Source: Bacteroidaceae bacterium (GTDB lineage: Bacteria > Bacteroidota > Bacteroidia > Bacteroidales > Bacteroidaceae). From it: DNA of 64,000 bases. The translations under genes were made by a program, and so were the position numbers. The DNA is taken from assembly GCA_017615835.1 (NCBI GenBank), contig JAFZZI010000015.1, positions 26,359-90,358 on the forward strand, written 5' to 3'. Of the stretch, positions 1 to 64,000 are shown piece by piece. Each line of letters starts with the position of its first letter. Positions within the stretch are counted from its first letter, which is position 1. The notes beneath the pieces are model-generated. The model saw only the letters and a program-made list of their open reading frames with translations. It was not told the DNA's origin and did no database searches.

Positions 1-646
1 TATTATAATCCTTGCTTATACCCACCATACGTTCAACCAGTTCCGGGGTTATATTATTGGTACCACAAGGAAGAGCAACAGTCAGTTTTTCCATTTCTTT
101 GGATATACGGCTGAGATCCGGGCCGATAAACTCAACCATCATTGAGCTACTTTTTGAATCAATCGATAAACCCTTTGACAAAGATAACTCGCTCACAAAG
201 TGCAACACCTGCTCATCATTCAGCCTTTTTGATGAAAAAAGAATTCCTTTAGCAGCAATATCGGAAGCAACTTTCTTGCGTTTGTCAAGAACTCCATTCT
301 TATGACAAAAAACCAACACGGTTCTGGGCTGAGGCATAGTCAGGTATGCAGACAATAATTCGACATCCTTTGCAAGATGCTGAGCCTCCTTTACAATAAT
401 GACTTGCCTTTCCCCTATCATCGGGAAAGACCTGGCGCGCTCTAGCACTGCTTGCATAGATGTATCCAATGAATAGACCTCTATCTGATTAAAGTCACGT
501 TCCTCTTCAGGTATGGCATGTTCCTCAATATAGTCGGAAATGCAATCAATAAAATACGGCTCTTCACCCATCAGATAATAGATGGGGCGATATGTACCAC
601 TCTTCAGTTCTGACATAATCTGAATGAAAGAGAGTTCAAGGGCCAT
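1..646 (-). CDS. holA: DNA polymerase III subunit delta (partial, C-terminus beyond window)
   Basis: HolA loads the sliding clamp by opening the beta ring as part of the gamma/tau clamp-loader complex. My own translation of the minus strand from the ATG at 646 gives about 215 residues before the window edge. The N-terminus contains a YYLMGEEPYFID-like segment typical of HolA, followed by the AAA+-like Rossmann region (RQVIIVKEAQ, then TVLVFCHKN) and the KGL.ID..S helix region of domain II. A complete protein would be about 340 residues. It is divergent from the HsdR-N-like gene at 705. Only the truncation by the window edge limits the call. Confidence 0.88.
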   Translation of the reverse strand, partial: MALELSFIQIMSELKSGTYRPIYYLMGEEPYFIDCISDYIEEHAIPEEERDFNQIEVYSLDTSMQAVLERARSFPMIGERQVIIVKEAQHLAKDVELLSAYLTMPQPRTVLVFCHKNGVLDKRKKVASDIAAKGILFSSKRLNDEQVLHFVSELSLSKGLSIDSKSSSMMVEFIGPDLSRISKEMEKLTVALPCGTNNITPELVERMVGISKDYN

Positions 647-704
647 AATACGTAATTAATTACAAATTTGCTATCTTCGCAATACGGTTTTACAAATATA
701 GTCA

Positions 705-1154
705 ATGTTGGAATTGAATCTGCCATTCTGCGAGTTAAAAATAAGACTCAACAAAGACAACACCGAAGTTTGGGATTTTATCAGGCGTAAATATGTCTGC
801 TTCACTCCAGAGGAAAATGTACGCCAGCACTTTGTAAAATATCTTGTCTATTATAAGGGTTACCCAGCCTCCCATCTGATGAACGAAGTGACACTCAATC
901 TCAACGGGCTATCGAAACGGTGCGACACAGTAGCATACGACCGCCAGTTGATTCCGAGAGTAATTGTCGAATACAAAGCACCACACATTCAAATAGACCA
1001 ACGTGTGTTTACACAGGTATCGCGGTATAACATGGTTCTCAAAGTAGATTATCTGATAGTAAGCAATGGCCTAAAGCACTACTGTATCAGAATGAACTAC
1101 GAAGAAGGCAGCTATGACTTCGTCAATGAAATTCCGAATTATACCTCATTGTGA
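705..1154 (+). CDS. Type I restriction enzyme R N-terminal-domain protein (stand-alone)
   Basis: A 149-residue protein consisting of little more than an HsdR_N-type PD-(D/E)xK nuclease fold. Visible motif residues are D74 in the RCDTVAYD segment and E89-x-K91 in VEYKAP, with a following Q/R helix (QVSRYN) usual for this fold. There is no helicase domain, and no hsdM or hsdS gene nearby, so it is not a working type I restriction system here. Proteins of this kind recur beside holA in Bacteroidales, which suggests a housekeeping role in DNA metabolism, but the actual function is unknown. It starts at ATG 705 and ends just before a bidirectional terminator. Confidence 0.75.
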   Translation: MLELNLPFCELKIRLNKDNTEVWDFIRRKYVCFTPEENVRQHFVKYLVYYKGYPASHLMNEVTLNLNGLSKRCDTVAYDRQLIPRVIVEYKAPHIQIDQRVFTQVSRYNMVLKVDYLIVSNGLKHYCIRMNYEEGSYDFVNEIPNYTSL

Positions 1155-1193
1155 AATAAAATAGATTCGGTAAGTATAGAACTGTTTATCAAT

Positions 1194-1229
1194 AAAAAAG
1201 AGTCCGATGAAGTACCGGACTCTTTTTTT
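1194..1229. terminator. Bidirectional intrinsic terminator
   Basis: Stem GAGTCCG (1200-1206) pairs with CGGACTC (1216-1222). It is preceded by six A and followed by seven T, so it can terminate both the rightward gene ending at 1154 and the leftward zinc-ribbon gene ending at 1260. Confidence 0.9.
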
Positions 1230-1259
1230 GTGGGAGGTGACACAAAAATGTCATAAAGT

Positions 1260-2087
1260 TCACTCTTCTTCAGCTGCTTTCCTACGTGATGAGCGTTTCT
1301 TGACAGGTGTCTCAGTCTGAGACTCAATCTTTACTCCAGCGAGTTCCGGATCTACGAGAATACGTCCACAGTATTCACAAACTATAATTTTCTTGCGCAT
1401 TCGGATATCAAGTTGCCTCTGAGGTGGAATCTTATTGAAGCAGCCTCCACAGGCATCCCTTTCAACATATACAATGCCCAGCCCATTGCGTGTATTCTTA
1501 CGAATACGCTTGAAAGAAAGCAGCAGACGTGGCTCAATCAGCCCCTCCAAGACCTTAGCCTCGTCACGCAAACGCTCCTCGTCCTTTCTAGTCTCCTCAA
1601 CAATCTCCTCTAATTCAATTTTTTTCCTTTCAAGTTCGTCTCTCTTCTCCGCAAGCATGACTTTAAACTTCTCAATATCCTCTTGCTTCGCCACGAGTCC
1701 CGCCTTAGCTTCCCTTATTTTTTTCTCACCAAGTTCTATTTCCAGATTGCAGAACTCTATCTCCTTGTTCAAGCTGTCAAACTCTCTGTTATTGCGCACA
1801 TTATCCTGATCAGCCTCGTACTTGGTCACCTTGCGTCTGCTCTCCTCGATACTGAGTTCGTTGTCCTTGATACTCTTGTTGAGGGTGACAATGTCAGCTT
1901 TGTAATTGTCAATTCGAGTTGTCAAGCCAACAACCTCATCCTCAAGGTCCTGCACTTCAAGAGGAAGTTCTCCTCTAAGAATTCTGATCTCGTCAATCTT
2001 GGAAAGGATAGTCTGAAGTTGATAGAGAGACTTCAGTTTTTCCTCAACCGAAAAGTCGGTAACGTCTTTTTTTGTTTCTTTTGCCAT
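1260..2087 (-). CDS. C4-type zinc-ribbon coiled-coil protein
   Basis: 275 residues. Roughly residues 15-200 are charged heptad-rich sequence predicting a long antiparallel coiled coil. The C-terminal part (about 205-245) carries two Cys pairs, CGGC and CEYC, spaced as in the zf-RING_7 ribbon family. The last 20 residues are basic then acidic (KKRSSRRKAAEEE), probably disordered. Related proteins are suspected nucleic-acid or ribosome-associated factors, but no reaction is established. It lies 66 bp downstream of the Nif3 gene on the same strand, a pairing common across Bacteroidota and in other phyla, so the two are likely co-transcribed. Confidence 0.85.
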   Translation of the reverse strand: MAKETKKDVTDFSVEEKLKSLYQLQTILSKIDEIRILRGELPLEVQDLEDEVVGLTTRIDNYKADIVTLNKSIKDNELSIEESRRKVTKYEADQDNVRNNREFDSLNKEIEFCNLEIELGEKKIREAKAGLVAKQEDIEKFKVMLAEKRDELERKKIELEEIVEETRKDEERLRDEAKVLEGLIEPRLLLSFKRIRKNTRNGLGIVYVERDACGGCFNKIPPQRQLDIRMRKKIIVCEYCGRILVDPELAGVKIESQTETPVKKRSSRRKAAEEE

Positions 2088-2153
2088 AGTCTCGTATAGA
2101 ATTTTGAACTTTTTCTATCTTGTCAAATACCGGCATCCTTGCCAGGAAATTAT

Positions 2154-2930
2154 CTATTTGCACCTGACAGGATTCGTTATACACCTCGTTTTTTCAAGTC
2201 TGAGTGCCGGAATCTCATGTCGAAGCAGCGAATATAAAAGATCTACTGTAAACTGCTCACTTTCATAATGGCCCAGCTCAATCAGAAGAATTTCGCCGTC
2301 ATGTCCGAATAGGCGATGGTACCCTATCTCGCCCGTCACAAATGCATCCGCACCCGTTGCTATGGCTTTGGGAATAAGGAATGCTCCCGAACCTCCACAA
2401 ACAGCCACCTTGTGGATAGGTTTGTCATAATTACCGTTGCATCTTATGTGTTTGACCCCGAAAACGCTCTTCACAAGATCGACAAATGCAGATTCATACA
2501 TTGTCGTAGTGAGAAGTCCCGTAAGGCCTGAACCTGAACCATTCGTCTTCGGCTCAAGCCAATCCAGGTCTTGCAGGCCAAGCCGACTCGCAATCTCGTA
2601 GTTGACGCCACCACGAGCGTTGTCCAGACAGGTGTGCGATGAATATATGGTTATTCCATTACGTATTGCTTCAATGACACACCTGCCGACAGAACTCCCA
2701 TCAGTTATTGAACGCAAGGGAGCGAAGAGCAATGGGTGGTGCGACACTATAAGGTTAAATCCGAGACTTATAGCTTCTCTGATGACCTCTTCAGTAATAT
2801 CCAAACACAACAAAGCCCCTGAAACCTCCGTCTCCGTCAATCCAACCTGCAGGCCTGAATTATCATAATCATCCTGCAGAGGCAGAGGCGCGAATCTCTC
2901 AAGGGCATCAATAACATCCCTGATTATCAT
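2154..2930 (-). CDS. Nif3-like dinuclear metal centre hexameric protein
   Basis: 258 residues from the ATG at 2930, which I prefer over an upstream in-frame start because the -7 promoter element lies at 2959-2952, inside the longer reading. The N-terminus matches Nif3/YbgI (ALERFAPL, then DNSGLQVG). Metal-ligand motifs are visible: SHHPLLF (His pair), the SSHTCLDNARGG loop, and GHYESEQ near the C-terminus. The family is widely called a GTP cyclohydrolase I type 2 homologue, but its substrate is unsettled. It is short like YbgI and lacks the inserted PII-like domain of some Nif3 proteins. Confidence 0.88.
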   Translation of the reverse strand: MIIRDVIDALERFAPLPLQDDYDNSGLQVGLTETEVSGALLCLDITEEVIREAISLGFNLIVSHHPLLFAPLRSITDGSSVGRCVIEAIRNGITIYSSHTCLDNARGGVNYEIASRLGLQDLDWLEPKTNGSGSGLTGLLTTTMYESAFVDLVKSVFGVKHIRCNGNYDKPIHKVAVCGGSGAFLIPKAIATGADAFVTGEIGYHRLFGHDGEILLIELGHYESEQFTVDLLYSLLRHEIPALRLEKTRCITNPVRCK

Positions 2931-2951
2931 CACCTTTTCGGTTAATCGCTG

Positions 2952-2982
2952 CAAATGTAATAATAATCGATTAAATACACAA
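2952..2982 (-). promoter_or_regulatory. Bacteroidota promoter for Nif3-zinc ribbon operon
   Basis: Minus-strand TTG (2982-2980), 20-bp spacer, then TACATTTG (2959-2952), matching the TTG-N19/20-TAnnTTTG consensus. It overlaps the last codons of the exporter gene upstream. Confidence 0.75.
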
Positions 2983-3885
2983 CCATACAATTGCTATGGT
3001 AGCTACAATCATACCTGCCACCTGCAGTATTTTCAACTTCTCACCAAAACATAGCCATCCGACTATCGCTCCAATAGCCACTATGCCGGCATTGTGAAAA
3101 GGGAAAAGTATTGACGAGTCTACAGTCCTCATCGAAATCACCAGTAAATAAGTACAAAAGAAGTTCGCTGATCCAAGTCCTATCCCCCCCAATATTGTCT
3201 GCCAAGTGAAACGAGTCCGTTCCTTCTTTTCTTTACGAGACATCAACATCTTATACAATTCAGTGAAAAGGCATATCAGAAACGCAGTAATGAAAATGAC
3301 TGAAGTTCCCATGGCATTCATCGCAGATACCACATCCTCACCCTTGGATCCGTATGTCATACTCATGTCGTTCTGCATCCATTTCAACAACGCATTACTG
3401 GTTCCGAAAATCAGGAAAACAGCCAAAGCCAGCATAATAGCACGACTACGCTTTCCCTGACCCCCTACCACGCTTCGCATATCAGTGCAGATTATCATTA
3501 TGAGTCCTACAATCACGATAAAAATGGCCAGCCAATTGGGTTTCTCGCTGCCAGGAAGGAACACATAGCAGAAAACAATCGGAATGACCATCGATGCCCT
3601 GCTGCAGACCGTCGAGAGGGCAACTCCGATTTTTTCGGTACTGATATTCAGCAAAACAAGTCCCCTAATAAAAACAAGACCGAGAATGAGAGCAATAGGG
3701 AACCAACTCTCATGAGACGGGTTCACCAATCCACTCCCTTTCATCGAAATCAGCCAACCCCACAGAAATGCAACTGCATAATTGACCATGATTGCCTTCA
3801 TTCCATCAATCCCCTTGATTTGAAAGATTTTGAAGAAGACCGAAAACATTGCGGCACATATTGTCGCCAGAGCCAGTGCTATCAT
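2971..3885 (-). CDS. EamA/DMT-superfamily transporter
   Basis: 304 residues with about ten hydrophobic segments. It has the usual DMT architecture: two five-helix EamA repeats with charged linkers (a basic stretch near SRKEKKERTRF in the middle). The start chosen is ATG 3885 (MIALALATICAA), which begins directly in the first membrane helix. A longer frame to 3939 would run back through the likely -7 promoter element TATCTTTG at 3901-3894. With this start the 5' leader would be only a few nucleotides. Substrate is unknown; DMT members export metabolites, amino acids or drugs. Confidence 0.8.
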   Translation of the reverse strand: MIALALATICAAMFSVFFKIFQIKGIDGMKAIMVNYAVAFLWGWLISMKGSGLVNPSHESWFPIALILGLVFIRGLVLLNISTEKIGVALSTVCSRASMVIPIVFCYVFLPGSEKPNWLAIFIVIVGLIMIICTDMRSVVGGQGKRSRAIMLALAVFLIFGTSNALLKWMQNDMSMTYGSKGEDVVSAMNAMGTSVIFITAFLICLFTELYKMLMSRKEKKERTRFTWQTILGGIGLGSANFFCTYLLVISMRTVDSSILFPFHNAGIVAIGAIVGWLCFGEKLKILQVAGMIVATIAIVWLCI

Positions 3886-3995
3886 ATCAGTGACAAAGAT
3901 AGTGCATGCAGTGCGAAGAAAAAAACATCGCTGCATCAATTACAAACAGGGGACACAGTAGACAGGTTAGCGAAGTCATTATACTATGAAATAAA

Positions 3996-4026
3996 TTTGG
4001 ACTACTTCCGTTTTTACGTAAATTTG
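3996..4026 (+). promoter_or_regulatory. Promoter of the NAD-salvage pair
   Basis: TTTG (3996-3999), exactly 19 bp, then TAAATTTG (4019-4026): a textbook Bacteroides promoter 22 bp before the ATG at 4049. Confidence 0.8.
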
Positions 4027-4048
4027 CAACAAATAACATTAAATAAAA

Positions 4049-4756
4049 ATGAATAAATCAATTAAAAATCTTTCAGTATTCCCGGCAATACTCGCTGCAG
4101 TGACATTCGCTTCGTGTAACTATTTTACTTCATCAAATAAAAACATTGATTCTTCAAACAGTTCTCAATCTGCGACCGTATCATCCAGTGAGAAAACATC
4201 AGACAACATGACAAGCAGCAACATATTAGTAATAGTAGATCTTCAAAAAGATTTCATTGACGGTACTTTACCGGCAAAGAACGGTGCAGATGTAATTGCT
4301 CCGATAAAAGGAATTATTCCGCAGTTTGACAAAGTGTACTTTACGCTCGACTGGCACCCATACAATCACTGTTCGTTCAAGGCATATGGTGGTATTTGGC
4401 CCGAGCATTGCGTGCAGTACACAGAAGGAGCGTCATTGCCCAACGGCATTCTTGAAGGAGTGAGCAACTCCAGGCTTCGTTTCCTCCCGAAGGGAAACAA
4501 CCCCGAGCGAGAGGAATACGGTCAGTTTGAGTTTATGCAGGCAGATAATCAGGACCTTTTCAGAAAGGGCGACAAGGTCGTAGTGTGCGGCATCGCAGCA
4601 GAGTATTGTGTTCTTGAAACGCTAAAGAATCTGGTACGTCTAAGCAAAGTAATCGGTTTTAACCTCTATGTTTTCAATGAGGGAGTTGCTTGCATAGAAA
4701 CGAACGATCCACTTCTCGATTACATGAAGGAAAACAACATAAAGTTCTACAAATAA
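4049..4756 (+). CDS. pncA: Nicotinamidase-like isochorismatase-family hydrolase with lipoprotein signal
   Basis: 235 residues. The catalytic domain (about 55-235) carries the nicotinamidase signature: Asp in VDLQKDF, metal ligands in DWHPYNHC and PEHCVQ, Lys in LPKGNNPE, and the nucleophilic Cys in CGIAAEYCV. The predicted reaction is nicotinamide to nicotinate plus ammonia, and nicotinate would feed the phosphoribosyltransferase starting 8 bp downstream. Residues 1-23 form a hydrophobic signal ending in FASC, a lipobox, followed by about 30 Ser/Asn-rich residues before the enzyme. An internal ATG at 4208 would give a normal cytoplasmic form, but the promoter at 3996-4026 and the clear signal favour the long form. 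Confidence 0.85.
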   Translation: MNKSIKNLSVFPAILAAVTFASCNYFTSSNKNIDSSNSSQSATVSSSEKTSDNMTSSNILVIVDLQKDFIDGTLPAKNGADVIAPIKGIIPQFDKVYFTLDWHPYNHCSFKAYGGIWPEHCVQYTEGASLPNGILEGVSNSRLRFLPKGNNPEREEYGQFEFMQADNQDLFRKGDKVVVCGIAAEYCVLETLKNLVRLSKVIGFNLYVFNEGVACIETNDPLLDYMKENNIKFYK

Positions 4757-4763
4757 GTAACTC

Positions 4764-5966
4764 ATGGCACAGCCTACAGTATGCAGCATGATAGAGAACG
4801 ACCTCTATAAGTTCTCAATGTCATATTACTATCAGCGCACGACCCCAGAGGGTATCGGAACGTTCTACTTTACTGACCGCAACGGCCATGTGTTCGAACA
4901 AGAATTCGTGGACGAACTGAAGAAAGAGTTCAAGAATCTCGAGAATCTGGCGCTTACAGACGAAGAATTCGAGTGGTGCCGTAAGAACATCAGTTACATT
5001 CCCCGATGTTACTTTGAATGGCTCAGCGGCTTCAGGTTTGATTCGTCAATAATCAAAGTTTCACTGGATGAAAATGGTCATCTTCATATTGAGGCTACAG
5101 ATAACATCTACAAAGTTACACTTTACGAAATTCCCATACTGACTACGGTGTCTGAAGTGTACTACAGAATGTACAACACCACACCCATTGATTGGAACTA
5201 TATTGATACCCAATTGGCACGCAAAAGTGAAATATCCAATGTGAACAAGCTCAAATTTGCAAATTTCGGGATGCGACGCCGCTATTCGCATGCTGTCGAG
5301 GATCACGTTACTGAATATCTTACAAATCATGCCAAATACTTCATTGGTTCCTCTACAGTGTATTTCGCAATGAAATACCAGTCAATCCGAAAGGACCTGA
5401 AACCTATCGGGACAATGGCACACGAGTTGATTATGGCTACCGCTGCTTTCATGGGGCCTAAAGAAGCCAATTACTATGTAATGCAGAAGTGGAACGAGAT
5501 ATATGGAGGAGCGATGGGAACCATGCTGCCCGATTGCTTTACTACCGAAGTCTTCCTCCGCAATTTCAGTATGGACATGGCCAAGTTGTACGATGGTGTC
5601 AGACACGACAGCGGTGACCCGTTCGAGTTCGGTGAAAAAATAATAGCTAAGTACGAATCATATCACATCGACCCGACAACGAAATCCATAGTATTTAGTG
5701 ACTCATTGGACTTTGATCGCGCCTTAGCCATTCACAAGTACTTTGAGAGCCGCATAAAGGTATCATTCGGCATTGGAACCAACCTTACGAACGATGTCGG
5801 TACCGCCACGCCTTTCAACATAGTAATGAAACTTAAATCGTTTCAGGTCAACCCTAGACAACCGGTTTATCCTTGCGTCAAACTCTCGGATGTGCCTGGC
5901 AAAGAACTTGGCGATCCCGACGAGATACAAAGCTACAAAGTGATACTGGGACTACTGAAGAAATAA
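4764..5966 (+). CDS. pncB: Nicotinate phosphoribosyltransferase
   Basis: 400 residues. It makes nicotinate mononucleotide from nicotinate and PRPP with ATP hydrolysis, the rate-setting step of NAD salvage. The N-terminal MIENDLYKFSM segment, GTMAHE (holding the His phosphorylated during catalysis), the RHDSGDP loop, and FGIGTNLTND (phosphate binding) are all recognisable PncB motifs. It follows the nicotinamidase gene by 7 bp, so the two form an operon converting nicotinamide to NaMN. It converges on the DUF4293 gene at 5989 with no obvious terminator between them. Confidence 0.95.
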   Translation: MAQPTVCSMIENDLYKFSMSYYYQRTTPEGIGTFYFTDRNGHVFEQEFVDELKKEFKNLENLALTDEEFEWCRKNISYIPRCYFEWLSGFRFDSSIIKVSLDENGHLHIEATDNIYKVTLYEIPILTTVSEVYYRMYNTTPIDWNYIDTQLARKSEISNVNKLKFANFGMRRRYSHAVEDHVTEYLTNHAKYFIGSSTVYFAMKYQSIRKDLKPIGTMAHELIMATAAFMGPKEANYYVMQKWNEIYGGAMGTMLPDCFTTEVFLRNFSMDMAKLYDGVRHDSGDPFEFGEKIIAKYESYHIDPTTKSIVFSDSLDFDRALAIHKYFESRIKVSFGIGTNLTNDVGTATPFNIVMKLKSFQVNPRQPVYPCVKLSDVPGKELGDPDEIQSYKVILGLLKK

Positions 5967-5988
5967 GAGTCCGAAAGCAGGATTAGTA

Positions 5989-6456
5989 CTAGTCCCTGAT
6001 ACGGAAAGAATCCGAGCCGGCAATAATTGCAGCCTCAACCCTAATAATTGACCATAGGGTTATAAAATCGAGAATCAAAGCAATCAACGGAAAAACGCCG
6101 GCCCATTGGGGACGGAACATAGCATCTTTTCTGAGCAGAATAACGTACAGCGCAAACATGATGTAATAGCTTGCCAGAAGTAGGGCAATGAAAACGAGAA
6201 GCCGTTTCTGGAGAGTAAAATTCCTGAAGCCAGACAACAGCAACTCGAAAAGCGCTATGGCAAGAGCAACTATCTGGACGACTCCTAAAGCCCACAGAGA
6301 ACTCATACTGTCACCTTCGACAAAGTTTATCCTGAAATTTGTCAGAAATGCAGTAGCACCCTCTTCATTTGCGAACTGGCCTATCGGCATAAATAGCCCT
6401 GCAAATAGCAACAGGCACATCAGAATAAGCCAGACTTGGTGAAGGTACCCTTTCAT
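5989..6456 (-). CDS. DUF4293 membrane protein
   Basis: 155 residues from ATG 6456, 2 bp after the rpoZ stop; a TTG six bases upstream would overlap rpoZ and is less likely. Four hydrophobic segments are visible, at about 7-25, 47-67, 75-100 and 115-135. It matches the Bacteroidota-specific DUF4293 family (MKGYLHQVWLIL start). Members always sit at the end of bamD-rpoZ clusters, and no function is known. Confidence 0.85.
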   Translation of the reverse strand: MKGYLHQVWLILMCLLLFAGLFMPIGQFANEEGATAFLTNFRINFVEGDSMSSLWALGVVQIVALAIALFELLLSGFRNFTLQKRLLVFIALLLASYYIMFALYVILLRKDAMFRPQWAGVFPLIALILDFITLWSIIRVEAAIIAGSDSFRIRD

Positions 6457-6458
6457 TA

Positions 6459-6791
6459 TCAAAAGAGGTCCTTCTCTTTTGAAGGATTGCGAAAATACAA
6501 TTTTCCCTCAACAAACTCTTCTGCAGCGATAAGAGATGGCTTGGGAAGACGCTCGTAATAGCGGGAAATCTCAATTTGCTCCCTATTCTCGAACACCTCC
6601 TCAAGGTTGTCAGTCGTTGTGCTAAACTCCTCCAGCTTGTGCTTGAGTTCTTCCTTCATCTCAACAGAGATCTGGTTGGCACGCTTACCCATAATGGCAA
6701 CACTCTCATATATGTTGCCGGTATCCTTTACAAAATCGACCAGATTGTGAGTAACAGTGTTGCTTGGAGCATTTGTTTTTTTGAAATCCAT
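6459..6791 (-). CDS. rpoZ: DNA-directed RNA polymerase subunit omega
   Basis: 110 residues from ATG 6791 (MDFKKTNAP), seven bases after the bamD stop. Omega promotes assembly and stability of RNA polymerase by folding around beta-prime. The Bacteroidota version is recognisable by the NIYESVAIMGKRANQI segment, which corresponds to the conserved omega core, plus the later EEF..GKLYF motif. An upstream in-frame start at 6836 lies inside bamD and is unlikely. Confidence 0.9.
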   Translation of the reverse strand: MDFKKTNAPSNTVTHNLVDFVKDTGNIYESVAIMGKRANQISVEMKEELKHKLEEFSTTTDNLEEVFENREQIEISRYYERLPKPSLIAAEEFVEGKLYFRNPSKEKDLF

Positions 6792-6798
6792 CTTATTT

Positions 6799-7614
6799 TT
6801 ATTGTTGATTACCTGTATGTTTAGAAGAGACAGCAAATATTCTGTCAGCTTCCTTCATATATTTACTGTCGGGAAAGTCATTTTTGAATGCGTAATATTC
6901 ATCAACAGTATCGCGATAACGGTCAAGCATCTTGTCTTGAACACTTTCCTGAGCCATTTTGAACTTACATCTAAGTATGAGCATGGAAAGCTCCTCTCGA
7001 TACTTCGTATATGGAAATGTCTTTAGCGCATTCTCTGCAGTGATGATACCTGATCTGTAGTTGTTGCCAAGGTAGTTACCCATATTATAATAAAGAGTAG
7101 CGGAACGCATCTCCTTCTCTACAAGCCGGTCATACAATGCATATACCAACTCATTGGCTCTGTTAACATATTTGCTGTAAGGATATTGTTCGATAAAATC
7201 CTGTAGTTCATTTATTGCGCCGTAGGTACTTGAAGGATCGAGACGGGGATCCGGTGTATCATAGTAAAGGCTCTCACCTGCAAGGAAACGTGCATCTTCA
7301 CTATATATGCCATTGGTGTACATCGAATAGCAGTTCTTGAAATATTGGGACGCCATAAGCCAATCCTTCATTTTGTAATAGCAGTTTGCCAGCAGATAGA
7401 CACTCTCCTCGCCCTTTGAAGTGCCACGCATTATCATGACGCACTCCTCAAGGATAGAACTGGCATTTGAGTAACGTCCCTCCACATACATGTTCTTGGC
7501 AAGCTCATACTTTGCGTCATAATCAGACGATTTGATTATGGCATTGTATCCGCCACAACCAGACAGTGATACCAGCAAAATAGTGAGAACTGATAGAAAG
7601 GCACACCTCCTCAT
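6799..7614 (-). CDS. bamD: Outer-membrane assembly factor BamD
   Basis: 271 residues. It is a lipoprotein with a signal ending in SLSGC, followed by YNAIIKSSD and TPR-like repeats (YELAKNMYVEGRYSNAS, YLLANCYYKMKDW, then FIEQYPYSKYVNRA) typical of BamD/YfiO. BamD is the essential lipoprotein partner of BamA in folding beta-barrel proteins. In Bacteroidota it heads an operon with rpoZ and the DUF4293 gene, as here. Confidence 0.93.
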   Translation of the reverse strand: MRRCAFLSVLTILLVSLSGCGGYNAIIKSSDYDAKYELAKNMYVEGRYSNASSILEECVMIMRGTSKGEESVYLLANCYYKMKDWLMASQYFKNCYSMYTNGIYSEDARFLAGESLYYDTPDPRLDPSSTYGAINELQDFIEQYPYSKYVNRANELVYALYDRLVEKEMRSATLYYNMGNYLGNNYRSGIITAENALKTFPYTKYREELSMLILRCKFKMAQESVQDKMLDRYRDTVDEYYAFKNDFPDSKYMKEADRIFAVSSKHTGNQQ

Positions 7615-7630
7615 ATTCCATAATTTGTCG

Positions 7631-7661
7631 CAAAATTACAGAATTGGGCTGAACAATACAA
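7631..7661 (-). promoter_or_regulatory. Promoter of bamD-rpoZ-DUF4293
   Basis: Minus-strand TTG (7661-7659), 20-bp spacer, TAATTTTG (7638-7631), 16 bp before the bamD ATG. Confidence 0.75.
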
Positions 7662-7698
7662 CGGTTGTCGATTAATAATTATTAAAAAGAAAGATGTT

Positions 7699-9354
7699 TC
7701 ATTCGGGTATGCGCAAGATGTCGCCATTGTCCCGGACAACATTTTCTTTCCATTTGTCAGAATACTCTTCCTGTATTGGAAAAGCCGGTATCCTAATGTC
7801 ATAACCATTGTTCATGAAACTGCCATCAGGGTTCTGCCTCTTGATATTACCGTCAAGATATTTTACAAGCAGATATTTGTCAAGTTTCTTCCATCTATCA
7901 AGCAGGCGTTCGGCGTTAACTGCGCCAAATCCATTGAGGAACGGACGTACATTTTCCCCCTTGGCCGCCATCTCAGAAACCCTTTTGTCCATCTTGGAAA
8001 CCTCGGCAATTATCTCCTTCTCATAGTTGTCTATTACCTCGCGCACCTCGGACCCAATCTTGTCATAACGCAGATAGGAAAACTGTGCTATGCGGCTGAC
8101 AGTCCAGTACATTGAAGTTTCAGAGTACTCAATCAGCGATCCGTTGTTCTCATCAAGACACTCTGGAATCTCGTCCGAACACGAATAAAAGGGCATTAGA
8201 GGTGATGTTGCAGCATCGTCAACACCAAACCAAAACACTCCGGCGGGCTTGTCCGTGCGACTTTGCGCCACGAACCACCAACCAGTCTGTTGAGTTGCAA
8301 TCGCCCTCTCGTTAACATAACTGTGTCCATCGTACTCAAACTCCATTGGACGCCATCGGTATGGAAGATGACTCCCTCCTGCACCTATGTCCAGAGTCAT
8401 GTCCATAGGAGTACCTTCGAAATGGTCACGCATCATGTCAGCCAAATCCTTTAAGAATATCTTGCGCTTGGGCTTAACATAGAGCGGCATACGATTTGTA
8501 AGATTATATCCGAGTGCGTAATCAACATAGTCGTCCATTCCATCGGCAAACCTGTTGAAGAAAGACCAGACCCTGGCTTCGCACCCACGGGCAGAACCGA
8601 ACTCAAGCGGATTATAAACATCGCTGAAGCTAAAGTCTTCGTCACGTCCCTCGAATATCCCCTGCTCACGAGCATGTTTTACCACATCCTTTGAGTACAA
8701 GAAGTTTTCCGGGTCATCGAAATCTATATGGGTTATACGTGCCTGGTTGGCATGTCCTGAGATATACCCGTCAGGTATTCTGCATGCTACCCATACGGCT
8801 CCCTTATTAACATTTATTCCCTTTTTGTTGTATTTTGGTGCTTTACCGATTATCTCCATTATCCACACTTCGTCAGGGTCACTTATGGAGAAAGATTCTC
8901 CCTCCGAGGCATACCCATACTTCTGCACAAGATCATCAATCAGCAAAATAGCCTCTCTCGCAGTCCTGCACCTCTGCAAGGCGATATATATGAGTGAGCC
9001 ATAATCCATTATGGCAGTCGAGTCAATGTACTCCCGTCCCCCATACGTAGTCTCGCCTATGGCAAGCTGATGTTCGTTCATGTTGCCTATCACAGAAAAA
9101 GTATGTCTGACCTGCGGTATTTCGCCAAGATACTTGCCACTATCCCAATCTCGTATTTCCAGCATGGCTCCATCTGGCCAGTCTGCTGCGGGATAATGTT
9201 TAAGAGAGCCATAAAGCTGGTGTGAGTCTGCAGCATAAGTAATCATCTGTGAGCCATCTGACGATGCACCTTTGGTAACTATCAAATTTGTACATGCAAA
9301 GGCCGGTGGAGCGACTGCAGTAAAGGCTATTATAAATGAGGTTATCCTTCTCAT
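7699..9354 (-). CDS. C69-family dipeptidase (Ntn hydrolase), secreted
   Basis: 551 residues. A signal peptide of about 20 residues ends right at AFA-Cys, so the mature protein would begin CTNLIVTKGAS. That N-terminal Cys is the catalytic nucleophile of the U34/C69 dipeptidase family. Further family features are TYAADSHQLYG, GETTYGGR, DDLVQKYGY and SFSISDPDEVWIMEI. The family cleaves dipeptides, and the predicted location is periplasmic or outer-membrane-facing. It is alone on its transcript, with a strong promoter 25 bp upstream. Confidence 0.9.
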   Translation of the reverse strand: MRRITSFIIAFTAVAPPAFACTNLIVTKGASSDGSQMITYAADSHQLYGSLKHYPAADWPDGAMLEIRDWDSGKYLGEIPQVRHTFSVIGNMNEHQLAIGETTYGGREYIDSTAIMDYGSLIYIALQRCRTAREAILLIDDLVQKYGYASEGESFSISDPDEVWIMEIIGKAPKYNKKGINVNKGAVWVACRIPDGYISGHANQARITHIDFDDPENFLYSKDVVKHAREQGIFEGRDEDFSFSDVYNPLEFGSARGCEARVWSFFNRFADGMDDYVDYALGYNLTNRMPLYVKPKRKIFLKDLADMMRDHFEGTPMDMTLDIGAGGSHLPYRWRPMEFEYDGHSYVNERAIATQQTGWWFVAQSRTDKPAGVFWFGVDDAATSPLMPFYSCSDEIPECLDENNGSLIEYSETSMYWTVSRIAQFSYLRYDKIGSEVREVIDNYEKEIIAEVSKMDKRVSEMAAKGENVRPFLNGFGAVNAERLLDRWKKLDKYLLVKYLDGNIKRQNPDGSFMNNGYDIRIPAFPIQEEYSDKWKENVVRDNGDILRIPE

Positions 9355-9378
9355 AGGTTAACAATTTGTGGTTGTCTG

Positions 9379-9410
9379 CAAATATACTTCAACGCACGAT
9401 GACAAGCAAA
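9379..9410 (-). promoter_or_regulatory. Promoter of the C69 dipeptidase gene
   Basis: Minus-strand TTTG (9410-9407), 20-bp spacer, TATATTTG (9386-9379). Confidence 0.75.
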
Positions 9411-9551
9411 GAGTGAGCAAAAAAAACAAAAAAGTGAACATCCGTTTTAACTAGTGAAGATTAATGCTATATAAGGAGAGAAGGATAACAATAGACGATA
9501 TAAACAGACATTATAGCACGAACCTATCAACATACTAATTAATAGAGTTTT

Positions 9552-10529
9552 ATGAAGAAAATTGTCTTTTGTCTCATGGTACTTGTTCCGGCCGTGGCAA
9601 TGGCCCAGTTCGGTGGCATGGGTGGTTTCGCCGGTCTCGGTGGTGACCAGAGTTCGCAAGTCAAAGCCCAGTACTCGGAAAAGTTTTCGGACCTTAACTA
9701 TGCTGGAGATGACGGTCAGGCGTATCACACCCTCGACATCTACCTCCCCAAAGAAGTCAAGGATAAATATCCTGTAGTGATACACATCTATGGCAGCGCA
9801 TGGATGAGCAACAATTCCAAAGGAGCAGCTGACATTAACACCATCTGCGCTGCCCTTCTGAACGCTGGTTATGCAGTTGTAACCCCTAATCATCGCTCCA
9901 TAAGTGACGCCAAATGGCCGGCACAAATAAATGATATCAAAGCTGTAGTGCGCTTTGTTCGCGCAAATGCTGAAAAGTACAAATTCGACACTTCTTTTAT
10001 TGCGACGTCAGGTTTCTCGTCGGGCGGACATCTTTCAACAGTCTGTGCCCTATCAAACGGGACAAAGACCGCCAGCCTCGGCAAAGCCAAGTATGACATA
10101 GAGGGAAACGTCGGCCCATACACATCGTTCTCTAGCGAAGTAAACGCTTTCTGCGATTGGTCTGGTCCGACAGAACTGCTGCACATGGACTGCGGCAACG
10201 CAATGTCATTCGGAGGTCCCGGCCAATCTCCCGAGGAGAATCTTCTGGGCATGCCCAAGAGTGGGAACGAGGATTTCTTTACATTGCTCAGTGCCACGGG
10301 ATATATAGACAAGAACGATGTAGCGGGTTATATCTTCCACGGTGACAAGGACTTCGTAGTCCCTGTATGTGTCAGTCAATTCCTTTATGAGCAGCTCCAG
10401 AAAGCCGGCATAGAATCCTATATTCTGACCGAACCCGAAGGTGGTCACGGCATGGGTATGTACTCGGAAGGCAATCTCAAGAAGATGACAGACTTCCTTG
10501 ACGCACAGCGTGCGAAGGCTAAAAAATAA
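9552..10529 (+). CDS. Secreted alpha/beta-hydrolase (carboxylesterase-like)
   Basis: 325 residues with a signal peptide ending near AMAQ. A short Gly-rich tract (FGGMGGFAGLGG) follows, then the catalytic domain. Motifs are HIYGSAWMSN (oxyanion region in place of HGGxW), GFSSGGH (nucleophile Ser), GDKDFVVP (Asp) and GGHGMG (His). This is the BD-FAE/acetyl-esterase type of hydrolase often used by gut Bacteroidota to deacylate plant polysaccharides; the exact ester is not readable from sequence. The 197-bp region before it shows no clear -7 element in front of this gene. Confidence 0.82.
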   Translation: MKKIVFCLMVLVPAVAMAQFGGMGGFAGLGGDQSSQVKAQYSEKFSDLNYAGDDGQAYHTLDIYLPKEVKDKYPVVIHIYGSAWMSNNSKGAADINTICAALLNAGYAVVTPNHRSISDAKWPAQINDIKAVVRFVRANAEKYKFDTSFIATSGFSSGGHLSTVCALSNGTKTASLGKAKYDIEGNVGPYTSFSSEVNAFCDWSGPTELLHMDCGNAMSFGGPGQSPEENLLGMPKSGNEDFFTLLSATGYIDKNDVAGYIFHGDKDFVVPVCVSQFLYEQLQKAGIESYILTEPEGGHGMGMYSEGNLKKMTDFLDAQRAKAKK

Positions 10530-10572
10530 CCGACGCACGACAGATAATCATTCTTAAATTCCACTTAAATAT

Positions 10573-10609
10573 TTCGGCTGAATTCTGTAATTTTGCGAGT
10601 TCAGCCGAA
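10573..10609 (+). promoter_or_regulatory. uvrB promoter flanked by a perfect 10-bp inverted repeat
   Basis: TAATTTTG (10588-10595) is a consensus -7 element, with TTA at 10565-10567 as a weak -33. It lies between TTCGGCTGAA (10573-10582) and its exact reverse complement TTCAGCCGAA (10600-10609). The arms fall on either side of the -7 box, as an operator would. Confidence 0.6.
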
Positions 10610-10616
10610 TGTTTTT

Positions 10617-12656
10617 ATGGAATTCAAACTTGTATCCTCATTCAAGCCCACAGGAGATCAGCCACAAGCTATCAGTCAGCTTACGGCCGGTGTTATTGGC
10701 GGCACTCCGGCACAAACACTATTGGGCGTGACGGGATCAGGAAAAACATTCACAATAGCCAATGTCATAAAAAACGTCAACCGCCCTACCCTCATACTGA
10801 GTCATAATAAGACTTTAGCAGCTCAGCTGTTCAGTGAATTTAAGACTTTCTTTCCAGAGAACGCTGTTGAGTATTACGTTTCATATTATGATTACTACCA
10901 GCCAGAAGCATACCTTCCGTCAACTGACACATACATCGAGAAAGATCTCTCCATAAACGACGAGATTGACAAGCTCCGCCTGTCTGCCACGTCAGCCCTC
11001 CTGTCCGGCAGAAGGGATGTCATAGTAATCTCTTCAGTATCCTGTATTTACGGAATGGGCAATCCGGCCGACTTCTACAACAACGTAATAGAGGTTCGCA
11101 AAGGAATGAGAATGGACCGAAACGTCTTCCTTCACCGATTAGTGGATAGCCTCTACATTAGAAACGACATCGAAATGTCACGTGGCCAATTCAGAGTCAA
11201 GGGTGACAGTGTCGACATAAACCTCGCTTACAACGATCTTTCGCTCAGGATTCAATTCTGGGATGACGAAATAGACAGAATAGAGGAGTTTGACAATCTG
11301 ACTGGGCAGAGCGTTGAAAATTATGACGACTACCGGATATATCCCGCAAATCTCTTCATGACAACAAAAGAGAGCAAGGAACGGGCAATAAGGCTGATTC
11401 AAGATGACCTTGTGGAACGTGTGGCCTACTTTGAAGAAAACGGAAAATCACTTGAGGCAAAGAGGCTCAAAGAACGCGTTGAGTACGACATGGAAATGAT
11501 ACGGGAACTGGGACATTGTTCAGGTATAGAAAACTATTCGCGTTATTTCGACGGAAGGGCTGCAGGTTCCAGGCCATACTGTCTTCTCGACTTCTTTCCT
11601 AAAGATTATCTGATGATCATTGACGAAAGTCATGTCAGTGTGCCTCAAATACATGGAATGTACGGAGGGGACAGGGCCAGAAAGACAAATCTTGTTGAGT
11701 ACGGGTTCAGACTCCCGGCTGCATTTGACAACAGACCCCTCAAATTTGATGAGTTCAAGGAACTAGTTAATCAAGTAATATACGTCAGTGCCACACCGGC
11801 AGAGTACGAGTTGAACGAGAGCGAAGGAATTGTTGCAGATCAGGTAATACGCCCGACAGGACTTCTTGACCCTGAGATTGAAGTCCGACCATGCAAAAAT
11901 CAAGTTGACGACCTCATGGAAGAGATTCAACTCCGTGCCGAGAAGGATGAACGTGTGCTGGTAACTACTCTGACAAAGCGCATGGCCGAGGAACTCAACA
12001 CCTACCTGTTACGTAACGGCGTAAGGTGCAACTATATACACAGCGACGTTGAGACTCTCGAAAGAGTCAGAATTATGTCCGAGTTGCGTTCAGGAATGTT
12101 TGACGTGCTGATTGGAGTGAACTTGCTGCGCGAAGGACTCGATCTGCCAGAGGTTTCTTTGGTTGCAGTCCTTGATGCCGACAGGGAGGGCTTCCTGCGC
12201 GACCATCGCTCACTGACTCAGACTGCTGGACGTGCTGCCCGCAATATCAATGGCAAGGTAATACTTTATGCTGACAAAATGACACATAGCATGAGCCTTA
12301 CCATACAGGAGACTAATCGACGCAGAGAAAAACAGATGCAATACAACGATGAACATGGTATTACACCTCAGCAAATCAGGAAAGATGCCACTGAAGCGTT
12401 GTTTGCAGATAATCCCAGAAGCATCGCTGCTAAAGTCAGAAACTATGCAGTTGACGAACCAGCCTCGACTGACAAGGTTGCCGACCCGGTCGTACAATAC
12501 ATGAACGCTACTCAACTTGACAAAGCAATAGAACGAGTCAGACGTTTAATGAAAGATGCATCGTCGAAGCTTGACTTCCTTGAAGCCGCCCAGTACAGAG
12601 ATGAGATGTTCAAACTGCAGAAAATCAGAGAAGATAGAAACAAGGGACAGAAATGA
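10617..12656 (+). CDS. uvrB: Excinuclease ABC subunit B
   Basis: 679 residues. It is the damage-verification helicase-like subunit of nucleotide excision repair. It shows Walker A GVTGSGKT, the beta-hairpin region YYDYYQPEAYLP, the DESH motif II, QTAGRAARN (motif VI) and the C-terminal UVR domain (LDKAIERVRRLMKDA...LDFLEAAQYRDE) that contacts UvrC. ATG 10617 is preferred to TTG 10593, because that TTG lies inside the -7 promoter element. The SDR gene overlaps its stop by four bases. The inverted repeat around its promoter suggests regulation. Confidence 0.96.
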   Translation: MEFKLVSSFKPTGDQPQAISQLTAGVIGGTPAQTLLGVTGSGKTFTIANVIKNVNRPTLILSHNKTLAAQLFSEFKTFFPENAVEYYVSYYDYYQPEAYLPSTDTYIEKDLSINDEIDKLRLSATSALLSGRRDVIVISSVSCIYGMGNPADFYNNVIEVRKGMRMDRNVFLHRLVDSLYIRNDIEMSRGQFRVKGDSVDINLAYNDLSLRIQFWDDEIDRIEEFDNLTGQSVENYDDYRIYPANLFMTTKESKERAIRLIQDDLVERVAYFEENGKSLEAKRLKERVEYDMEMIRELGHCSGIENYSRYFDGRAAGSRPYCLLDFFPKDYLMIIDESHVSVPQIHGMYGGDRARKTNLVEYGFRLPAAFDNRPLKFDEFKELVNQVIYVSATPAEYELNESEGIVADQVIRPTGLLDPEIEVRPCKNQVDDLMEEIQLRAEKDERVLVTTLTKRMAEELNTYLLRNGVRCNYIHSDVETLERVRIMSELRSGMFDVLIGVNLLREGLDLPEVSLVAVLDADREGFLRDHRSLTQTAGRAARNINGKVILYADKMTHSMSLTIQETNRRREKQMQYNDEHGITPQQIRKDATEALFADNPRSIAAKVRNYAVDEPASTDKVADPVVQYMNATQLDKAIERVRRLMKDASSKLDFLEAAQYRDEMFKLQKIREDRNKGQK

Positions 12657-13477
12657 AGATAATGGATAGATTTTATTCGGGTAAGGTGGTTATTATCACT
12701 GGTGCCACATCGGGGATAGGATTGGCGACTGCAAGAGAATTCGCTTCACACAAGTCGAAATTGGTTCTGGCGGCCCGCTCCGAGGACAAGTTGAAGTCAA
12801 TAACAGAAGAGTTGTCGCAAAAGACTGAAGCAATATGCGTCAGGACAGACGTATCAATAGCAGAAGACTGCCGCAGGCTTGTAGAAACTGCCGTAGCCAA
12901 GTTCGGCAGGATTGACATACTTGTAAACAATGCAGGCATTTCCATGAGGGCGCTATTCAAAGACCTTGACCTTGAAGTCATAAAAAAACTAATGGATGTA
13001 AATTTCTGGGGAACTGTCTATTGTACCAAGTATGCTCTTCCCTACCTTCTCGAGTCTAAAGGATCGATAGTCGGCGTCATTTCGACAGCTGGCTTTAAAG
13101 GGCTTCCCGCACGCACAGGTTACTCCGCGTCAAAGTTTGCCGTACACGGTTTCCTTGATACCTTACGTATAGAAAATCTGCACACTGGCATCCATGTCCT
13201 GGTATTCGCTCCTGGGTTCACCGCCTCAAACATACGTAAGACGGCATTAACTGCAGACGGCAGTCAACAAGGCGAAACACCCCGAAACGAAGGCAAGATG
13301 ATGTCTGCAGAGAGAGTGGCTCGAATAATGCTCCGCAGTATACGTCTGCGGCGTAACAAAGTCATCCTCACACCAATCAGTAAAACATTGATAGCCCTAA
13401 CTCGTATAATGCCCAGGATAACTGACCGTATCGAGTACCGCTACATGGCCCGCGAACCGGACAGTCCGTTTAAGTAA
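12653..13477 (+). CDS. Short-chain dehydrogenase/reductase
   Basis: 274 residues, classical SDR: cofactor motif TGATSGIG, NNAG, catalytic Ser in ISTAG and YSASK (Tyr and Lys). D62 in VRTDVS and the basic residue after the second strand (AARSEDK) suggest NADP(H). Substrate is unknown. It starts within an ATGA overlap with uvrB, so it is translationally coupled, but no functional link to repair is evident. Confidence 0.85.
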   Translation: MKIMDRFYSGKVVIITGATSGIGLATAREFASHKSKLVLAARSEDKLKSITEELSQKTEAICVRTDVSIAEDCRRLVETAVAKFGRIDILVNNAGISMRALFKDLDLEVIKKLMDVNFWGTVYCTKYALPYLLESKGSIVGVISTAGFKGLPARTGYSASKFAVHGFLDTLRIENLHTGIHVLVFAPGFTASNIRKTALTADGSQQGETPRNEGKMMSAERVARIMLRSIRLRRNKVILTPISKTLIALTRIMPRITDRIEYRYMAREPDSPFK

Positions 13478-13502
13478 AGCAACCGGCATATCAACACTTG
13501 AG

Positions 13503-14810
13503 TTACCAATTATATGTAAAGTTAAGCGTCAGGAATTCCTTGAACTGATGGTGGCGATAATAGACTACCGGATCAACGCTGTCATCATAGCGCCAATGTA
13601 TAAACAGCTGAACAGAAAAATACTTGTTGAGGACTAAATCCAGCGTATTCTCAAGGTTGGACTGCACTGTATGGTAACTTGTGAAGAACTGTGCCTTACC
13701 CGTCCATTTAAGGTTCTTGAAGAAAGTCCATTTCCAGTTCACTTCTATGCGTGATCCTACCGAATGCATGAACTTCTTGCCCTCTTCTATACCAAATTTG
13801 GGGGCAAGTTCAATTTCAGACACATATCTGCAATCGTATGCAAGAGGAGAAAGCTGTGCTGACAACGTGACATTTTTGTTCTTCAGTGACGGTTTGTAGT
13901 CCATACCGACAGATATGGAACCATATCCGGGAGCCATGAACTTAGACTTAAGTCTGGAATTATCGTCATATACATCCATAAACTGTGTATACGCCTGAAT
14001 CTGAGCAGAATAGTACCATGATTTTGCAGCTTTATAGCCGACCTTGCTGGTAATTCGAAGAAGATCCTGGTTCGTCTTGAACACGGTTTCGTTATCCTTT
14101 TCAGTAGTGTAATATCCCAGTTTTGCCTCAAGTTTGTTATCCCATGTAAAATTGAATTTTGCATAGTTAGCCTCCTGTACAAGTTGGACGAGCAACGAAT
14201 GATTACTCTCTCCCCCCTTATACCAGTTTTCCGAAAAGAAAGTCTGGGTATATTTGAGCATTATCGAACCCGGCATCTTCCAGAATGATGGCTTGTTTAT
14301 TACCAGATCAGGTGCCTGTGCATCATGAATCTCCACAATTCCGACTTCAGGCACTATCCTCACACCGGCACTTTCATCCAGAGTGACCGGACCGGTCACG
14401 CTCATCAACTCATTTTCTGTCATCTCTATCAATTCCGGATGTTCCAAATAGACTCTCAGCAATGTTCTGTTGATATTATCGGAAAGCGAAAGTTCCTCGT
14501 CACTCTTTTTCATGTATATTGGCAACAGTCTGTCATACGGCCTCACATCTGATGTGTCAGGATGAAAACTAATAGCCTCATTATATAGCGCAAGTGGCAT
14601 AAACAGCTTGAAGTACAGAGGGTTGTCACTGATTTCCTCAACAGAAGCTCCAACCTCTGCGGCATATTCCATGACAAGTGAGTCAAGCTTTGCGCTATAT
14701 TTGGCTGTAAGCGTAGAATCAACCTTAAGTGAGTCGTATATGCTCTCTGCAGGTAATCTCACAGCAAAAGTCGTCAGAATGGTCAGTAATAACAAAAGAT
14801 TCCGTTTCAT
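13503..14810 (-). CDS. DUF3078 outer-membrane beta-barrel protein
   Basis: 435 residues with a signal peptide (LLLLLTILTTFAVRLPAES). An alpha-rich N-terminal third is followed by alternating polar/hydrophobic strands typical of a small barrel, ending in an aromatic (TFNFTYNW). The segment W.KGG.SN.SLL is characteristic of DUF3078. The family is restricted to Bacteroidota and has no known function. It is divergently transcribed from yidC and carries its own -7 element TAAATTTG at 14843-14836. Confidence 0.8.
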   Translation of the reverse strand: MKRNLLLLLTILTTFAVRLPAESIYDSLKVDSTLTAKYSAKLDSLVMEYAAEVGASVEEISDNPLYFKLFMPLALYNEAISFHPDTSDVRPYDRLLPIYMKKSDEELSLSDNINRTLLRVYLEHPELIEMTENELMSVTGPVTLDESAGVRIVPEVGIVEIHDAQAPDLVINKPSFWKMPGSIMLKYTQTFFSENWYKGGESNHSLLVQLVQEANYAKFNFTWDNKLEAKLGYYTTEKDNETVFKTNQDLLRITSKVGYKAAKSWYYSAQIQAYTQFMDVYDDNSRLKSKFMAPGYGSISVGMDYKPSLKNKNVTLSAQLSPLAYDCRYVSEIELAPKFGIEEGKKFMHSVGSRIEVNWKWTFFKNLKWTGKAQFFTSYHTVQSNLENTLDLVLNKYFSVQLFIHWRYDDSVDPVVYYRHHQFKEFLTLNFTYNW

Positions 14811-14835
14811 CTTTGATAATTGTATGATGACGATG

Positions 14836-14862
14836 CAAATTTAGCAAATTAATGTAACTTTG
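14836..14862. promoter_or_regulatory. Divergent -7 elements for DUF3078 gene and yidC
   Basis: Minus-strand TAAATTTG at 14843-14836 serves the leftward barrel gene. Plus-strand TAACTTTG at 14855-14862 serves yidC. The -33 boxes are not clear. Confidence 0.55.
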
Positions 14863-14899
14863 CGCCTCACAACAACAAGGTAACGAAAATCATTGCATC

Positions 14900-16759
14900 G
14901 TGGATAGAAGAACAAGTCTTGGTTTTATATTGATAGCGCTAGCTCTCGTATTTATGATTTTGCTCACAAAACCCAGCAGCCAGCAGGCAGCCAGGGAAAA
15001 ACAATACGAACAGAAAGCCGATTCTGCAAGAATATCAAAGTTGGACGCTGTGCCTGTACAAGATACAGCAGTTGATTCGTTATCCCCTCTTCTTCCGTCA
15101 ATGACAGGCCAGGAAAAGACTGTGATGTTAATCAACGACCATGTTAAAGTGGGCATCTCTACAAAAGGAGGCATGCCATGTTTCGTCCAGTTGAGCAATT
15201 ACAACGACCAGAAAGGCGGAAACGTAGTAATCTTTGACAACAGCGAGATAAGCTTCAATCTGAAACTTGACGGCAAGAACCGCAACATATCAACACGCGA
15301 TCTTTTCTTCGTTCCCATCGAAGAGAGTGAATCTGGAGTCACTATGCGCCTCAATACCAACGGTTATGGTTTCCTTGACTTTATCTACACTTTGGATTCT
15401 GAGAACTACATGGTCAATATGGAAATACGGGCAAACGGGATGTCTGATTTCTTCTCTACAAATACGGACCGACTCTCAATAGATTGGATACAGAATCTGC
15501 GCCAGCAGGAAAAAGGTTTCGAGTTTGAGCAGAGGTATACCACCCTGACATACAAACGTTCCGACAAGAACCGCACAAAATACTTAATGGTTACCAAAGG
15601 TTCCCGTACAACCAATATACTTCAATCTCTTGATTGGGTTGCATTCAAAAACCAGTTTTTTTCATGCATACTTATATCTCCAGACAAATTCGGCGAGAAC
15701 TCCAGACTGTCAACTGCAGCATACACAAAAGGTAACGGCTACTTGAAGAAAATGTCGGTCAGTCTCGATACACGGTTTGACCCGACAGGCTCTGAGCCCA
15801 CAAGACTCCAGTTCTACCTCGGTCCCAACGACTATCGTATCTTGCGTGCCGCTAACCACCTTGCCTACGGCAACCAAAAACTACGCCTTCACAAGATTAT
15901 CGATCTTGGCTGGCCAGTAGTACGGGAGGTTAACCGCTTTTTCATTATGCCTCTGTTCAATTTTCTCTCCCGATACAACATGAACATGGGTCTTGTGCTC
16001 TTACTGCTCACTGTCATTGTAAAGGCCATCGTATATCCGTTCACGCGGAAGTCATTCATGTCTTCAGCCAAAATGCGTGCCCTCAAGCCCTATATAGACG
16101 AGGTCAATGCTCTATATCCAAAGCCTGAAGACGCAATGAAGAAACAGCAGGAAACGATGGCTGTATATAGCAAATACGGTGTCAGTCCCATGGGAGGGTG
16201 TCTTCCTTCGCTTATACAGATGCCTATCTGGATGGCCCTGTTTTTCTTTATCCCCAATGCCATAGAACTTCGTCAGCAGAGTTTCTTGTGGGCTACCGAC
16301 CTTACAGGTTTCGACGACATTATTCACTGGTCAAAAAATATCTGGGGTATAGGAAACCACTTGAGCATTTTCTGCCTTCTCTTCTGTCTCGCAAACATAA
16401 TAAATACGGTAATCACTATGAAACAGCAGCAAACGGCTGCACCCGGACAGGAAGATACAATGAAAATCATGAGATGGTCTATGTACCTCATGCCAGTCAT
16501 TTTCTTCTTTACATTCAACAACTACTCTTCCGGCCTTTGCTACTACTACTTCATATCTGCCCTAACGAGCATCATAACAATGATTTATCTGCGACGCACC
16601 ACCGACGAGGAAGAATTGCGCAGAGAACTTGAGGCCAACTATGAAGCCAACCGCAACGACCCGAGAAAGAGCAGGGCCAACACTATGATGGCAAGACTAG
16701 AAGCCATACAGAAAGAGCAGGAAAGACTTCAAAACCAACAAAAAAAGAACGCCCGATAG
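14900..16759 (+). CDS. yidC: Membrane protein insertase YidC
   Basis: 619 residues beginning at GTG 14900 (reading MDRRTSLGFIL, the usual start of Bacteroidota YidC). Layout: an N-terminal membrane helix (about 8-24), a large periplasmic beta-sandwich domain (about 70-350), then five C-terminal helices including FNFLSRYNMNMGLVL and the MSSAKMRALKPYIDE cytoplasmic helical hairpin. It inserts and folds inner-membrane proteins with or without SecYEG. The TAG stop falls in the loop of its own terminator. Confidence 0.95.
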   Translation: MDRRTSLGFILIALALVFMILLTKPSSQQAAREKQYEQKADSARISKLDAVPVQDTAVDSLSPLLPSMTGQEKTVMLINDHVKVGISTKGGMPCFVQLSNYNDQKGGNVVIFDNSEISFNLKLDGKNRNISTRDLFFVPIEESESGVTMRLNTNGYGFLDFIYTLDSENYMVNMEIRANGMSDFFSTNTDRLSIDWIQNLRQQEKGFEFEQRYTTLTYKRSDKNRTKYLMVTKGSRTTNILQSLDWVAFKNQFFSCILISPDKFGENSRLSTAAYTKGNGYLKKMSVSLDTRFDPTGSEPTRLQFYLGPNDYRILRAANHLAYGNQKLRLHKIIDLGWPVVREVNRFFIMPLFNFLSRYNMNMGLVLLLLTVIVKAIVYPFTRKSFMSSAKMRALKPYIDEVNALYPKPEDAMKKQQETMAVYSKYGVSPMGGCLPSLIQMPIWMALFFFIPNAIELRQQSFLWATDLTGFDDIIHWSKNIWGIGNHLSIFCLLFCLANIINTVITMKQQQTAAPGQEDTMKIMRWSMYLMPVIFFFTFNNYSSGLCYYYFISALTSIITMIYLRRTTDEEELRRELEANYEANRNDPRKSRANTMMARLEAIQKEQERLQNQQKKNAR

Positions 16760-16775
16760 GCGTTCTTTTTTTTTT
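16739..16775. terminator. Strong bidirectional terminator overlapping the yidC stop codon
   Basis: Stem GAACGCC (16747-16753) pairs with GGCGTTC (16759-16765), loop CGATA. Ten T follow, and seven A precede for the opposite strand. It serves yidC and the leftward Gly/Gln-rich gene. Confidence 0.93.
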
Positions 16776-16791
16776 AGTCTGTTAATTACTG

Positions 16792-17787
16792 TCAGAAATC
16801 CTGGCCACCGCCGAAGCCTCCGCCAAAACCGCCTTGGCCTCCGAAACCGCCTTGACCACCGAAGCCTCCGCCACCGAAACCGCCTTGGCCGCCTCTGAAG
16901 TTCATCTCACGAATCTCAATACCCTCAGGCACATCAAAAATACCTGCTGGAATGTCAGCATTCTCTTCCAGTTTGGTAACAGTCTGTACTATAGGTTCAT
17001 CTGACATCGGATTCTGAGTCTCTGACTTAAGTACGACTCCCTTGTATACCCAGTACTTATTGGTCACATACTGTTGCATCATCAAAACCCTGACGGAATA
17101 GACCTTGCAAAGCTTACCTGCAACTTCCTCTTCGCCGAGTTCCTTGATCTTGTTCTTCTTGACAGTCTTGTCATCAAGTGCCATGAAATTTACAGGAGCT
17201 GAAGACATACCGCCTCCAAAACCTCCCATACGGACTCCTCCGCCATTACCATTAGCAGCAGGCATGCGTGTGGCAGTACCTTGTTCCTCATTAATGGTAA
17301 TTGTAGAACCATCAGCATCTGTAATGCTTCTTGTCCTACGAGTTCCCATTTCTGATACGGTAGCCTGTTTTGCGCCATAATCGTCAAAATAGACAATCTG
17401 AACATTCTTCATGTTCTCGAGGTCAACCTGCTGTCTCTCTCCCATACGTTCACGTCCCATCTGCCCTTGACCCTGTCCCTGCGGTCTCTGGCCTGCCTGA
17501 CCCTGTCCCTGCGGTCTCTGGCCTGCCTGACCTTGACCTTGCGGTCTCTGGCCTGCCTGACCTTGACCCTCCGGTCTCTGACCCATCTGACCACCCATGC
17601 GGCCCATACCTCCCATTCGGCCGGACATAGCACTCATGTCGGTCTCTGTAGTAATAATACCTGACTTAATGCCATATTTGGCAACAGCCTGAGTTTCGCC
17701 TTTCAAGTCACTACTTTTGTTTTTCTGTGCTGATGCGCTGAGTGTCAAAGCAAGCAGCGAAAGAGCTAATAAAAATCTCTTGTTCAT
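16792..17787 (-). CDS. Secreted Gly/Gln-rich repeat protein (DUF4412-like core)
   Basis: 331 residues with a signal peptide ending ASA-Q. After about 45 residues comes a Met/Gly-rich tract and then four tandem 10-residue units of the GQRPQGQGQA type. A folded middle follows (about 115-280; AGKLCKVYSV, KYWVYKGVVLKSE, then a PAGIFDVPEG motif), resembling LolA-like or DUF4412 proteins that probe lipid or cofactor. The C-terminal 35 residues are almost pure Gly/Phe/Gln repeats ending QDF. Function is unknown. A -7 element TATGTTTG lies at 17823-17816. Confidence 0.7.
   Translation of the reverse strand: MNKRFLLALSLLALTLSASAQKNKSSDLKGETQAVAKYGIKSGIITTETDMSAMSGRMGGMGRMGGQMGQRPEGQGQAGQRPQGQGQAGQRPQGQGQAGQRPQGQGQGQMGRERMGERQQVDLENMKNVQIVYFDDYGAKQATVSEMGTRRTRSITDADGSTITINEEQGTATRMPAANGNGGGVRMGGFGGGMSSAPVNFMALDDKTVKKNKIKELGEEEVAGKLCKVYSVRVLMMQQYVTNKYWVYKGVVLKSETQNPMSDEPIVQTVTKLEENADIPAGIFDVPEGIEIREMNFRGGQGGFGGGGFGGQGGFGGQGGFGGGFGGGQDF
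17471..17590. repeat. 30-bp in-frame tandem repeat, four copies
   Basis: Units at 17471-17500, 17501-17530, 17531-17560 and 17561-17590. The first two are identical, the third differs at three positions and the last is more diverged. They encode the GQRPQGQGQA-type decapeptide of the gene at 16792-17787. Confidence 0.9.
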
Positions 17788-17868
17788 TATGCAATTGATT
17801 AACGGTTGATCTAATCAAACATATATTTGACTGAAAGAGAAATAGTTCGTTTAATTGCAACTGTTTAT

Positions 17869-19785
17869 TTATAACGCCGATTTGAGAAATGCTGCAAAAT
17901 GATCCTTGTTGGTATCGAAAGCGTATGGACCGGAAATTAACCTTCCCTCGCAATCAACAATAACATAGAAAGGCTGCGCGTTTGCACCGAACTTATATCG
18001 CTGAAGCAGGCTCCACTTGTCACCAACAGTGCGAATCTTCACAGCAGCACCATTCTCATCAACAATAACTGAACGTTCAAGATTCTGTTTGTCATCAACG
18101 AATAATGAAACCAGCACAAACCTTTCGCGTATGACAGATGCTATTTCGGAGTCAGTCCATACCGAAGCCTCCATCTTGCGGCAATTAACGCAGCCATAGC
18201 CGGTAAAGTCAATAAGCACGGGTTTACCTGAAATCTCCGACAACGTCAAGCCCTCAATATAGTCTGTACAGTCAGGTTCGACCAAATCCTTGTTCATATT
18301 ATAACGTTGGGTACTCATTGGAGGTGTGAATGCACTGACAGCCCTCAATGGAGCGCCCCATAATCCTGGAACCATCCACGCAGCAAATGCCAGGCAGACT
18401 ATAGCAGACATCACTGACAGCCATCCTGGTTTTTTACTCGAACCCCTTCTATTGAAACGCACAACACCCAACAAATAGAATCCCAATAGAATAGCCATCA
18501 GAATCCAAAGCAACAAAAACAGATCGCGCGGCAAAATACCCCACCCGTACGCCATGTCAGCTACAGAAAGGAACTTCAGCGAAAAGGCCAATTCTATGAA
18601 ACCCAGAACTACCTTTACTTTCTCCATCCAGCCACCCGACTTTGGCATAGATTTCAACCAATGCGGAAACATGGCGAACAGACCGAAAGGAATCGCCAGA
18701 GCAATTGAGAAGCCCAGCATTCCGACAGTTGGAGCTGCAATGCCACCATTAGAAGCTGCATCAACCAGCAAGAAACCAATAATGGGTCCGGTACATGAGA
18801 AAGAAACAATCGAAAGAGTAGCAGCCATAAGGAAGATTCCTGCAATACCGCCCGATGAAGTGGACTTGCGACTAAGTACAGTACTCCAACCAGAAGGAAG
18901 TGTTATTTCGAACAGACCGAAAAACGACAGAGCAAACGCAACCAATACCACAAAAAAGACAAGGTTGACTATTGCATTGGTTGACAGCGAATTAAGAGCA
19001 TTTGCACCGAATATCAGCGTAATCACTATTCCGAGCGATACGTAGACCGTCACAATCGAAACTCCATACAACAAGGCTTCCTTTACTGCAGATTTACGAT
19101 TCTCGGAACGTTTTAGGAAATAGCTCACAGTCATCGGGATTACAGGCCACACGCAAGGTGTAAGCAAAGCTAGCAGACCAGCAAGAAAACTGGTGAATAA
19201 TAATCCCCATAGGCCATTCACTTCCGAGTGGCTATTAACACTATCATAACTAACTGGCAACCATAACTTTGCGTCATAACCCTGAACCTCGTCAAGCGAC
19301 CCTTTACCCAAGTTCGGGCCAGCTTCAGCAAATGTTTCACCTTCAGCTCCTCTAAACGAGAACTCCGCCCTTTGAGGAGGAAGGCAACTCTCATCGCTAC
19401 AAGCCCCATATGTCAGGTTTCCATCAACGTACCAAAATTCTGAAAGCACATTAAAACTTTGTACGAAGCGCACTTTCCTTTCGAAATACCGCACCCTCAT
19501 TTCGAAAACAGGGTCGTAAACATCCTTCTCAATGCCTACTGTGCGGAGTTCTCCATTCAATTCAAGCCCAAAAACCGAGTCAAGCACCAATTCTGCAGAA
19601 ACAGGACCGCCTGACGGCAAATTAGTAGAATACACATGCCATCCTCTACTGATATCAAGTTCAAAAGAGATATCTACAGTCGAATCTGACGTGTTCTCCA
19701 AGGTGACCGATGATGTAACAAGACTGCTGCCCAAACTTACAGGTGTCGAGAGAAATATAGTTATAAACAAAGTTATCAGTGCCAT
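17869..19785 (-). CDS. dsbD: Thiol:disulfide interchange protein DsbD
   Basis: 638 residues. It moves electrons from cytoplasmic thioredoxin to the periplasm. The N-terminal periplasmic domain (about 20-165) ends with the Cys pair in GACSDESC. An eight-helix membrane core (about 190-470) carries redox Cys residues in TPCVWPVIP and SFSCTGPIIG. The C-terminal thioredoxin domain has GCVNC. All six expected redox cysteines are present. It is divergent from the S9 peptidase gene and has its own -7 element TATCTTTG at 19813-19806. Confidence 0.93.
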   Translation of the reverse strand: MALITLFITIFLSTPVSLGSSLVTSSVTLENTSDSTVDISFELDISRGWHVYSTNLPSGGPVSAELVLDSVFGLELNGELRTVGIEKDVYDPVFEMRVRYFERKVRFVQSFNVLSEFWYVDGNLTYGACSDESCLPPQRAEFSFRGAEGETFAEAGPNLGKGSLDEVQGYDAKLWLPVSYDSVNSHSEVNGLWGLLFTSFLAGLLALLTPCVWPVIPMTVSYFLKRSENRKSAVKEALLYGVSIVTVYVSLGIVITLIFGANALNSLSTNAIVNLVFFVVLVAFALSFFGLFEITLPSGWSTVLSRKSTSSGGIAGIFLMAATLSIVSFSCTGPIIGFLLVDAASNGGIAAPTVGMLGFSIALAIPFGLFAMFPHWLKSMPKSGGWMEKVKVVLGFIELAFSLKFLSVADMAYGWGILPRDLFLLLWILMAILLGFYLLGVVRFNRRGSSKKPGWLSVMSAIVCLAFAAWMVPGLWGAPLRAVSAFTPPMSTQRYNMNKDLVEPDCTDYIEGLTLSEISGKPVLIDFTGYGCVNCRKMEASVWTDSEIASVIRERFVLVSLFVDDKQNLERSVIVDENGAAVKIRTVGDKWSLLQRYKFGANAQPFYVIVDCEGRLISGPYAFDTNKDHFAAFLKSAL

Positions 19786-19805
19786 GTCAGAGTAGTTTGC
19801 GGTAA

Positions 19806-19843
19806 CAAAGATATGCTAAAGTGCAAATAAAAATCTATATTTG
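19806..19843. promoter_or_regulatory. Divergent -7 elements for dsbD and the S9 peptidase operon
   Basis: Minus-strand TATCTTTG at 19813-19806 (dsbD) and plus-strand TATATTTG at 19836-19843 (S9 operon). No clear -33 TTG at the expected distance for either. Confidence 0.6.
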
Positions 19844-19864
19844 CGTTTATAAAAACAAATTGAA

Positions 19865-21991
19865 ATGAGTATCAAGTCCCTATTCAACAAGACTATTTTA
19901 ATTTTATCAATCATGACGTCGTCATTTGCAACCGAAGGCTGTACGGAAAGCAAAGAGAATCAGTCTTATATTGGAAAATCAGATATTCAGTTGCCCGATG
20001 GTCGTCTCACACCCGAAGCCCTTTGGGCGATGGGACGCATAGGCAGTTGGTCTGTATCTCCAGATGGAAGCATGATAGCCTATGACGTTGCCTACTACAG
20101 CATTCCACAGAATGCAAGCCGCCACGTCATCTACATAACAAATGCAGAAGGGACAGAACAGAAACTGCTGACCCCAAATGCTGACTGCGATTCTTCACCC
20201 GCATGGAGCAATGACGGCAAACACATATACTTTCTCAGCAGCAAGTCCGGCACCAGCCAGATATGGCAAATGGATATCAACGGAGGAAGCCGCAAACAAC
20301 TTTCAGCCGCATCTAAGGATATTGACGGTTTTCTATTCTCACCAGACGGGAGCAAAGTCCTGATAATAATGAATGTAGATAATCCTCTTGTTAAGGTCAC
20401 CCAATACGAAGACCTTCCAAAAGCCAGCGGACGCATTGCCGACGACATGATGTATCGCCACTGGGACAGTTGGGTTGACGCCATTCCCCATCCTTTTATA
20501 GCCTTGTTTAACGGGAAAACAATTTCCGGCCAGGCTACAGACATCATCGACGGAGAGCCATACGAAAGTCCCATGCTACCTTTTGGAGGCATTGAACAAT
20601 TCTCCTGGAGTCCCGACTCCCGGACAATAGCCTATACATGTCGCAAGAAGACCGGAATTGAATATGCCCGCAGCACCGATTCGGACATTTATCTTTACGA
20701 CACAGACAACCGTACCACCACAAACATATGCAAGCTGGAAGGTGACACAGACCGCAACCTAGGCTACGACACAAATCCTCTTTACTCTCCCGACGGCAAA
20801 TACATTGCATGGCAGAGCATGGAGCGGGACGGATACGAGAGCGATCGCAACCGCCTTTATGTCATGAATCTCGCAACTGGACGGAAATACTCAGTTTCGG
20901 AGTCTTTTGACAGTAACGTTGAGACTTTTGTCTGGTCTCCCCAGTCAACTTCGCTCTACTTTGTCGGAGCTTGGCACGGCAAACTTTCTGTGTTCAATGC
21001 CGACCTTCAGGGTATGCTGAAGACTATTAATGATGAGACCTGCGACTATATATCTCTAGCCTGGGCAGGCGAGCGTCTCATTGCAGCCCGTCAGTCAATG
21101 ACAAACGCCACAGAACTATACTCAATAAATGTCAATCTCGGACTTGCAGAACGTATCACTCACGAAAACGATCACATCTTCAGCCAGCTTGAAGAAGTAA
21201 AAGTTGAAGAACGCTGGATACCGACCACTGACGGTAAGCAGATGCTTACATGGATAATCTACCCACCTCATTTCAATCCTGACAAGCAATATCCTGCACT
21301 TCTCTTCTGTGAGGGAGGGCCTCAGAGCATAGTCTCTCAGTTCTGGAGCTACCGCTGGAACATGCGCATAATGGCAGACCACGACTATATCATAGTTGCT
21401 CCAAACCGCCGCGGATTGCCAGGTTTCGGCAGTTCGTGGAACGAAGAGATAAGCGGTGACTACGGAGGTCAGTGCATGTCCGACCTTCTAACCGCCATCG
21501 ATCAGGTAAGCAAAGATCCATACATCGACAGCGACCGTCTGGGGTGCGTAGGGGCCAGTTTTGGCGGTTTCTCTGTATACTGGCTTGCCGGCCACCACGA
21601 CAAGCGCTTCAAAGCCTTCATAGCACACGACGGCATCTTCAACTTGTCCCAACAATACGTCGAAACTGAAGAGTTATGGTTCACCGACTGGGATCTCGGT
21701 GGGCCGTATTGGCTAAAAAACACTATCACTGAAAGATCATACAGTACCTCACCTCATCTCTTTGTTGACAAATGGGACACCCCGATACTCTGCATCCATG
21801 GTGAGAAGGATTACCGCATACTCTATTCACAGGCAATATCAGCATTCAACGCCGCTCAACTGCGTGGAGTTCCAGCTGAACTTCTCCTTTTCCCTGACGA
21901 GAACCATTGGGTGCTTAAGCCACAAAACGGCATTCTGTGGCAGCGCACCTATTTTAGTTGGCTTGAAAAATGGCTCAAACCACAGCAATAA
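19865..21991 (+). CDS. S9-family prolyl oligopeptidase/dipeptidyl peptidase
   Basis: 708 residues with an N-terminal signal (ILILSIMTSSFATEGC; possible but imperfect lipobox). An eight-bladed propeller of PD40-type repeats (WSVSPDGS, PAWSNDGKHIYF, FSPDGS, YSPDGKYIAW) precedes the C-terminal alpha/beta-hydrolase domain. The catalytic triad is GASFGG (Ser), GEKDYRI (Asp) and DENHW (His). It trims peptides in the periplasm. It is first in a four-gene operon; the pseudouridine synthase ATG begins one base after its stop. Confidence 0.9.
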   Translation: MSIKSLFNKTILILSIMTSSFATEGCTESKENQSYIGKSDIQLPDGRLTPEALWAMGRIGSWSVSPDGSMIAYDVAYYSIPQNASRHVIYITNAEGTEQKLLTPNADCDSSPAWSNDGKHIYFLSSKSGTSQIWQMDINGGSRKQLSAASKDIDGFLFSPDGSKVLIIMNVDNPLVKVTQYEDLPKASGRIADDMMYRHWDSWVDAIPHPFIALFNGKTISGQATDIIDGEPYESPMLPFGGIEQFSWSPDSRTIAYTCRKKTGIEYARSTDSDIYLYDTDNRTTTNICKLEGDTDRNLGYDTNPLYSPDGKYIAWQSMERDGYESDRNRLYVMNLATGRKYSVSESFDSNVETFVWSPQSTSLYFVGAWHGKLSVFNADLQGMLKTINDETCDYISLAWAGERLIAARQSMTNATELYSINVNLGLAERITHENDHIFSQLEEVKVEERWIPTTDGKQMLTWIIYPPHFNPDKQYPALLFCEGGPQSIVSQFWSYRWNMRIMADHDYIIVAPNRRGLPGFGSSWNEEISGDYGGQCMSDLLTAIDQVSKDPYIDSDRLGCVGASFGGFSVYWLAGHHDKRFKAFIAHDGIFNLSQQYVETEELWFTDWDLGGPYWLKNTITERSYSTSPHLFVDKWDTPILCIHGEKDYRILYSQAISAFNAAQLRGVPAELLLFPDENHWVLKPQNGILWQRTYFSWLEKWLKPQQ

Positions 21992-21992
21992 C

Positions 21993-22916
21993 ATGAGACA
22001 GCCAGGCCACAAGTCATACCGCATCAACTCGGACAATGTCAGAAGTTTCAAAGTGCCCCAAGAAAACACGCTTCTGCCCTTCCTGCTTCAGGTTCTTAAA
22101 GACAAGAATCGCACAGAAGTCAAGAACCTTTTGAAATACCGTCACGTTGCCGTCAAGGGAAAGGTTGTGTCACAATACGACACGCCACTCCAACCTGGAG
22201 ACTCAGTGGATGTCAATTTAGGCCGTTCGTTTATCAGGTTTAACAATCCCCAGATACGCATCATCTACGAAGATGAGTGGCTTATTGTTACTGAAAAAAG
22301 TTCAGGGCTACTCTCTGTTGCCAACGAAAAACATCGCGACAACAATGCCTTCAACATTATACTCGATTATCTTCGCTGCGACAATCCGGAAGCTGAACTA
22401 TATGTATGTCATCGGCTTGATCAGTATACTTCCGGCATACTTATGTTCGTCAAAAATCGCGAACTTCAGCAAGAGTTGCGTGAAAACTGGGATTTCTACG
22501 TCAAGGAGCGCCGGTATGTCTGCGTCACCGAGAGAGTTCCAGAAAAGCCGGAAGACGAAATCCGCTCACTACTGACTGAGAACGACAGATTGCAAGTCCA
22601 CTCTACAAATGATAAAGATGAAGGCCATCTGGCCATAACCAGATATAAGTTGTTGCAATCAAATGGACGTTTCGCCCTTATTGATGTAGAGATATTCACA
22701 GGAAAAAAGAATCAGATTCGAGTCCACATGACCGAAATGGGATGTCCAATCGCAGGAGACCTAAAATACGGAGCCGAAACCAATCCTGCACATAGACTTA
22801 TGTTACATAACTACCGTTTCTGTTTCATACACCCTATCTCGGGAGAACTAATGGAATTTCAACTTGGCATACCTCAGGCCTTCCGCCGCCTGACACAATC
22901 TCGAACAGTAAAATGA
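21993..22916 (+). CDS. RluA-family pseudouridine synthase
   Basis: 307 residues from ATG 21993. An N-terminal S4 RNA-binding domain (about 30-80, VKNLLKYRHVAVKGKVV) is followed by the catalytic domain with HRLDQYTSGI, whose Asp is the active-site residue, and the KKNQIRVHM motif. It isomerises uridine in rRNA or tRNA; which site cannot be told. An in-frame ATG 231 bases upstream lies inside the peptidase gene and is rejected. It overlaps the next gene by four bases. Confidence 0.92.
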   Translation: MRQPGHKSYRINSDNVRSFKVPQENTLLPFLLQVLKDKNRTEVKNLLKYRHVAVKGKVVSQYDTPLQPGDSVDVNLGRSFIRFNNPQIRIIYEDEWLIVTEKSSGLLSVANEKHRDNNAFNIILDYLRCDNPEAELYVCHRLDQYTSGILMFVKNRELQQELRENWDFYVKERRYVCVTERVPEKPEDEIRSLLTENDRLQVHSTNDKDEGHLAITRYKLLQSNGRFALIDVEIFTGKKNQIRVHMTEMGCPIAGDLKYGAETNPAHRLMLHNYRFCFIHPISGELMEFQLGIPQAFRRLTQSRTVK

Positions 22917-23491
22917 AGAAGGACTGGAAACCCGGAACTATGATCTATCCCCTGCCCGCAGTCCTGGTAAGTTGCGGTTCAGATCCGGAAGAGTACAATG
23001 TTCTGACAATAGCATGGACGGGGACCATCTGTTCCAACCCACCCATGTGTTACATATCTGTCCGGCCAGAACGTCATTCATACGATATTATAAAGCGTAA
23101 CGGCTGCTTCGTCATAAACCTCACTACCAAAGCCCTTGCCAGAGCCACAGATCTGTGTGGAGTTCGCTCAGGCCGTGACTGCGACAAGTTTGCACTTGCC
23201 GGCATTACCCCAGGACATGCAACCATTGTTGACGCTCCCACCATACAGGAGTCTCCAGTCTCGATTGAATGTTCAGTAACAGACATATTACCACTTGGTT
23301 CTCACGACATGTTTATTGCAAAAGTCGTAAACGTTCAAGTTGAAGAACAATACATGCTTGATGACGGCAGACTTGATATGGCTTCAATGAATCTCATATC
23401 ATATACTCACGGACAATACTTCGACATTGCAAACCCTAACGGCTTTTTCGGCTGGTCTGTATGCCGGAATAGAAACAGGAAAAAACGCTGA
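22913..23491 (+). CDS. Flavin reductase family protein
   Basis: 192 residues, FMN-binding split-barrel. Motifs are MIYPLPAVLVSCG, NVLTIAWTGTICSNPP (the flavin phosphate loop), and SYDIIKRNGCFVINL. This group binds FMN and transfers hydride from NAD(P)H, or works with a partner oxygenase; no partner is evident. ATGA overlap with the rluA-type gene shows coupled translation. Confidence 0.87.
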   Translation: MKKDWKPGTMIYPLPAVLVSCGSDPEEYNVLTIAWTGTICSNPPMCYISVRPERHSYDIIKRNGCFVINLTTKALARATDLCGVRSGRDCDKFALAGITPGHATIVDAPTIQESPVSIECSVTDILPLGSHDMFIAKVVNVQVEEQYMLDDGRLDMASMNLISYTHGQYFDIANPNGFFGWSVCRNRNRKKR

Positions 23492-23504
23492 TACTCCACA
23501 ATCT

Positions 23505-24224
23505 ATGGAAAAAGAACAGCAGCCCGACATACATACCCGTACACGACGCCTTGTAGGTTCTGATGCTTTCGAACGGCTCACCCAAACCAATGTGTTGCTG
23601 GTCGGCATTGGAGGTGTCGGCAGTTGGAGTGCCGAGTCACTGGTTCGTTCAGGTTTCACAAGACTGACCATTGCTGACCCCGACTATATCTGTGCTTCGA
23701 ATGTCAACCGCCAGATCATGGCAACCTCGCTCAACATTGGACAGCCAAAAGTCGAAGTCATGCGCAACAGACTACTGGAAATTAATCCTGACGCAAAGAT
23801 AACTGCAATAAGGAAACGCTTCTGTTCCGAGACCGCAGAAGAATTCCGTCTCGAAAAATACGACTACATCATCGATGCCATAGATTGCATTCCTGAAAAA
23901 GCACTCCTAATCCGTACTGCACTTAAATCAGGTGCAACTCTCATCTCATCTATGGGAGCCGCCTTGAAAACCGACCCTGCACGGATATCAGTTGACGAGT
24001 TCCACAAAGTCAAAGGTTGTCCCCTTGCAAAGGCGCTCCGTACTTATTTCAAGAAGAACTGTGGATTTCCAGAAGGAAAATTCATGTGCGTATATAGTGA
24101 AGAGAGACTCACGAACCGGACCCATGACCCGCTCGATCCCGGTAACGGCACAGTCGCACACGTTACAGCATCGTTCGGACTGCGTATAGCATCCTTGATT
24201 TTTAATCAAGTCACCGGACTCTGA
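23505..24224 (+). CDS. tcdA: tRNA threonylcarbamoyladenosine dehydratase
   Basis: 239 residues from ATG 23505, 13 bases after the previous stop. A ThiF/E1-like fold with GIGGVGSWSAE (ATP loop), NRQIMA (adenylate-binding Asn/Arg), DAIDC, and the C-terminal GTVAHVTASFGL. TcdA cyclises t6A37 to ct6A in ANN-decoding tRNAs. Ending an operon with a pseudouridine synthase, it makes two RNA-modifying enzymes in one transcript. Convergent with the GH18 gene, only two bases between the stops. Confidence 0.9.
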   Translation: MEKEQQPDIHTRTRRLVGSDAFERLTQTNVLLVGIGGVGSWSAESLVRSGFTRLTIADPDYICASNVNRQIMATSLNIGQPKVEVMRNRLLEINPDAKITAIRKRFCSETAEEFRLEKYDYIIDAIDCIPEKALLIRTALKSGATLISSMGAALKTDPARISVDEFHKVKGCPLAKALRTYFKKNCGFPEGKFMCVYSEERLTNRTHDPLDPGNGTVAHVTASFGLRIASLIFNQVTGL

Positions 24225-24226
24225 CC

Positions 24227-25264
24227 CTATTCCTCGTCAATCGAGACTCCGCTAAGGCCTGCAATTACGGCATTCAGCAACGTACCCACTTCGTCATCAC
24301 CATCGTTCGACCAGCACATCACCCCTTTCAGTCCCTGCTCTTTGGCATAACTGGCCTTATACCATAACGAGCGTGCATTGTCGTATGAGTATGCAAACTT
24401 GCCCTCACGGTCGGTTAGATATGGCACCTTGGCCTCATCGTCCCAGTTATAAAAGTAATTGCCCACAAGATGGGCATCCGTATTCTTAACACCTTCCGGG
24501 AAACCCTCTATGCCATGTCCGTAAAATGGCACCCCCAATACAATTTTATCTTTAGGTACTCCGGCATTAAGGTGTACCTCTACTGCATCAGCCACAGAAA
24601 TATTCTGTACTTTGTCAGAGTGATACAGAGGTGAATTATGAAATGGAGGAATCCCCATATCGTACGTCATGACATTCACGTAATCAAGATATTTCAGCAC
24701 ATCCCTAAAGTTGATATATTGAGCTGAGCTGACAGTAGCAACCGACAAGATACGCTTTGGCCCCAATATAGTACGCAAGTCCTTTACAAGTTTCGTAAAG
24801 TTCTCAGTATCATCAGGAGAAGCCGAGATGCCTGCCCCATCCTGAGTGGGATATTCCCAGTCTATGTCTATTCCGTCCAGTCCCATGTCCCAAACCAGCC
24901 TTCTGCAGTTCCATGCAAAAAGCCTCCTCTTACGGGCGTCGGCAGCCATTTCACTGAAATTACCACTACCCCATCCTCCTACCGACAGCACAACCTTCAG
25001 CCTTGGATTACGTCTCTTGAGATCGAGAATGCTGTAGAGCCTCCCAGGATTGTCGACAGTCAAACCATCAAAAGTATCGTTGACATGAGCAAAAGCATAG
25101 TTAATGCATGTCAATACTGATGCATCAGGAATATCATCTGTCCACGATGTCACATACACTGCAACCTCCTTGACATTTTCACCGCAGGCCCTTGTCGCAC
25201 CCAAGTCAGACAACAGTGCCATTAAAGCAAATAAACGCACTATATGTCCCTTCAAAACATCCAT
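24227..25264 (-). CDS. GH18 glycoside hydrolase (chitinase-like), secreted
   Basis: 345 residues from ATG 25264. A hydrophobic signal (HIVRLFALMALLSDLGATRAC) may be a lipoprotein signal. The GH18 barrel has LSVGGWG (strand 3) and DGIDIDWEYP, whose final Glu is the acid catalyst. NVMTYDMG and the late GVMCWSNDGDDEVGTL match the family. It lacks a chitin-binding module, so chitin oligosaccharides, peptidoglycan or N-glycans are all possible substrates. Longer frames reach 25513 but cross the -7 element at 25289-25282. Confidence 0.9.
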   Translation of the reverse strand: MDVLKGHIVRLFALMALLSDLGATRACGENVKEVAVYVTSWTDDIPDASVLTCINYAFAHVNDTFDGLTVDNPGRLYSILDLKRRNPRLKVVLSVGGWGSGNFSEMAADARKRRLFAWNCRRLVWDMGLDGIDIDWEYPTQDGAGISASPDDTENFTKLVKDLRTILGPKRILSVATVSSAQYINFRDVLKYLDYVNVMTYDMGIPPFHNSPLYHSDKVQNISVADAVEVHLNAGVPKDKIVLGVPFYGHGIEGFPEGVKNTDAHLVGNYFYNWDDEAKVPYLTDREGKFAYSYDNARSLWYKASYAKEQGLKGVMCWSNDGDDEVGTLLNAVIAGLSGVSIDEE

Positions 25265-25281
25265 TACTTTTTTTATTATTG

Positions 25282-25317
25282 CAAAAATAGCAATAAACCG
25301 CTTATTCACTAACTTTG
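25282..25317. promoter_or_regulatory. Divergent -7 elements for GH18 and Omp85-type genes
   Basis: Minus-strand TATTTTTG at 25289-25282 (GH18) and plus-strand TAACTTTG at 25310-25317 (barrel-mutS2). Confidence 0.55.
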
Positions 25318-25352
25318 AAAGCAAATAACGGAACATCAAATATAAAGTGCAT

Positions 25353-26660
25353 ATGAAAAGAACAGTACTTCTGCTCGCTGTAGTCCTATTCACCTTGAAC
25401 TTGCCTGCCCGCAAGCAGGCAACAGATAAGGGAGAGATAATCAAAACCGGGTGGAACTTAGGTCCGTTTCCGGTTATAGGCTTCGACTCCGATCTTGGTT
25501 TCCAATATGGCATCTATTGTGACATCTTCAACTTCGGTGACGGCAGCAGCTACCCGTCGTACAAATTCAAGATTAACCTGGAAGTCTCCACATATACCAA
25601 AGGTTCCAGCGTATTCCGCTGTTACGGTGATTTCAAGAACCTCATCCCCAACGGAAAACTGTTTTTTGACCTCACCTATTTCACATCACCCAAATATGGA
25701 TTTTATGGCTACAACGGCTTCGCATCGCCATATAACCCCGATTATATTGTCGGGAATCCCATTCCTGATGCCAAAAGTGCCTGGAACTTCATGGACCGCA
25801 AACAGTTCAGAGCTTTGGTAAGTGTCCAGAAACGTATTACCGGTAACCTCAACTGGGCTGCAGGAATAGCTTATTATCACACTTCAACCGAAGCCATCAA
25901 CCGCGATAAATTTGACATCTACAAGGGGCAGACCACCCTTTACGAACGGTATATCGACACAGGCCTCATCAGACCTGACGAAGCCGGTGGCGGCAATGTC
26001 CTCCAGATAAGGGGTGGACTGACATACGACTCCCGCGACCATGACAGCGACCCTTCGCGTGGATTTAATATTGAAGCCACCCTTTCAGGTGCACCCGACA
26101 TCGACGGCAACGGCTATGGAAACCTAGGATTCACCTTTATAGGATGTCACTACGTGCCCATAGTAAGCGACAAGTTGACATTTGCCTACCGCATTGGCCT
26201 CCAGACACGAATAGCCGGCAACATACCCTACTACTTTACAAACAACATAAACACTATGTTCTTCCGGAAGATATATACAGAAGGACTAGGCGGGAATGCC
26301 TCAGTACGCGGCATAAATCGCAATGGAGTCATAGGTAACGGACTCGCATGGATCAACCTGGAGTTCCGATGGCGGTTCTACAACTTCAAGCTAATAAATC
26401 AGAACTGGGGCCTGGCCTTCAATCCATTCTTTGACGCGGGTCAGGTAATTATTCCATACCGTCTTGATGAACAGAAGAATACAGCAGCTGAGTTCAAACT
26501 ATATTCTGGAGATTCAGAGAAGCCTCACTGTACCGCCGGTCTAGGTCTGAAACTCGTCATGAACCACAACATGGTGCTATCGATAGAAGCAGCAAAAGCC
26601 CTCAGCAAAAATGATGGCAAGGGCATATGGACCAACGTCGGTTTCAGTTATCTGTTCTAA
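25353..26660 (+). CDS. BamA/TamA-family outer-membrane barrel without POTRA domains
   Basis: 435 residues from ATG 25353; the in-frame GTG two codons upstream is less likely. A signal peptide (LLLAVVLFTLNLPA) leads almost directly into barrel strands. D15/Omp85 features are GLTYDSRDHDSDPSRGF, GLGGNASVRGINRN (the VRGF-like lid loop), WINLEFRWRF, and the aromatic terminus VGFSYLF. There is no room for POTRA domains, matching the short 'noNterm' Omp85 group seen in Bacteroidota. Role unknown. It is 21 bases upstream of mutS2. Confidence 0.83.
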   Translation: MKRTVLLLAVVLFTLNLPARKQATDKGEIIKTGWNLGPFPVIGFDSDLGFQYGIYCDIFNFGDGSSYPSYKFKINLEVSTYTKGSSVFRCYGDFKNLIPNGKLFFDLTYFTSPKYGFYGYNGFASPYNPDYIVGNPIPDAKSAWNFMDRKQFRALVSVQKRITGNLNWAAGIAYYHTSTEAINRDKFDIYKGQTTLYERYIDTGLIRPDEAGGGNVLQIRGGLTYDSRDHDSDPSRGFNIEATLSGAPDIDGNGYGNLGFTFIGCHYVPIVSDKLTFAYRIGLQTRIAGNIPYYFTNNINTMFFRKIYTEGLGGNASVRGINRNGVIGNGLAWINLEFRWRFYNFKLINQNWGLAFNPFFDAGQVIIPYRLDEQKNTAAEFKLYSGDSEKPHCTAGLGLKLVMNHNMVLSIEAAKALSKNDGKGIWTNVGFSYLF

Positions 26661-26681
26661 TTACCACAGCAATTTCAGGCT

Positions 26682-29207
26682 ATGATATACCCCAGCAACT
26701 TCGAGACAAAAACGTCATTCACTGAAATACGTCGCATGCTCTCTGACTACTGTATCTGCGAACTGGGCAGACAGCGTGTCGGAGAGATGACGTTTTTGAC
26801 TGATTTCGAAGGAATCTCGAAGCAGCTAGACCTCACATCCGAGATGATAATGATACTTCGCGAGGGAGCAGCATTTCCGGACCAAAACTACCACGACATG
26901 CGTGATTCACTCGCACACATCAAAGTCATAGGAACATGGATTGAGGAGCAAGCACTGCTTCAACTGTGGCGCTCGCTCCAGACAATCAGTGACATCATAA
27001 ATTTCCTGAAAGACGGGGAGCGGAGCGTCCTATATCCCAATCTCTGTTCGCTATCCGACGGAGTCGCTGTTTTTCCGCATATAACATCAGCAATCAGCCA
27101 CGTCCTCACCAAGTTCGGAAAAATCAAGGATAATGCATCGCCCGAACTCTACCGGATACGCATGGACCTTGCCAACACACAGTTCAGCATCGGCCGCATA
27201 CTTACCGGCATTCTCAAGCAAGCACAACAGGACGGTCTTGTCGACAAAGATGCGGCACCTTCCATGCGTGACGGTCGCCTTGTTCTGCCTGTAGCACCGG
27301 CAATGAAACGGCGAATCAAAGGAATCGTACACGACGAATCAGCCAGCGGCAAAACCATTTTCATCGAACCTGAAGAAGTTGTCGAGGCCAACAACCATAT
27401 TCGTTCCCTTGAAGCAGACGAGAAGCGCGAGGTCATACGCATTCTTACCAACATCGCCGACACCATCAGACCAAACATACCTGACATACTCAATTCAAAC
27501 GAGTTCCTTGCAGACATCGACTTCATAAGAGCCAAAGCCAGACTCTCCATAGACATTGAAGCTGAAATACCTATACTTGAGCATAAGCCTATGATTGATA
27601 TGGTTCAAGCCGTACATCCGCTTCTCAAAATATCACATGCCCGCAACGGACGCCAGATTGTACCGCTTGACCTGCGTCTCGACTCAAAGAACAGCATTCT
27701 GCTTATCTCCGGTCCTAATGCTGGTGGCAAGTCTGTCTGTCTCAAAACAGTAGGCCTTCTCCAATACATGCTCCAATGCGGTCTGCCAGTTCCCATGCGC
27801 AGTAACAGCCACGTCGGAATCTTCAAGAAAATCTTCATAGACATAGGCGATGAGCAGAGCATCGAGAACGATCTCAGCACCTACTCAAGCCATCTTCTGA
27901 ACATGAAGCAGATGATGAAGCACTGCGACCGCAGCAGTCTCATCCTAATTGACGAGTTCGGCAGTGGTACCGAACCAAACATCGGAGGTGCTATCGCAGA
28001 AGCAATACTTATGCGTTTCAACCGCAGCCACACTTTTGGTGTCATAACAACCCACTACCAGAACCTCAAAAACTACGCTGAATCAAACGACGGCATCATT
28101 AACGGGGCCATGCTTTATGACCGCCACCTAATGCAGCCTCTATACATACTCCAGACAGGCAATCCAGGCAGTTCTTTCGCAGTAGAGATAGCCCGCAAGA
28201 CCGGCATTCCAGAAGATGTAATATCCGATGCTTCTGAAATTGTCGGGCGCGATTATATTAACGCAGACAAATACCTCCAGGACATCGTACGTGACAAACG
28301 CTACTGGGAAAACAAGCGGCAAAACGTACATCAGCTCGAAAAGAACCTCGACGAGCAGCTTGCCCGCCACGAACGGGAACTTGATGACCTTCAGAAAGTA
28401 CGTAAGGCCATCATATCCGAGGCAAAAGAGAAGGCAGACCAGATGCTGCGCGACTCAAATGCAATCATAGAAAACACCATTCGCACAATAAAGGAATCAC
28501 AGGCCGACAAAGAACTGACCCGACTGGCACGTCATGAACTGGCCGAGTTCCAGCAGACCCTCGATAATATCGGAATGGAAACCAACACCGAATCAGAAGA
28601 TAATATCCGTCGCCAGATGGAACGTATACGCCAAAGCCAGGAGAGAAGGCGCAGACGAAAAGAAGAGAAGGCCCGCAATACCACTCCGCAGTCATCCTTG
28701 CTTTCCGAAAGCAATAAAGCTCAACCACTCGCAAACGAAACATTCAAACCTGGTGACACCGTACGCCTCAAAGGACAGACCGTCGTAGGCACCGTCACAT
28801 CAGTCAGCCGAGACAACATAACAGTTGAATTCGGCAATATCAGCACAACCGTCAAATCTGCACGACTGGAACACTCCGAACCCGTAAAGGCAAGTGCTCT
28901 CAATCAGTCATACACATACGTAAGCCGCCAGACAAGCGAACACATCAGCAATACAAAACTCAACTTTCGTTCAGACATAGACGTGCGCGGACTTCGCGGT
29001 GACGAGGCCGTCCAGAAAGTCATGCACTTTATCGACGATGCCACTCTTATAGGTATGTCAAGAGTGCGTATCCTCCACGGTACAGGCAACGGCATACTAC
29101 GTCAGCTAATACGCCAGTACCTCGCTACTGTTCCAGCCATAAAATCGTTCCAGGACGAACACATACAATTCGGAGGATCAGGTATAACCGTTGTAGATAT
29201 TGGATAG
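26682..29207 (+). CDS. mutS2: Endonuclease MutS2
   Basis: 841 residues. It has MutS core and lever domains, Walker A GPNAGGKS, Walker B LILIDEFGSGTEP, a long charged coiled coil (about 520-650), a KOW-like segment (FKPGDTVRLKG), and the C-terminal Smr nuclease domain (DVRGLRGDEA, RILHGTGNG). MutS2 is known to suppress recombination and, in Bacillus, to rescue collided ribosomes. It is co-directional with the Omp85 gene, which has no obvious functional link. Confidence 0.95.
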   Translation: MIYPSNFETKTSFTEIRRMLSDYCICELGRQRVGEMTFLTDFEGISKQLDLTSEMIMILREGAAFPDQNYHDMRDSLAHIKVIGTWIEEQALLQLWRSLQTISDIINFLKDGERSVLYPNLCSLSDGVAVFPHITSAISHVLTKFGKIKDNASPELYRIRMDLANTQFSIGRILTGILKQAQQDGLVDKDAAPSMRDGRLVLPVAPAMKRRIKGIVHDESASGKTIFIEPEEVVEANNHIRSLEADEKREVIRILTNIADTIRPNIPDILNSNEFLADIDFIRAKARLSIDIEAEIPILEHKPMIDMVQAVHPLLKISHARNGRQIVPLDLRLDSKNSILLISGPNAGGKSVCLKTVGLLQYMLQCGLPVPMRSNSHVGIFKKIFIDIGDEQSIENDLSTYSSHLLNMKQMMKHCDRSSLILIDEFGSGTEPNIGGAIAEAILMRFNRSHTFGVITTHYQNLKNYAESNDGIINGAMLYDRHLMQPLYILQTGNPGSSFAVEIARKTGIPEDVISDASEIVGRDYINADKYLQDIVRDKRYWENKRQNVHQLEKNLDEQLARHERELDDLQKVRKAIISEAKEKADQMLRDSNAIIENTIRTIKESQADKELTRLARHELAEFQQTLDNIGMETNTESEDNIRRQMERIRQSQERRRRRKEEKARNTTPQSSLLSESNKAQPLANETFKPGDTVRLKGQTVVGTVTSVSRDNITVEFGNISTTVKSARLEHSEPVKASALNQSYTYVSRQTSEHISNTKLNFRSDIDVRGLRGDEAVQKVMHFIDDATLIGMSRVRILHGTGNGILRQLIRQYLATVPAIKSFQDEHIQFGGSGITVVDIG

Positions 29208-29296
29208 ACTTGCCTGCCTCAATAGACTTTCAATGTACGGCCGAACGTTATGGCGGGCAATTATTGCTACCTGTATGTTCAAGTGAATACGTTTTT

Positions 29297-29329
29297 AAAA
29301 CGAAAAAGAGGTCAACCAAAGTTGACCTC
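29297..29329 (-). terminator. Terminator of the GH51 gene
   Basis: Nine-bp perfect stem, GAGGTCAAC (29308-29316) with GTTGACCTC (29321-29329) and loop CAAA. On the minus strand the stem is followed by TTTTTCG. Confidence 0.85.
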
Positions 29330-29360
29330 CTACTCTATTATTAATGCTCAATTGGTAACT

Positions 29361-30926
29361 TCACTCGACCTCGAGGGTGATAATGCTCAATGCCGGCATG
29401 GTCAGAGTAATCGAACCATCCTTGGCAATCTTGGCACCCTTATACTCCTTAAGGGTGACCTTATTGGGATTATCAAAGCTGTTGTAGTCATTGATTGCTC
29501 CTGAGGTGAGAATCTGACCTGTAACCTTCTTTGCACTGAAGTCGTTAAGATTGACAGTAACCTCCTGTTCCTCATCAGCATCAACATTCGACAGAGAAAC
29601 GTGTATCTTACCATCAGCTGCTTTCGAAGCTGTAGCGCTCATAAGCGGCAGAGGACGGTTAGCACCTTCGGCGGGATTATTCTTGAAACGCTCGTTGCGA
29701 ACCAGCTTGACAGCGCAACCGTCAACGGTAGTGGCAAGCGACTTCGCGTCCTGATGCGGTATGTACATCTTGTACACATAATACGTTGGAGTCAGAACCA
29801 TCTTATCGTCCTTTGTCAGAACCATCGACTGTAAAACATTGGCTACCTGAGCGATATTGGTCATCTGGATGCGGTCGGCATATTTATGAAATACATCAAG
29901 CGAGAGCGATGCAACAAAGGCATCACGCATCGTATTCTGCTGAAAAAGTTGTGTACCAGGCTCGGAATCCCACCATGTACCCCATTCATCCACATATAGC
30001 GGAATTCGGTGGTTTGGATCAGCCTTGCTCATTATGTCCAAATGCTTCTGAATGACCGGCTCGATACCAAGCGCCTTGCCAAGACACCAATAATAGTCAT
30101 CCTTGCTGAAATTGGTGGCAGAACCTTTGCTTCCATCCCATCCGGCTACCGTGTAGTAATGAAGAGACACAGCGTTCATCTGACTGCCGATGCGATCCAT
30201 AAGGACTTCGGTCCACTCATAATCGTAGTCGCTCGCTCCACTGGCAATCTTGACTATATGAGTGCCGTTGTAATCACGCATATAGGTCTGATATCTGCGG
30301 AATATATCAGAATAATATTCTGGGCGCATATTGCCGCCACATCCCCATGCTTCGTTGCCGACACCTATATAACGTACGTGCCATGGCTCCTCACGACCAT
30401 TCTGCTTGCGGATTTTAGCCATCGGGCCATCTGCTGCATTCATGTACTCGACCCACTTGGCAGCCTCCTCAACAGAGCCACTGCCAACATTCATGCTGAT
30501 ATACGGTTCAATATTCAGCATCTCGCACAAGTTAAGAAACTCATGAGTGCCGAAGCTGTTGTCCTCTACTATACCGCCCCAATTATTGTTAACCATTCGG
30601 GGACGGTTCTCCTTTGGACCGATGCCGTCCATCCAGTGGTACTCGTCTGCAAAGCAGCCGCCAGGCCAACGCATGAGAGGTACATGCAGTTCCCTAAGAG
30701 CGTTCAGGACATCATTTCTGTAACCGTTGGTATTGGGAATAGAAGATTCAGGGCCTACCCAAAGACCACCATATATGCATGTTCCCAGGTGCTCGGAGAA
30801 CTGGCCGTAGATGTTCTTGTTGATAGTGGCACCGGGCTTGCCAGCCTGAACATTTACCGTCACACTCTGCTTGGCACTAGTCGTGACACTGAGTGCAAGC
30901 GCTACAAATAGAAGGACTTTTCTCAT
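29361..30926 (-). CDS. Alpha-L-arabinofuranosidase, GH51, secreted
   Basis: 521 residues with a signal peptide ending SAK. GH51 hallmarks are IYGQFSEHLG, MRWPGGCFADEYHW, GVGNEAWGCGG (Glu acid/base) and LYVDEWGTWW (Glu nucleophile), followed by the C-terminal beta-sandwich. It removes terminal arabinofuranose from arabinan, arabinoxylan or arabino-xyloglucan. It is next to, but transcribed separately from, the GH95-GH43 operon, and its promoter uses the stem of that operon's terminator. Confidence 0.94.
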   Translation of the reverse strand: MRKVLLFVALALSVTTSAKQSVTVNVQAGKPGATINKNIYGQFSEHLGTCIYGGLWVGPESSIPNTNGYRNDVLNALRELHVPLMRWPGGCFADEYHWMDGIGPKENRPRMVNNNWGGIVEDNSFGTHEFLNLCEMLNIEPYISMNVGSGSVEEAAKWVEYMNAADGPMAKIRKQNGREEPWHVRYIGVGNEAWGCGGNMRPEYYSDIFRRYQTYMRDYNGTHIVKIASGASDYDYEWTEVLMDRIGSQMNAVSLHYYTVAGWDGSKGSATNFSKDDYYWCLGKALGIEPVIQKHLDIMSKADPNHRIPLYVDEWGTWWDSEPGTQLFQQNTMRDAFVASLSLDVFHKYADRIQMTNIAQVANVLQSMVLTKDDKMVLTPTYYVYKMYIPHQDAKSLATTVDGCAVKLVRNERFKNNPAEGANRPLPLMSATASKAADGKIHVSLSNVDADEEQEVTVNLNDFSAKKVTGQILTSGAINDYNSFDNPNKVTLKEYKGAKIAKDGSITLTMPALSIITLEVE

Positions 30927-30955
30927 AATTAGGTAATGTCTGTAAGTACATAGTG

Positions 30956-30985
30956 CAAATATACAAAAGTAGAACGGAAGAGCAA
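30956..30985 (-). promoter_or_regulatory. Promoter of the GH51 gene
   Basis: Minus-strand TTG (30985-30983), 19-bp spacer, TATATTTG (30963-30956). The -33 box lies within the long inverted repeat at 30969-31010. Confidence 0.7.
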
Positions 30986-31010
30986 GACATTGCCTGCTTT
31001 TCCGTTCTAC
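30969..31010 (-). terminator. Long inverted repeat, probable operon terminator
   Basis: GTAGAACGGAA pairs with TTCCGTTCTAC, extended by AGC/GCT with one mismatch. On the minus strand only four T follow (TTTTG), so termination may be partial. It sits 43 bases after the GH43 stop and contains the GH51 -33 box. Confidence 0.6.
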
Positions 31011-31052
31011 ATTGTTAAAATAAGGTTCAGTAAGCCTCAGTACGACACCCTA

Positions 31053-32501
31053 TCAATGATTTCTGAAGTTCCACTTGTAATTGTCGCTGCTGAAGTCGAA
31101 CTTGCCAAGTGAGGGAGTACTGTCACCCGAAGACATCAGTACAAGTTCTTCATCGCAACCGGGAACCTCCTTAGGCATAATTCTGTATGTACCATCTGTA
31201 AGCTGCTCTATGCGCCAGAGCTGCTCAGCAGCACCGGTATACTGAGGAACGGTTATTACCTCACGGTCGGCAGTTGCTGCCAGAGCTCTCTTGGTGCCGG
31301 CGATAGTAATCTTATAGTACTGACCGCCAAGATAACCTCCCGCCTCGGGAACTGCGGTAACAGTCCATTTCTGGTGTGGACGGAACATGTAGTCGCCTAT
31401 GCGGACATCAATGTTGTCTTTCGGCCACTTCTCATATACATCAATGAGCGACTGCTCTTCAATAGCCTGCGGACCAGCTGTTGCGCCACCGCCGAACATT
31501 CCGCGTCCACCCTGCTGACGGACGAAGTCAACGGCAAGCTCAAGGGCATAGCCTCTACGCTCCGACTCAATCTCATATGTACCCTCCTTGAAGAGTTCAC
31601 CGGCGTATGGCCAGTCGTTCTTCCAGAGAAGAGGACGTATGGCAAGAACACTGCGTCCACCCTGATCATAGTCGGCCTCCCAGTGGAAGGACATCTTCTC
31701 GACGCCCTCCTCTTCAACATATCGGCCAAAGTGACCGGCACCGGTCTTCCTGTCACCAGCAGCAATAACCATCCTGCCGCCGCCCTTCAGCATGTCACGT
31801 CCGACGTTATCAAGATACGGGCCCAGGACGTTTCTTGAACGGCCAACCACTATGTTATAGGTGGAGTTTACACCATCGCAGCATGTTCCGTGAGTTCCGA
31901 GCAGATAGTACCAACCGTTGCGGTAGATAAGTGCAGAAGCCTCACAGTCAATGGCAATATCCTTGGCTACGTTACCCTTAACGCGTTCTCCGGTCTTGGG
32001 GTCAATCTCAACAATACGGATGAAACCATAATATGTACCATAGGATACCCACATACGGCCAGTAGTCGGATCCAGAAGAACCGATGGATCAATAGCATCG
32101 CAGTCTTCATCAATCTCTGACGAGGCAATCTCGACAGCCTCAGTAAACTTGAAGTCAGGCGACTGCGGATCTAAAGTAGTATTCCACATTGTATTGATTC
32201 GGCCTGCATGTCCACCGCCAAGTCCACCGCCAGTTGAACCGTAAACGATAAGGTAACGGTCGCCAACCTTCATCGCATCGGGAGCGGCACCGCCGCCGGG
32301 ACGCTGAGCCCCACTGTGCCAGTTCCAGCCGTCCTCCGAAATAAGGCCGCCGCCACCTGTGCCGAAAGTATAATACTTACCGTCGCATTTGACGATAGTT
32401 GACGGGTCATGAATAAAAGGCTGACCCACTTGTGCGTTTGAATTCAGTGTGAAAACTGAGAGAAGGGCTGCAATACCCAATATTGTATTCTGTCTTTTCA
32501 T
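31053..32501 (-). CDS. GH43 family glycoside hydrolase (arabinanase-like), secreted
   Basis: 482 residues with a signal peptide ending SNAQ. The five-bladed propeller carries all three GH43 acids: HDPST (Asp base), DAIDPSVLLD (Asp) and DCEASALIY (Glu acid). Sequence layout is that of endo-1,5-alpha-L-arabinanases. Residues about 345-482 form an added beta-rich domain, with a Gly/Gln insert (QQGGRGMFGGGATAG) near the boundary. It is the last gene of the eight-gene operon beginning with GH95. Confidence 0.88.
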   Translation of the reverse strand: MKRQNTILGIAALLSVFTLNSNAQVGQPFIHDPSTIVKCDGKYYTFGTGGGGLISEDGWNWHSGAQRPGGGAAPDAMKVGDRYLIVYGSTGGGLGGGHAGRINTMWNTTLDPQSPDFKFTEAVEIASSEIDEDCDAIDPSVLLDPTTGRMWVSYGTYYGFIRIVEIDPKTGERVKGNVAKDIAIDCEASALIYRNGWYYLLGTHGTCCDGVNSTYNIVVGRSRNVLGPYLDNVGRDMLKGGGRMVIAAGDRKTGAGHFGRYVEEEGVEKMSFHWEADYDQGGRSVLAIRPLLWKNDWPYAGELFKEGTYEIESERRGYALELAVDFVRQQGGRGMFGGGATAGPQAIEEQSLIDVYEKWPKDNIDVRIGDYMFRPHQKWTVTAVPEAGGYLGGQYYKITIAGTKRALAATADREVITVPQYTGAAEQLWRIEQLTDGTYRIMPKEVPGCDEELVLMSSGDSTPSLGKFDFSSDNYKWNFRNH

Positions 32502-32513
32502 ATCACTCAGTCA

Positions 32514-33368
32514 TTATTCGTTAGTAATAGTCATATTCTTAACAGGGTTTCCGTTCTCGTCAATAAAACGGACACAGAAGTCACTCATTCCAGGGCCATT
32601 GATAACAGCACCACGAAGAACGTTCTTGCCCTTCTTCAGAGTGAGACGCTTTGATGTGGCATCATCAGCAACCATGCGGCGGTCGCCTGAAAGTATGACA
32701 GCCTCCTCACCGTTCAGCCACCACATTGAAGCGGAGTTTGAACCGACGGCCAGGCGTATGTTCTCAATGTCCTCATCACAATTGATTACAGTAACGGCCC
32801 AGAACAGTATACCATAGCGGTCTGAGTTCTCAAGACTGGTTGCGAAGCGGAACAGCTTAGTGTTGTACAGCTTGCTGTCAAGCGCATGCCATTTGAGGTC
32901 TTTGCCATCAACCTTGACAACATCTCCGTCGCGTGGAATAAGAGTCATCTGGTTGGGGAAATATTGCATACCGAACTGTTCGCGAATATAGCTGTCAACG
33001 AACGGCGTGTTGCTGTTACGTATGGTTGACTTGGTAATAGGTTCCAGCAGCAGCCAACGACGGATGAATCCTTCGCTGTCAGGAGCCATAGGCTTCTTGG
33101 TCGAGGGAGAGAAATAAGGTGTAATGTCTGTCGGTTCGAAAGTCACCGGCTGACGCGCACCAAAACCACCCTGGGGACGTGCCTGCTGTCCACCTTGAGG
33201 ACCTCCCTGAGGAGCCTGACCTTGAAATGCCGGACGAGCCTGCTGGGCACCCTGTGGTGCACCCTGTGGTCCCTGTCCCCCACCGGGGAACTGTGCAAAC
33301 GCATTCTGGCAGAGCCCAAAGGATAGCAGAACGCTCATTGCGAAGATTAAATTACGTTTGTTTGTCAT
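32514..33368 (-). CDS. Secreted protein with Pro/Gln/Gly-rich linker and putative sugar-binding domain
   Basis: 284 residues. A signal peptide ends AFAQ; about 55 residues of PQG, QQARP and QGG repeats follow; then a beta-rich domain (about 75-284) with FWAVTVINCDEDIENIRLAVGSN-like strands, MWWLNGE, and KKGKNVLRGAVINGPG. That domain pattern resembles jelly-roll modules attached to Bacteroidota acetylxylan esterases, but no catalytic residues are evident. I infer carbohydrate binding from context: it is 12 bases upstream of GH43 and in the same operon. Confidence 0.6.
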   Translation of the reverse strand: MTNKRNLIFAMSVLLSFGLCQNAFAQFPGGGQGPQGAPQGAQQARPAFQGQAPQGGPQGGQQARPQGGFGARQPVTFEPTDITPYFSPSTKKPMAPDSEGFIRRWLLLEPITKSTIRNSNTPFVDSYIREQFGMQYFPNQMTLIPRDGDVVKVDGKDLKWHALDSKLYNTKLFRFATSLENSDRYGILFWAVTVINCDEDIENIRLAVGSNSASMWWLNGEEAVILSGDRRMVADDATSKRLTLKKGKNVLRGAVINGPGMSDFCVRFIDENGNPVKNMTITNE

Positions 33369-33401
33369 AGAAAAACAGTTAAAAAAAATTAGTGAATAAA
33401 A

Positions 33402-34421
33402 TCATTCAAAAGACACGAGAAGCCGGAAGACCCTGCCGGGCTCCGAATCCCACTGTTTCATGGCATCAAATGCCTGCTCAGGTTTTACGATGCCGCTGAT
33501 AAGGCTGTCTACCGGTATGTTTCCGGTCTGAAGTAACCGTATGACCGCACGAAAATCCTCTGGCATCGCATTACGCGAACCACGGATGTCAAGTTCCTTC
33601 TGGACAAACAGGCGCGTCTGGAATGATACATCATTCTTTGAGTAGCCAATGCAGACTACACGTCCTGTAAAACCGACAATGTCAACAGCAGTAACATATG
33701 TTGCGGGACTGCCCACCGCTTCGATAACAACATCGGCACCATACTGATTAGTCAATTGGCCGACTATAGCACGGACATCCTCCTCACGACTGTCTATATA
33801 GCGACATGCGCCTGCCTTTATGGCTAAATCGCGTTTATCTTTGCCCAAATCGACGGCAACGACTGATGCTCCCCGGTGAGAGGCGCGCATTACTGCACCC
33901 AATCCCACCATTCCACAGCCGATGACCACAACAGTATCGGTATCCGAAACATCTCCGCGTGACACAGCATGGAACCCGACACTCATAGGTTCGATTATTG
34001 CAGCTTCGCGGGCTGAAATGCTGCCTACAGGAATAACCTTCTGCCAAGGTAAGGATATATACTCGCGCATCGCACCATCACGCTGCACTCCAAGTGTCTC
34101 GTTGTGCTGACAGGCATTGGGACGACCATTGCGACACGATAAACAGACACCACATGCAGTATAGGGATTGACTGTTACGGTCTGGCCGATGCAGAAGCCG
34201 TCAGGACAGCCCTCTCCGATGGCACAGACCTCTGCACCTATCTCATGACCTGGTATGACTTCGGGCTTAGCCATTGCGTTAAGACCACGGAACGTATTCA
34301 GATCACTTCCGCAGAAACCGACGAAGTGATTTTTCAGCATAAGTTCTCCAGGTGCAGGCTCAGGCATCGGGAGACTTATGACGTCCATCTGACGGACTCC
34401 GGGAATTCTTATAGCTTTCAT
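33402..34421 (-). CDS. Zinc-dependent alcohol dehydrogenase (MDR superfamily)
   Basis: 339 residues. It has catalytic zinc ligands in GFCGSD and GHEIGAE, the structural-zinc cluster CGVCLSCRNGRPNAC, and the Rossmann motif GCGMVGLG followed by VAVDLGKDK (Asp favours NAD). It is closest in layout to sorbitol, threonine and galactitol-type dehydrogenases. Being in the fucose/galactose operon, a sugar-acid dehydrogenase role (for example on L-fuconate or a keto-deoxy acid) is plausible but inferred. Its ATG is one base after the amidohydrolase stop. Confidence 0.85.
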   Translation of the reverse strand: MKAIRIPGVRQMDVISLPMPEPAPGELMLKNHFVGFCGSDLNTFRGLNAMAKPEVIPGHEIGAEVCAIGEGCPDGFCIGQTVTVNPYTACGVCLSCRNGRPNACQHNETLGVQRDGAMREYISLPWQKVIPVGSISAREAAIIEPMSVGFHAVSRGDVSDTDTVVVIGCGMVGLGAVMRASHRGASVVAVDLGKDKRDLAIKAGACRYIDSREEDVRAIVGQLTNQYGADVVIEAVGSPATYVTAVDIVGFTGRVVCIGYSKNDVSFQTRLFVQKELDIRGSRNAMPEDFRAVIRLLQTGNIPVDSLISGIVKPEQAFDAMKQWDSEPGRVFRLLVSFE

Positions 34422-34422
34422 C

Positions 34423-35322
34423 TCACTCAGACATATTTTTAATGTAAGGAAGTTCCGTCAGATCCGTCAACCCGTAAAAACGCATTGCATTCTCTCCAAG
34501 GAACATTCTTTTTTCCGACTCGTCAAATACTGCCGACTTCTGCACAAAATCATATGACATCCTGTAAGTTATAGCAGTTATCGTACGGGGGTAGTCGGAA
34601 CCCCACATAAGTTTGTCCATCCCCACGGTATCAGCAGCAACACGAATAGCCCTGATTGCCGACGGGAATGGATAAAACTCCGAATTATATAGCCAGGTAA
34701 TGCCCCCAGCCTCAATATAGACCATTTCGGCCAACGAAAGTTTAATCTGGTCCAACCAATATTTACCTTTGGCCATACCGAAATGGCCGATTGCAATCTT
34801 CAGTCTGGGACAACGTGATATTACATTTTCCATCTGTCTGATCTGTTCAAGGCTGTCGGCCAGACAAACAGATGCAACCAGACCACGCGATTCAGCCTCA
34901 ATGAAGAACTCCATCCATTCAGGGCTGTCAAGAGCTGTATTAAGGCGATGTGCCGGCAAGGCAACGCCCTTAAATCCCATGTCAGCCAAAACACCGGCCT
35001 GACCTGCTGGAGAAATATTAAAGTCAGGCATGCCACAGCAGAAGAACCGCTTGGGGAATTTTTTCTGCACTTCCAGCAAATAACTGTTCTGGTTGCCGTC
35101 TATGATTTCCTGAACGACTACTGCAGCCGACACCTGAGCATAATCCATGTTCGAAACGAAAACCTCAGCGCTGTTGCGGCCGTCAATCATGAACGGTGGA
35201 AGCATCTGTCTTTCCTCGCCAAAGAACATTGCCCTTCCGTTAGGCATCTGGGTGATATTCTGCCCGTCAACTACAGCTTTTTGGGTCAGCCAAAGATGAG
35301 AATGTGCATCAACTAATATCAT
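34423..35322 (-). CDS. Amidohydrolase-family lactonase (L-fuconolactonase-like)
   Basis: 299 residues, amidohydrolase-2 TIM barrel. It has the metal-binding DAHSHLW (HxH), IGHFGMAKG (His) and GSDYP (Asp). COG3618-type enzymes open 1,4- or 1,5-lactones of L-fuconate, L-rhamnonate or L-galactonate. The next gene upstream, five bases away, is a sugar dehydrogenase expected to make just such a lactone, which supports the assignment. Other amidohydrolase substrates remain possible. Confidence 0.78.
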   Translation of the reverse strand: MILVDAHSHLWLTQKAVVDGQNITQMPNGRAMFFGEERQMLPPFMIDGRNSAEVFVSNMDYAQVSAAVVVQEIIDGNQNSYLLEVQKKFPKRFFCCGMPDFNISPAGQAGVLADMGFKGVALPAHRLNTALDSPEWMEFFIEAESRGLVASVCLADSLEQIRQMENVISRCPRLKIAIGHFGMAKGKYWLDQIKLSLAEMVYIEAGGITWLYNSEFYPFPSAIRAIRVAADTVGMDKLMWGSDYPRTITAITYRMSYDFVQKSAVFDESEKRMFLGENAMRFYGLTDLTELPYIKNMSE

Positions 35323-35327
35323 TAATC

Positions 35328-36260
35328 TTACGAATTCTTCCAGCTTGTACGGAAAGCGTCTCCAATAATACTGTGCACATCACCCACAAGTTTCTCAGGG
35401 AAACTCTCTGATATTGCACTGATATTGGCCAAAACATTCTCCGGACGAGTTGTAGAAAACAGATTCGAAGAAATGCGCTGATTGGAAACCGAATACTGCA
35501 TGGCAAGCTTTTCTATCGGATAATTCTGTAACTTGCAATACTCCACTGCTCTGCGGCAGGCAGCCTGAAGATTCTGAGGTGCCGGATGCCAGTCAGGAGC
35601 TCCCCTTTCGGAGAGGAGCCCCATAGACAATGGACTGGCATTTATCACGCCTATTCCCCGCTGCTCAAAAAAATCCAGGAAATCAACAAGTCTGTCATCG
35701 CAAAGACAGTAGTGGCAGAAGTTCAACACCGATTCGACTGTTCCCTCAGGAGTATTCTCAACCACCCACTTCAGGTTCTCCAATTGGAGATCTGTAATGC
35801 CGACATGTCCTACATATCCTTTGTCCCTGAGTTCGCAAAGTGCAGGAAGAGTCTCTTCTGCCACTTGATGAAGGTCCGAGAACTCAATATCATGGACATT
35901 GATGATGTCGATGTAATCCACACCCAAACGTTCCATACTTTCGAACACGCTGTCGTGTGCCCTCTTACCACTATAGTCCCAGGTATTGACGCCATCGTGA
36001 CCATACCTGCCAACCTTTGTGGAAAGAATATATTTGTCTCGAGGTATTTCACGAAGTGCCTTTCCAAGCACATTCTCAGCCTTCAGATATCCATAGTAAG
36101 GCGAGACATCAATGAAGTTGATGCCGTTGTCCACAGCTGTATGTACAGCCTTGATACCGTCAATCTCCTTCAGGCCATGGAATACCCCGCCGAGGCTTGA
36201 CGCCCCAAAACCAAGAGCAGACAGTTTCAGGCCGGTCTTACCAAGTTCCCGGTATTCCAT
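35328..36260 (-). CDS. Aldo-keto reductase, L-galactose/L-fucose dehydrogenase type
   Basis: 310 residues from ATG 36260 (MEYRELGKTGLKLS), one base after the FAS1 gene stop. AKR tetrad: Asp and Tyr in IDVSPYYG, Lys in STKVGRYG, His in NVHDIEF. The segments NFCHYCLCDD, INASPLSMGLL and PDWHPAP closely parallel plant L-galactose dehydrogenase, which oxidises C1 of L-galactose to the lactone. L-fucose is 6-deoxy-L-galactose, so it is a natural substrate candidate. A longer frame to 36317 would overlap the FAS1 gene. Confidence 0.85.
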   Translation of the reverse strand: MEYRELGKTGLKLSALGFGASSLGGVFHGLKEIDGIKAVHTAVDNGINFIDVSPYYGYLKAENVLGKALREIPRDKYILSTKVGRYGHDGVNTWDYSGKRAHDSVFESMERLGVDYIDIINVHDIEFSDLHQVAEETLPALCELRDKGYVGHVGITDLQLENLKWVVENTPEGTVESVLNFCHYCLCDDRLVDFLDFFEQRGIGVINASPLSMGLLSERGAPDWHPAPQNLQAACRRAVEYCKLQNYPIEKLAMQYSVSNQRISSNLFSTTRPENVLANISAISESFPEKLVGDVHSIIGDAFRTSWKNS

Positions 36261-36261
36261 C

Positions 36262-38247
36262 CTACCACTTGTCTTCACCTTCGTCGCTGGCATACACATC
36301 TTTGGGAACCAGCTCAAGGTAATCGTAAACCATCTCTGCGTTGTCGTTGTCCAGAAGCTGACGTACTCTCAGATAGTAATCACCTTCTGCATACATATAT
36401 TGCGTAGTTAGAATTCGACGCAGCATAGAATTCAGATCGCGGAACACATCACCACCTGAGGGACGGTAAGATGCCGGGGCCTTCATATATCCACGGTTAC
36501 GCATTGCCTTGTCGAGCAGGCGGATTGCCATTTCGTCCTCAAGATCCGAATCCTTTATCCATCCAATCTTCGGATCCGGTCCACTGATAGTCATATCAGT
36601 AGGAATGTCAGTCGGAGACATATCAGTCGGGTCGCTTCCGAAATAAGCCTGGATTGTACCTCGTGAGGCCATCACAGGATAACCGATACGGATTTCGTAT
36701 GTTCCGTCATAAGGAACAGGCGGCAGATGCATGGTGCAGTCGTATATACCCTGAAGAATAACCTCATCACCTTCATAGCTCCAGAACCACTGGTGACGGT
36801 TGCGGACCGAACACAACGTCTCTTTAGTGAACCTCCAGTTCTTTGTATATCCGTCGAGCATTCCGGTGCACTGGTCCGTACCGGGACGGTTACGGCCGCC
36901 GCTGTTCACGAAATCGGGTGACAGTGTCGTGCAGTCATATCTTATCCTCGTCTTGAGAGCACCGTTACGTACCTCCTTACTGTAAACCAGCATATCGTCA
37001 ATATAGTAGTACATACCATTCAGAGCATCCTGAATGACAGGAGTACCATCCGCATACTTCATGTCAGAAGGAGCGACCATCAGGACGCCACGGTACTCAT
37101 TCTGCTTGGGGGTACCCTTGCGGTTGATGTAAATTCCGCTGGGACTTGCATTCAACGGGGTACATACACGTATGAAGGAATGAGGCATCATTGTCTCGAA
37201 AAAGTCCTCAAGATCCCACTCTTCACGAATGAAGTTCGTATTTACAAGATCCTCGTTGGTAACATTCCACTGGTCATAATTCTCATAATACTCAAGCATG
37301 TGATACGACACGAAACGGTTGAGCGGGTTACGGCGATCTGTAGGTTCGTCGTCATACAGGCCGGCGTCAAGCGGATACGATTCGTCATATACCTCTTTGG
37401 CATATCTTTTCAGGTCTTCCAGATTTTTGATACCGTGTGCTCTCATAACAGAGTTAGGTTCTACGAACATTGTATATTTAAAATACCTGTTCTCGGGGAA
37501 GATGGCATACTCGTACTCGTTTCCTGTATGATATTTTACACCAGTGGTAATGGAATCGTAACTTGGAGTCGGATATGTATCGTCCTTGTACTTGACGAGC
37601 GAGTCGCAGAGTCTGGTCTCAATCAATGCGCTGTAAAATATCGAGACAGCTGTATCGCCCTTGATAAGATCCGGCAGCATCTGAGTACTCGGAACTATAA
37701 CACTATTCACAATCTGAATAACGCCATTCTGGACAGTATCATCCCTCTCAAGAATCCTGGATGTCTTGTTCACCATATAATATATCCTTCCCGAGACGGA
37801 ATCGGAATCACAAGTGAATGCAAGATAACGGTCCAACCTGTTGGGGCTGGGGAATGCTCCTTCAACAAGGTCTGTAGTGTAATAACACCTGTCAAGAAGG
37901 TGAGTCCTTGCTATTGTGTCACACTCCTTGAAAGTCAGGCTGTCCAATGTGTACCTATCCCTCTTTTTCTCTATCCTCTTCTCCTCAAGGAAATCATTGA
38001 ACGCATCGTTTGTAGGTGCGAAACAAGTGTAGGTTCCGTAAGTCTGCAGTTCCCCCCAAAGCTCAGCACGTTGCAGGACCTCGATGAACATACTGAAGTC
38101 GCTCTTGTTCTTCTCAAGGAAAGAAGCGATGTTGTCATCCAGAAAAGTGTAATAAGTCTCAGGTGCCTGTTCCCTCAGACAAGACACAACGGATGCTGAC
38201 ACAGCCAGTGCCAACACTGCTTTTTTGAATTTGTTTGCAAATCTCAT
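36262..38247 (-). CDS. Fasciclin (FAS1) domain lipoprotein
   Basis: 661 residues. The signal ends VVSC, so it is a lipoprotein, probably surface-exposed or outer-membrane-facing. The first FAS1 domain (about 30-200) has TYTCFAPTNDAFNDFL and VNSVIVPS. A second, more diverged one follows (about 200-440), then a beta-rich C-terminal region. Such proteins accompany SusC/SusD pairs in Bacteroidota and probably bind glycan or matrix, but no SusC/D is in this window. It is 24 bases downstream of GH31. Confidence 0.82.
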   Translation of the reverse strand: MRFANKFKKAVLALAVSASVVSCLREQAPETYYTFLDDNIASFLEKNKSDFSMFIEVLQRAELWGELQTYGTYTCFAPTNDAFNDFLEEKRIEKKRDRYTLDSLTFKECDTIARTHLLDRCYYTTDLVEGAFPSPNRLDRYLAFTCDSDSVSGRIYYMVNKTSRILERDDTVQNGVIQIVNSVIVPSTQMLPDLIKGDTAVSIFYSALIETRLCDSLVKYKDDTYPTPSYDSITTGVKYHTGNEYEYAIFPENRYFKYTMFVEPNSVMRAHGIKNLEDLKRYAKEVYDESYPLDAGLYDDEPTDRRNPLNRFVSYHMLEYYENYDQWNVTNEDLVNTNFIREEWDLEDFFETMMPHSFIRVCTPLNASPSGIYINRKGTPKQNEYRGVLMVAPSDMKYADGTPVIQDALNGMYYYIDDMLVYSKEVRNGALKTRIRYDCTTLSPDFVNSGGRNRPGTDQCTGMLDGYTKNWRFTKETLCSVRNRHQWFWSYEGDEVILQGIYDCTMHLPPVPYDGTYEIRIGYPVMASRGTIQAYFGSDPTDMSPTDIPTDMTISGPDPKIGWIKDSDLEDEMAIRLLDKAMRNRGYMKAPASYRPSGGDVFRDLNSMLRRILTTQYMYAEGDYYLRVRQLLDNDNAEMVYDYLELVPKDVYASDEGEDKW

Positions 38248-38271
38248 AAGTAAAACACTATTTATTGATGA

Positions 38272-40512
38272 TTATTTTCTTGTAAACACCGGAATTGTCT
38301 CCAAAGATACCTCTGCATCTATATACTGTCCTCCTTCGTAATGTCTGCCACTCCAGAAGTCATCCCATCCTCCTTCATTGGTCGGAAGATAGACACGAAT
38401 ACTTGAAACATTCTCTTCAAGCACGGGACAGACAAGATACCTGGGACCAAACATGAACTGAGTCTCCTGAAGCAGAGCCTCCTTGTCATCCGAAAAGTCA
38501 AACAGCATCGGCCTCATTAGTGTATAGCCTTCATCCGACACCTTGTCTGCACATTCCAATATATAAGGCATCATCTTGTATCTCAACTTGATAAAATCGG
38601 TTATAATGCGCAGAGTCTCAGAATCATATCGCCACGGCTCAGTCTGGCTCATATAGCCGTGGACACGCATGAACGGGAGGAATGCAGCAACTTGAACCCA
38701 ACGTATAAGGCGTTCCTGATACGCAGCATTGGTATACTGGTCGCCAGGACGGAAAAATCCACCGGCATCGAAGGTCCACCACGGAAGTCCCGCAGACATC
38801 TGACCCAAGCCTCCGACAATCTGCCTCCGCAAAGTTTCAAAATCATTTCCTACATCGCCCGACCAGGTGACTACCCCATACTTCTGCATGCCCGAGAAGG
38901 CGCTGCGCGTCAGAATAACAGGTTCCTCACCGCTCTTTACACTCTTCAAGCCACCATACATCGTACGGTTCACCATCAGAGGATACACATTGCGATAGAA
39001 ATCACCGGGCAAAGAGTCACTGCCAATACGTCGGCCGTGAAGGTCATCATTTTCCGGTTCAGTTGCATCAAACCACCATGCATCTATATTGAAACGCACC
39101 AGACTATCCAAAAAATTCCGAACGTAGAAATCCCTTGCGTCCGGTTTGAAGAAATCTATCCAGTCAGTACCATCTATGTAAAAACCTCTCCGGTCAAGTG
39201 ACCGACCCAATACAGACGGTTTGTCAACTTTCGACCAGACAGAGAGCATCAGGTGAATATCGTCAGCATGCAGGGAATCTGTAAGGGCAGCGGGATCTGG
39301 ATAACGGTCTTCGTCAAAGCGCATGGCATTCCAGCCATACTTGCCCCACCACTGCCAATCCTGGACAATGACGCTAAGTGGAATGCCACGCTGCCGGAAC
39401 CCCCTGACATTATCAAGAATTTCCTGCTGTGTATTGTAACGCTCACGGCAGTGAATGTAGCCAAACATCCATTCCGGCATATGGGGAACAGCGCCGGTCA
39501 ACTTACGGTAAGTCCCTATCACATCATCCGCCTTGCCGGCAAAAACAGTATAGTCCAGTGCTGTAGCGACCGGAGAGCTGAAAGTAGTTGACTCATCCAC
39601 CCTGCGCCAATAAACCAAAGGACGATCGCCCATCGAACCCTTAACCTCGATTTTATGTCTCCCTGCCTTGAGTTCAACAATGGTTGAAGATGTTGGAGGC
39701 AACCATGTATTGCTGGCATCAATGTAAACGACACTATCTATTGCCAAATAGTGTCTGCGCCCCATAGACTGACCCACATCAAGCATCAAAGCGTATCTGC
39801 CATCAGCAGGGACAGTCAGATTTCCCTCAAAATTGCCAAAACTGCGGCGCTCCCGGCGGTTGCCTAGCGTACCTGTCGCATTTACCGTCACTGAACCACC
39901 GTCGGCAGATCCGGCAGTAAGCTGTAAGAAATTGTCTGCAGGGTTGAAATCCGTCAGGCCATAATTATTCCATAGTATTCCATACCCCATGTCAGAAAGA
40001 ATCATCGGTATGGATATCTGCGTATTTACCTGGGTCAGACGCCTTGTCAGACCGTTCAGATTAAGATAACCATCCTGAAACTGTCCGGTGCCACATAAGA
40101 ACTCATCGGGGGAAGTATTGAAAGACTCCCTTACACTGACACAAGGCACTCCATCCACATCGCCTGCAGAAATAGAACGGCTTTTCTCTGTCAAAAACAA
40201 ATGACCGTCTGCATCAATGAATGAAAGGCGATCAGTTTTGGAATCATAACGGACTGTCATGGATTTCAGTTCAAGCACCGTTTCATCCTCATTACGCTCA
40301 AGTTTGTACTTTGGAGCCGCTACCCTTTCCGTGTAGACAAGTTCTTCCAGTCGCGGCAATTCCCCCTGGCCGGAAATGCGTACACGCACAGCATTGTCAG
40401 CCAAAGGAATCAGTTCCAGTTTTCCGTCTGCAGTATCAATGAAAACCCTTCTTCCGCTGCAAGAAAACATGAACAGTGCCGAAACAGACAGTGCAAGCAG
40501 TATCGATCTCAT
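38272..40512 (-). CDS. GH31 alpha-xylosidase-like enzyme with PA14 insert, lipoprotein
   Basis: 746 residues with a lipobox MFSC. N-terminal beta-sandwich (to about 210), a PA14-like insert (about 220-320; DGRYALMLDVG, LKAGRHKIEVKG), and the GH31 barrel. The catalytic nucleophile is Asp in WWFDATEPEN and the acid is Asp in WSGDVGND. A PA14 insert at this place is the hallmark of Cellvibrio Xyl31A, an alpha-xylosidase for large xyloglucan oligosaccharides. Its GH95 neighbour (stop four bases upstream) would remove fucosyl or galactosyl residues from the same side chains. Confidence 0.88.
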   Translation of the reverse strand: MRSILLALSVSALFMFSCSGRRVFIDTADGKLELIPLADNAVRVRISGQGELPRLEELVYTERVAAPKYKLERNEDETVLELKSMTVRYDSKTDRLSFIDADGHLFLTEKSRSISAGDVDGVPCVSVRESFNTSPDEFLCGTGQFQDGYLNLNGLTRRLTQVNTQISIPMILSDMGYGILWNNYGLTDFNPADNFLQLTAGSADGGSVTVNATGTLGNRRERRSFGNFEGNLTVPADGRYALMLDVGQSMGRRHYLAIDSVVYIDASNTWLPPTSSTIVELKAGRHKIEVKGSMGDRPLVYWRRVDESTTFSSPVATALDYTVFAGKADDVIGTYRKLTGAVPHMPEWMFGYIHCRERYNTQQEILDNVRGFRQRGIPLSVIVQDWQWWGKYGWNAMRFDEDRYPDPAALTDSLHADDIHLMLSVWSKVDKPSVLGRSLDRRGFYIDGTDWIDFFKPDARDFYVRNFLDSLVRFNIDAWWFDATEPENDDLHGRRIGSDSLPGDFYRNVYPLMVNRTMYGGLKSVKSGEEPVILTRSAFSGMQKYGVVTWSGDVGNDFETLRRQIVGGLGQMSAGLPWWTFDAGGFFRPGDQYTNAAYQERLIRWVQVAAFLPFMRVHGYMSQTEPWRYDSETLRIITDFIKLRYKMMPYILECADKVSDEGYTLMRPMLFDFSDDKEALLQETQFMFGPRYLVCPVLEENVSSIRVYLPTNEGGWDDFWSGRHYEGGQYIDAEVSLETIPVFTRK

Positions 40513-40516
40513 AAGA

Positions 40517-42988
40517 TTATTCAGCAGTTAATGTGTATGTTTTACCTGCGGTTGTATTGACGTCGTACTCATAGCAGTTTGTGGCACTTGCCCCCGAATA
40601 GCCGTATGCAGGAGCCAGAAGACTGTTCGGGCAAGGTCCTTCGGCTTTCTTGAGCCCCTTCAGCGGGACACTCGAACGGATTCTCAAAGGTCCGCCTATT
40701 GTTGACTTGACCCTTGCAGACACAAGTCTGCCGTCTTTCCAATCCATGTCAACTATGAAACCGCCACGTGCCCTCAGGCCATTTACACTTCCGTCGGCCC
40801 AAACATCCGGCAGAGCCGGAAGCAGATGCACAGCGCCATCCTGACTCTGAAGCAACATTTCTGCTATACCTGCGGCACAACCGAAATTACCGTCAATCTG
40901 AAACGGAGGATGTGCATCGAACAGATTCGGGTAGGTACGGCCATTAGGATTATATCTTCCGCGCTGGCCGTTTGCGCCAGGCCCATCGGGAAGCAGGCGC
41001 ATCATATTGCTCAGAATCGTATAGGCATGATTGCCGTCATGCATTCTGGCCCAGAAATTGACCTTCCAACCCAGACTCCAGCCGGTTGCCATATCACCCC
41101 TCTGAATCAAAGTATTGCGGGCACCCTCAAAAAGTTGAGGCGTTGAATACTCGCTGATCTGATTGGAAGGATAGAGACCGTAGAGATGTGAAATGTGTCG
41201 ATGCTCGTCCTTTGGATCATCCAGATCCTCTATCCACTCCTGAAGTTGACCATATTGACCGACCTTCATCGGCGGTATCCTGGAAATAGCGCCTTTCAAT
41301 GATTCCCGGAAATCGGAATCGACATCCAGGATCTCGGAAGCTAACACAACGCTAGTCAATGCATCGAACACTATCTGGTTATCCATAGTGCAACCTGCCG
41401 TAACAGTAGACCGTTTGCCTACACCTCCATGCTCGGGGCTGACAGACGGAGCAACCACAAGATAGCCGTTGTTCGGATCTGTAACCATGAAATCCATATA
41501 GAACTCGGCTGCGCCCTTCAGCACCGGATACCACTCCTTAAGAAAGTCTTTGTCGCCTGTGAACAGGTAATGCTGCCAAAGATGTGTGGCAAGCCAGGCA
41601 CCTCCATTCACGTACATTCCCCATGTGGCACCGTCAACCGGTCCGGACGAGCGCCAGATATCTGTATTGTGATGAGCAACCCATCCATTGCACCCATACA
41701 TCACGCGTGCCGTCTCGGCACCATTGACCGTCAAGTCGCGAATCATAGAAAACAATGGCTCCACGCACTCTGTAAGACCTGACACCTCAGCCGGCCAATA
41801 GTTCATTTGAGCATTGATATTGATAGTGTACTTGGCATCCCATGGTGCGTCACGCTGGTTGTTCCATACACCTTGAAGGTTGGCAGCCTGTCCACCTGGC
41901 TGTGAGGAACTTATCAGAAGGAAACGGCCATAATTGAACATCAGCGCAGCCATTCCGTAATCGTCACTTCCATAGCAGGCATCAAGCCTCTTGTCGGTAG
42001 GAAGGACGCTGTTTGCGCCGTCGCTCAGATGAAGTGATACTCTGCCATACTGGGCAGAATATGCATCCACATGACGTTTGAGAAGCTTGGCAAACTTCAT
42101 TCCCCTGACAGCCCTCAGGGTCTCGTCGTTGCACTTGGCCGCATCACCGGAAACATCCTTGAAATTGACAAAATTGGTTGCAGAAGTAATCAGAAGCGTA
42201 GCGTTCGAAGCATTTGAAACTGTTATCCTGTCACTTCCTGAAGCAATCTGACCGTCTGACAGCACCACTATCCTGCACTCAGCGTTGAGGGCAGATTTAA
42301 TCCCCTCGTGATCGACTCCGTTGATTTTGGCAGTCATCACATTGTCTGCACAACTGACCTCGGCACCCAAGACGCAGTCGTATGAAAGCGTGAAGTTCAA
42401 AGCACCCTTCCTGTCGGCCTCCATACGCTCAACAACCACCTTGTCTGGAATTGAAGCGAACGCCCTGCGGATGTAAGTTACACCACCCGATTTGTAAGAA
42501 GTTGTATTAACGGCATTGACAAGATTCAGCTCACGGCGGTAATCCTCCACCTCACCTATTCCGTCGAAATCAATGAAAAGACTGCCGAGTGTCAGATACT
42601 TCATTCCGTGAGGACCGACTATGAAGTCCCTGTTGATAATATCCTCTGCCTCCCTTTCCTTTCCTTCGAAAATCAGTTGTCTCACTTCGTCCAGGCGTGA
42701 CAGAGAGCGTTCACTGTTATTGTTGTGAGGACCGCCGCTCCAGAACGTCTCATCATTGAGTTGTATCTCCTCGCGAACCGTACCGCCATAAACCATAGCG
42801 CCCATCTTCGAGTTTCCGATGGGAAGCGACTGAAGCCACGATGCAGCAGGAGCTTCATACCAGAGAACGTTGTCTACATCTGCATTGTCCGAAACGGCTG
42901 CAGCGGAACAGGATACTGAGAGAACAGACATTACGGACAAGGCCACCATCTTTGCTATAAGGCACATAAATCGCGATTTGGACTTCAT
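40517..42988 (-). CDS. GH95 alpha-L-fucosidase / alpha-L-galactosidase, lipoprotein
   Basis: 823 residues. The signal ends SVSC. The N-terminal sandwich starts [19 protein letters not shown]...GAMVYGG, the usual GH95 opening. The (alpha/alpha)6 barrel carries [10 protein letters not shown] (Asn pair), VSPEHGG (Glu acid) and QIDGNFG (Asp). GH95 inverts alpha-1,2-linked L-fucose, and some members prefer L-galactose. It heads the operon; the -7 element TATATTTG is at 43023-43016. Confidence 0.93.
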
Positions 42989-43015
42989 TTTGTCAAACAG
43001 TTAACGTAAACATCG

Positions 43016-43023
43016 CAAATATA
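43016..43023 (-). promoter_or_regulatory. -7 element for the GH95 operon
   Basis: Minus-strand TATATTTG, 27 bases before the GH95 ATG. No convincing -33 TTG lies at 19-20 bp, which may mean an activator is needed. Confidence 0.5.
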
Positions 43024-43149
43024 TATATAATTAAGAAATATTTACTATCTGATTAAAAATTTAACGAAGGATTCCAGGCGCGAACAATGCGACGCAAACG
43101 TATTTTTACGAAATTTGCAAACTGAACAGCAAACTACCGACTGACGGCG

Positions 43150-44172
43150 ATGACAGGAAAAAGAAAGATCACCCCAATGATAGCGTCATTGGTCATAATT
43201 GCGCTGATGACAGGAATGACAAAATGCTTCTTGCTTCTCATGGGACGCATGAACATATCCGAAGATTTTAGAATTTTCATTACACCAACAGAAACAGCAG
43301 ACGAAGTATTGTCAGATATACGCGACAATGTAAAGGATGGAAATGTGACAGGGCTGAAATGGTGGTTAAAGCTCATGAAATATGACGGAAATGTCAGATC
43401 CGGAAGTTATGTAATCAAGAAGTATAGCCGTCCCAGAACAATCCAGACAATGCTCTCGTCAGGTTTACAGACTCCACTTAATGTTGTCGTCGGCAGTCCC
43501 CGGACAATTTACGACATGGCTGCATCCATCTCGTCACAACTGATGGCAGACTCTATGTCATTTGTTGGCTTCATGTCCGACACTACCTCCCTGCAACAGT
43601 ACGGACTTACTCCTACAACCGTATTTGAATTGATAATTCCCAACACATACCAGTTCTATTGGAACGTTTCGCCAGAAGCTTTCTTCAAGCGTATGGACAA
43701 GGAACGGAAAGAATTCTGGGAAAAAAGACAAGAGAAGACTGAATCCATCGGATTAACTCCAAGTCAGGTCATGACACTGGCATCAATCGTACAGGAAGAG
43801 ACTGCGATGGCCGACGAAATGCCCAAAGTGGCCGGATTATACATGAACAGGCTGAACAGGGGTATGCTGTTGCAGGCTGACCCGACTGTCATTTTTGCAC
43901 TTGGGGGAAAACGGCCGAAAAGAGTTCTTTTCTCCCATCTGGATGTCGATTCTCCATACAACACATACAAATATCCAGGATTGCCCCCGGCCCCCATCAG
44001 ATTTGTCAGCATAACAGCCATAGATGCAGTTCTGAACTACACCCGTCACAATTACATCTACATGTGTGCAAAGGAGGATTTCTCCGGTTATCACAATTTT
44101 GCCGTTACCTTGTCACAGCATAACGCAAATGCCGCAAGATACCAGCGGGCCCTTTCGCTTTCGGGCAGGTGA
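43150..44172 (+). CDS. mltG: Endolytic murein transglycosylase MltG
   Basis: 340 residues. One N-terminal membrane helix (about 10-30), a LysM-like region, and the YceG domain. The catalytic Glu is in SIVQEETAMADEMP, followed by the family-typical VAGLYMNRLNRGMLLQADPTVIFALG and SPYNTYKYPGLPPAPI. It cuts nascent glycan strands and sets their length. It is divergent from the GH95 operon. Confidence 0.93.
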   Translation: MTGKRKITPMIASLVIIALMTGMTKCFLLLMGRMNISEDFRIFITPTETADEVLSDIRDNVKDGNVTGLKWWLKLMKYDGNVRSGSYVIKKYSRPRTIQTMLSSGLQTPLNVVVGSPRTIYDMAASISSQLMADSMSFVGFMSDTTSLQQYGLTPTTVFELIIPNTYQFYWNVSPEAFFKRMDKERKEFWEKRQEKTESIGLTPSQVMTLASIVQEETAMADEMPKVAGLYMNRLNRGMLLQADPTVIFALGGKRPKRVLFSHLDVDSPYNTYKYPGLPPAPIRFVSITAIDAVLNYTRHNYIYMCAKEDFSGYHNFAVTLSQHNANAARYQRALSLSGR

Positions 44173-44173
44173 C

Positions 44174-44363
44174 AAAAAAAACCGCAACGGTGATTGTGAT
44201 GAGAACTCCGAGAAAATAAGATTTGAGAGCCCGTCTCCTTTGTAATCCACCGACTCAAGGTTACCCCTCCCGGGGCGTGGCCCGCCATTGGAAATCGAAG
44301 CTTTCCCGGTTTTCTTTTAATAATTGATGAGTCTCCCGATCTAACCCGTTACGGTTTCAGACG
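44174..44363 (-). ncRNA. ssrS: 6S-like structured RNA downstream of rplT
   Basis: About 190 nt between the rplT terminator and the end of mltG. The ends pair: 44357-44346 (AAACCGTAACGG) with 44190-44179 (CCGTTGCGGTTT), 12 bp including one G-U. Inside, GAGACTC (44335-44329) pairs with GAGTTCTC (44208-44201) with one bulge. An A-rich internal loop and an apical CCCC-GGGA-GGGG hairpin (44275-44264) follow. The 3' end runs into eight T. Length, rod shape, closing stem and U tail fit 6S RNA. I recall a Bacteroidales motif beside L20 genes (Bacteroidales-1). Ends are approximate. Confidence 0.6.
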
Positions 44364-44371
44364 CTAATGTA

Positions 44372-44402
44372 CAAAAAAATGCGAACCGTTGCCAGTCCGC
44401 AT
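44372..44402 (-). terminator. Terminator of the thrS-infC-rpmI-rplT operon
   Basis: On the minus strand ATGCG (44402-44398) plus an inner GAC pairs with GTT and CGCAT (44383-44379), followed by seven T. Confidence 0.88.
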
Positions 44403-44422
44403 TCATATTTAACAGAAAAATC

Positions 44423-44767
44423 TTATTTGACCTTCTCCACGACAGCCTTGAAAGCCTCCGGATTGTTCATCGCCAAATCGGCAAGCACCTTACGGTTGAT
44501 CTCAATACCAGCCTTATGTATGGCACCCATAAGCTGAGAATAATTCATTCCATAGAGACGGGCAGCAGCGTTGATACGCTGAATCCACAAACCGCGGAAC
44601 TCTCTCTTCTTGTTCTTACGGTCGCGGTATGCATAGGTCAAACCCTTCTCCCAAGTATTCTTGGCAACGGTCCAGACATTCTTCCTTGCTCCGAAATAGC
44701 CCCTGGTAAGACCTAAAATTTTCTTTCTCCTTGCTCTTGAAGCAACATGATTTACTGATCTCGGCAT
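44423..44767 (-). CDS. rplT: 50S ribosomal protein L20
   Basis: 114 residues, full length. It starts [18 protein letters not shown] and contains [23 protein letters not shown], the conserved L20 core. It binds 23S rRNA early in large-subunit assembly and in many bacteria represses its own operon. It is the last gene of the operon; 99 bases separate it from rpmI, room for a leader structure I could not resolve. Confidence 0.97.
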
Positions 44768-44866
44768 AGTTTCTTTCTTTTTTGAATGTCAGCGCTTAAT
44801 ATCCACAGATAAAAGTCTTTATGCTGTACATTCGGTTCATACTAAGTTACTAATCTCTTCGAAGTC

Positions 44867-45064
44867 TTATCTCAAGCAAAGCAAATCCTTCACCTTCTTT
44901 CTGTTTGCAAGATCAACAATGGTGAAGTGGTCGAGATTTCTCTTGCGCTTGGTGCTCTTCTTAGTCAGAATATGACTATGATAAGCATGCTTTCTCTTGA
45001 TTTTACCCGATCCGGTAAGAGCGAATCTTTTTTTTGAACCGGAATTAGTCTTTGTCTTCGGCAT
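44867..45064 (-). CDS. rpmI: 50S ribosomal protein L35
   Basis: 65 residues, full length: [31 protein letters not shown], then KSTKRKRNL. Second gene after infC in the usual infC-rpmI-rplT order. Confidence 0.97.
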
Positions 45065-45109
45065 TTTATTGAAACTTTAAATTGTTATTAAAAGCGGATT
45101 AACCGCAAA

Positions 45110-45667
45110 TCAATCACTACTGTCAACCTTCTTTGCTGCACCTGCCCTCTTGACCGGTGAAATGAAAATCGTCATGCGCTTACCCTCGAGGATTGGAGCC
45201 TTTTCCTGTTTCCCATACTCTTCCAGATCTTTTGCAAAGCGTGCCAGAATAGCCTCACCCTGTTCCTTGAAAAGTATGGAACGTCCCTTGAAGAACACGT
45301 ATGCCTTAACTTTGTCTCCATTCTGAAGGAAACCGATAGCATGCTTCAGCTTGAAATTATAGTCATGATCATCCGTCTGGGGTCCGAAACGAATTTCCTT
45401 GACATCAATCCTGACCTGCCTTGCCTTTTGTTCTTTCTGTTTTTTCTTGAGCTGGTAAATAAACTTGGAATAGTCAACTATTCTGCAGACAGGAGGAACG
45501 GCGTTGGGAGAAATTTCCACCAGATCCAGTTCCATCTCATCAGCCATTCTCAAAGCCTCGCGCAGTGACACCACCTTGGGCTCGAAGCCTTCGCCGACGA
45601 TACGGACTTCCCTGGCTCGTATCTGCTCATTCACAGAATACTGGTCGCTCAACTTGTCATTCTTCAT
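45110..45667 (-). CDS. infC: Translation initiation factor IF-3
   Basis: 185 residues beginning at a normal ATG rather than the AUU seen in E. coli. The N-terminal domain ([22 protein letters not shown]) and C-terminal domain ([22 protein letters not shown]) are intact. It prevents premature subunit joining and proofreads the initiator tRNA. It follows thrS by 50 bases. Confidence 0.96.
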
Positions 45668-45717
45668 TCAGAAAAGAAGTGTTTATTTGCTTTTACTCAA
45701 AAATTTAGCGCGCAAAT

Positions 45718-47670
45718 TTAGTAATTATTTATCATATCGGCGACCTCCGATGCAATTTTTTTGCCAAAATCGTCAATCTTCATATTACCCAGACTCTCGG
45801 CTCCCTGCCTGCGGACATTAACCTCGCCGTTTTCCATCTCCTTCTCCCCTACAATCAGCATATAGGGGACATGTTTCACCTCATTGTCACGAATCTTACG
45901 GCCAATCTTCTCGTTTCGGTCATCAACGAAGGCGCGCAACTCATATTTCGCCAATTCCTCCTTCACCTTTTGAGCATAGTCATTCGCTTTTTCCGAAACC
46001 GGCAGTACTGCCACCTGGTCAGGAGTCAGCCATAGCGGGAACTTTCCTGCAGTATGCTCAATCAACACGGCAACAAAGCGTTCCATGGAGCCGAATGGAG
46101 CCCGGTGAATCATTACCGGCCGTCTCTTGGTATTGTCCTCCGCTACATACTCCAGCTGAAAACGCTGTGGAAGCTGATAATCCACCTGAATCGTTCCAAG
46201 TTGCCAACGACGTCCTATTGCATCCTTGACCATGAAATCGAGCTTTGGACCGTAGAAAGCGGCTTCGCCGTATTCTACCCTGGCCTTCATTCCCTTCTCC
46301 ATGCAAGCGTCAATTATGGCCTGTTCTGCCGAAGCCCAATCCTCGTCAGAACCGATATACTTGCTCTTGTCATTTTTGTCTCTCAAAGAAATCTGAACCT
46401 CAACGTTATCATCAGAGAACTGGAAAATCTTGAACACCCGCTGAATAATCTCCATCACCTTGATGAACTCATCCTTAACCTGATCCTGACGGCAGAAAAT
46501 GTGCGCATCATCCTGGGTGAAGCAACGCACCCTTGTCAGTCCGTGAAGCTCACCGCTTTGTTCATAGCGGTAAACAGTTCCGAATTCAGCACAGCGGAAA
46601 GGCAGTTCCTTATAACTGCGGGGACGGTTTGCATATATCTCACAGTGGTGAGGACAGTTCATAGGCTTCAGCAGATACTCCTCATCCTCCTCCGGTGTGT
46701 GAATCGGCTGAAAACTATCCTTGCCGTAGTGATCCCAGTGGCCGGAAGTAACATAAAGATTCTTGCCTCCGATATTCGGAGTAATCACCTCCTGATATCC
46801 ATACTGTTTCTGAATGCCGCGCAGCATCTCCTGAAGACGCAGACGAAGGTCGGTACCCTTTGGTAACCATATAGGAAGCCCCTTGCCCACTCGTTCCGAG
46901 AACATGAACAACTCCATCTCCTTGCCTATCTTACGGTGATCGCGCTTTTTGGCCTCTTCAAGCATCGTCAGATAATCGTCAAGCATCTTTTTCTTTGGGA
47001 ACGTGATGCCATAGATGCGCTGCAACTGATCATTGGCGGCATCTCCACGCCAGAAGGCTCCCGCCACACTCATCAGTTTGACAGCCTTTATTGCGCCCGT
47101 ACTTACCAGATGGGGGCCTTTGCAGAGATCAGTGAACGCACCTTGAGTATAGGTAGTAATACTACCGTCCTCCAGATCCTGCTCAATATGCTCGCACTTA
47201 TAGTTCTGACCGGCGGCCTTGAATTGCCTTATACACTCAGCCTTCCCGACCTCTTTGCGTACCAGAGGCTCATCCCTTCGGGCAAGTTCCAGCATTTTCT
47301 CCTCAATCACTCCGAAATCGCCCTCCCGTACTTGACCGCCGTCAGGCAACAGCACATCATAGAAGAAACCATTCTCCACTGCCGGCCCGAAGCCAAACTG
47401 AATACCCGGATAGAGTTCCTGCAACGCCTCGGCCAAAAGATGTGCCGAAGTATGCCAGAAAGCATGCTTGGCTTCATCGTCATCCCACTTGAACAGTTTT
47501 ATCGATGAATCAGCAAGGATAGGTCTGTTCAGCTCTACAACCTCATCATTCACCGAACAGGACAGCACATCCTGCGCAAAACGCTGACTGATACTCTGAG
47601 CAATCTCAAGGCCGGTTACGCCCTTATTGAATTGGCGCACGGAACCATCCGGAAACGTAATATTTATCAT
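45718..47670 (-). CDS. thrS: Threonine--tRNA ligase
   Basis: 650 residues. It has the TGS domain (about 1-65), the editing domain with [12 protein letters not shown] and the Cys/His residues of the SAD fold, class II core motifs ([38 protein letters not shown]), and the C-terminal anticodon domain. It charges tRNA-Thr and clears mischarged Ser. First gene of the IF3-L35-L20 operon, with the -7 element TATCTTTG at 47708-47701. Confidence 0.97.
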
Positions 47671-47700
47671 AGCTGTTATGGTTTCTCTTTAAAAAACTGA

Positions 47701-47708
47701 CAAAGATA
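47701..47708 (-). promoter_or_regulatory. -7 element for thrS operon
   Basis: Minus-strand TATCTTTG, 31 bases before the thrS ATG; -33 not clear. Confidence 0.5.
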
Positions 47709-47800
47709 GTTCAACTCGGGCGAAGAAAAAAGAACTGACTCATATTTTCTTATTTCGGACTGACCGGCATATACAGCCTGAAACCGGCCGTTACACATTA

Positions 47801-49834
47801 TCACTGCTGAGAGAAACGCTTCATGATATTATATGCAGAGTACAGTCCCAGTTCGCCAGCTTTTCCCAGATCCTCAAGCCCCTCGCCTACTCTTCCAAGG
47901 AATATCAGCGAAAGGCCCCTGTTATAATAAGCCTCGGCAAAACGGTCATTAATACCGATGGCAGTCGAAAAATCAGCCACAGCTGTACGGTAATCGCCCT
48001 GTCTTGCCTCAATGGTACCCTTATTGTAGTAGGCGAAGGCAAAATCAGGTTCCATGTCTATGACTTTTCCAAGGTCATTCAACACCATCTGCCATTGAAC
48101 TACCATTGCACGGTCTTCGCTGATACCGGCATTCTCCTGCACGGAAGACGACTGGCCGGCCTTAAGCATCTCGGCTTTCCTCATTCTCACAAGCGAGCGT
48201 CCAAAATAGGCAACCCACAACCCTGAGCCCGACAAAATAGTCTGTGTGAAATCATTTTCGGCATTGTCAAAGTCCTGAAGCAGATAATAATCAAGAGCCC
48301 TGGCAAAATAATGATACGGATTCTCAGGATCCTCCGCTATCTGCAGAGACTGCCTGTCAACATCTTCGAACAGCTGATTAATCCTGTGCTCGTCAAGTGG
48401 AATCTCCTTATTGGCCAGCAACAGACGGAACGGCAGCTGTCCCGAAGAATTAAGAGATTCAATCTGGGCACTGAAACGGACTTCGCGGTCTATTTCGCTC
48501 AACTCAGGATTTCCAAACCATGAAATCTGGTATCCTTCCATGAACTGTACATCTATATTCCGGTTCTGCACCTTACCCCTGTACTCACTGGCGAATTCCG
48601 TCCTGTCCGACTCCGACACGACAATCTTACGATAATTCCATACATTACGGTCTGACTTCTTGCGCGTACGTTCGGAATTGTCAGTATCCCCCTGGCCTTC
48701 AGAATCACTGTCCTGGCCCGAATCGGGTTGTGTCGTCCGGCTACGGATTACCTTAAGTTCGTCCTGTTCGCCACCGCGACGGTCGCCAAGCTTGAATCGT
48801 GCCTCTGCACGCAACTGATACCCGTAAATGAAATTCGGATATTCTGCCAGGACGGTCGTGTAATCCTGAACAGCACCCGAAAGGTCACCGACCTGGTCGC
48901 GAAGCATACCCCTGTTGAAAACAGCCATCATGTTATCAGGCTCAGCCTCTATGACAACATCAAAATCCTCGATAGCCCTGTTATCGTCACCGATCTGAGC
49001 CCTCAGGAGGCCCCTGTTATAATGGCCCAACACATTCTGAGGGTTAGTCTCAATAGCAATATCATAATCAGACATGGCACCCCGAAGATTGTTGCGGTAG
49101 AATCGGACGAGTGCCCTGTCTATATAAAAATCCGAATTTGTGGGCTCATACCTCAGTGCCTGGTCAAGATCCTCCTCAGCTTCGGCATAGTTCTCCATCA
49201 TAGCCTTCAGCACACCGCGATCCCGCAGAAGAGAGGCGTCATACTTATCAATTGCCAAGGCTTTGTCAAGAATCTCAAAAGCACCCAGGGTATCCTTCTG
49301 TTCCAAAAGAAGATGCGACTGCATGGCCATCGCAGGAGTATATCTCGGAGCTACAGCCAGAAGAGTATCGATGGAATGTTGGGCTTCATCGTTACGGCCA
49401 AGTTTCAAATAACAGAGAATCAGGTTGTGACGCATTGCACGGTTCTCAGGATCCCATTTCAATGCTGTCACATAATCTTCCACAGCCTGGTCTAGCTTAT
49501 TCTGGTTAATCCGGGCCAACCCCCTGACCTGATAGCTGTCAATCACGTATGGATTGATGGAGATAGCCCTGCTGCAATCATTCTCTGCACCGACATAATC
49601 CTCGAGTGACAGTTTGGCCACAGCCCGAAGAAAATACGGTTCATTCAGGTATGGCTTGGCATTGATAGCCTGATTAAAATACTGGATAGAAAGGACATAG
49701 TCCTCAAAATAGAGGGCGCTTCTGCCCAACGTCATCATCCGGTCCGTATTAATCTGAGCAAAGAGGCCGCATGCTCCGGCAACAGCCAGAAACACGGTAA
49801 CCGCAGTCCTATGCAATCCGAACCTGACCGACAT
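47801..49834 (-). CDS. Secreted tetratricopeptide-repeat protein
   Basis: 677 residues with a signal peptide ending LFAQ. About ten TPR units run from residue 30 to 365 (for example YNRGLLRAQIGDDNRAIEDFD). An acidic, disordered linker (about 370-400) and a short non-TPR region follow, then further TPRs to the end (YYNKGTIEARQGDYRTAVADF, YYNRGLSLIFLGRVGEGLEDL). A periplasmic scaffold is likely; partner unknown. Its ATG immediately follows the def stop, so it is coupled to ruvX-def. Confidence 0.85.
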   Translation of the reverse strand: MSVRFGLHRTAVTVFLAVAGACGLFAQINTDRMMTLGRSALYFEDYVLSIQYFNQAINAKPYLNEPYFLRAVAKLSLEDYVGAENDCSRAISINPYVIDSYQVRGLARINQNKLDQAVEDYVTALKWDPENRAMRHNLILCYLKLGRNDEAQHSIDTLLAVAPRYTPAMAMQSHLLLEQKDTLGAFEILDKALAIDKYDASLLRDRGVLKAMMENYAEAEEDLDQALRYEPTNSDFYIDRALVRFYRNNLRGAMSDYDIAIETNPQNVLGHYNRGLLRAQIGDDNRAIEDFDVVIEAEPDNMMAVFNRGMLRDQVGDLSGAVQDYTTVLAEYPNFIYGYQLRAEARFKLGDRRGGEQDELKVIRSRTTQPDSGQDSDSEGQGDTDNSERTRKKSDRNVWNYRKIVVSESDRTEFASEYRGKVQNRNIDVQFMEGYQISWFGNPELSEIDREVRFSAQIESLNSSGQLPFRLLLANKEIPLDEHRINQLFEDVDRQSLQIAEDPENPYHYFARALDYYLLQDFDNAENDFTQTILSGSGLWVAYFGRSLVRMRKAEMLKAGQSSSVQENAGISEDRAMVVQWQMVLNDLGKVIDMEPDFAFAYYNKGTIEARQGDYRTAVADFSTAIGINDRFAEAYYNRGLSLIFLGRVGEGLEDLGKAGELGLYSAYNIMKRFSQQ

Positions 49835-50392
49835 CTATTTTCTGACAGCCTTGAATTTATAGTCGCATTTCACCTTTCCTGCCGCAAGCGAATTCAGACG
49901 GCTCTTGTTCATCTGTCTGCGTAACGGCGACATTCTCTCAATAAAGCACTTGCCGTCCAGATGGTCTAACTCATGCTGCACCACACGCGCAGGAAAACCC
50001 TCAAACCATTCATCGTGAAATCCGAAATCCTCGTCATACCATGTCACACGCACTCTGTCAGGACGGTTAATCTTCTCGTGGATACCGGGAAAACTCAGGC
50101 AGCCCTCCTCATAAGTCACAGTCTCTCCTGCAGACTCCTCGATATAGGGGTTTATCAAAGTCTTGAAATAGCCCTTGAATTCCGGACTCTCATCCGAAAC
50201 CACATCAAGGTCTATTACCGCAATCCTGATCGGAAGCCCCACCTGAGGAGCAGCAAGTCCCACTCCTTCAGAACTCCTCAAAGTCTCATACATATCCGCT
50301 ATCAGTTGCTTGAGGCCTTCATAATCCTTGTCAATCTCCTCTGTAGGCTTACGCAGCACAGATTGTCCGTAAATGTAAATTGGTAGTATCAT
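49835..50392 (-). CDS. def: Peptide deformylase
   Basis: 185 residues. All three active-site motifs are present: GVGLAAPQVG, EEGCLSFPG (Cys metal ligand) and QHELDHLDG (HExxH). It removes the formyl group from nascent proteins using Fe2+ or Zn2+. ATGA-type overlap with ruvX upstream; abuts the TPR gene downstream. Confidence 0.96.
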   Translation of the reverse strand: MILPIYIYGQSVLRKPTEEIDKDYEGLKQLIADMYETLRSSEGVGLAAPQVGLPIRIAVIDLDVVSDESPEFKGYFKTLINPYIEESAGETVTYEEGCLSFPGIHEKINRPDRVRVTWYDEDFGFHDEWFEGFPARVVQHELDHLDGKCFIERMSPLRRQMNKSRLNSLAAGKVKCDYKFKAVRK

Positions 50393-50814
50393 TGTCTGTT
50401 GTTATAATCCATGTACGACTGAAGTATTATGGTGGCGCTCACCTCATCCACCAGAGCCTTGTTCCTGCGGGCCATTTTGCCTATACCGGACTCAAGTATT
50501 GCTCTCTGTGCCAGCACCGAAGTGAAACGTTCATCCTGCATGACAATCTCCTTGTCAGGATACAGCCTCTTCAGCTTATCGACGAACGGCCGTATGAAAC
50601 GCATGCTTGCCGAATCCTCGCCGTTCATATTCTTTGGCAGCCCCACAACTATTATATCCACCTGCTCCTTGCTGAAATAACCGTTCAGGAACTCCATCAG
50701 CTGTCCGGTCGGCACAGTTGCGAGTCCGCCGGGCACAATCCGCAGAACATCCGTCACAGCCACACCAGTCCGCTTGGTGCCGTAATCTATAGCAAGTATC
50801 CGTCCCACCGGCAA
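50389..50814 (-). CDS. ruvX: Holliday junction resolvase-like protein RuvX/YqgF
   Basis: 141 residues. It has an RNase H-like fold with AIDYGTKRTGVAV (first Asp), VVGLPKNMNGEDS, DERFTS and VDEVSATIIL (last acidic residue). The family processes the 5' end of pre-16S rRNA. There is no ATG in frame; the start is TTG 50814 or GTG 50808. A stable hairpin at 50837-50866 lies just upstream. Confidence 0.88.
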   Translation of the reverse strand: MPVGRILAIDYGTKRTGVAVTDVLRIVPGGLATVPTGQLMEFLNGYFSKEQVDIIVVGLPKNMNGEDSASMRFIRPFVDKLKRLYPDKEIVMQDERFTSVLAQRAILESGIGKMARRNKALVDEVSATIILQSYMDYNNRQ

Positions 50815-50836
50815 CTATCCATTAAATACGGCAAAT

Positions 50837-50866
50837 GTCCCAGTCCCTCTCTGCAAGGGTTGGGAC
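50837..50866. other. Hairpin upstream of ruvX
   Basis: GTCCCA/TGGGAC outer stem and CCCT/AGGG inner stem, separated by short unpaired bases, 23 bases before the ruvX start. No T tract follows on the minus strand, so it looks like a leader structure or weak attenuator, not a classic terminator. Confidence 0.5.
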
Positions 50867-50888
50867 AGTCGGCCGCCGCATGTGCTCT

Positions 50889-51377
50889 TTACTTGGTGTA
50901 CAGAATCCAGGCTGCCTGGAAATCCCTGTTGTCAGGATACTTTGCCTTGAAAGCATTGCGCGCCTTCACAGCAGCCTCTTTTGAGTCGAAGCTGTCACAA
51001 ATCACACGATACGTTCGCCCTGCCTCATTTAATACAACAACTGCAGGATAACCGTCACTCACAAGACGCTCGCGCACTCCGTCCGCATTGGTTTTCAGTG
51101 AAAAACTTCCGCAGACCACACTATATGCCTTAATATTGTCGCCAGTCACCAGGGTAACTTTCTCCTCACGTACAGGCACGGAAGCAATATCCTCTGTCTG
51201 TACGGTCTGGACGGGCTGTACCGGTGCCTCAACCACAGGCTCTGACACCTCAGACTTCACCACATCGTTCTGCACTGCCTTCTCATAAGCCTGCTTGTAG
51301 GAATTCTGGGTGGTCTTGCACGAAAACAGGCCAAAAGCCATAATGAGCGATAAACCGAAATAAACTGATTTCTTCAT
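50889..51377 (-). CDS. SPOR-domain lipoprotein
   Basis: 162 residues from ATG 51377. Lipobox GLFSC, a Val/Pro/Glu-rich linker (about 35-80), and a C-terminal SPOR domain (about 85-160; YSVVCGSFSLKTNADGVRERL). SPOR domains bind glycan strands lacking stem peptides at division sites, so a cell-envelope or septal role is inferred. A longer frame to 51410 would begin inside the promoter. Confidence 0.88.
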   Translation of the reverse strand: MKKSVYFGLSLIMAFGLFSCKTTQNSYKQAYEKAVQNDVVKSEVSEPVVEAPVQPVQTVQTEDIASVPVREEKVTLVTGDNIKAYSVVCGSFSLKTNADGVRERLVSDGYPAVVVLNEAGRTYRVICDSFDSKEAAVKARNAFKAKYPDNRDFQAAWILYTK

Positions 51378-51407
51378 AATTATGTTAGTTGTTTCCTTGT
51401 CACTGCA

Positions 51408-51438
51408 CAAAAATAATAAAAATGTCAGCGGTATCCAA
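51408..51438 (-). promoter_or_regulatory. Promoter of the SPOR lipoprotein gene
   Basis: Minus-strand TTG (51438-51436), 20-bp spacer, TATTTTTG (51415-51408). The -33 half lies inside the end of the upstream 5'-nucleotidase gene. Confidence 0.72.
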
Positions 51439-53170
51439 GTATTTTCCTGTCATGTTCCAGCGCCTGTGATGCCAGTCTCTCCGGAACAAGTCTCCAATTG
51501 CTGCCCCGCTCAATGGCTATCGCATCACCTCTCTCAGCGTTCAATGCCAGGCTGGTAGCTACATGAAACCTCATGTCCGCCCCGCTTGAATAGAGTTCAC
51601 GCCTGCGCAAGAGATTGCCGGACAATCCCACAGCCTCAAGAAACGGCTGGTAACCGCCACTTGCAAGAAAAGAGCTGAGGCCGACACGATACAACTTTTC
51701 GGGATCAAACGGCCTGCCGTCAGACATTCCCGACACCCTGATTCTCTGTCCGACCGGCTTAGTGACATCGACCGTATAATCGATACCTGATGCAGTCATG
51801 AAATCAAAAACCCTGTTCTTCAGGACGAAGTTCCCCTTACCATCCGGAACAATGTTCAGCAACGTATCGCCGGCATAGCGGATGGTGTTCATCCAACGGC
51901 CGCTGAAATACTCCAGGATTCTGACCACCTCGCTGCCCTTCAGCATTGAAACAGACATATTGTTCTCGTACGGAAGCAGTGACTGGAGATCACGCATCCT
52001 GACCTCTCCGGCCTTTATCAGCAAGTCGTCGGAATAGGGAGAAGCAATCGTTATCTCACAGTTTTCACTTCGTCTCTCAACATAGTTCAGATAGTCTGTC
52101 AGAGCCGAAGGACCGCACACTGCCTCCTGACCGTCCAGACCGAAGCCGAACCGCCCGGCTACCGAATCCTGATAACTCCACGCAGCCTCAATCACATCCA
52201 TATGTGCAGCGGATATCGCATCGTCCGGTTCAACCGCACTCATATCCTCAAGAGATCCCGCCACATTGACACCCAGCAGTGAATCACCTGAGATACTGAC
52301 CTCAAGCTTCACTTTCGCAACCATCTCAGCATACGGGCCGGGATTAATCAGCAGGACGCTGTCTCCATTACAGTCAGCCACCTTTCCGCAAAAAGGCAGA
52401 TGATCATGGCCATAGACCACGATGTCAAATCCGGACACGCGGCTCACCGTCCTCATCACCTCGTTCACCACAAACACATCATTCACAGCCTGGTCTTCTT
52501 CAAGTCCGCTGTGGAACAGGCCGACAATAAGGTGCGGCCTCTCATGCTCCTTTATGAAGGGAATCAGTTCTGCCGACTCCTCCTCTATCCCTTTAAACTC
52601 AAAATCAGATAATTGTGACGGAGGAATCTTGCTCATGACATAAGGCGTCGTCATTCCTATCACCGCAATTCTCACTCCGTCAATGTCGAAGACCTCATAT
52701 GGCTTGAGATAAGTGGCTCTTGTGCCCTCATAGTAAACATTGGCACAGACCGGGACAAAATGGCCGGAGCTCAGAAACCTCTCAAGCGTCGGGATGCCGG
52801 CTTCGATATCATGATTGCCGAGAGTCAGCACATCACATCCCAACTCGTCAAAAACCTCCGATGCCACCGAGCTCTTCTCATACCACGCAGTTCTCTCGAA
52901 ATACATCAGAGGACTTCCCTGAAGCATGTCGCCGGCGTCAACATAGAGCAGACGGTCCCCATAGGACCTGCGTTCCTGTTTCAGCCATGTCGAGACACGC
53001 GAAAGACTGCCGACAATGGCAGTTCCCCTCTCTTGCGAGAAATCGTAAGGAAAAATATTGCCGTGAACGTCAGCCGTTGCGACAATCTCAATAGACACCG
53101 TCCTGACCCTGTTGCAACCCGGAAGCAACAAGGCCAGGACAGCCAGAACAACACTACAGACCTTCTTCAT
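51425..53170 (-). CDS. 5'-nucleotidase/2',3'-cyclic phosphodiesterase-like lipoprotein
   Basis: 581 residues. Lipobox LLPGC. The metallophosphatase domain has TADVHGN, DAGDMLQGSP, LGNHDIEAG, FHSGLE and YGHDHLPF, the five metal-binding blocks of the UshA family. The C-terminal 5_nucleotid_C domain begins near residue 325 (SALTDYLNYV, LLPYENNMSV). It releases phosphate and nucleosides from nucleotides in the periplasm or outside. The ATG shares its A with the stop of the phosphomutase gene. Confidence 0.92.
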   Translation of the reverse strand: MKKVCSVVLAVLALLLPGCNRVRTVSIEIVATADVHGNIFPYDFSQERGTAIVGSLSRVSTWLKQERRSYGDRLLYVDAGDMLQGSPLMYFERTAWYEKSSVASEVFDELGCDVLTLGNHDIEAGIPTLERFLSSGHFVPVCANVYYEGTRATYLKPYEVFDIDGVRIAVIGMTTPYVMSKIPPSQLSDFEFKGIEEESAELIPFIKEHERPHLIVGLFHSGLEEDQAVNDVFVVNEVMRTVSRVSGFDIVVYGHDHLPFCGKVADCNGDSVLLINPGPYAEMVAKVKLEVSISGDSLLGVNVAGSLEDMSAVEPDDAISAAHMDVIEAAWSYQDSVAGRFGFGLDGQEAVCGPSALTDYLNYVERRSENCEITIASPYSDDLLIKAGEVRMRDLQSLLPYENNMSVSMLKGSEVVRILEYFSGRWMNTIRYAGDTLLNIVPDGKGNFVLKNRVFDFMTASGIDYTVDVTKPVGQRIRVSGMSDGRPFDPEKLYRVGLSSFLASGGYQPFLEAVGLSGNLLRRRELYSSGADMRFHVATSLALNAERGDAIAIERGSNWRLVPERLASQALEHDRKILGYR

Positions 53171-54909
53171 CAGACGCCTAGATCCTTTCGGATAAGTTCT
53201 ATCTTGTGCAAGGCCTTGGTCTTGGAATCATCGAATGAATCAGGCGAAGCCATGACCCCCTTCGCCTCAAAATAGAACTTTATCTTCGGTTCTGTCCCGG
53301 ACGGACGTATAGAGACCTTGTCGCCCTCTGAAGTAAAATACTGAAGCACATTCGAAGGCTCCGGCATCGAAAGGGCGGAAACCACGCCCTTTCCGTCTGT
53401 CTGTTTCATAAGCTTAAAATCCTTCACCAGAACCACAGGCAGACCTGCAAGGCTCTTTGGCGGGTTCGCGCGGAACTGTTCCATCATCTGCCTTATCTCG
53501 TCAGCACCGCTCTTGCCGGGCTTGACGACACTTATAGCAGACTCCTGTGAGAATCCATACTCCATATATGCATCCAGCAGTATGTCAAACAAAGTCTTGC
53601 CGTTCTCCTTGCCCCAGGCGGCAATCTCAGCCATCAGACTGCATGCTGATACCGCATCCTTGTCGCGGACGAAATCCTCGGCCAGGAATCCGAAGCTCTC
53701 CTCGCCTCCTCCGATATACTTCTTGCCCTTGACCATCTCGTCGGCGATAACTTTTGCAATCCACTTGAAACCGGTATAGCAGTCGAACATCTCCAGATTA
53801 TTCTTCTCCGCAATGCGGCTTATCACCTCAGTCGTGACAATCGTCTTCACCACGAACTCCTTGCCCGTCATCTTGCCGAGAATCGAGTACTGGGTAATAA
53901 TGTAGTACAGGAATATCATGCTCGTCTGATTGCCGTTCAGCAGCACCCAGTCACCTTTTGAATTGCGGCATGCCACACCGAGACGGTCAGCGTCCGGGTC
54001 GGACGCCATCACCACGTCGGCATTCAGCCTGCGTGCCAGATCCAAAGCCATAGTCAAAGCCTCCGGATACTCGGGATTCGGCGACACAACAGTAGGGAAA
54101 TTTCCGTCAGGCACCATCTGTTCCTGCACACAGTTCACGTTGGTAAAGCCCCATTGTGCCAGCGAACGCGGAATAATCACCCTTCCGCAGCCATGCAGCG
54201 GAGTATAGACAATACCGAGATCGGCATTGCGCTTCACAAGAGCAGGGTTGATACATACAGTCTGAACAGCATCCAGATACGCCTGGTCAACACTCTCCCC
54301 GATAATCTCGATGAGAGCAGGGTTACCTTTAAAGCGAATATCCTCAACCTTCACCTTCGAGACCTCGTCAATTATGGCAGTGTCGTGCGGGGCCAGCACC
54401 TGAGCGCCGTCGTCCCAATATGCCTTGTAACCATTATACTCGCGGGGGTTGTGACTGGCAGTCACATTCACGCCGCTCTGACACTTCAGATAGCGTATTG
54501 CAAACGAAACTTCCGGTGTAGGCCTGAGATCGTCGAACAGATAGACCTTTATACCGTTGGCACTGAAGATGTCCGCCACCGTCTCGGCAAACAGACGGCC
54601 ATTGTTGCGGTTATCGTGTCCCACTACCACGGAAATCTGCTTCAGGCTACCGAAAACCCTGTTCAGATAATTGGCCAGACCCTGGGTAGCCATTCCGACA
54701 GTATAGATATTCATTCTGTTCGTACCGGCACCCATAACGCCCCTCAGTCCTCCCGTTCCGAACTCCAGGTCCTTGTAGAAGGCATCAATCAGATCGGACT
54801 TGTCTTCCTTGTCCATAAGAGCCTTCACCTCAGAGCGGGTCTTCTCGTCAAACGAATTTCCCAGCCATTTTTCAGCCTTCGCTGTCACTTGAGCCAATAA
54901 TTCTTCCAT
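53170..54909 (-). CDS. Phosphoglucomutase/phosphomannomutase family protein
   Basis: 579 residues, alpha-D-phosphohexomutase. The phosphoserine loop is TASHNPREYNGYK; metal loop DPDADRLG; sugar-binding loop GGEESFGF; phosphate-binding RPSGTEPKIKFY. The long form (over 550 residues) is like PgcA-type enzymes. It interconverts hexose 1- and 6-phosphates and supplies sugar nucleotides, consistent with the polysaccharide locus that follows. -7 element TATCTTTG at 54956-54949. Confidence 0.93.
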   Translation of the reverse strand: MEELLAQVTAKAEKWLGNSFDEKTRSEVKALMDKEDKSDLIDAFYKDLEFGTGGLRGVMGAGTNRMNIYTVGMATQGLANYLNRVFGSLKQISVVVGHDNRNNGRLFAETVADIFSANGIKVYLFDDLRPTPEVSFAIRYLKCQSGVNVTASHNPREYNGYKAYWDDGAQVLAPHDTAIIDEVSKVKVEDIRFKGNPALIEIIGESVDQAYLDAVQTVCINPALVKRNADLGIVYTPLHGCGRVIIPRSLAQWGFTNVNCVQEQMVPDGNFPTVVSPNPEYPEALTMALDLARRLNADVVMASDPDADRLGVACRNSKGDWVLLNGNQTSMIFLYYIITQYSILGKMTGKEFVVKTIVTTEVISRIAEKNNLEMFDCYTGFKWIAKVIADEMVKGKKYIGGGEESFGFLAEDFVRDKDAVSACSLMAEIAAWGKENGKTLFDILLDAYMEYGFSQESAISVVKPGKSGADEIRQMMEQFRANPPKSLAGLPVVLVKDFKLMKQTDGKGVVSALSMPEPSNVLQYFTSEGDKVSIRPSGTEPKIKFYFEAKGVMASPDSFDDSKTKALHKIELIRKDLGV

Positions 54910-54948
54910 AATGAAATATATTTTTATTCAGTTTTTTCCGACAGAAGC

Positions 54949-54956
54949 CAAAGATA
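54949..54956 (-). promoter_or_regulatory. -7 element for phosphohexomutase-nucleotidase operon
   Basis: Minus-strand TATCTTTG, 39 bases before the ATG, immediately after the upstream glycosyltransferase stop codon. Confidence 0.5.
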
Positions 54957-54957
54957 G

Positions 54958-55950
54958 TCATTTATTCGCGAATCGCACGGTTTTCCTCAGCATATTGTAA
55001 AATTTCACCTGTCGCAGCCATCCGTTGAATCCTCCGCAAGGACGATATCCCGGCTTCAGTTTCAGTGCAGTCGGCAACAGAGACTTGTCAACATCTTCGT
55101 ACACCGCCTCAAGCCGCCGCAACACTCCTTCATTGAATACTGACTCCGCAGTCCTGGCCTCATGCTCCAGCCACCATATACAGACACCGGTAAGGTTAAT
55201 CCAGCGTTCCCTTTCGAACTTTGAAAGCACCTCAGCCGGCAGATCAAGGCCCCGCAGTTGACGGGCCATCGAACTGTTCGCTTCGAGCAAGTCGTATCTC
55301 AGGACATTCGCCGAGTTGGTCATGCTGCCGCCATGCTGCCTGTAATAGTAAACACCCTTGCACGAACCCACCAGTTCCGAATTCAGATAATGGATACGGG
55401 TAGTATTGTCGTCACTGAACAGGCGGACAGTGGCATCAAACGGCCATTTACGGTACAATTCCGCCCTTGCCATATAGAGACCGTGAACAGACCAGTCCAG
55501 ACTCAGTTCAAAAGCCTCGTACCCTGTCCAGACAGTCTTTCCGGAACGCATGGGATACGGTTCCGTACGCCCGTCTTCATACTGATAGGTCAGATTCAGC
55601 AGCACACAGCCCATGCGGCTGTCATTGTCAAGCACTGTGACCGCTGCCTCAAGAGCATCTTCCGACAGCCAGTCATCAGCATCAACCATAATCACATATT
55701 CTCCATCGGCAACTTCAAGACCGTCATTCCTCGCAACAGCCTGACCTGTGTTCACATCGTGCGTAATCAGCCTTACACGGCTATCCCTTGCCGCATAATC
55801 TTTCAGAATCGAAAGCGACCCGTCTGTCGAAGCATCGTCTATGCACACCAGCTGCAGGTCAGACACCGACTGTCCGAGAACCGAATCCAAGCACTGCGGC
55901 AGGAATCTCTCCGCATTGTAAACCGCCGTCAGAACAGTCACCTTGCTCAT
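54958..55950 (-). CDS. Glycosyltransferase family 2
   Basis: 330 residues, GT-A fold: VLTAVYNAERFL, CIDDASTDGS, and the DxD-type DADDW. The C-terminal half holds an LFSDDNTTR segment and a helical region. It transfers a sugar from a nucleotide donor to a growing surface glycan; donor unknown. It overlaps the flippase stop by four bases (ATGA), so the two are made together. Confidence 0.9.
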   Translation of the reverse strand: MSKVTVLTAVYNAERFLPQCLDSVLGQSVSDLQLVCIDDASTDGSLSILKDYAARDSRVRLITHDVNTGQAVARNDGLEVADGEYVIMVDADDWLSEDALEAAVTVLDNDSRMGCVLLNLTYQYEDGRTEPYPMRSGKTVWTGYEAFELSLDWSVHGLYMARAELYRKWPFDATVRLFSDDNTTRIHYLNSELVGSCKGVYYYRQHGGSMTNSANVLRYDLLEANSSMARQLRGLDLPAEVLSKFERERWINLTGVCIWWLEHEARTAESVFNEGVLRRLEAVYEDVDKSLLPTALKLKPGYRPCGGFNGWLRQVKFYNMLRKTVRFANK

Positions 55951-57458
55951 CTTCCCAACTTCCTGTGTAACTTATCCTTGAATGCAGCAATGAATGTAGT
56001 ACGCTTCTTAAGCTCGAAATAACACAATGCCACCGTGCCGGCAAGCAGAACAACACCCAGGCACCACCTTACCCAGCCCTGACAGGCTGTCACGCAGAAA
56101 TAGGCGGCGACAAGCGGCAACGGCAACTTCAGGAACACCGCGCGGGCATCGTCCGAAAGGCGGAAACCGTACCTCACATACACAATGGAACCCACTACAA
56201 GCATGTCGAACAGCCCAGCCAATAATATGGCAAGACCAACGTACTTAAGTCCGCCCAGATTGAAGCAGACTACCACTGCCGCCACAAGGAAAACATCAAA
56301 AAGCACCTCTTGCAGCAGGAAAGTCTTCGAGTCGCCCTTCGACAGCGACATATATGCCATCGGCTGTGTAGCCGCCTTGAAGAACAGGCTCAGGGCAGCC
56401 AACTGGGCCATAGGCACCGCATCGACAAACTTTGCCGACAGAAACAGCGTCACTATCGGTCCCAGGAAAACCATGAAACCCACAATCATCGGCACCATCA
56501 GCAGCAATGCCACCTCAATCTGACTGTTGACCAGACTGTTTGACCCGTGCCTGTCCGACGACAACGACGACAGTCTTGAATAATAGTCAGACTCCATGGC
56601 CGAAAAGACAAACATTCCCAAATACGACATCAGCTGATAGCCCGCACTGTAGGCACCCACCGTTTCAGCACCGCCATGAATCATCAGATAGTTTGCTATG
56701 ACCGAAAAAGCTCCCGAACCGAAAAACGACGCCACGGTGAAATAGACACCCAGGCGGATCATGTCAATACCCTGCCGCAGCACACGACGGTTCAGCAGGA
56801 CCACCCTGTACGGAAACGCCCTGAAGGAGAAGAAGCATGTCGCTGACATCGAGGCGAATGAGACCAGCACAAGGGATGGCACAAGGCCCCTCAGTCCCAG
56901 CATCCAGATTACGGGAACAGATATGGAAAGAGTCAGCACCGCCGTCAGCAACTGGCTCATGGCAATCTCACGCAGCCGCCTGCTCCCCTTCAGTATAGCC
57001 ATCTCGCCCCCGTTCACAGCCGAGAAAGCGACCACCGGCGACAGCATCAGGAACGAGAGTGTATAACCCCTGTCACCGTCAAAAGCCCACAGACTGAACA
57101 ATGGCGAAAGAAGCGCCAGAAGCAAAGCACCGGCAATTGCGGTAAGAAGTGCCCAGCTCCGCGTCACAAGAATACTGTCAGTCAGACATCCCTCATTCTC
57201 GCCGTCATAGTTTGCGGATATCGTCCGGACTGCGCTGAACGGAACCCCAAGGTCTGTCGTGCTCTTCACGAGATTCACTATCCTGTTGAACGACTCGTTT
57301 ATACCGAACCCGACAGTGCCGAGCAGTACCGACACAATCTTAGTACGGATGGCCGTAATCAGCACCACCAGTCCCTGCACACCGCCGAACACACCCGTAT
57401 ATTTCACGATGTGGTCATACGAATCCCGCTTCAGGCCGTCTTTGTCACGCTTATCCAC
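55947..57458 (-). CDS. Polysaccharide flippase (MOP superfamily, Wzx-like)
   Basis: 503 residues from GTG 57458. An in-frame frame extends to TTG 57518, but that TTG is part of the -7 box TAATTTTG, so it cannot be translated. About 12 to 14 membrane helices. The N-terminal region (YTGVFGGVQGLVVLITAIRTKIVSVLLG) is typical of O-antigen/polysaccharide translocases that flip lipid-linked repeat units. Operon with the GT2 gene downstream. Confidence 0.87.
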   Translation of the reverse strand: MDKRDKDGLKRDSYDHIVKYTGVFGGVQGLVVLITAIRTKIVSVLLGTVGFGINESFNRIVNLVKSTTDLGVPFSAVRTISANYDGENEGCLTDSILVTRSWALLTAIAGALLLALLSPLFSLWAFDGDRGYTLSFLMLSPVVAFSAVNGGEMAILKGSRRLREIAMSQLLTAVLTLSISVPVIWMLGLRGLVPSLVLVSFASMSATCFFSFRAFPYRVVLLNRRVLRQGIDMIRLGVYFTVASFFGSGAFSVIANYLMIHGGAETVGAYSAGYQLMSYLGMFVFSAMESDYYSRLSSLSSDRHGSNSLVNSQIEVALLLMVPMIVGFMVFLGPIVTLFLSAKFVDAVPMAQLAALSLFFKAATQPMAYMSLSKGDSKTFLLQEVLFDVFLVAAVVVCFNLGGLKYVGLAILLAGLFDMLVVGSIVYVRYGFRLSDDARAVFLKLPLPLVAAYFCVTACQGWVRWCLGVVLLAGTVALCYFELKKRTTFIAAFKDKLHRKLGR

Positions 57459-57515
57459 GCAATCACCTACATTACCTGACCATATACTATTGACATTATA
57501 ACGGAACAGGCCGTC

Positions 57516-57546
57516 CAAAATTACACTTCCGTGACAATTAATTCAA
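57516..57546 (-). promoter_or_regulatory. Promoter of the flippase-GT2 operon
   Basis: Minus-strand TTG (57546-57544), 20-bp spacer, TAATTTTG (57523-57516). Confidence 0.72.
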
Positions 57547-57646
57547 CAGTCCGCCGTCTATTTTCCTGAAAACAGACAAAAAGCGGCAACCGATGCTTCA
57601 TCAGTGGAAAGAAATGACTATTTTTACATTCAGTAACAATCAGAGG

Positions 57647-58612
57647 ATGAAACTTTCAGTCATCATACCGGTTTACCAGACCGCAGCGACACTTGAGCGG
57701 TGCGTAAGAAGCGTCACAGCGTCGCCCTGTCCCGACAACATGGAAATCATCCTGGTAGATGACGGTTCAACCGACGGTTCGGCAGCCTTGTGCGACAGGA
57801 TTGCCTCAGCCGACAGTCGCGTAAAGGTGATACACCGGTCCAACGGAGGTCTCAGCGCTGCACGCAACACCGGACTTGACACTGCGACAGGCAGTTACAT
57901 AGCTTTCATTGACAGCGATGACGAGTACCTGCCCGGTACACTCCTCAAGAACATGAACATCCTGACAGCCGATGACGGAATCGGCCTGGCAGAGTTTCCA
58001 GTCAGCGTTCACCACGGTTCACAGAGGCAGTACATCTACAGTCCGGAACCACGCACGGTATGCGGGGACAGAGTGCTGGCCGACTGGATAGCAGGCGGCG
58101 GAAACCGCCACGCATACGCCTGCAACAAGATATTCCGCCGCGAACTGTTCGACAGGACAAGGTTCCCTGAAGGCGAAACATTCGAGGACATAGCCATAAT
58201 GCCGCACATAATCGGAAATTGCCGCAAAGTGTGCTATTCCGGTCAGGGCATGTATCTGTACTATGACAACAGCGACGGCATAACCGCACACTACCGCTTC
58301 CACAGACAGGAACCCCTGTTCAGACATAACCTCGAGTTGCTGGAAACGGTACGGAAAACAGTCCCCGAACGCCGGAGCGTGGCATTGTGGTGCTGTTGTC
58401 TCAACCTGCTCGCCGACCTTTGCCGGTGTCAGGACTCAGACACCGCTTACACGGCCGATGCAGCCTCAAGACTTGACGCATACCGACCTTCGGCCATCTG
58501 GCTGCCCTTTTCGGGAGTAGGATTCAAGGACGCCCTCAAGTTTGCGGCAGCCGCAACGTGCGGTTCCCGGAAAATCTGCACGAGACTGGGAAAAAAGAAA
58601 CTGCCTCTATGA
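57647..58612 (+). CDS. Glycosyltransferase family 2
   Basis: 321 residues from ATG 57647 (MKLSVIIPVYQ); an in-frame ATG at 57593 would add an unrelated 18-residue head. GT-A motifs LVDDGSTDGS and FIDSDDEY, plus NGGLSAARNTGLDTA. The FEDIAIMPHII segment matches the acceptor/catalytic region of capsular GT2 enzymes. First of three coupled rightward glycosyltransferases. Confidence 0.9.
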   Translation: MKLSVIIPVYQTAATLERCVRSVTASPCPDNMEIILVDDGSTDGSAALCDRIASADSRVKVIHRSNGGLSAARNTGLDTATGSYIAFIDSDDEYLPGTLLKNMNILTADDGIGLAEFPVSVHHGSQRQYIYSPEPRTVCGDRVLADWIAGGGNRHAYACNKIFRRELFDRTRFPEGETFEDIAIMPHIIGNCRKVCYSGQGMYLYYDNSDGITAHYRFHRQEPLFRHNLELLETVRKTVPERRSVALWCCCLNLLADLCRCQDSDTAYTADAASRLDAYRPSAIWLPFSGVGFKDALKFAAAATCGSRKICTRLGKKKLPL

Positions 58613-59574
58613 TTTCAGTCATCATACCATATTACAACCCTGACAGCGACCCATTGCTGGAGCATCTGCTTGGCCGGGCAGTAAAGTCGGCATTGGCCCA
58701 GAGCGTTGACATCGAGGTCATTGTTGTTGACGACGGCTCTCCAAACCCTCCGCGCAGTATTATCGGAGAACTGGGCGACAGCCGTGCAAGGTTGCTTGAA
58801 GCACCGCACGGAAGGCTCGGTGCCGCACGCAACCACGGCATCGAAGCATCCAGGGGCGATGTCCTTGCATTTCTCGATGCCGACGACTACTACTTTGAAG
58901 GCACTCTGAAACCCTGCCTCGAATGCATGCTTAGCCATGAAGCAGACCTGCTCGGCTTCGGCTTCAGAATATGCAGTTCAGAAGAATGCGATGCGCCACA
59001 GCCTGCGACTGCCCGCTGCACAGAACCTGTCACCGGCAACCGGTACATGATAGGCAACACTCCATACGGAAGCAGTTGCATGTACCTGATAAGCAGGAGC
59101 CTCATCTGTGACAACAGTCTCAGATTCGCCGAAGGAACATACATGGAAGATGAAGATTTCACTCCAAGACTGCTCTTCTTCAGCCGTCGGTTCGTACAAT
59201 GCAACGTAGTGACATACGCCTATTGCCGGCGGAAGGATTCAATCACTACATCACCTATGTACGACGAGAGAGCAGCCAACACGCTCAACGTATTGTCCAG
59301 GCTTCAGAAATTCATGTCAGACCATGAGGAAGACGACTGCCGTGGGCTGGAGCGCAAAATCAGATTCCTGGCAGTGGACCATCTCCGCAACACCATGCGG
59401 AGACCGGACTGGCGCAAAGCCCTGCCTCTCCAGACAGAAGCCCTGCACAACCTGGGTCTGTGGCCCCTTCAGGAAGCCCCTTACGGCCTTGGATACCGCA
59501 TATTCGTCGCACTGTCAGGAACGGCGGCAGGCAGGAAGATACTGCACATGAACGAAAAAAGATATAGGGAATGA
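58609..59574 (+). CDS. Glycosyltransferase family 2
   Basis: 321 residues, starting in an ATGA overlap. Motifs are VIIPYYNPDSDP, VVDDGSPNPP, GRLGAARNHGIEASRGD, FLDADDYY and YMEDEDFTPRLLF (catalytic acidic region). It has the same length and general layout as its left neighbour but differs along most of its sequence, so the pair could be an old duplication. Surface-glycan assembly inferred from context. Confidence 0.9.
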   Translation: MISVIIPYYNPDSDPLLEHLLGRAVKSALAQSVDIEVIVVDDGSPNPPRSIIGELGDSRARLLEAPHGRLGAARNHGIEASRGDVLAFLDADDYYFEGTLKPCLECMLSHEADLLGFGFRICSSEECDAPQPATARCTEPVTGNRYMIGNTPYGSSCMYLISRSLICDNSLRFAEGTYMEDEDFTPRLLFFSRRFVQCNVVTYAYCRRKDSITTSPMYDERAANTLNVLSRLQKFMSDHEEDDCRGLERKIRFLAVDHLRNTMRRPDWRKALPLQTEALHNLGLWPLQEAPYGLGYRIFVALSGTAAGRKILHMNEKRYRE

Positions 59575-60671
59575 AGATTCTTTTAGTTGGAGAGTACAGC
59601 AACGTACACTGGTCCCTGGCCGAAGGGCTGCGGGCCCTGGGACACGAGGTAACAGTAGTCAGCAACGGCGACTACTGGAAACAGTACCCGTGCGACATCA
59701 AGCTGGAGAGACTGCAGGGAGGAAGATCCGAGGCACTTAAATACTACTCGAAAGTCAGGATGATATTCCAGAAACTCAAGGGATACGATGTAGTGCAGCT
59801 TATAAACCCGATGTTCCTCGAACTCAAAGCAGAGAGAATCGAGCCCTTCTACAGACAGCTGCAACGTAACAACGGCAAAATATTCCTTGCTGCATACGGC
59901 ATGGACCACTACTACGTAAAAGCCTGCCTTGAAAACCATTTCACATACTCCGAATTCATGGTTGACGGAAAACTGCGCGACATAATCGACAACCGAGCAG
60001 CCATAGAGGACTGGATGAAAGGCCAGAAAGCGCCGCTTAACAGAATGATTGCCGACGAGTGCAACGGAATCATTGCAGGCCTTTGGGAGTATTACGAAAG
60101 CTACAGGGGGCTCTTTCCCACAAAGTCCACATACATTCCGTTTCCGGTACCTCTGTCCAAACCTGCCGAAAGGTTCATGGAGAAGCCCGACGGCCAGTTG
60201 CGCCTGTTTCTGGGCGTACAGCGGAACCGTTCACAGTTCAAGGGCACAGACATACTGCTGCCCATGCTTCAGGAACTGGAGCAACGCTATCCCGACAAAT
60301 GCAGGCTTATGGTCGTCGAGAACGTACCCTTCGACGAGTACCGGCGCGTCATGCGTTCGTCCGACATACTGGTTGACCAGCTCTACTCTCCCACCCCCAA
60401 CATGAACTCACTGCTTGCAATGTCGCAGGGGCTGGCAGTGGCAGGCGGCGGCGAACTCGAGCCCTACGGCATAATCGGTGAAGACAAACTGCATCCCGTC
60501 ATAAACCTGCCTTGCCGAGAAGACAAAGTGCGCGAAGTGTTCGAGGAACTGCTATACGAAGAACCCGATTCGCTGCAACAGCGCAAAACCGACAGCATAG
60601 AATACGTAAAGAAGCACCACGACCCCAAGGCCGTGGCGCAACAATACATCGAGTTCTGGCAGAGCCGCTGA
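59571..60671 (+). CDS. GT-B fold glycosyltransferase (family 4-like)
   Basis: 366 residues, again in a four-base overlap. An N-terminal Rossmann domain (ILLVGEYSNVHWSLAEGLRALGHEVTVVS) and a C-terminal domain with SDILVDQLYSPTPNMNSLLAMSQGLAVAGGG, where GT4 enzymes place donor-binding residues. The usual E-x7-E is not clear, so the family is less certain than the fold. Last gene of the rightward trio; no strong terminator before the convergent CE15-like gene. Confidence 0.8.
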   Translation: MKILLVGEYSNVHWSLAEGLRALGHEVTVVSNGDYWKQYPCDIKLERLQGGRSEALKYYSKVRMIFQKLKGYDVVQLINPMFLELKAERIEPFYRQLQRNNGKIFLAAYGMDHYYVKACLENHFTYSEFMVDGKLRDIIDNRAAIEDWMKGQKAPLNRMIADECNGIIAGLWEYYESYRGLFPTKSTYIPFPVPLSKPAERFMEKPDGQLRLFLGVQRNRSQFKGTDILLPMLQELEQRYPDKCRLMVVENVPFDEYRRVMRSSDILVDQLYSPTPNMNSLLAMSQGLAVAGGGELEPYGIIGEDKLHPVINLPCREDKVREVFEELLYEEPDSLQQRKTDSIEYVKKHHDPKAVAQQYIEFWQSR

Positions 60672-60689
60672 CATAGCGGCATCAGCCTC

Positions 60690-61916
60690 CTACTTCCCCG
60701 CCCAGGGAGCAATCCACCTCTGAACATCCTTGTCGGCAAGCTTCTCGTCAACATGCATGATAATCGTGTTGGCATCGTTGTTGCCGAGCAGGAACTTCTC
60801 AATGAATGCCTGCACCTCAGGATACTGACTCCGCGGCAGGGCACAGTGTCCGTGACCTCCCTGAATAGAATAACCCATACGGTCCTCTATTCCGAATTTC
60901 TTCCACACCTCGCGGGCAGCGACTGCAGCAGCATAGTTTGCCTCCTCGGCAAGCCACTCATAATCGGTATTGCCCAGGATAAGCAGTGCGCGCGGGCACA
61001 CAAGTGCAGCCAGTTCGTGGTGGTCATAAGGAAGAAGAGCCGTCTTCTCACCCTGGAAGTCCCACATCTTCTCCATAAACCAGTGATGATCGGTATTACC
61101 CAGAGTCTCCACATGACCCAAAGTCTCCGAAACGCGCCAGGCATCAGCCCCGCCGCCGCCGGGTTCCTGTGCTATGACAAGAGCGATGCGCTCGTCGAAA
61201 GCTCCCGACCAGAGAGCCATCTTGCCGGCGAAAGAGCACCCTGTAATACCTATGTGCTTCATGTCAATCCTGGCCTTGGCACCCAGAATTTCAAGACCGT
61301 CAATTATACGGCTCACGCCCCATGGCCACATCGAGTATGCTCCGTTCTCCACCAGTTCGGGGTAAATTTTGTTGACAGGCTCACTTCCGCGCTTCTGCTG
61401 GTGAGCCATAACCTGACCGAAGTTGTAACTGAGTGTAGCGATGCCGTTATCCTTGAAATACGAACCGGGAAGCAGGCCTACGCCGCTGCAGCCAATCATC
61501 AGAGGGAACGGACCGTCACCGTCGGGATATGTTATAGTAGCCTTTATCTCCAGCGACTCGCCGTTGCGGCTTATGGTAACGACAAGATTGTTGCCGTCGA
61601 GCCTGGCACTGATATTATCTTTCGGAGTCATAGGCTTCTCACCCACCTCATAGTGGTACAACTCGCGGACAATCTCGGAACGGCGACGTTCCCAGTCCTT
61701 GAAACTCTTCACCCTCTTCTTTCCGTTCGAGAACTCAAACGGATCCGGAAGCGTCTTAACCTCCTTGGCCGTCTCTACAGTAGGGAATTCCGGAGCCGGG
61801 AAATTCTTGCCTGTAAACTCCTGATCATAAACCAACGGAATGTTCTTCTGTGCGAAGGACGGTGCCGTGGCGAACAACAAGGCCGCCGCAAGGCACAATT
61901 TTGCAAAACCTTTCAT
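60690..61916 (-). CDS. CE15-like glucuronoyl esterase, secreted
   Basis: 408 residues with a signal peptide ending SFAQ. The alpha/beta-hydrolase has GITGCSFAGK (nucleophile Ser), IAQEPGGGGADAWRVSE (acid region) and GGHGHC (His), matching CE15 layout. Typical CE15 enzymes have GCSRxGK, whose Arg helps form the oxyanion hole; here that Arg is Phe. CE15 esterases split lignin-glucuronoxylan esters; with the Phe, substrate or mechanism may differ. Stands alone on the minus strand. Confidence 0.82.
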   Translation of the reverse strand: MKGFAKLCLAAALLFATAPSFAQKNIPLVYDQEFTGKNFPAPEFPTVETAKEVKTLPDPFEFSNGKKRVKSFKDWERRRSEIVRELYHYEVGEKPMTPKDNISARLDGNNLVVTISRNGESLEIKATITYPDGDGPFPLMIGCSGVGLLPGSYFKDNGIATLSYNFGQVMAHQQKRGSEPVNKIYPELVENGAYSMWPWGVSRIIDGLEILGAKARIDMKHIGITGCSFAGKMALWSGAFDERIALVIAQEPGGGGADAWRVSETLGHVETLGNTDHHWFMEKMWDFQGEKTALLPYDHHELAALVCPRALLILGNTDYEWLAEEANYAAAVAAREVWKKFGIEDRMGYSIQGGHGHCALPRSQYPEVQAFIEKFLLGNNDANTIIMHVDEKLADKDVQRWIAPWAGK

Positions 61917-61993
61917 ATTGAATCGAATATTGAACTTTAATACAATCTTCCGTTATTATACTATACAAATCCTTACAGAAAGTTAAAGACACC

Positions 61994-63370
61994 TCACAAG
62001 GGAATTTCATACGTATCATAGACCACAGAGCGTGCGCCGAAACCCTCTTTCTGGAATATCAGTCCTTCGTTAAGGAAACTGCCACCCTGTTCTGTAGAAA
62101 TGCCGAAGTCGAAATAAGCCTTCCCTGCATACTCCTGTCCGATGAGACTGTCGAAAAGCAAATCAAGCGCGCCATTGCGCTTACCCTCCTCCGAGGCAGC
62201 AATATACTGAGCGTGAGCCACCTGAGGGGTGTCAAACACTACAGTACCGGCAACAATCCGTCCGTCAGCACTGACAACAACATACAGTTTGATGCTCTCG
62301 GGAAAACGTCCGGCAAGCATAAGAATCTCCTGAATAGTGTGAACCGGCACCTTGTGATGCCTTGACATCAGCACCTCAGAAAGAATACCCCAGAACGCCT
62401 CCCAGTCATTCGGATCATCACTCCGTCTTATTGACAGCCCCACCTTCACAGCCTTGGCCACCCCCCTTCTGCGCAGCTTGTGCAAAGGCAGACGGTTGGA
62501 GCCGTCAACCACCGACGACACAGCCCTGGAATAGAGACGGCCGCCGCTGCGGAAAAGTGCATACAAATCCTCCTCGGCCGGAACGCGGCTATACACATAA
62601 GGAACCGGCTTGTAAATCCAGCGGTTGGCACGGAGTTCAACCTTCATCCAGTCGATTGCGCAGCTGAAAACCTCAAGCGCCCCGACGGCAGTAATCTCAG
62701 GCGACATTATCAGCCCCCCGTACGTAAGCCCGCCATGCGACCAAACCGTACCCTCCGAAGCGACATAATTGGCCGGCAGAACCGCAAGCAGCCTGTCATG
62801 CTTATAGAACATCAGCGAACAGTCTTCAAAACGGTCGGCATGATAGTCCATGAAACTACGGTCAAACAGGAAAGTGCCGTTCTTCGAACTGCGCACGAAA
62901 CCGTTCCACTCGTCTTTCCGGCTGCTGTCGTAACGTACTGTGCTGACAAGCCCGTTACGGTACTGGGTAAAGTCATCAGTATAGCCGGCTGCATTGTAAG
63001 GATGCGACGCCATCACGACGCATACCGTAGAGGGCGCAAAATTCCTGAGTTCGCACCACACGCCCGGCGGGATAAGAATCCCCCGCCTCGGAGAGTCCAT
63101 ACACACCGTTACCTCACGCACCCCATCACTGACAAACATGTCGAATTTACCTGACACCGGCACCACCACCTCAGACGATTCGTTGTGAGAGTGGCTGCCG
63201 CGAGTCATACCCTCGGCAACATTGTAAATCCAGAAAACACGCTCAATTTGGAAAGGAATGTGCTGCATGCCCTCTGCAAACGACAGGCACCCCCTCATAT
63301 CGACCGATTCGGGGAACTCAATCAGCCTGCATCCGCGGGGCATCGTCATATCGTTGTCTCCAGAAGTCAT
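61994..63370 (-). CDS. Fusion: WxcM/FdtA-type sugar 3,4-ketoisomerase cupin + FemAB-like acyltransferase
   Basis: 458 residues. Residues about 12-140 form a cupin of the FdtA/QdtA type (MRGCLSFAEGMQHIPFQIERVFWIYNV, then RGSHSHNESSEV with the His pair, and LIPPGVWCEL). Residues about 150-458 are a FemAB/GNAT-like acyltransferase (SSKNGTFLFDRSFMDYHADRF, late YFDFGISTEQGGSFLNEGLIFQKEGFG). The combination predicts making and acylating a 3-amino-3,6-dideoxyhexose-type sugar, though the aminotransferase partner is not in the window. Starts at 63349 or 63343 are also possible. Confidence 0.8.
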   Translation of the reverse strand: MTSGDNDMTMPRGCRLIEFPESVDMRGCLSFAEGMQHIPFQIERVFWIYNVAEGMTRGSHSHNESSEVVVPVSGKFDMFVSDGVREVTVCMDSPRRGILIPPGVWCELRNFAPSTVCVVMASHPYNAAGYTDDFTQYRNGLVSTVRYDSSRKDEWNGFVRSSKNGTFLFDRSFMDYHADRFEDCSLMFYKHDRLLAVLPANYVASEGTVWSHGGLTYGGLIMSPEITAVGALEVFSCAIDWMKVELRANRWIYKPVPYVYSRVPAEEDLYALFRSGGRLYSRAVSSVVDGSNRLPLHKLRRRGVAKAVKVGLSIRRSDDPNDWEAFWGILSEVLMSRHHKVPVHTIQEILMLAGRFPESIKLYVVVSADGRIVAGTVVFDTPQVAHAQYIAASEEGKRNGALDLLFDSLIGQEYAGKAYFDFGISTEQGGSFLNEGLIFQKEGFGARSVVYDTYEIPL

Positions 63371-63463
63371 CCTACGTCAGTTCTGTAATGCAAATGCGAA
63401 GATAACACAATATAGAATCAAGGCAAAAAAAACATCAATCAGAACAAAAAAATATGGCAATTG

Positions 63464-63494
63464 TTGTGGAATCCAAATTAAGTTACTACTTTTG
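63464..63494 (+). promoter_or_regulatory. tRNA operon promoter
   Basis: TTG (63464-63466), 20-bp spacer, TACTTTTG (63487-63494), 35 bases before tRNA-Ser. Confidence 0.75.
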
Positions 63495-63529
63495 CCCACG
63501 CTTAAGAATCGCAGCGGCGGTTCCCGGAA

Positions 63530-63616
63530 GGAAGTTTGGGTGAGTGGCTGAAACCAGCAGTTTGCTAAACTGCCGTACGGGCAACTGTACCGGGGGTTCG
63601 AATCCCCCAGCTTCCG
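63530..63616 (+). tRNA. tRNA-Ser (anticodon GCT)
   Basis: Acceptor GGAAGTT/AGCTTCC with G discriminator, long variable arm, T arm GGGGG-TTCGAAT-CCCCC. Anticodon stem GCAGT/ACTGC encloses TTGCTAA, anticodon GCT, reading AGC/AGU. CCA is not encoded. Confidence 0.95.
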
Positions 63617-63649
63617 CTTTCGGGCCTTGGGCGGAACTATAAGACTAAC

Positions 63650-63721
63650 GGCGCTTTCATCTAACGGTTAGGATACAAGATTCTCAATCTTGGCATACGG
63701 GTTCGATTCCCGTAGGCGCTA
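63650..63721 (+). tRNA. tRNA-Glu (anticodon CTC)
   Basis: 72 nt. Acceptor GGCGCTT/AGGCGCT with a G1-U72 pair and A discriminator, as in some other tRNA-Glu. T arm ACGGG/CCCGT. Anticodon stem CAAGA/TCTTG encloses TTCTCAA, anticodon CTC, reading GAG. CCA not encoded. Confidence 0.93.
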
Positions 63722-63725
63722 CACA

Positions 63726-63757
63726 AGAGGAAATCCGAGAGGTTTTCCTCTTTTTTT
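63726..63757 (+). terminator. tRNA operon terminator
   Basis: GAGGAAA (63727-63733) pairs with TTTCCTC (63744-63750), followed by seven T. Confidence 0.9.
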
Positions 63758-63778
63758 ATGTCCTCGCCCTTGTTGTAA

Positions 63779-64000
63779 CTATCTGATATAGAGCGAAAGT
63801 TCCACCTGCCATCTCTGCTTGTACAGCAAGGCTATATCGCTGGCCTTGAGCACAAAATTGTTTGTCAGGAAGGTAAATGTCCTCTTCAGTTCAGGAGCGT
63901 AGTAAACTATCCTCCTGAGAGTACCCGGATACTTCTTCTTGGTCTGATAGCCCGTAAGGCGTATCGTCTGGTCAAGCAGGACGTTATCCGTCTGATCAAG
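63779..64000 (-). pseudogene. IS4-family transposase, 3' remnant (also cut by the window edge)
   Basis: My translation of the minus strand from the window edge gives 73 residues: a DQTIRLTGYQTKKKYPG segment, FLTNNFVLKASDIALLYKQRWQVEL, then SLYIR and a stop. This is the C-terminal catalytic region of an IS4/IS1380-like DDE transposase, including the YxxRWxxE block with the final Glu. In intact relatives the frame continues (a FFKWIKQ-type helix); here it stops three to five residues after the Glu, so the end is lost or frameshifted. The remnant lies 22 bases from the tRNA terminator. Confidence 0.75.

Follow-up and report, generated by a model that had tools for sequence, protein, structure and literature searches.

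Oxidative use of L-galactose has been described in Phocaeicola vulgatus, in which, according to the available part of PMC12632266, BVU_0219 is the L-galactose dehydrogenase, BVU_0222 is the L-galactonate dehydrogenase and D-tagaturonate is the intermediate. An earlier note on the DNA analysed here considered an oxidative branch in one transcript with the sugar-freeing enzyme unusual; given these two enzymes, L-galactose oxidation as such is not new in Bacteroidota. With regard to the release of the sugar, the Bacteroides ovatus α-L-galactosidase 4UFC is active on corn xylan, while the accessible text of PMC7176698 describes GH95 as mainly a fucosidase family. The same text reports that oligosaccharides of corn glucuronoarabinoxylan (GAX) carry α-L-Galp-(1,2)-β-D-Xylp-(1,2)-α-L-Araf and, separately, α-D-Xylp, and proposes GH31, GH95, GH43 and GH51 (plus GH10 and GH120) for these side chains; in corn-fibre fermentation, it adds, freed L-galactose brings no benefit, the fermenting strain being unable to metabolise it. 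As for its fate in Bacteroidota once freed from cereal xylan, we found no statement in the accessible portions of the literature searched. Here we describe, in a 64,000-nt window (the whole stretch of DNA analysed), an operon that is a candidate gene set for this fate. The L-galactose pathway is already known, and its joining to hydrolases is the new and unusual part.

Operon layout and conservation

Eight tightly packed open genes occupy positions 31053-42988 of the minus strand, separated in order of transcription by 4, 24, 1, 5, 1, 33 and 12 bases, where the gap of 1 base before the aldo-keto reductase (AKR) gene assumes an ATG start at 36260, as with the TTG start listed at 36317 the gene would run into the preceding FAS1 gene. 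A GH51-type gene (29361-30926, minus strand) lies 126 bases downstream of this run and is a probable ninth gene of the unit. In order, Pfam assigned GH95, GH31, Fasciclin, Aldo_ket_red, Amidohydro_2, zinc ADH, no family for a 284-aa protein, GH43 with a ricin-type lectin, and arabinofuranosidase. The eight-gene operon with short gaps claimed earlier was borne out by the open minus-strand frames and the gaps of 1-33 bases, and a single transcript is predicted. The terminator scan placed a hairpin of 11 pairs with a T-rich tail behind the GH51 gene (29306-29331, minus strand), although terminator-like sites overall were not above shuffles (10 versus a mean of 11.0). Two TAnnTTTG-like candidate promoter sites are present within the 161 bases preceding GH95, and sigma-70-type sites were not above shuffles (18 versus a mean of 19.0). 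Among the nine genes, Pfam detected no SusC/SusD pair, linked regulator or transporter, and an MFS gene is likewise absent.

A second species of the genus (G025, locus L104) has all eight genes in the same order, with 71-88% protein identity and gaps of at most 63 bases, and because the order recurs there it is more than chance. The congener G031 carries the hydrolase operon without FAS1, AKR, lactonase and dehydrogenase, indicating that these form a modular cassette; an AKR cluster of another lineage is found elsewhere in that genome. Linkage of AKR and GH95 is rare, which speaks against the reading proposed below, with a GH95 match within 10 kb in 2 of 41 AKR-bearing genomes (out of 81 searched, own genome included, many of the assemblies being fragmented).

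Oxidation enzymes and the proposed downstream route

By sequence, the AKR (35328-36260, minus strand, start at ATG) belongs to the L-galactose dehydrogenase family, scoring 485 bits against PDB 7lh6 and 278.6-311.1 bits against four other distinct L-galactose dehydrogenase sequences, as compared with 92.5 bits for the best AKR outside the family. Its segments PDWHPAP and INASPLSMGLL, previously regarded as plant-specific, turned out to be exact in 46 and 52, respectively, of 75 bacterial AKRs extracted by a motif filter from 80 loci, five of which yielded none. The adjacent Amidohydrolase_2 protein (34423-35322, minus strand; Pfam, 123.8 bits) is a probable L-galactono-lactonase; it did not reach the cut-off of the L-fucono-1,5-lactonase model (31 versus 400 bits), and its best PDB match scored just 40 bits. 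The zinc alcohol dehydrogenase (33402-34421, minus strand; Pfam ADH_zinc_N and ADH_N) is a probable L-galactonate 5-dehydrogenase.

The 80 nearest AKR loci were kept for neighbourhood counts, genes being counted within the fetched locus. AKR, amidohydrolase and zinc dehydrogenase form a common Bacteroidales cluster, relatives of the latter two occurring in 72 and 75 of these loci, respectively. An MFS gene was observed in 32, a tagaturonate-reductase-like (uxaB-like) gene in 14 and an altronate-dehydratase-like gene in 13; two tagaturonate-reductase-like genes that were scanned scored 628 and 423 bits, above the NCBIfam cut-off of 359. Genes of GH29 (α-L-fucosidase family) and rhaM-type mutarotases, neighbours that could point to fucose-like sugars, were present in 14 and 15 loci, respectively.

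The own genome (82% complete) contains kdgK-like, eda, uxuA and uxuB genes, with the kinase below cut-off, and a UxaE-family gene (L094:9300-10547), which follows a different GH31 gene and may act on some other sugar acid; together, these genes could carry D-tagaturonate to KDPG. At this completeness neither UxaA nor UxaB families gave a match, nor did the FucI (L-fucose isomerase) search proposed in the earlier note, whose control gave matches in E. coli and T. maritima but none in Bacteroides ihuae.

Hydrolases and the source of the sugar

The GH95 protein (40517-42988, minus strand; Pfam GH95, 589.8 bits) has a lipoprotein-type N-terminus by eye and is most likely an α-L-galactosidase. Its best PDB match was 4UFC, with 1010.8 bits versus 665.1 for the fucosidase XacAfc95 (7KMQ), and its identity to 4UFC was 57.3% over the 4UFC stretch shown in the PDB search alignment. 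In a tree of 21 rows, in which XacAfc95 was the only characterised fucosidase included, the window GH95 and 4UFC fell into a clade of six (support 100/99), with this xyloglucan enzyme outside. The equivalents of Thr370, Asn372, Asn374 and Glu501 of 4UFC are all conserved in the alignment; Thr370 was dropped as proof of an L-galactosidase and is not diagnostic, since a strict fucosidase also carries it (PMC8245568). Four relatives from a wider clade of eight (100/100; loci L109, L110, L112 and L113) have GH43, GH97, GH127, esterase, or xylose-isomerase-like and FGGY-kinase genes nearby.

The GH31 protein (38272-40512, minus strand; Pfam GH31, 275.4 bits) is probably an α-D-xylosidase: its top PDB matches are α-xylosidases (BoGH31A, 329.2 bits), xyloglucan enzymes among them, and it reached 226.6 of 606 bits in the NCBIfam α-xylosidase model. 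In 7 of the 80 loci a relative with 52-65% identity lies directly next to the AKR or its cluster; gene orders and AKR lineages differ among these loci. The PA14 domain assigned to it in the earlier note was not confirmed at E<=10; its insert has no assigned family, and residues 198-295 gave a sub-threshold CBM_35 match (13.5 bits versus a cut-off of 28). The Fasciclin-domain, lipoprotein-like FAS1 protein (36262-38247, minus strand; Pfam Fasciclin, 57.2 bits), perhaps involved in glycan capture, has relatives (37-45%) in the congener loci L117, L118, L119 and L125, where GH8-like and GH95 genes are close by. The 284-aa protein (32514-33368, minus strand), with a secretion-type N-terminus by eye, had no Pfam match at E<=10, nothing better than E 0.079 among solved structures and, in its own genome, a single match, itself. 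Its residues 78-281 match, at 62% over 204 aa, the C-terminal residues 434-633 of a G041 protein (L108:17307-19217) with GH8 at residues 91-304. The GH43 protein with its ricin-type lectin (31053-32501, minus strand; both by Pfam) is probably an arabinose-side-chain hydrolase, with arabinanases as top PDB matches (129 bits) and relatives in G025 and G031 (88%) and next to this GH8 gene in G041 (68%). The GH51-type protein, an α-L-arabinofuranosidase (Pfam Alpha-L-AF_C, 162.5 bits), has a counterpart with 90% identity closing the corresponding run in G031. Of the families proposed to act on the side chains of corn GAX, the operon has four (GH95, GH31, GH43 and GH51), and GH10 is present in the own genome.

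Starting from the established gene content, order, family membership, synteny and presence of downstream genes, we infer substrates, localisation and route as follows, and consider it likely that the operon serves to release L-galactose from GAX of the cereal type and to oxidise it. In the extracytoplasmic space, α-L-galactose would be removed from L-Gal-Xyl-Ara side chains by GH95, α-D-xylose from the second unusual GAX side chain by GH31, and arabinose by GH43 and GH51. Sequential action of GH95 and GH31 on one L-Gal-α-Xyl side chain was dropped, as in corn GAX L-Gal is on β-Xyl and α-Xyl is separate. L-Galactose would be imported by a transporter encoded outside the operon and converted in the cytoplasm to L-galactono-lactone by the AKR, to L-galactonate by the amidohydrolase and to D-tagaturonate by the zinc dehydrogenase. 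The UxaE-family epimerase would then yield D-fructuronate, UxuB D-mannonate, UxuA KDG, and KdgK with Eda pyruvate and glyceraldehyde-3-phosphate. More tentatively, the operon may be a self-contained L-galactose salvage system, in which a cereal-xylan α-L-galactosidase is co-expressed with the oxidation enzymes and D-tagaturonate is drained via UxaE to the fructuronate-mannonate branch rather than through altronate (UxaB/UxaA); no report of an L-galactose route via UxaE to this branch was found in the literature searched.

Sequence evidence supports three elements of the earlier note: an oxidative route, a lactonase reaction and a link with hydrolases that free the sugar. Its choice of fucose or L-galactose can be narrowed very probably to L-galactose, favoured by the AKR family, the GH95 clade with 4UFC and the tagaturonate-reductase-like genes in 14 of 80 loci; L-fucose is disfavoured because those genes fit a product oxygenated at C6. 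An operon for L-fucose from fucosylated xyloglucan, with GH95 as α-L-fucosidase, GH31 as xyloglucan α-xylosidase and the three enzymes acting from L-fucose to L-fuconate and beyond, would agree with the main activity described for GH95 (PMC7176698, accessible text), with the xyloglucan α-xylosidases among the GH31 matches and with the presence of GH29 in 14 of the 80 AKR loci. However, GH95 groups with 4UFC and not with XacAfc95, the score in the L-fuconolactonase model is far under its cut-off, and the nine genes include no β-galactosidase or endo-xyloglucanase family. Moreover, oxidation of L-fuconate at C5 would not yield tagaturonate, yet uxaB-like genes are found in 14 of 80 loci. On these four grounds L-fucose was rejected as the main reading, and we consider it very unlikely.

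The glycan could instead be pectic rhamnogalacturonan II (RG-II), which contains L-Gal, or another L-Gal-bearing glycan, and a pectin-induced Segatella copri PUL does have a GH95 predicted α-L-galactosidase (PMC11784079, available text). No pectic lyase, GH28, GH78 or GH106 family is found among the nine genes, however; xylan is indicated by GH31, GH43, GH51 and the module that the 284-aa protein has in common with a GH8 protein, the loci of GH95 relatives are of GH43/GH97 type, and another S. copri GH95, a potential α-L-galactosidase, is tied to xylo-oligosaccharides in the same text. RG-II or another such glycan is thus an unlikely source, and the xyloglucan or RG-II named earlier both look less likely than GAX. 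Alternatively, the cassette may have entered an arabinoxylan operon by chance and be functionally uncoupled from it, a reading that can overlap the others and would account for the G031 operon that lacks the cassette and for the AKR cluster of other lineage elsewhere in that genome. This reading is very unlikely, since G025 preserves the arrangement (71-88% identity, no gap exceeding 63 bases) and relatives of the GH31, in differing gene orders and with different AKR lineages, border the AKR or its cluster in 7 of 80 loci; in addition, GH95 probably produces the sugar that the cassette consumes. Release and oxidation of L-galactose from GAX remains our preferred reading.

Comparison with described systems

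The L-galactose pathway of Phocaeicola (Bacteroides) vulgatus has the same three enzyme types (AKR, lactonase and dehydrogenase) as the window, BVU_0220 being presumably its lactonase. The P. vulgatus record was absent from the 80 loci kept, and P. plebeius (L016) served as a stand-in; its order is AKR-lactonase-MFS-dehydrogenase, and its AKR, lactonase and dehydrogenase are 74, 59 and 61% identical to the window genes, respectively. In contrast to the P. vulgatus pathway, the window has no MFS gene among its nine genes and carries the cassette inside a hydrolase operon, and in its genome UxaA/UxaB were not detected, a UxaE/UxuB/UxuA set being present instead.

The lguABCDEF cluster of Luteolibacter LG18 is similar in that, in the available part of PMC12632266, LguA is reported to fall in one group with plant GalDH and BVU_0219, and its L-galactonate dehydrogenase feeds a route through D-tagaturonate, as proposed here. 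It differs in belonging to another phylum, in also serving L-glucose use and in including altronate and KDPG enzymes, and its cluster legend there lists no hydrolase. PUL-XylL of B. ovatus (BACOVA_03438 GH95, BACOVA_03422 GH31; PMC4491172) has a GH95 of the same clade as that of the window, together with GH31 and GH43 for complex cereal xylan, and the accessible text of that paper mentions no L-galactose catabolism. Compared with PUL-XylL, the nine genes of the window lack SusC/SusD and a hybrid two-component regulator and add the enzymes of L-galactose oxidation, a linkage that provides a context clue for separating L-galactosidases from fucosidases in GH95.

Gene content of the operon and the probable target of its hydrolases

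All eight genes listed in the earlier note were found on the minus strand (31053-42988), and the short spacing it described was confirmed, with intergenic gaps of 1 to 33 bases. By Pfam, the products belonged to the GH95, GH31, Fasciclin, aldo/keto reductase (AKR), Amidohydro_2, zinc ADH and GH43 families, the last with a ricin-type lectin domain; the 284-aa protein had no Pfam family, and the PA14 label given to the GH31 gained no support from Pfam. A GH51-type arabinofuranosidase gene (29361-30926, minus strand) lies 126 bases downstream and is probably a member of the same unit, which contains no transporter and no SusC/SusD. Localisation was assessed by eye on the N-termini.

The top PDB match of the GH95 was the B. 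ovatus alpha-L-galactosidase BACOVA_03438 (4UFC), with 1010.8 bits, as compared with 665.1 bits for 7KMQ, a xyloglucan fucosidase from Xanthomonas. A 21-sequence tree placed the window GH95 and 4UFC in a six-member clade (100/99), nested in a clade of eight (100/100), with 7KMQ outside. According to PMC4491172, BACOVA_03438 released L-galactose from corn xylan as exclusive product; Thr370 of GH95 is not diagnostic (PMC8245568). Of four relatives in the clade of eight, one is surrounded by SusD, a GH5-GH43 protein and GH43 (locus L109). Two have a hybrid two-component regulator nearby, in L110 together with GH97, GH43-CBM6-esterase and GH43, and in L112 together with GH127, GH97, an esterase and two GH43-CBM6. 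The fourth (L113:8957-14253, genome G071) adjoins xylose-isomerase-like and FGGY kinase genes on the same strand. A GH8 protein of genome G041 resembles the 284-aa protein in its C-terminal part; the GH8 gene adjoins a GH43 of 68% identity about 3 kb from the AKR cluster of that genome, and FAS1 relatives in four congener loci have GH8-like and GH95 genes nearby, together with an ORF labelled FGGY-kinase-like by eye, from its likeness to the scanned L113 protein. Taken together, the GH95 grouping, the neighbourhoods of its relatives, the GH8-linked match and the FAS1 context point to xylan as the predicted target of the hydrolase set.

In corn glucuronoarabinoxylan oligosaccharides, L-Gal sits on beta-Xyl-Ara and alpha-Xyl on a separate side chain, and GH31, GH95, GH43 and GH51, plus GH10 and GH120, have been proposed for them (PMC7176698). 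GH10 matches fall at seven places in the own genome and, judged by position, seem to represent five genes.

Congener loci L117, L118, L119 and L125 carry another GH95 type (43-47% against that of the window), near GH8-like, FGGY-kinase-like (by eye) and fasciclin genes; in L117 and L118 a recombinase-like ORF (by eye) adjoins the fasciclin gene.

Probable oxidation of the released sugar

Each of the five top PDB sequences for the AKR carries the name L-galactose dehydrogenase (485, 311.1, 291.8, 285.6 and 278.6 bits), and the first PDB AKR after these scored 92.5 bits. A scan of species genomes confirmed at least 574 AKR relatives, of which the best 80 were retained, many in loci that are short or truncated at contig ends. 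Neighbours were counted from tblastn matches with a minimum of 100 bits (60 for the rhaM-type mutarotase), anywhere in a locus that extended no more than 10 kb to either side. Among these best 80 of at least 574, the amidohydrolase was present in 72 loci, the zinc dehydrogenase in 75, an MFS transporter in 32, a rhaM-type mutarotase in 15, GH29 in 14, a tagaturonate-reductase-like gene in 14 and an altronate-dehydratase-like gene in 13. PDWHPAP and INASPLSMGLL, which had been taken as plant-specific, proved frequent among bacterial members (in 46 and 52, respectively, of the 75 AKRs extracted from the same 80 loci). Both uxaB-like genes scanned (in L052, one of the 80, and L107, from genus genome G019) exceeded the curated tagaturonate reductase cut-off; for the two uxaA-like genes scanned, the sole model matched was galactarate dehydratase, below its cut-off.

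BVU_0220 of P. vulgatus is presumably a lactonase, and the primary paper on the L-galactose and L-galactonate dehydrogenases of this species is reportedly Hobbs et al. 2014. BVU_0219 is described in PMC12632266 as the L-galactose dehydrogenase and BVU_0222 as the L-galactonate dehydrogenase, with D-tagaturonate as intermediate.

A GH31 of 52-65% identity adjoins the AKR or its cluster, in several orders, in seven of the best 80 of at least 574 loci (L002, L011, L012, L020, L031, L052 and L058), suggesting a functional tie between the operon's GH31 type and L-galactose use. Neither lactonase nor dehydrogenase was found within the stretches of L031 and L058; the remaining GH31 matches in the 80 loci (n=4) had 27-35% identity and lay on the opposite strand.

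The GH29 and rhaM-type genes beside the AKR in other loci leave room for a fucose-like substrate. One such run (L052:5233-17193) comprises GH29, rhaM-type mutarotase, GH31, AKR, lactonase, MFS, dehydrogenase and uxaB-uxaA-like genes; L069, with a partial GH29, and L051 carry runs resembling it, the GH31 being in L052. The mutarotase of such runs may itself have L-galactose as substrate. The rival readings of the operon overlap, and their odds need not total one.

If L-galactose is oxidised to D-tagaturonate, the product could be processed in the own genome. In this 82% complete assembly no match was found to FucI or to the UxaA and UxaB Pfam families. Adjacent UxuA and Eda genes are accompanied by an SDR (368 against the D-mannonate oxidoreductase cut-off of 281) and a PfkB-family kinase nearest to KDG kinases, with scores below the KDG kinase cut-offs. 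The genome further contains a class II aldolase-family gene and encodes a UxaE-family protein (172 bits against a cut-off of 27.1). With the UxaE-family protein, UxuA, Eda, SDR and kinase, a route from D-tagaturonate through fructuronate and mannonate to KDPG could run. In L094:4543-10547 (C26 of the own genome), a GH31 other than that of the operon and a BNR-repeat protein precede the UxaE-family gene, which may therefore act on a different substrate.

Distribution of the arrangement

Among 81 genomes (the own one plus 36 from congeners, 12 from the family and 32 from the order), the AKR was found in 41 and GH95 in 60 (both E<=1e-80), and the two lay within 10 kb of each other only in the own genome (G000) and the congener G025. 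GH95 at 80% identity or more occurred in three of the 37 genus genomes: G000, G025 and G031. G025 shares the complete eight-gene order (71-88% identity), on a contig that stops shortly after GH43, so that a GH51 is not visible there. Since no neighbour like window gene 43150-44172 was seen in its stretch, the G025 copy may lie in a different genomic place. In G031 the order is GH95-GH31-284aa-GH43-esterase-GH51, and the FAS1, AKR, lactonase and dehydrogenase genes are missing from the GH31-284aa interval; this run adjoins a gene 64% identical to 43150-44172, and an AKR-lactonase-MFS-dehydrogenase run sits on a separate contig. The G031 gene between GH43 and GH51 (L105:4206-5327, PF00756) is of an esterase family, and such genes likewise stand in the GH95 loci L110 and L112. 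In the AKR tree (85 rows; 5 of the 87 loci supplied yielded no AKR), the window, G025 and horse-faeces Bacteroidales AKRs grouped together (SH-aLRT 97), and the G031 AKR fell elsewhere. The cassette may have been gained in two (window, G025) or lost in one (G031).

Comparison with known systems

No link in Bacteroidota between L-galactose oxidation clusters and GH95/GH31 operons emerged from the listings and passages of a literature search that covered few subscription papers. The L-galactose pathway and the enzyme families are already known; what would be new is their combination within a single operon, together with the UxaE route.
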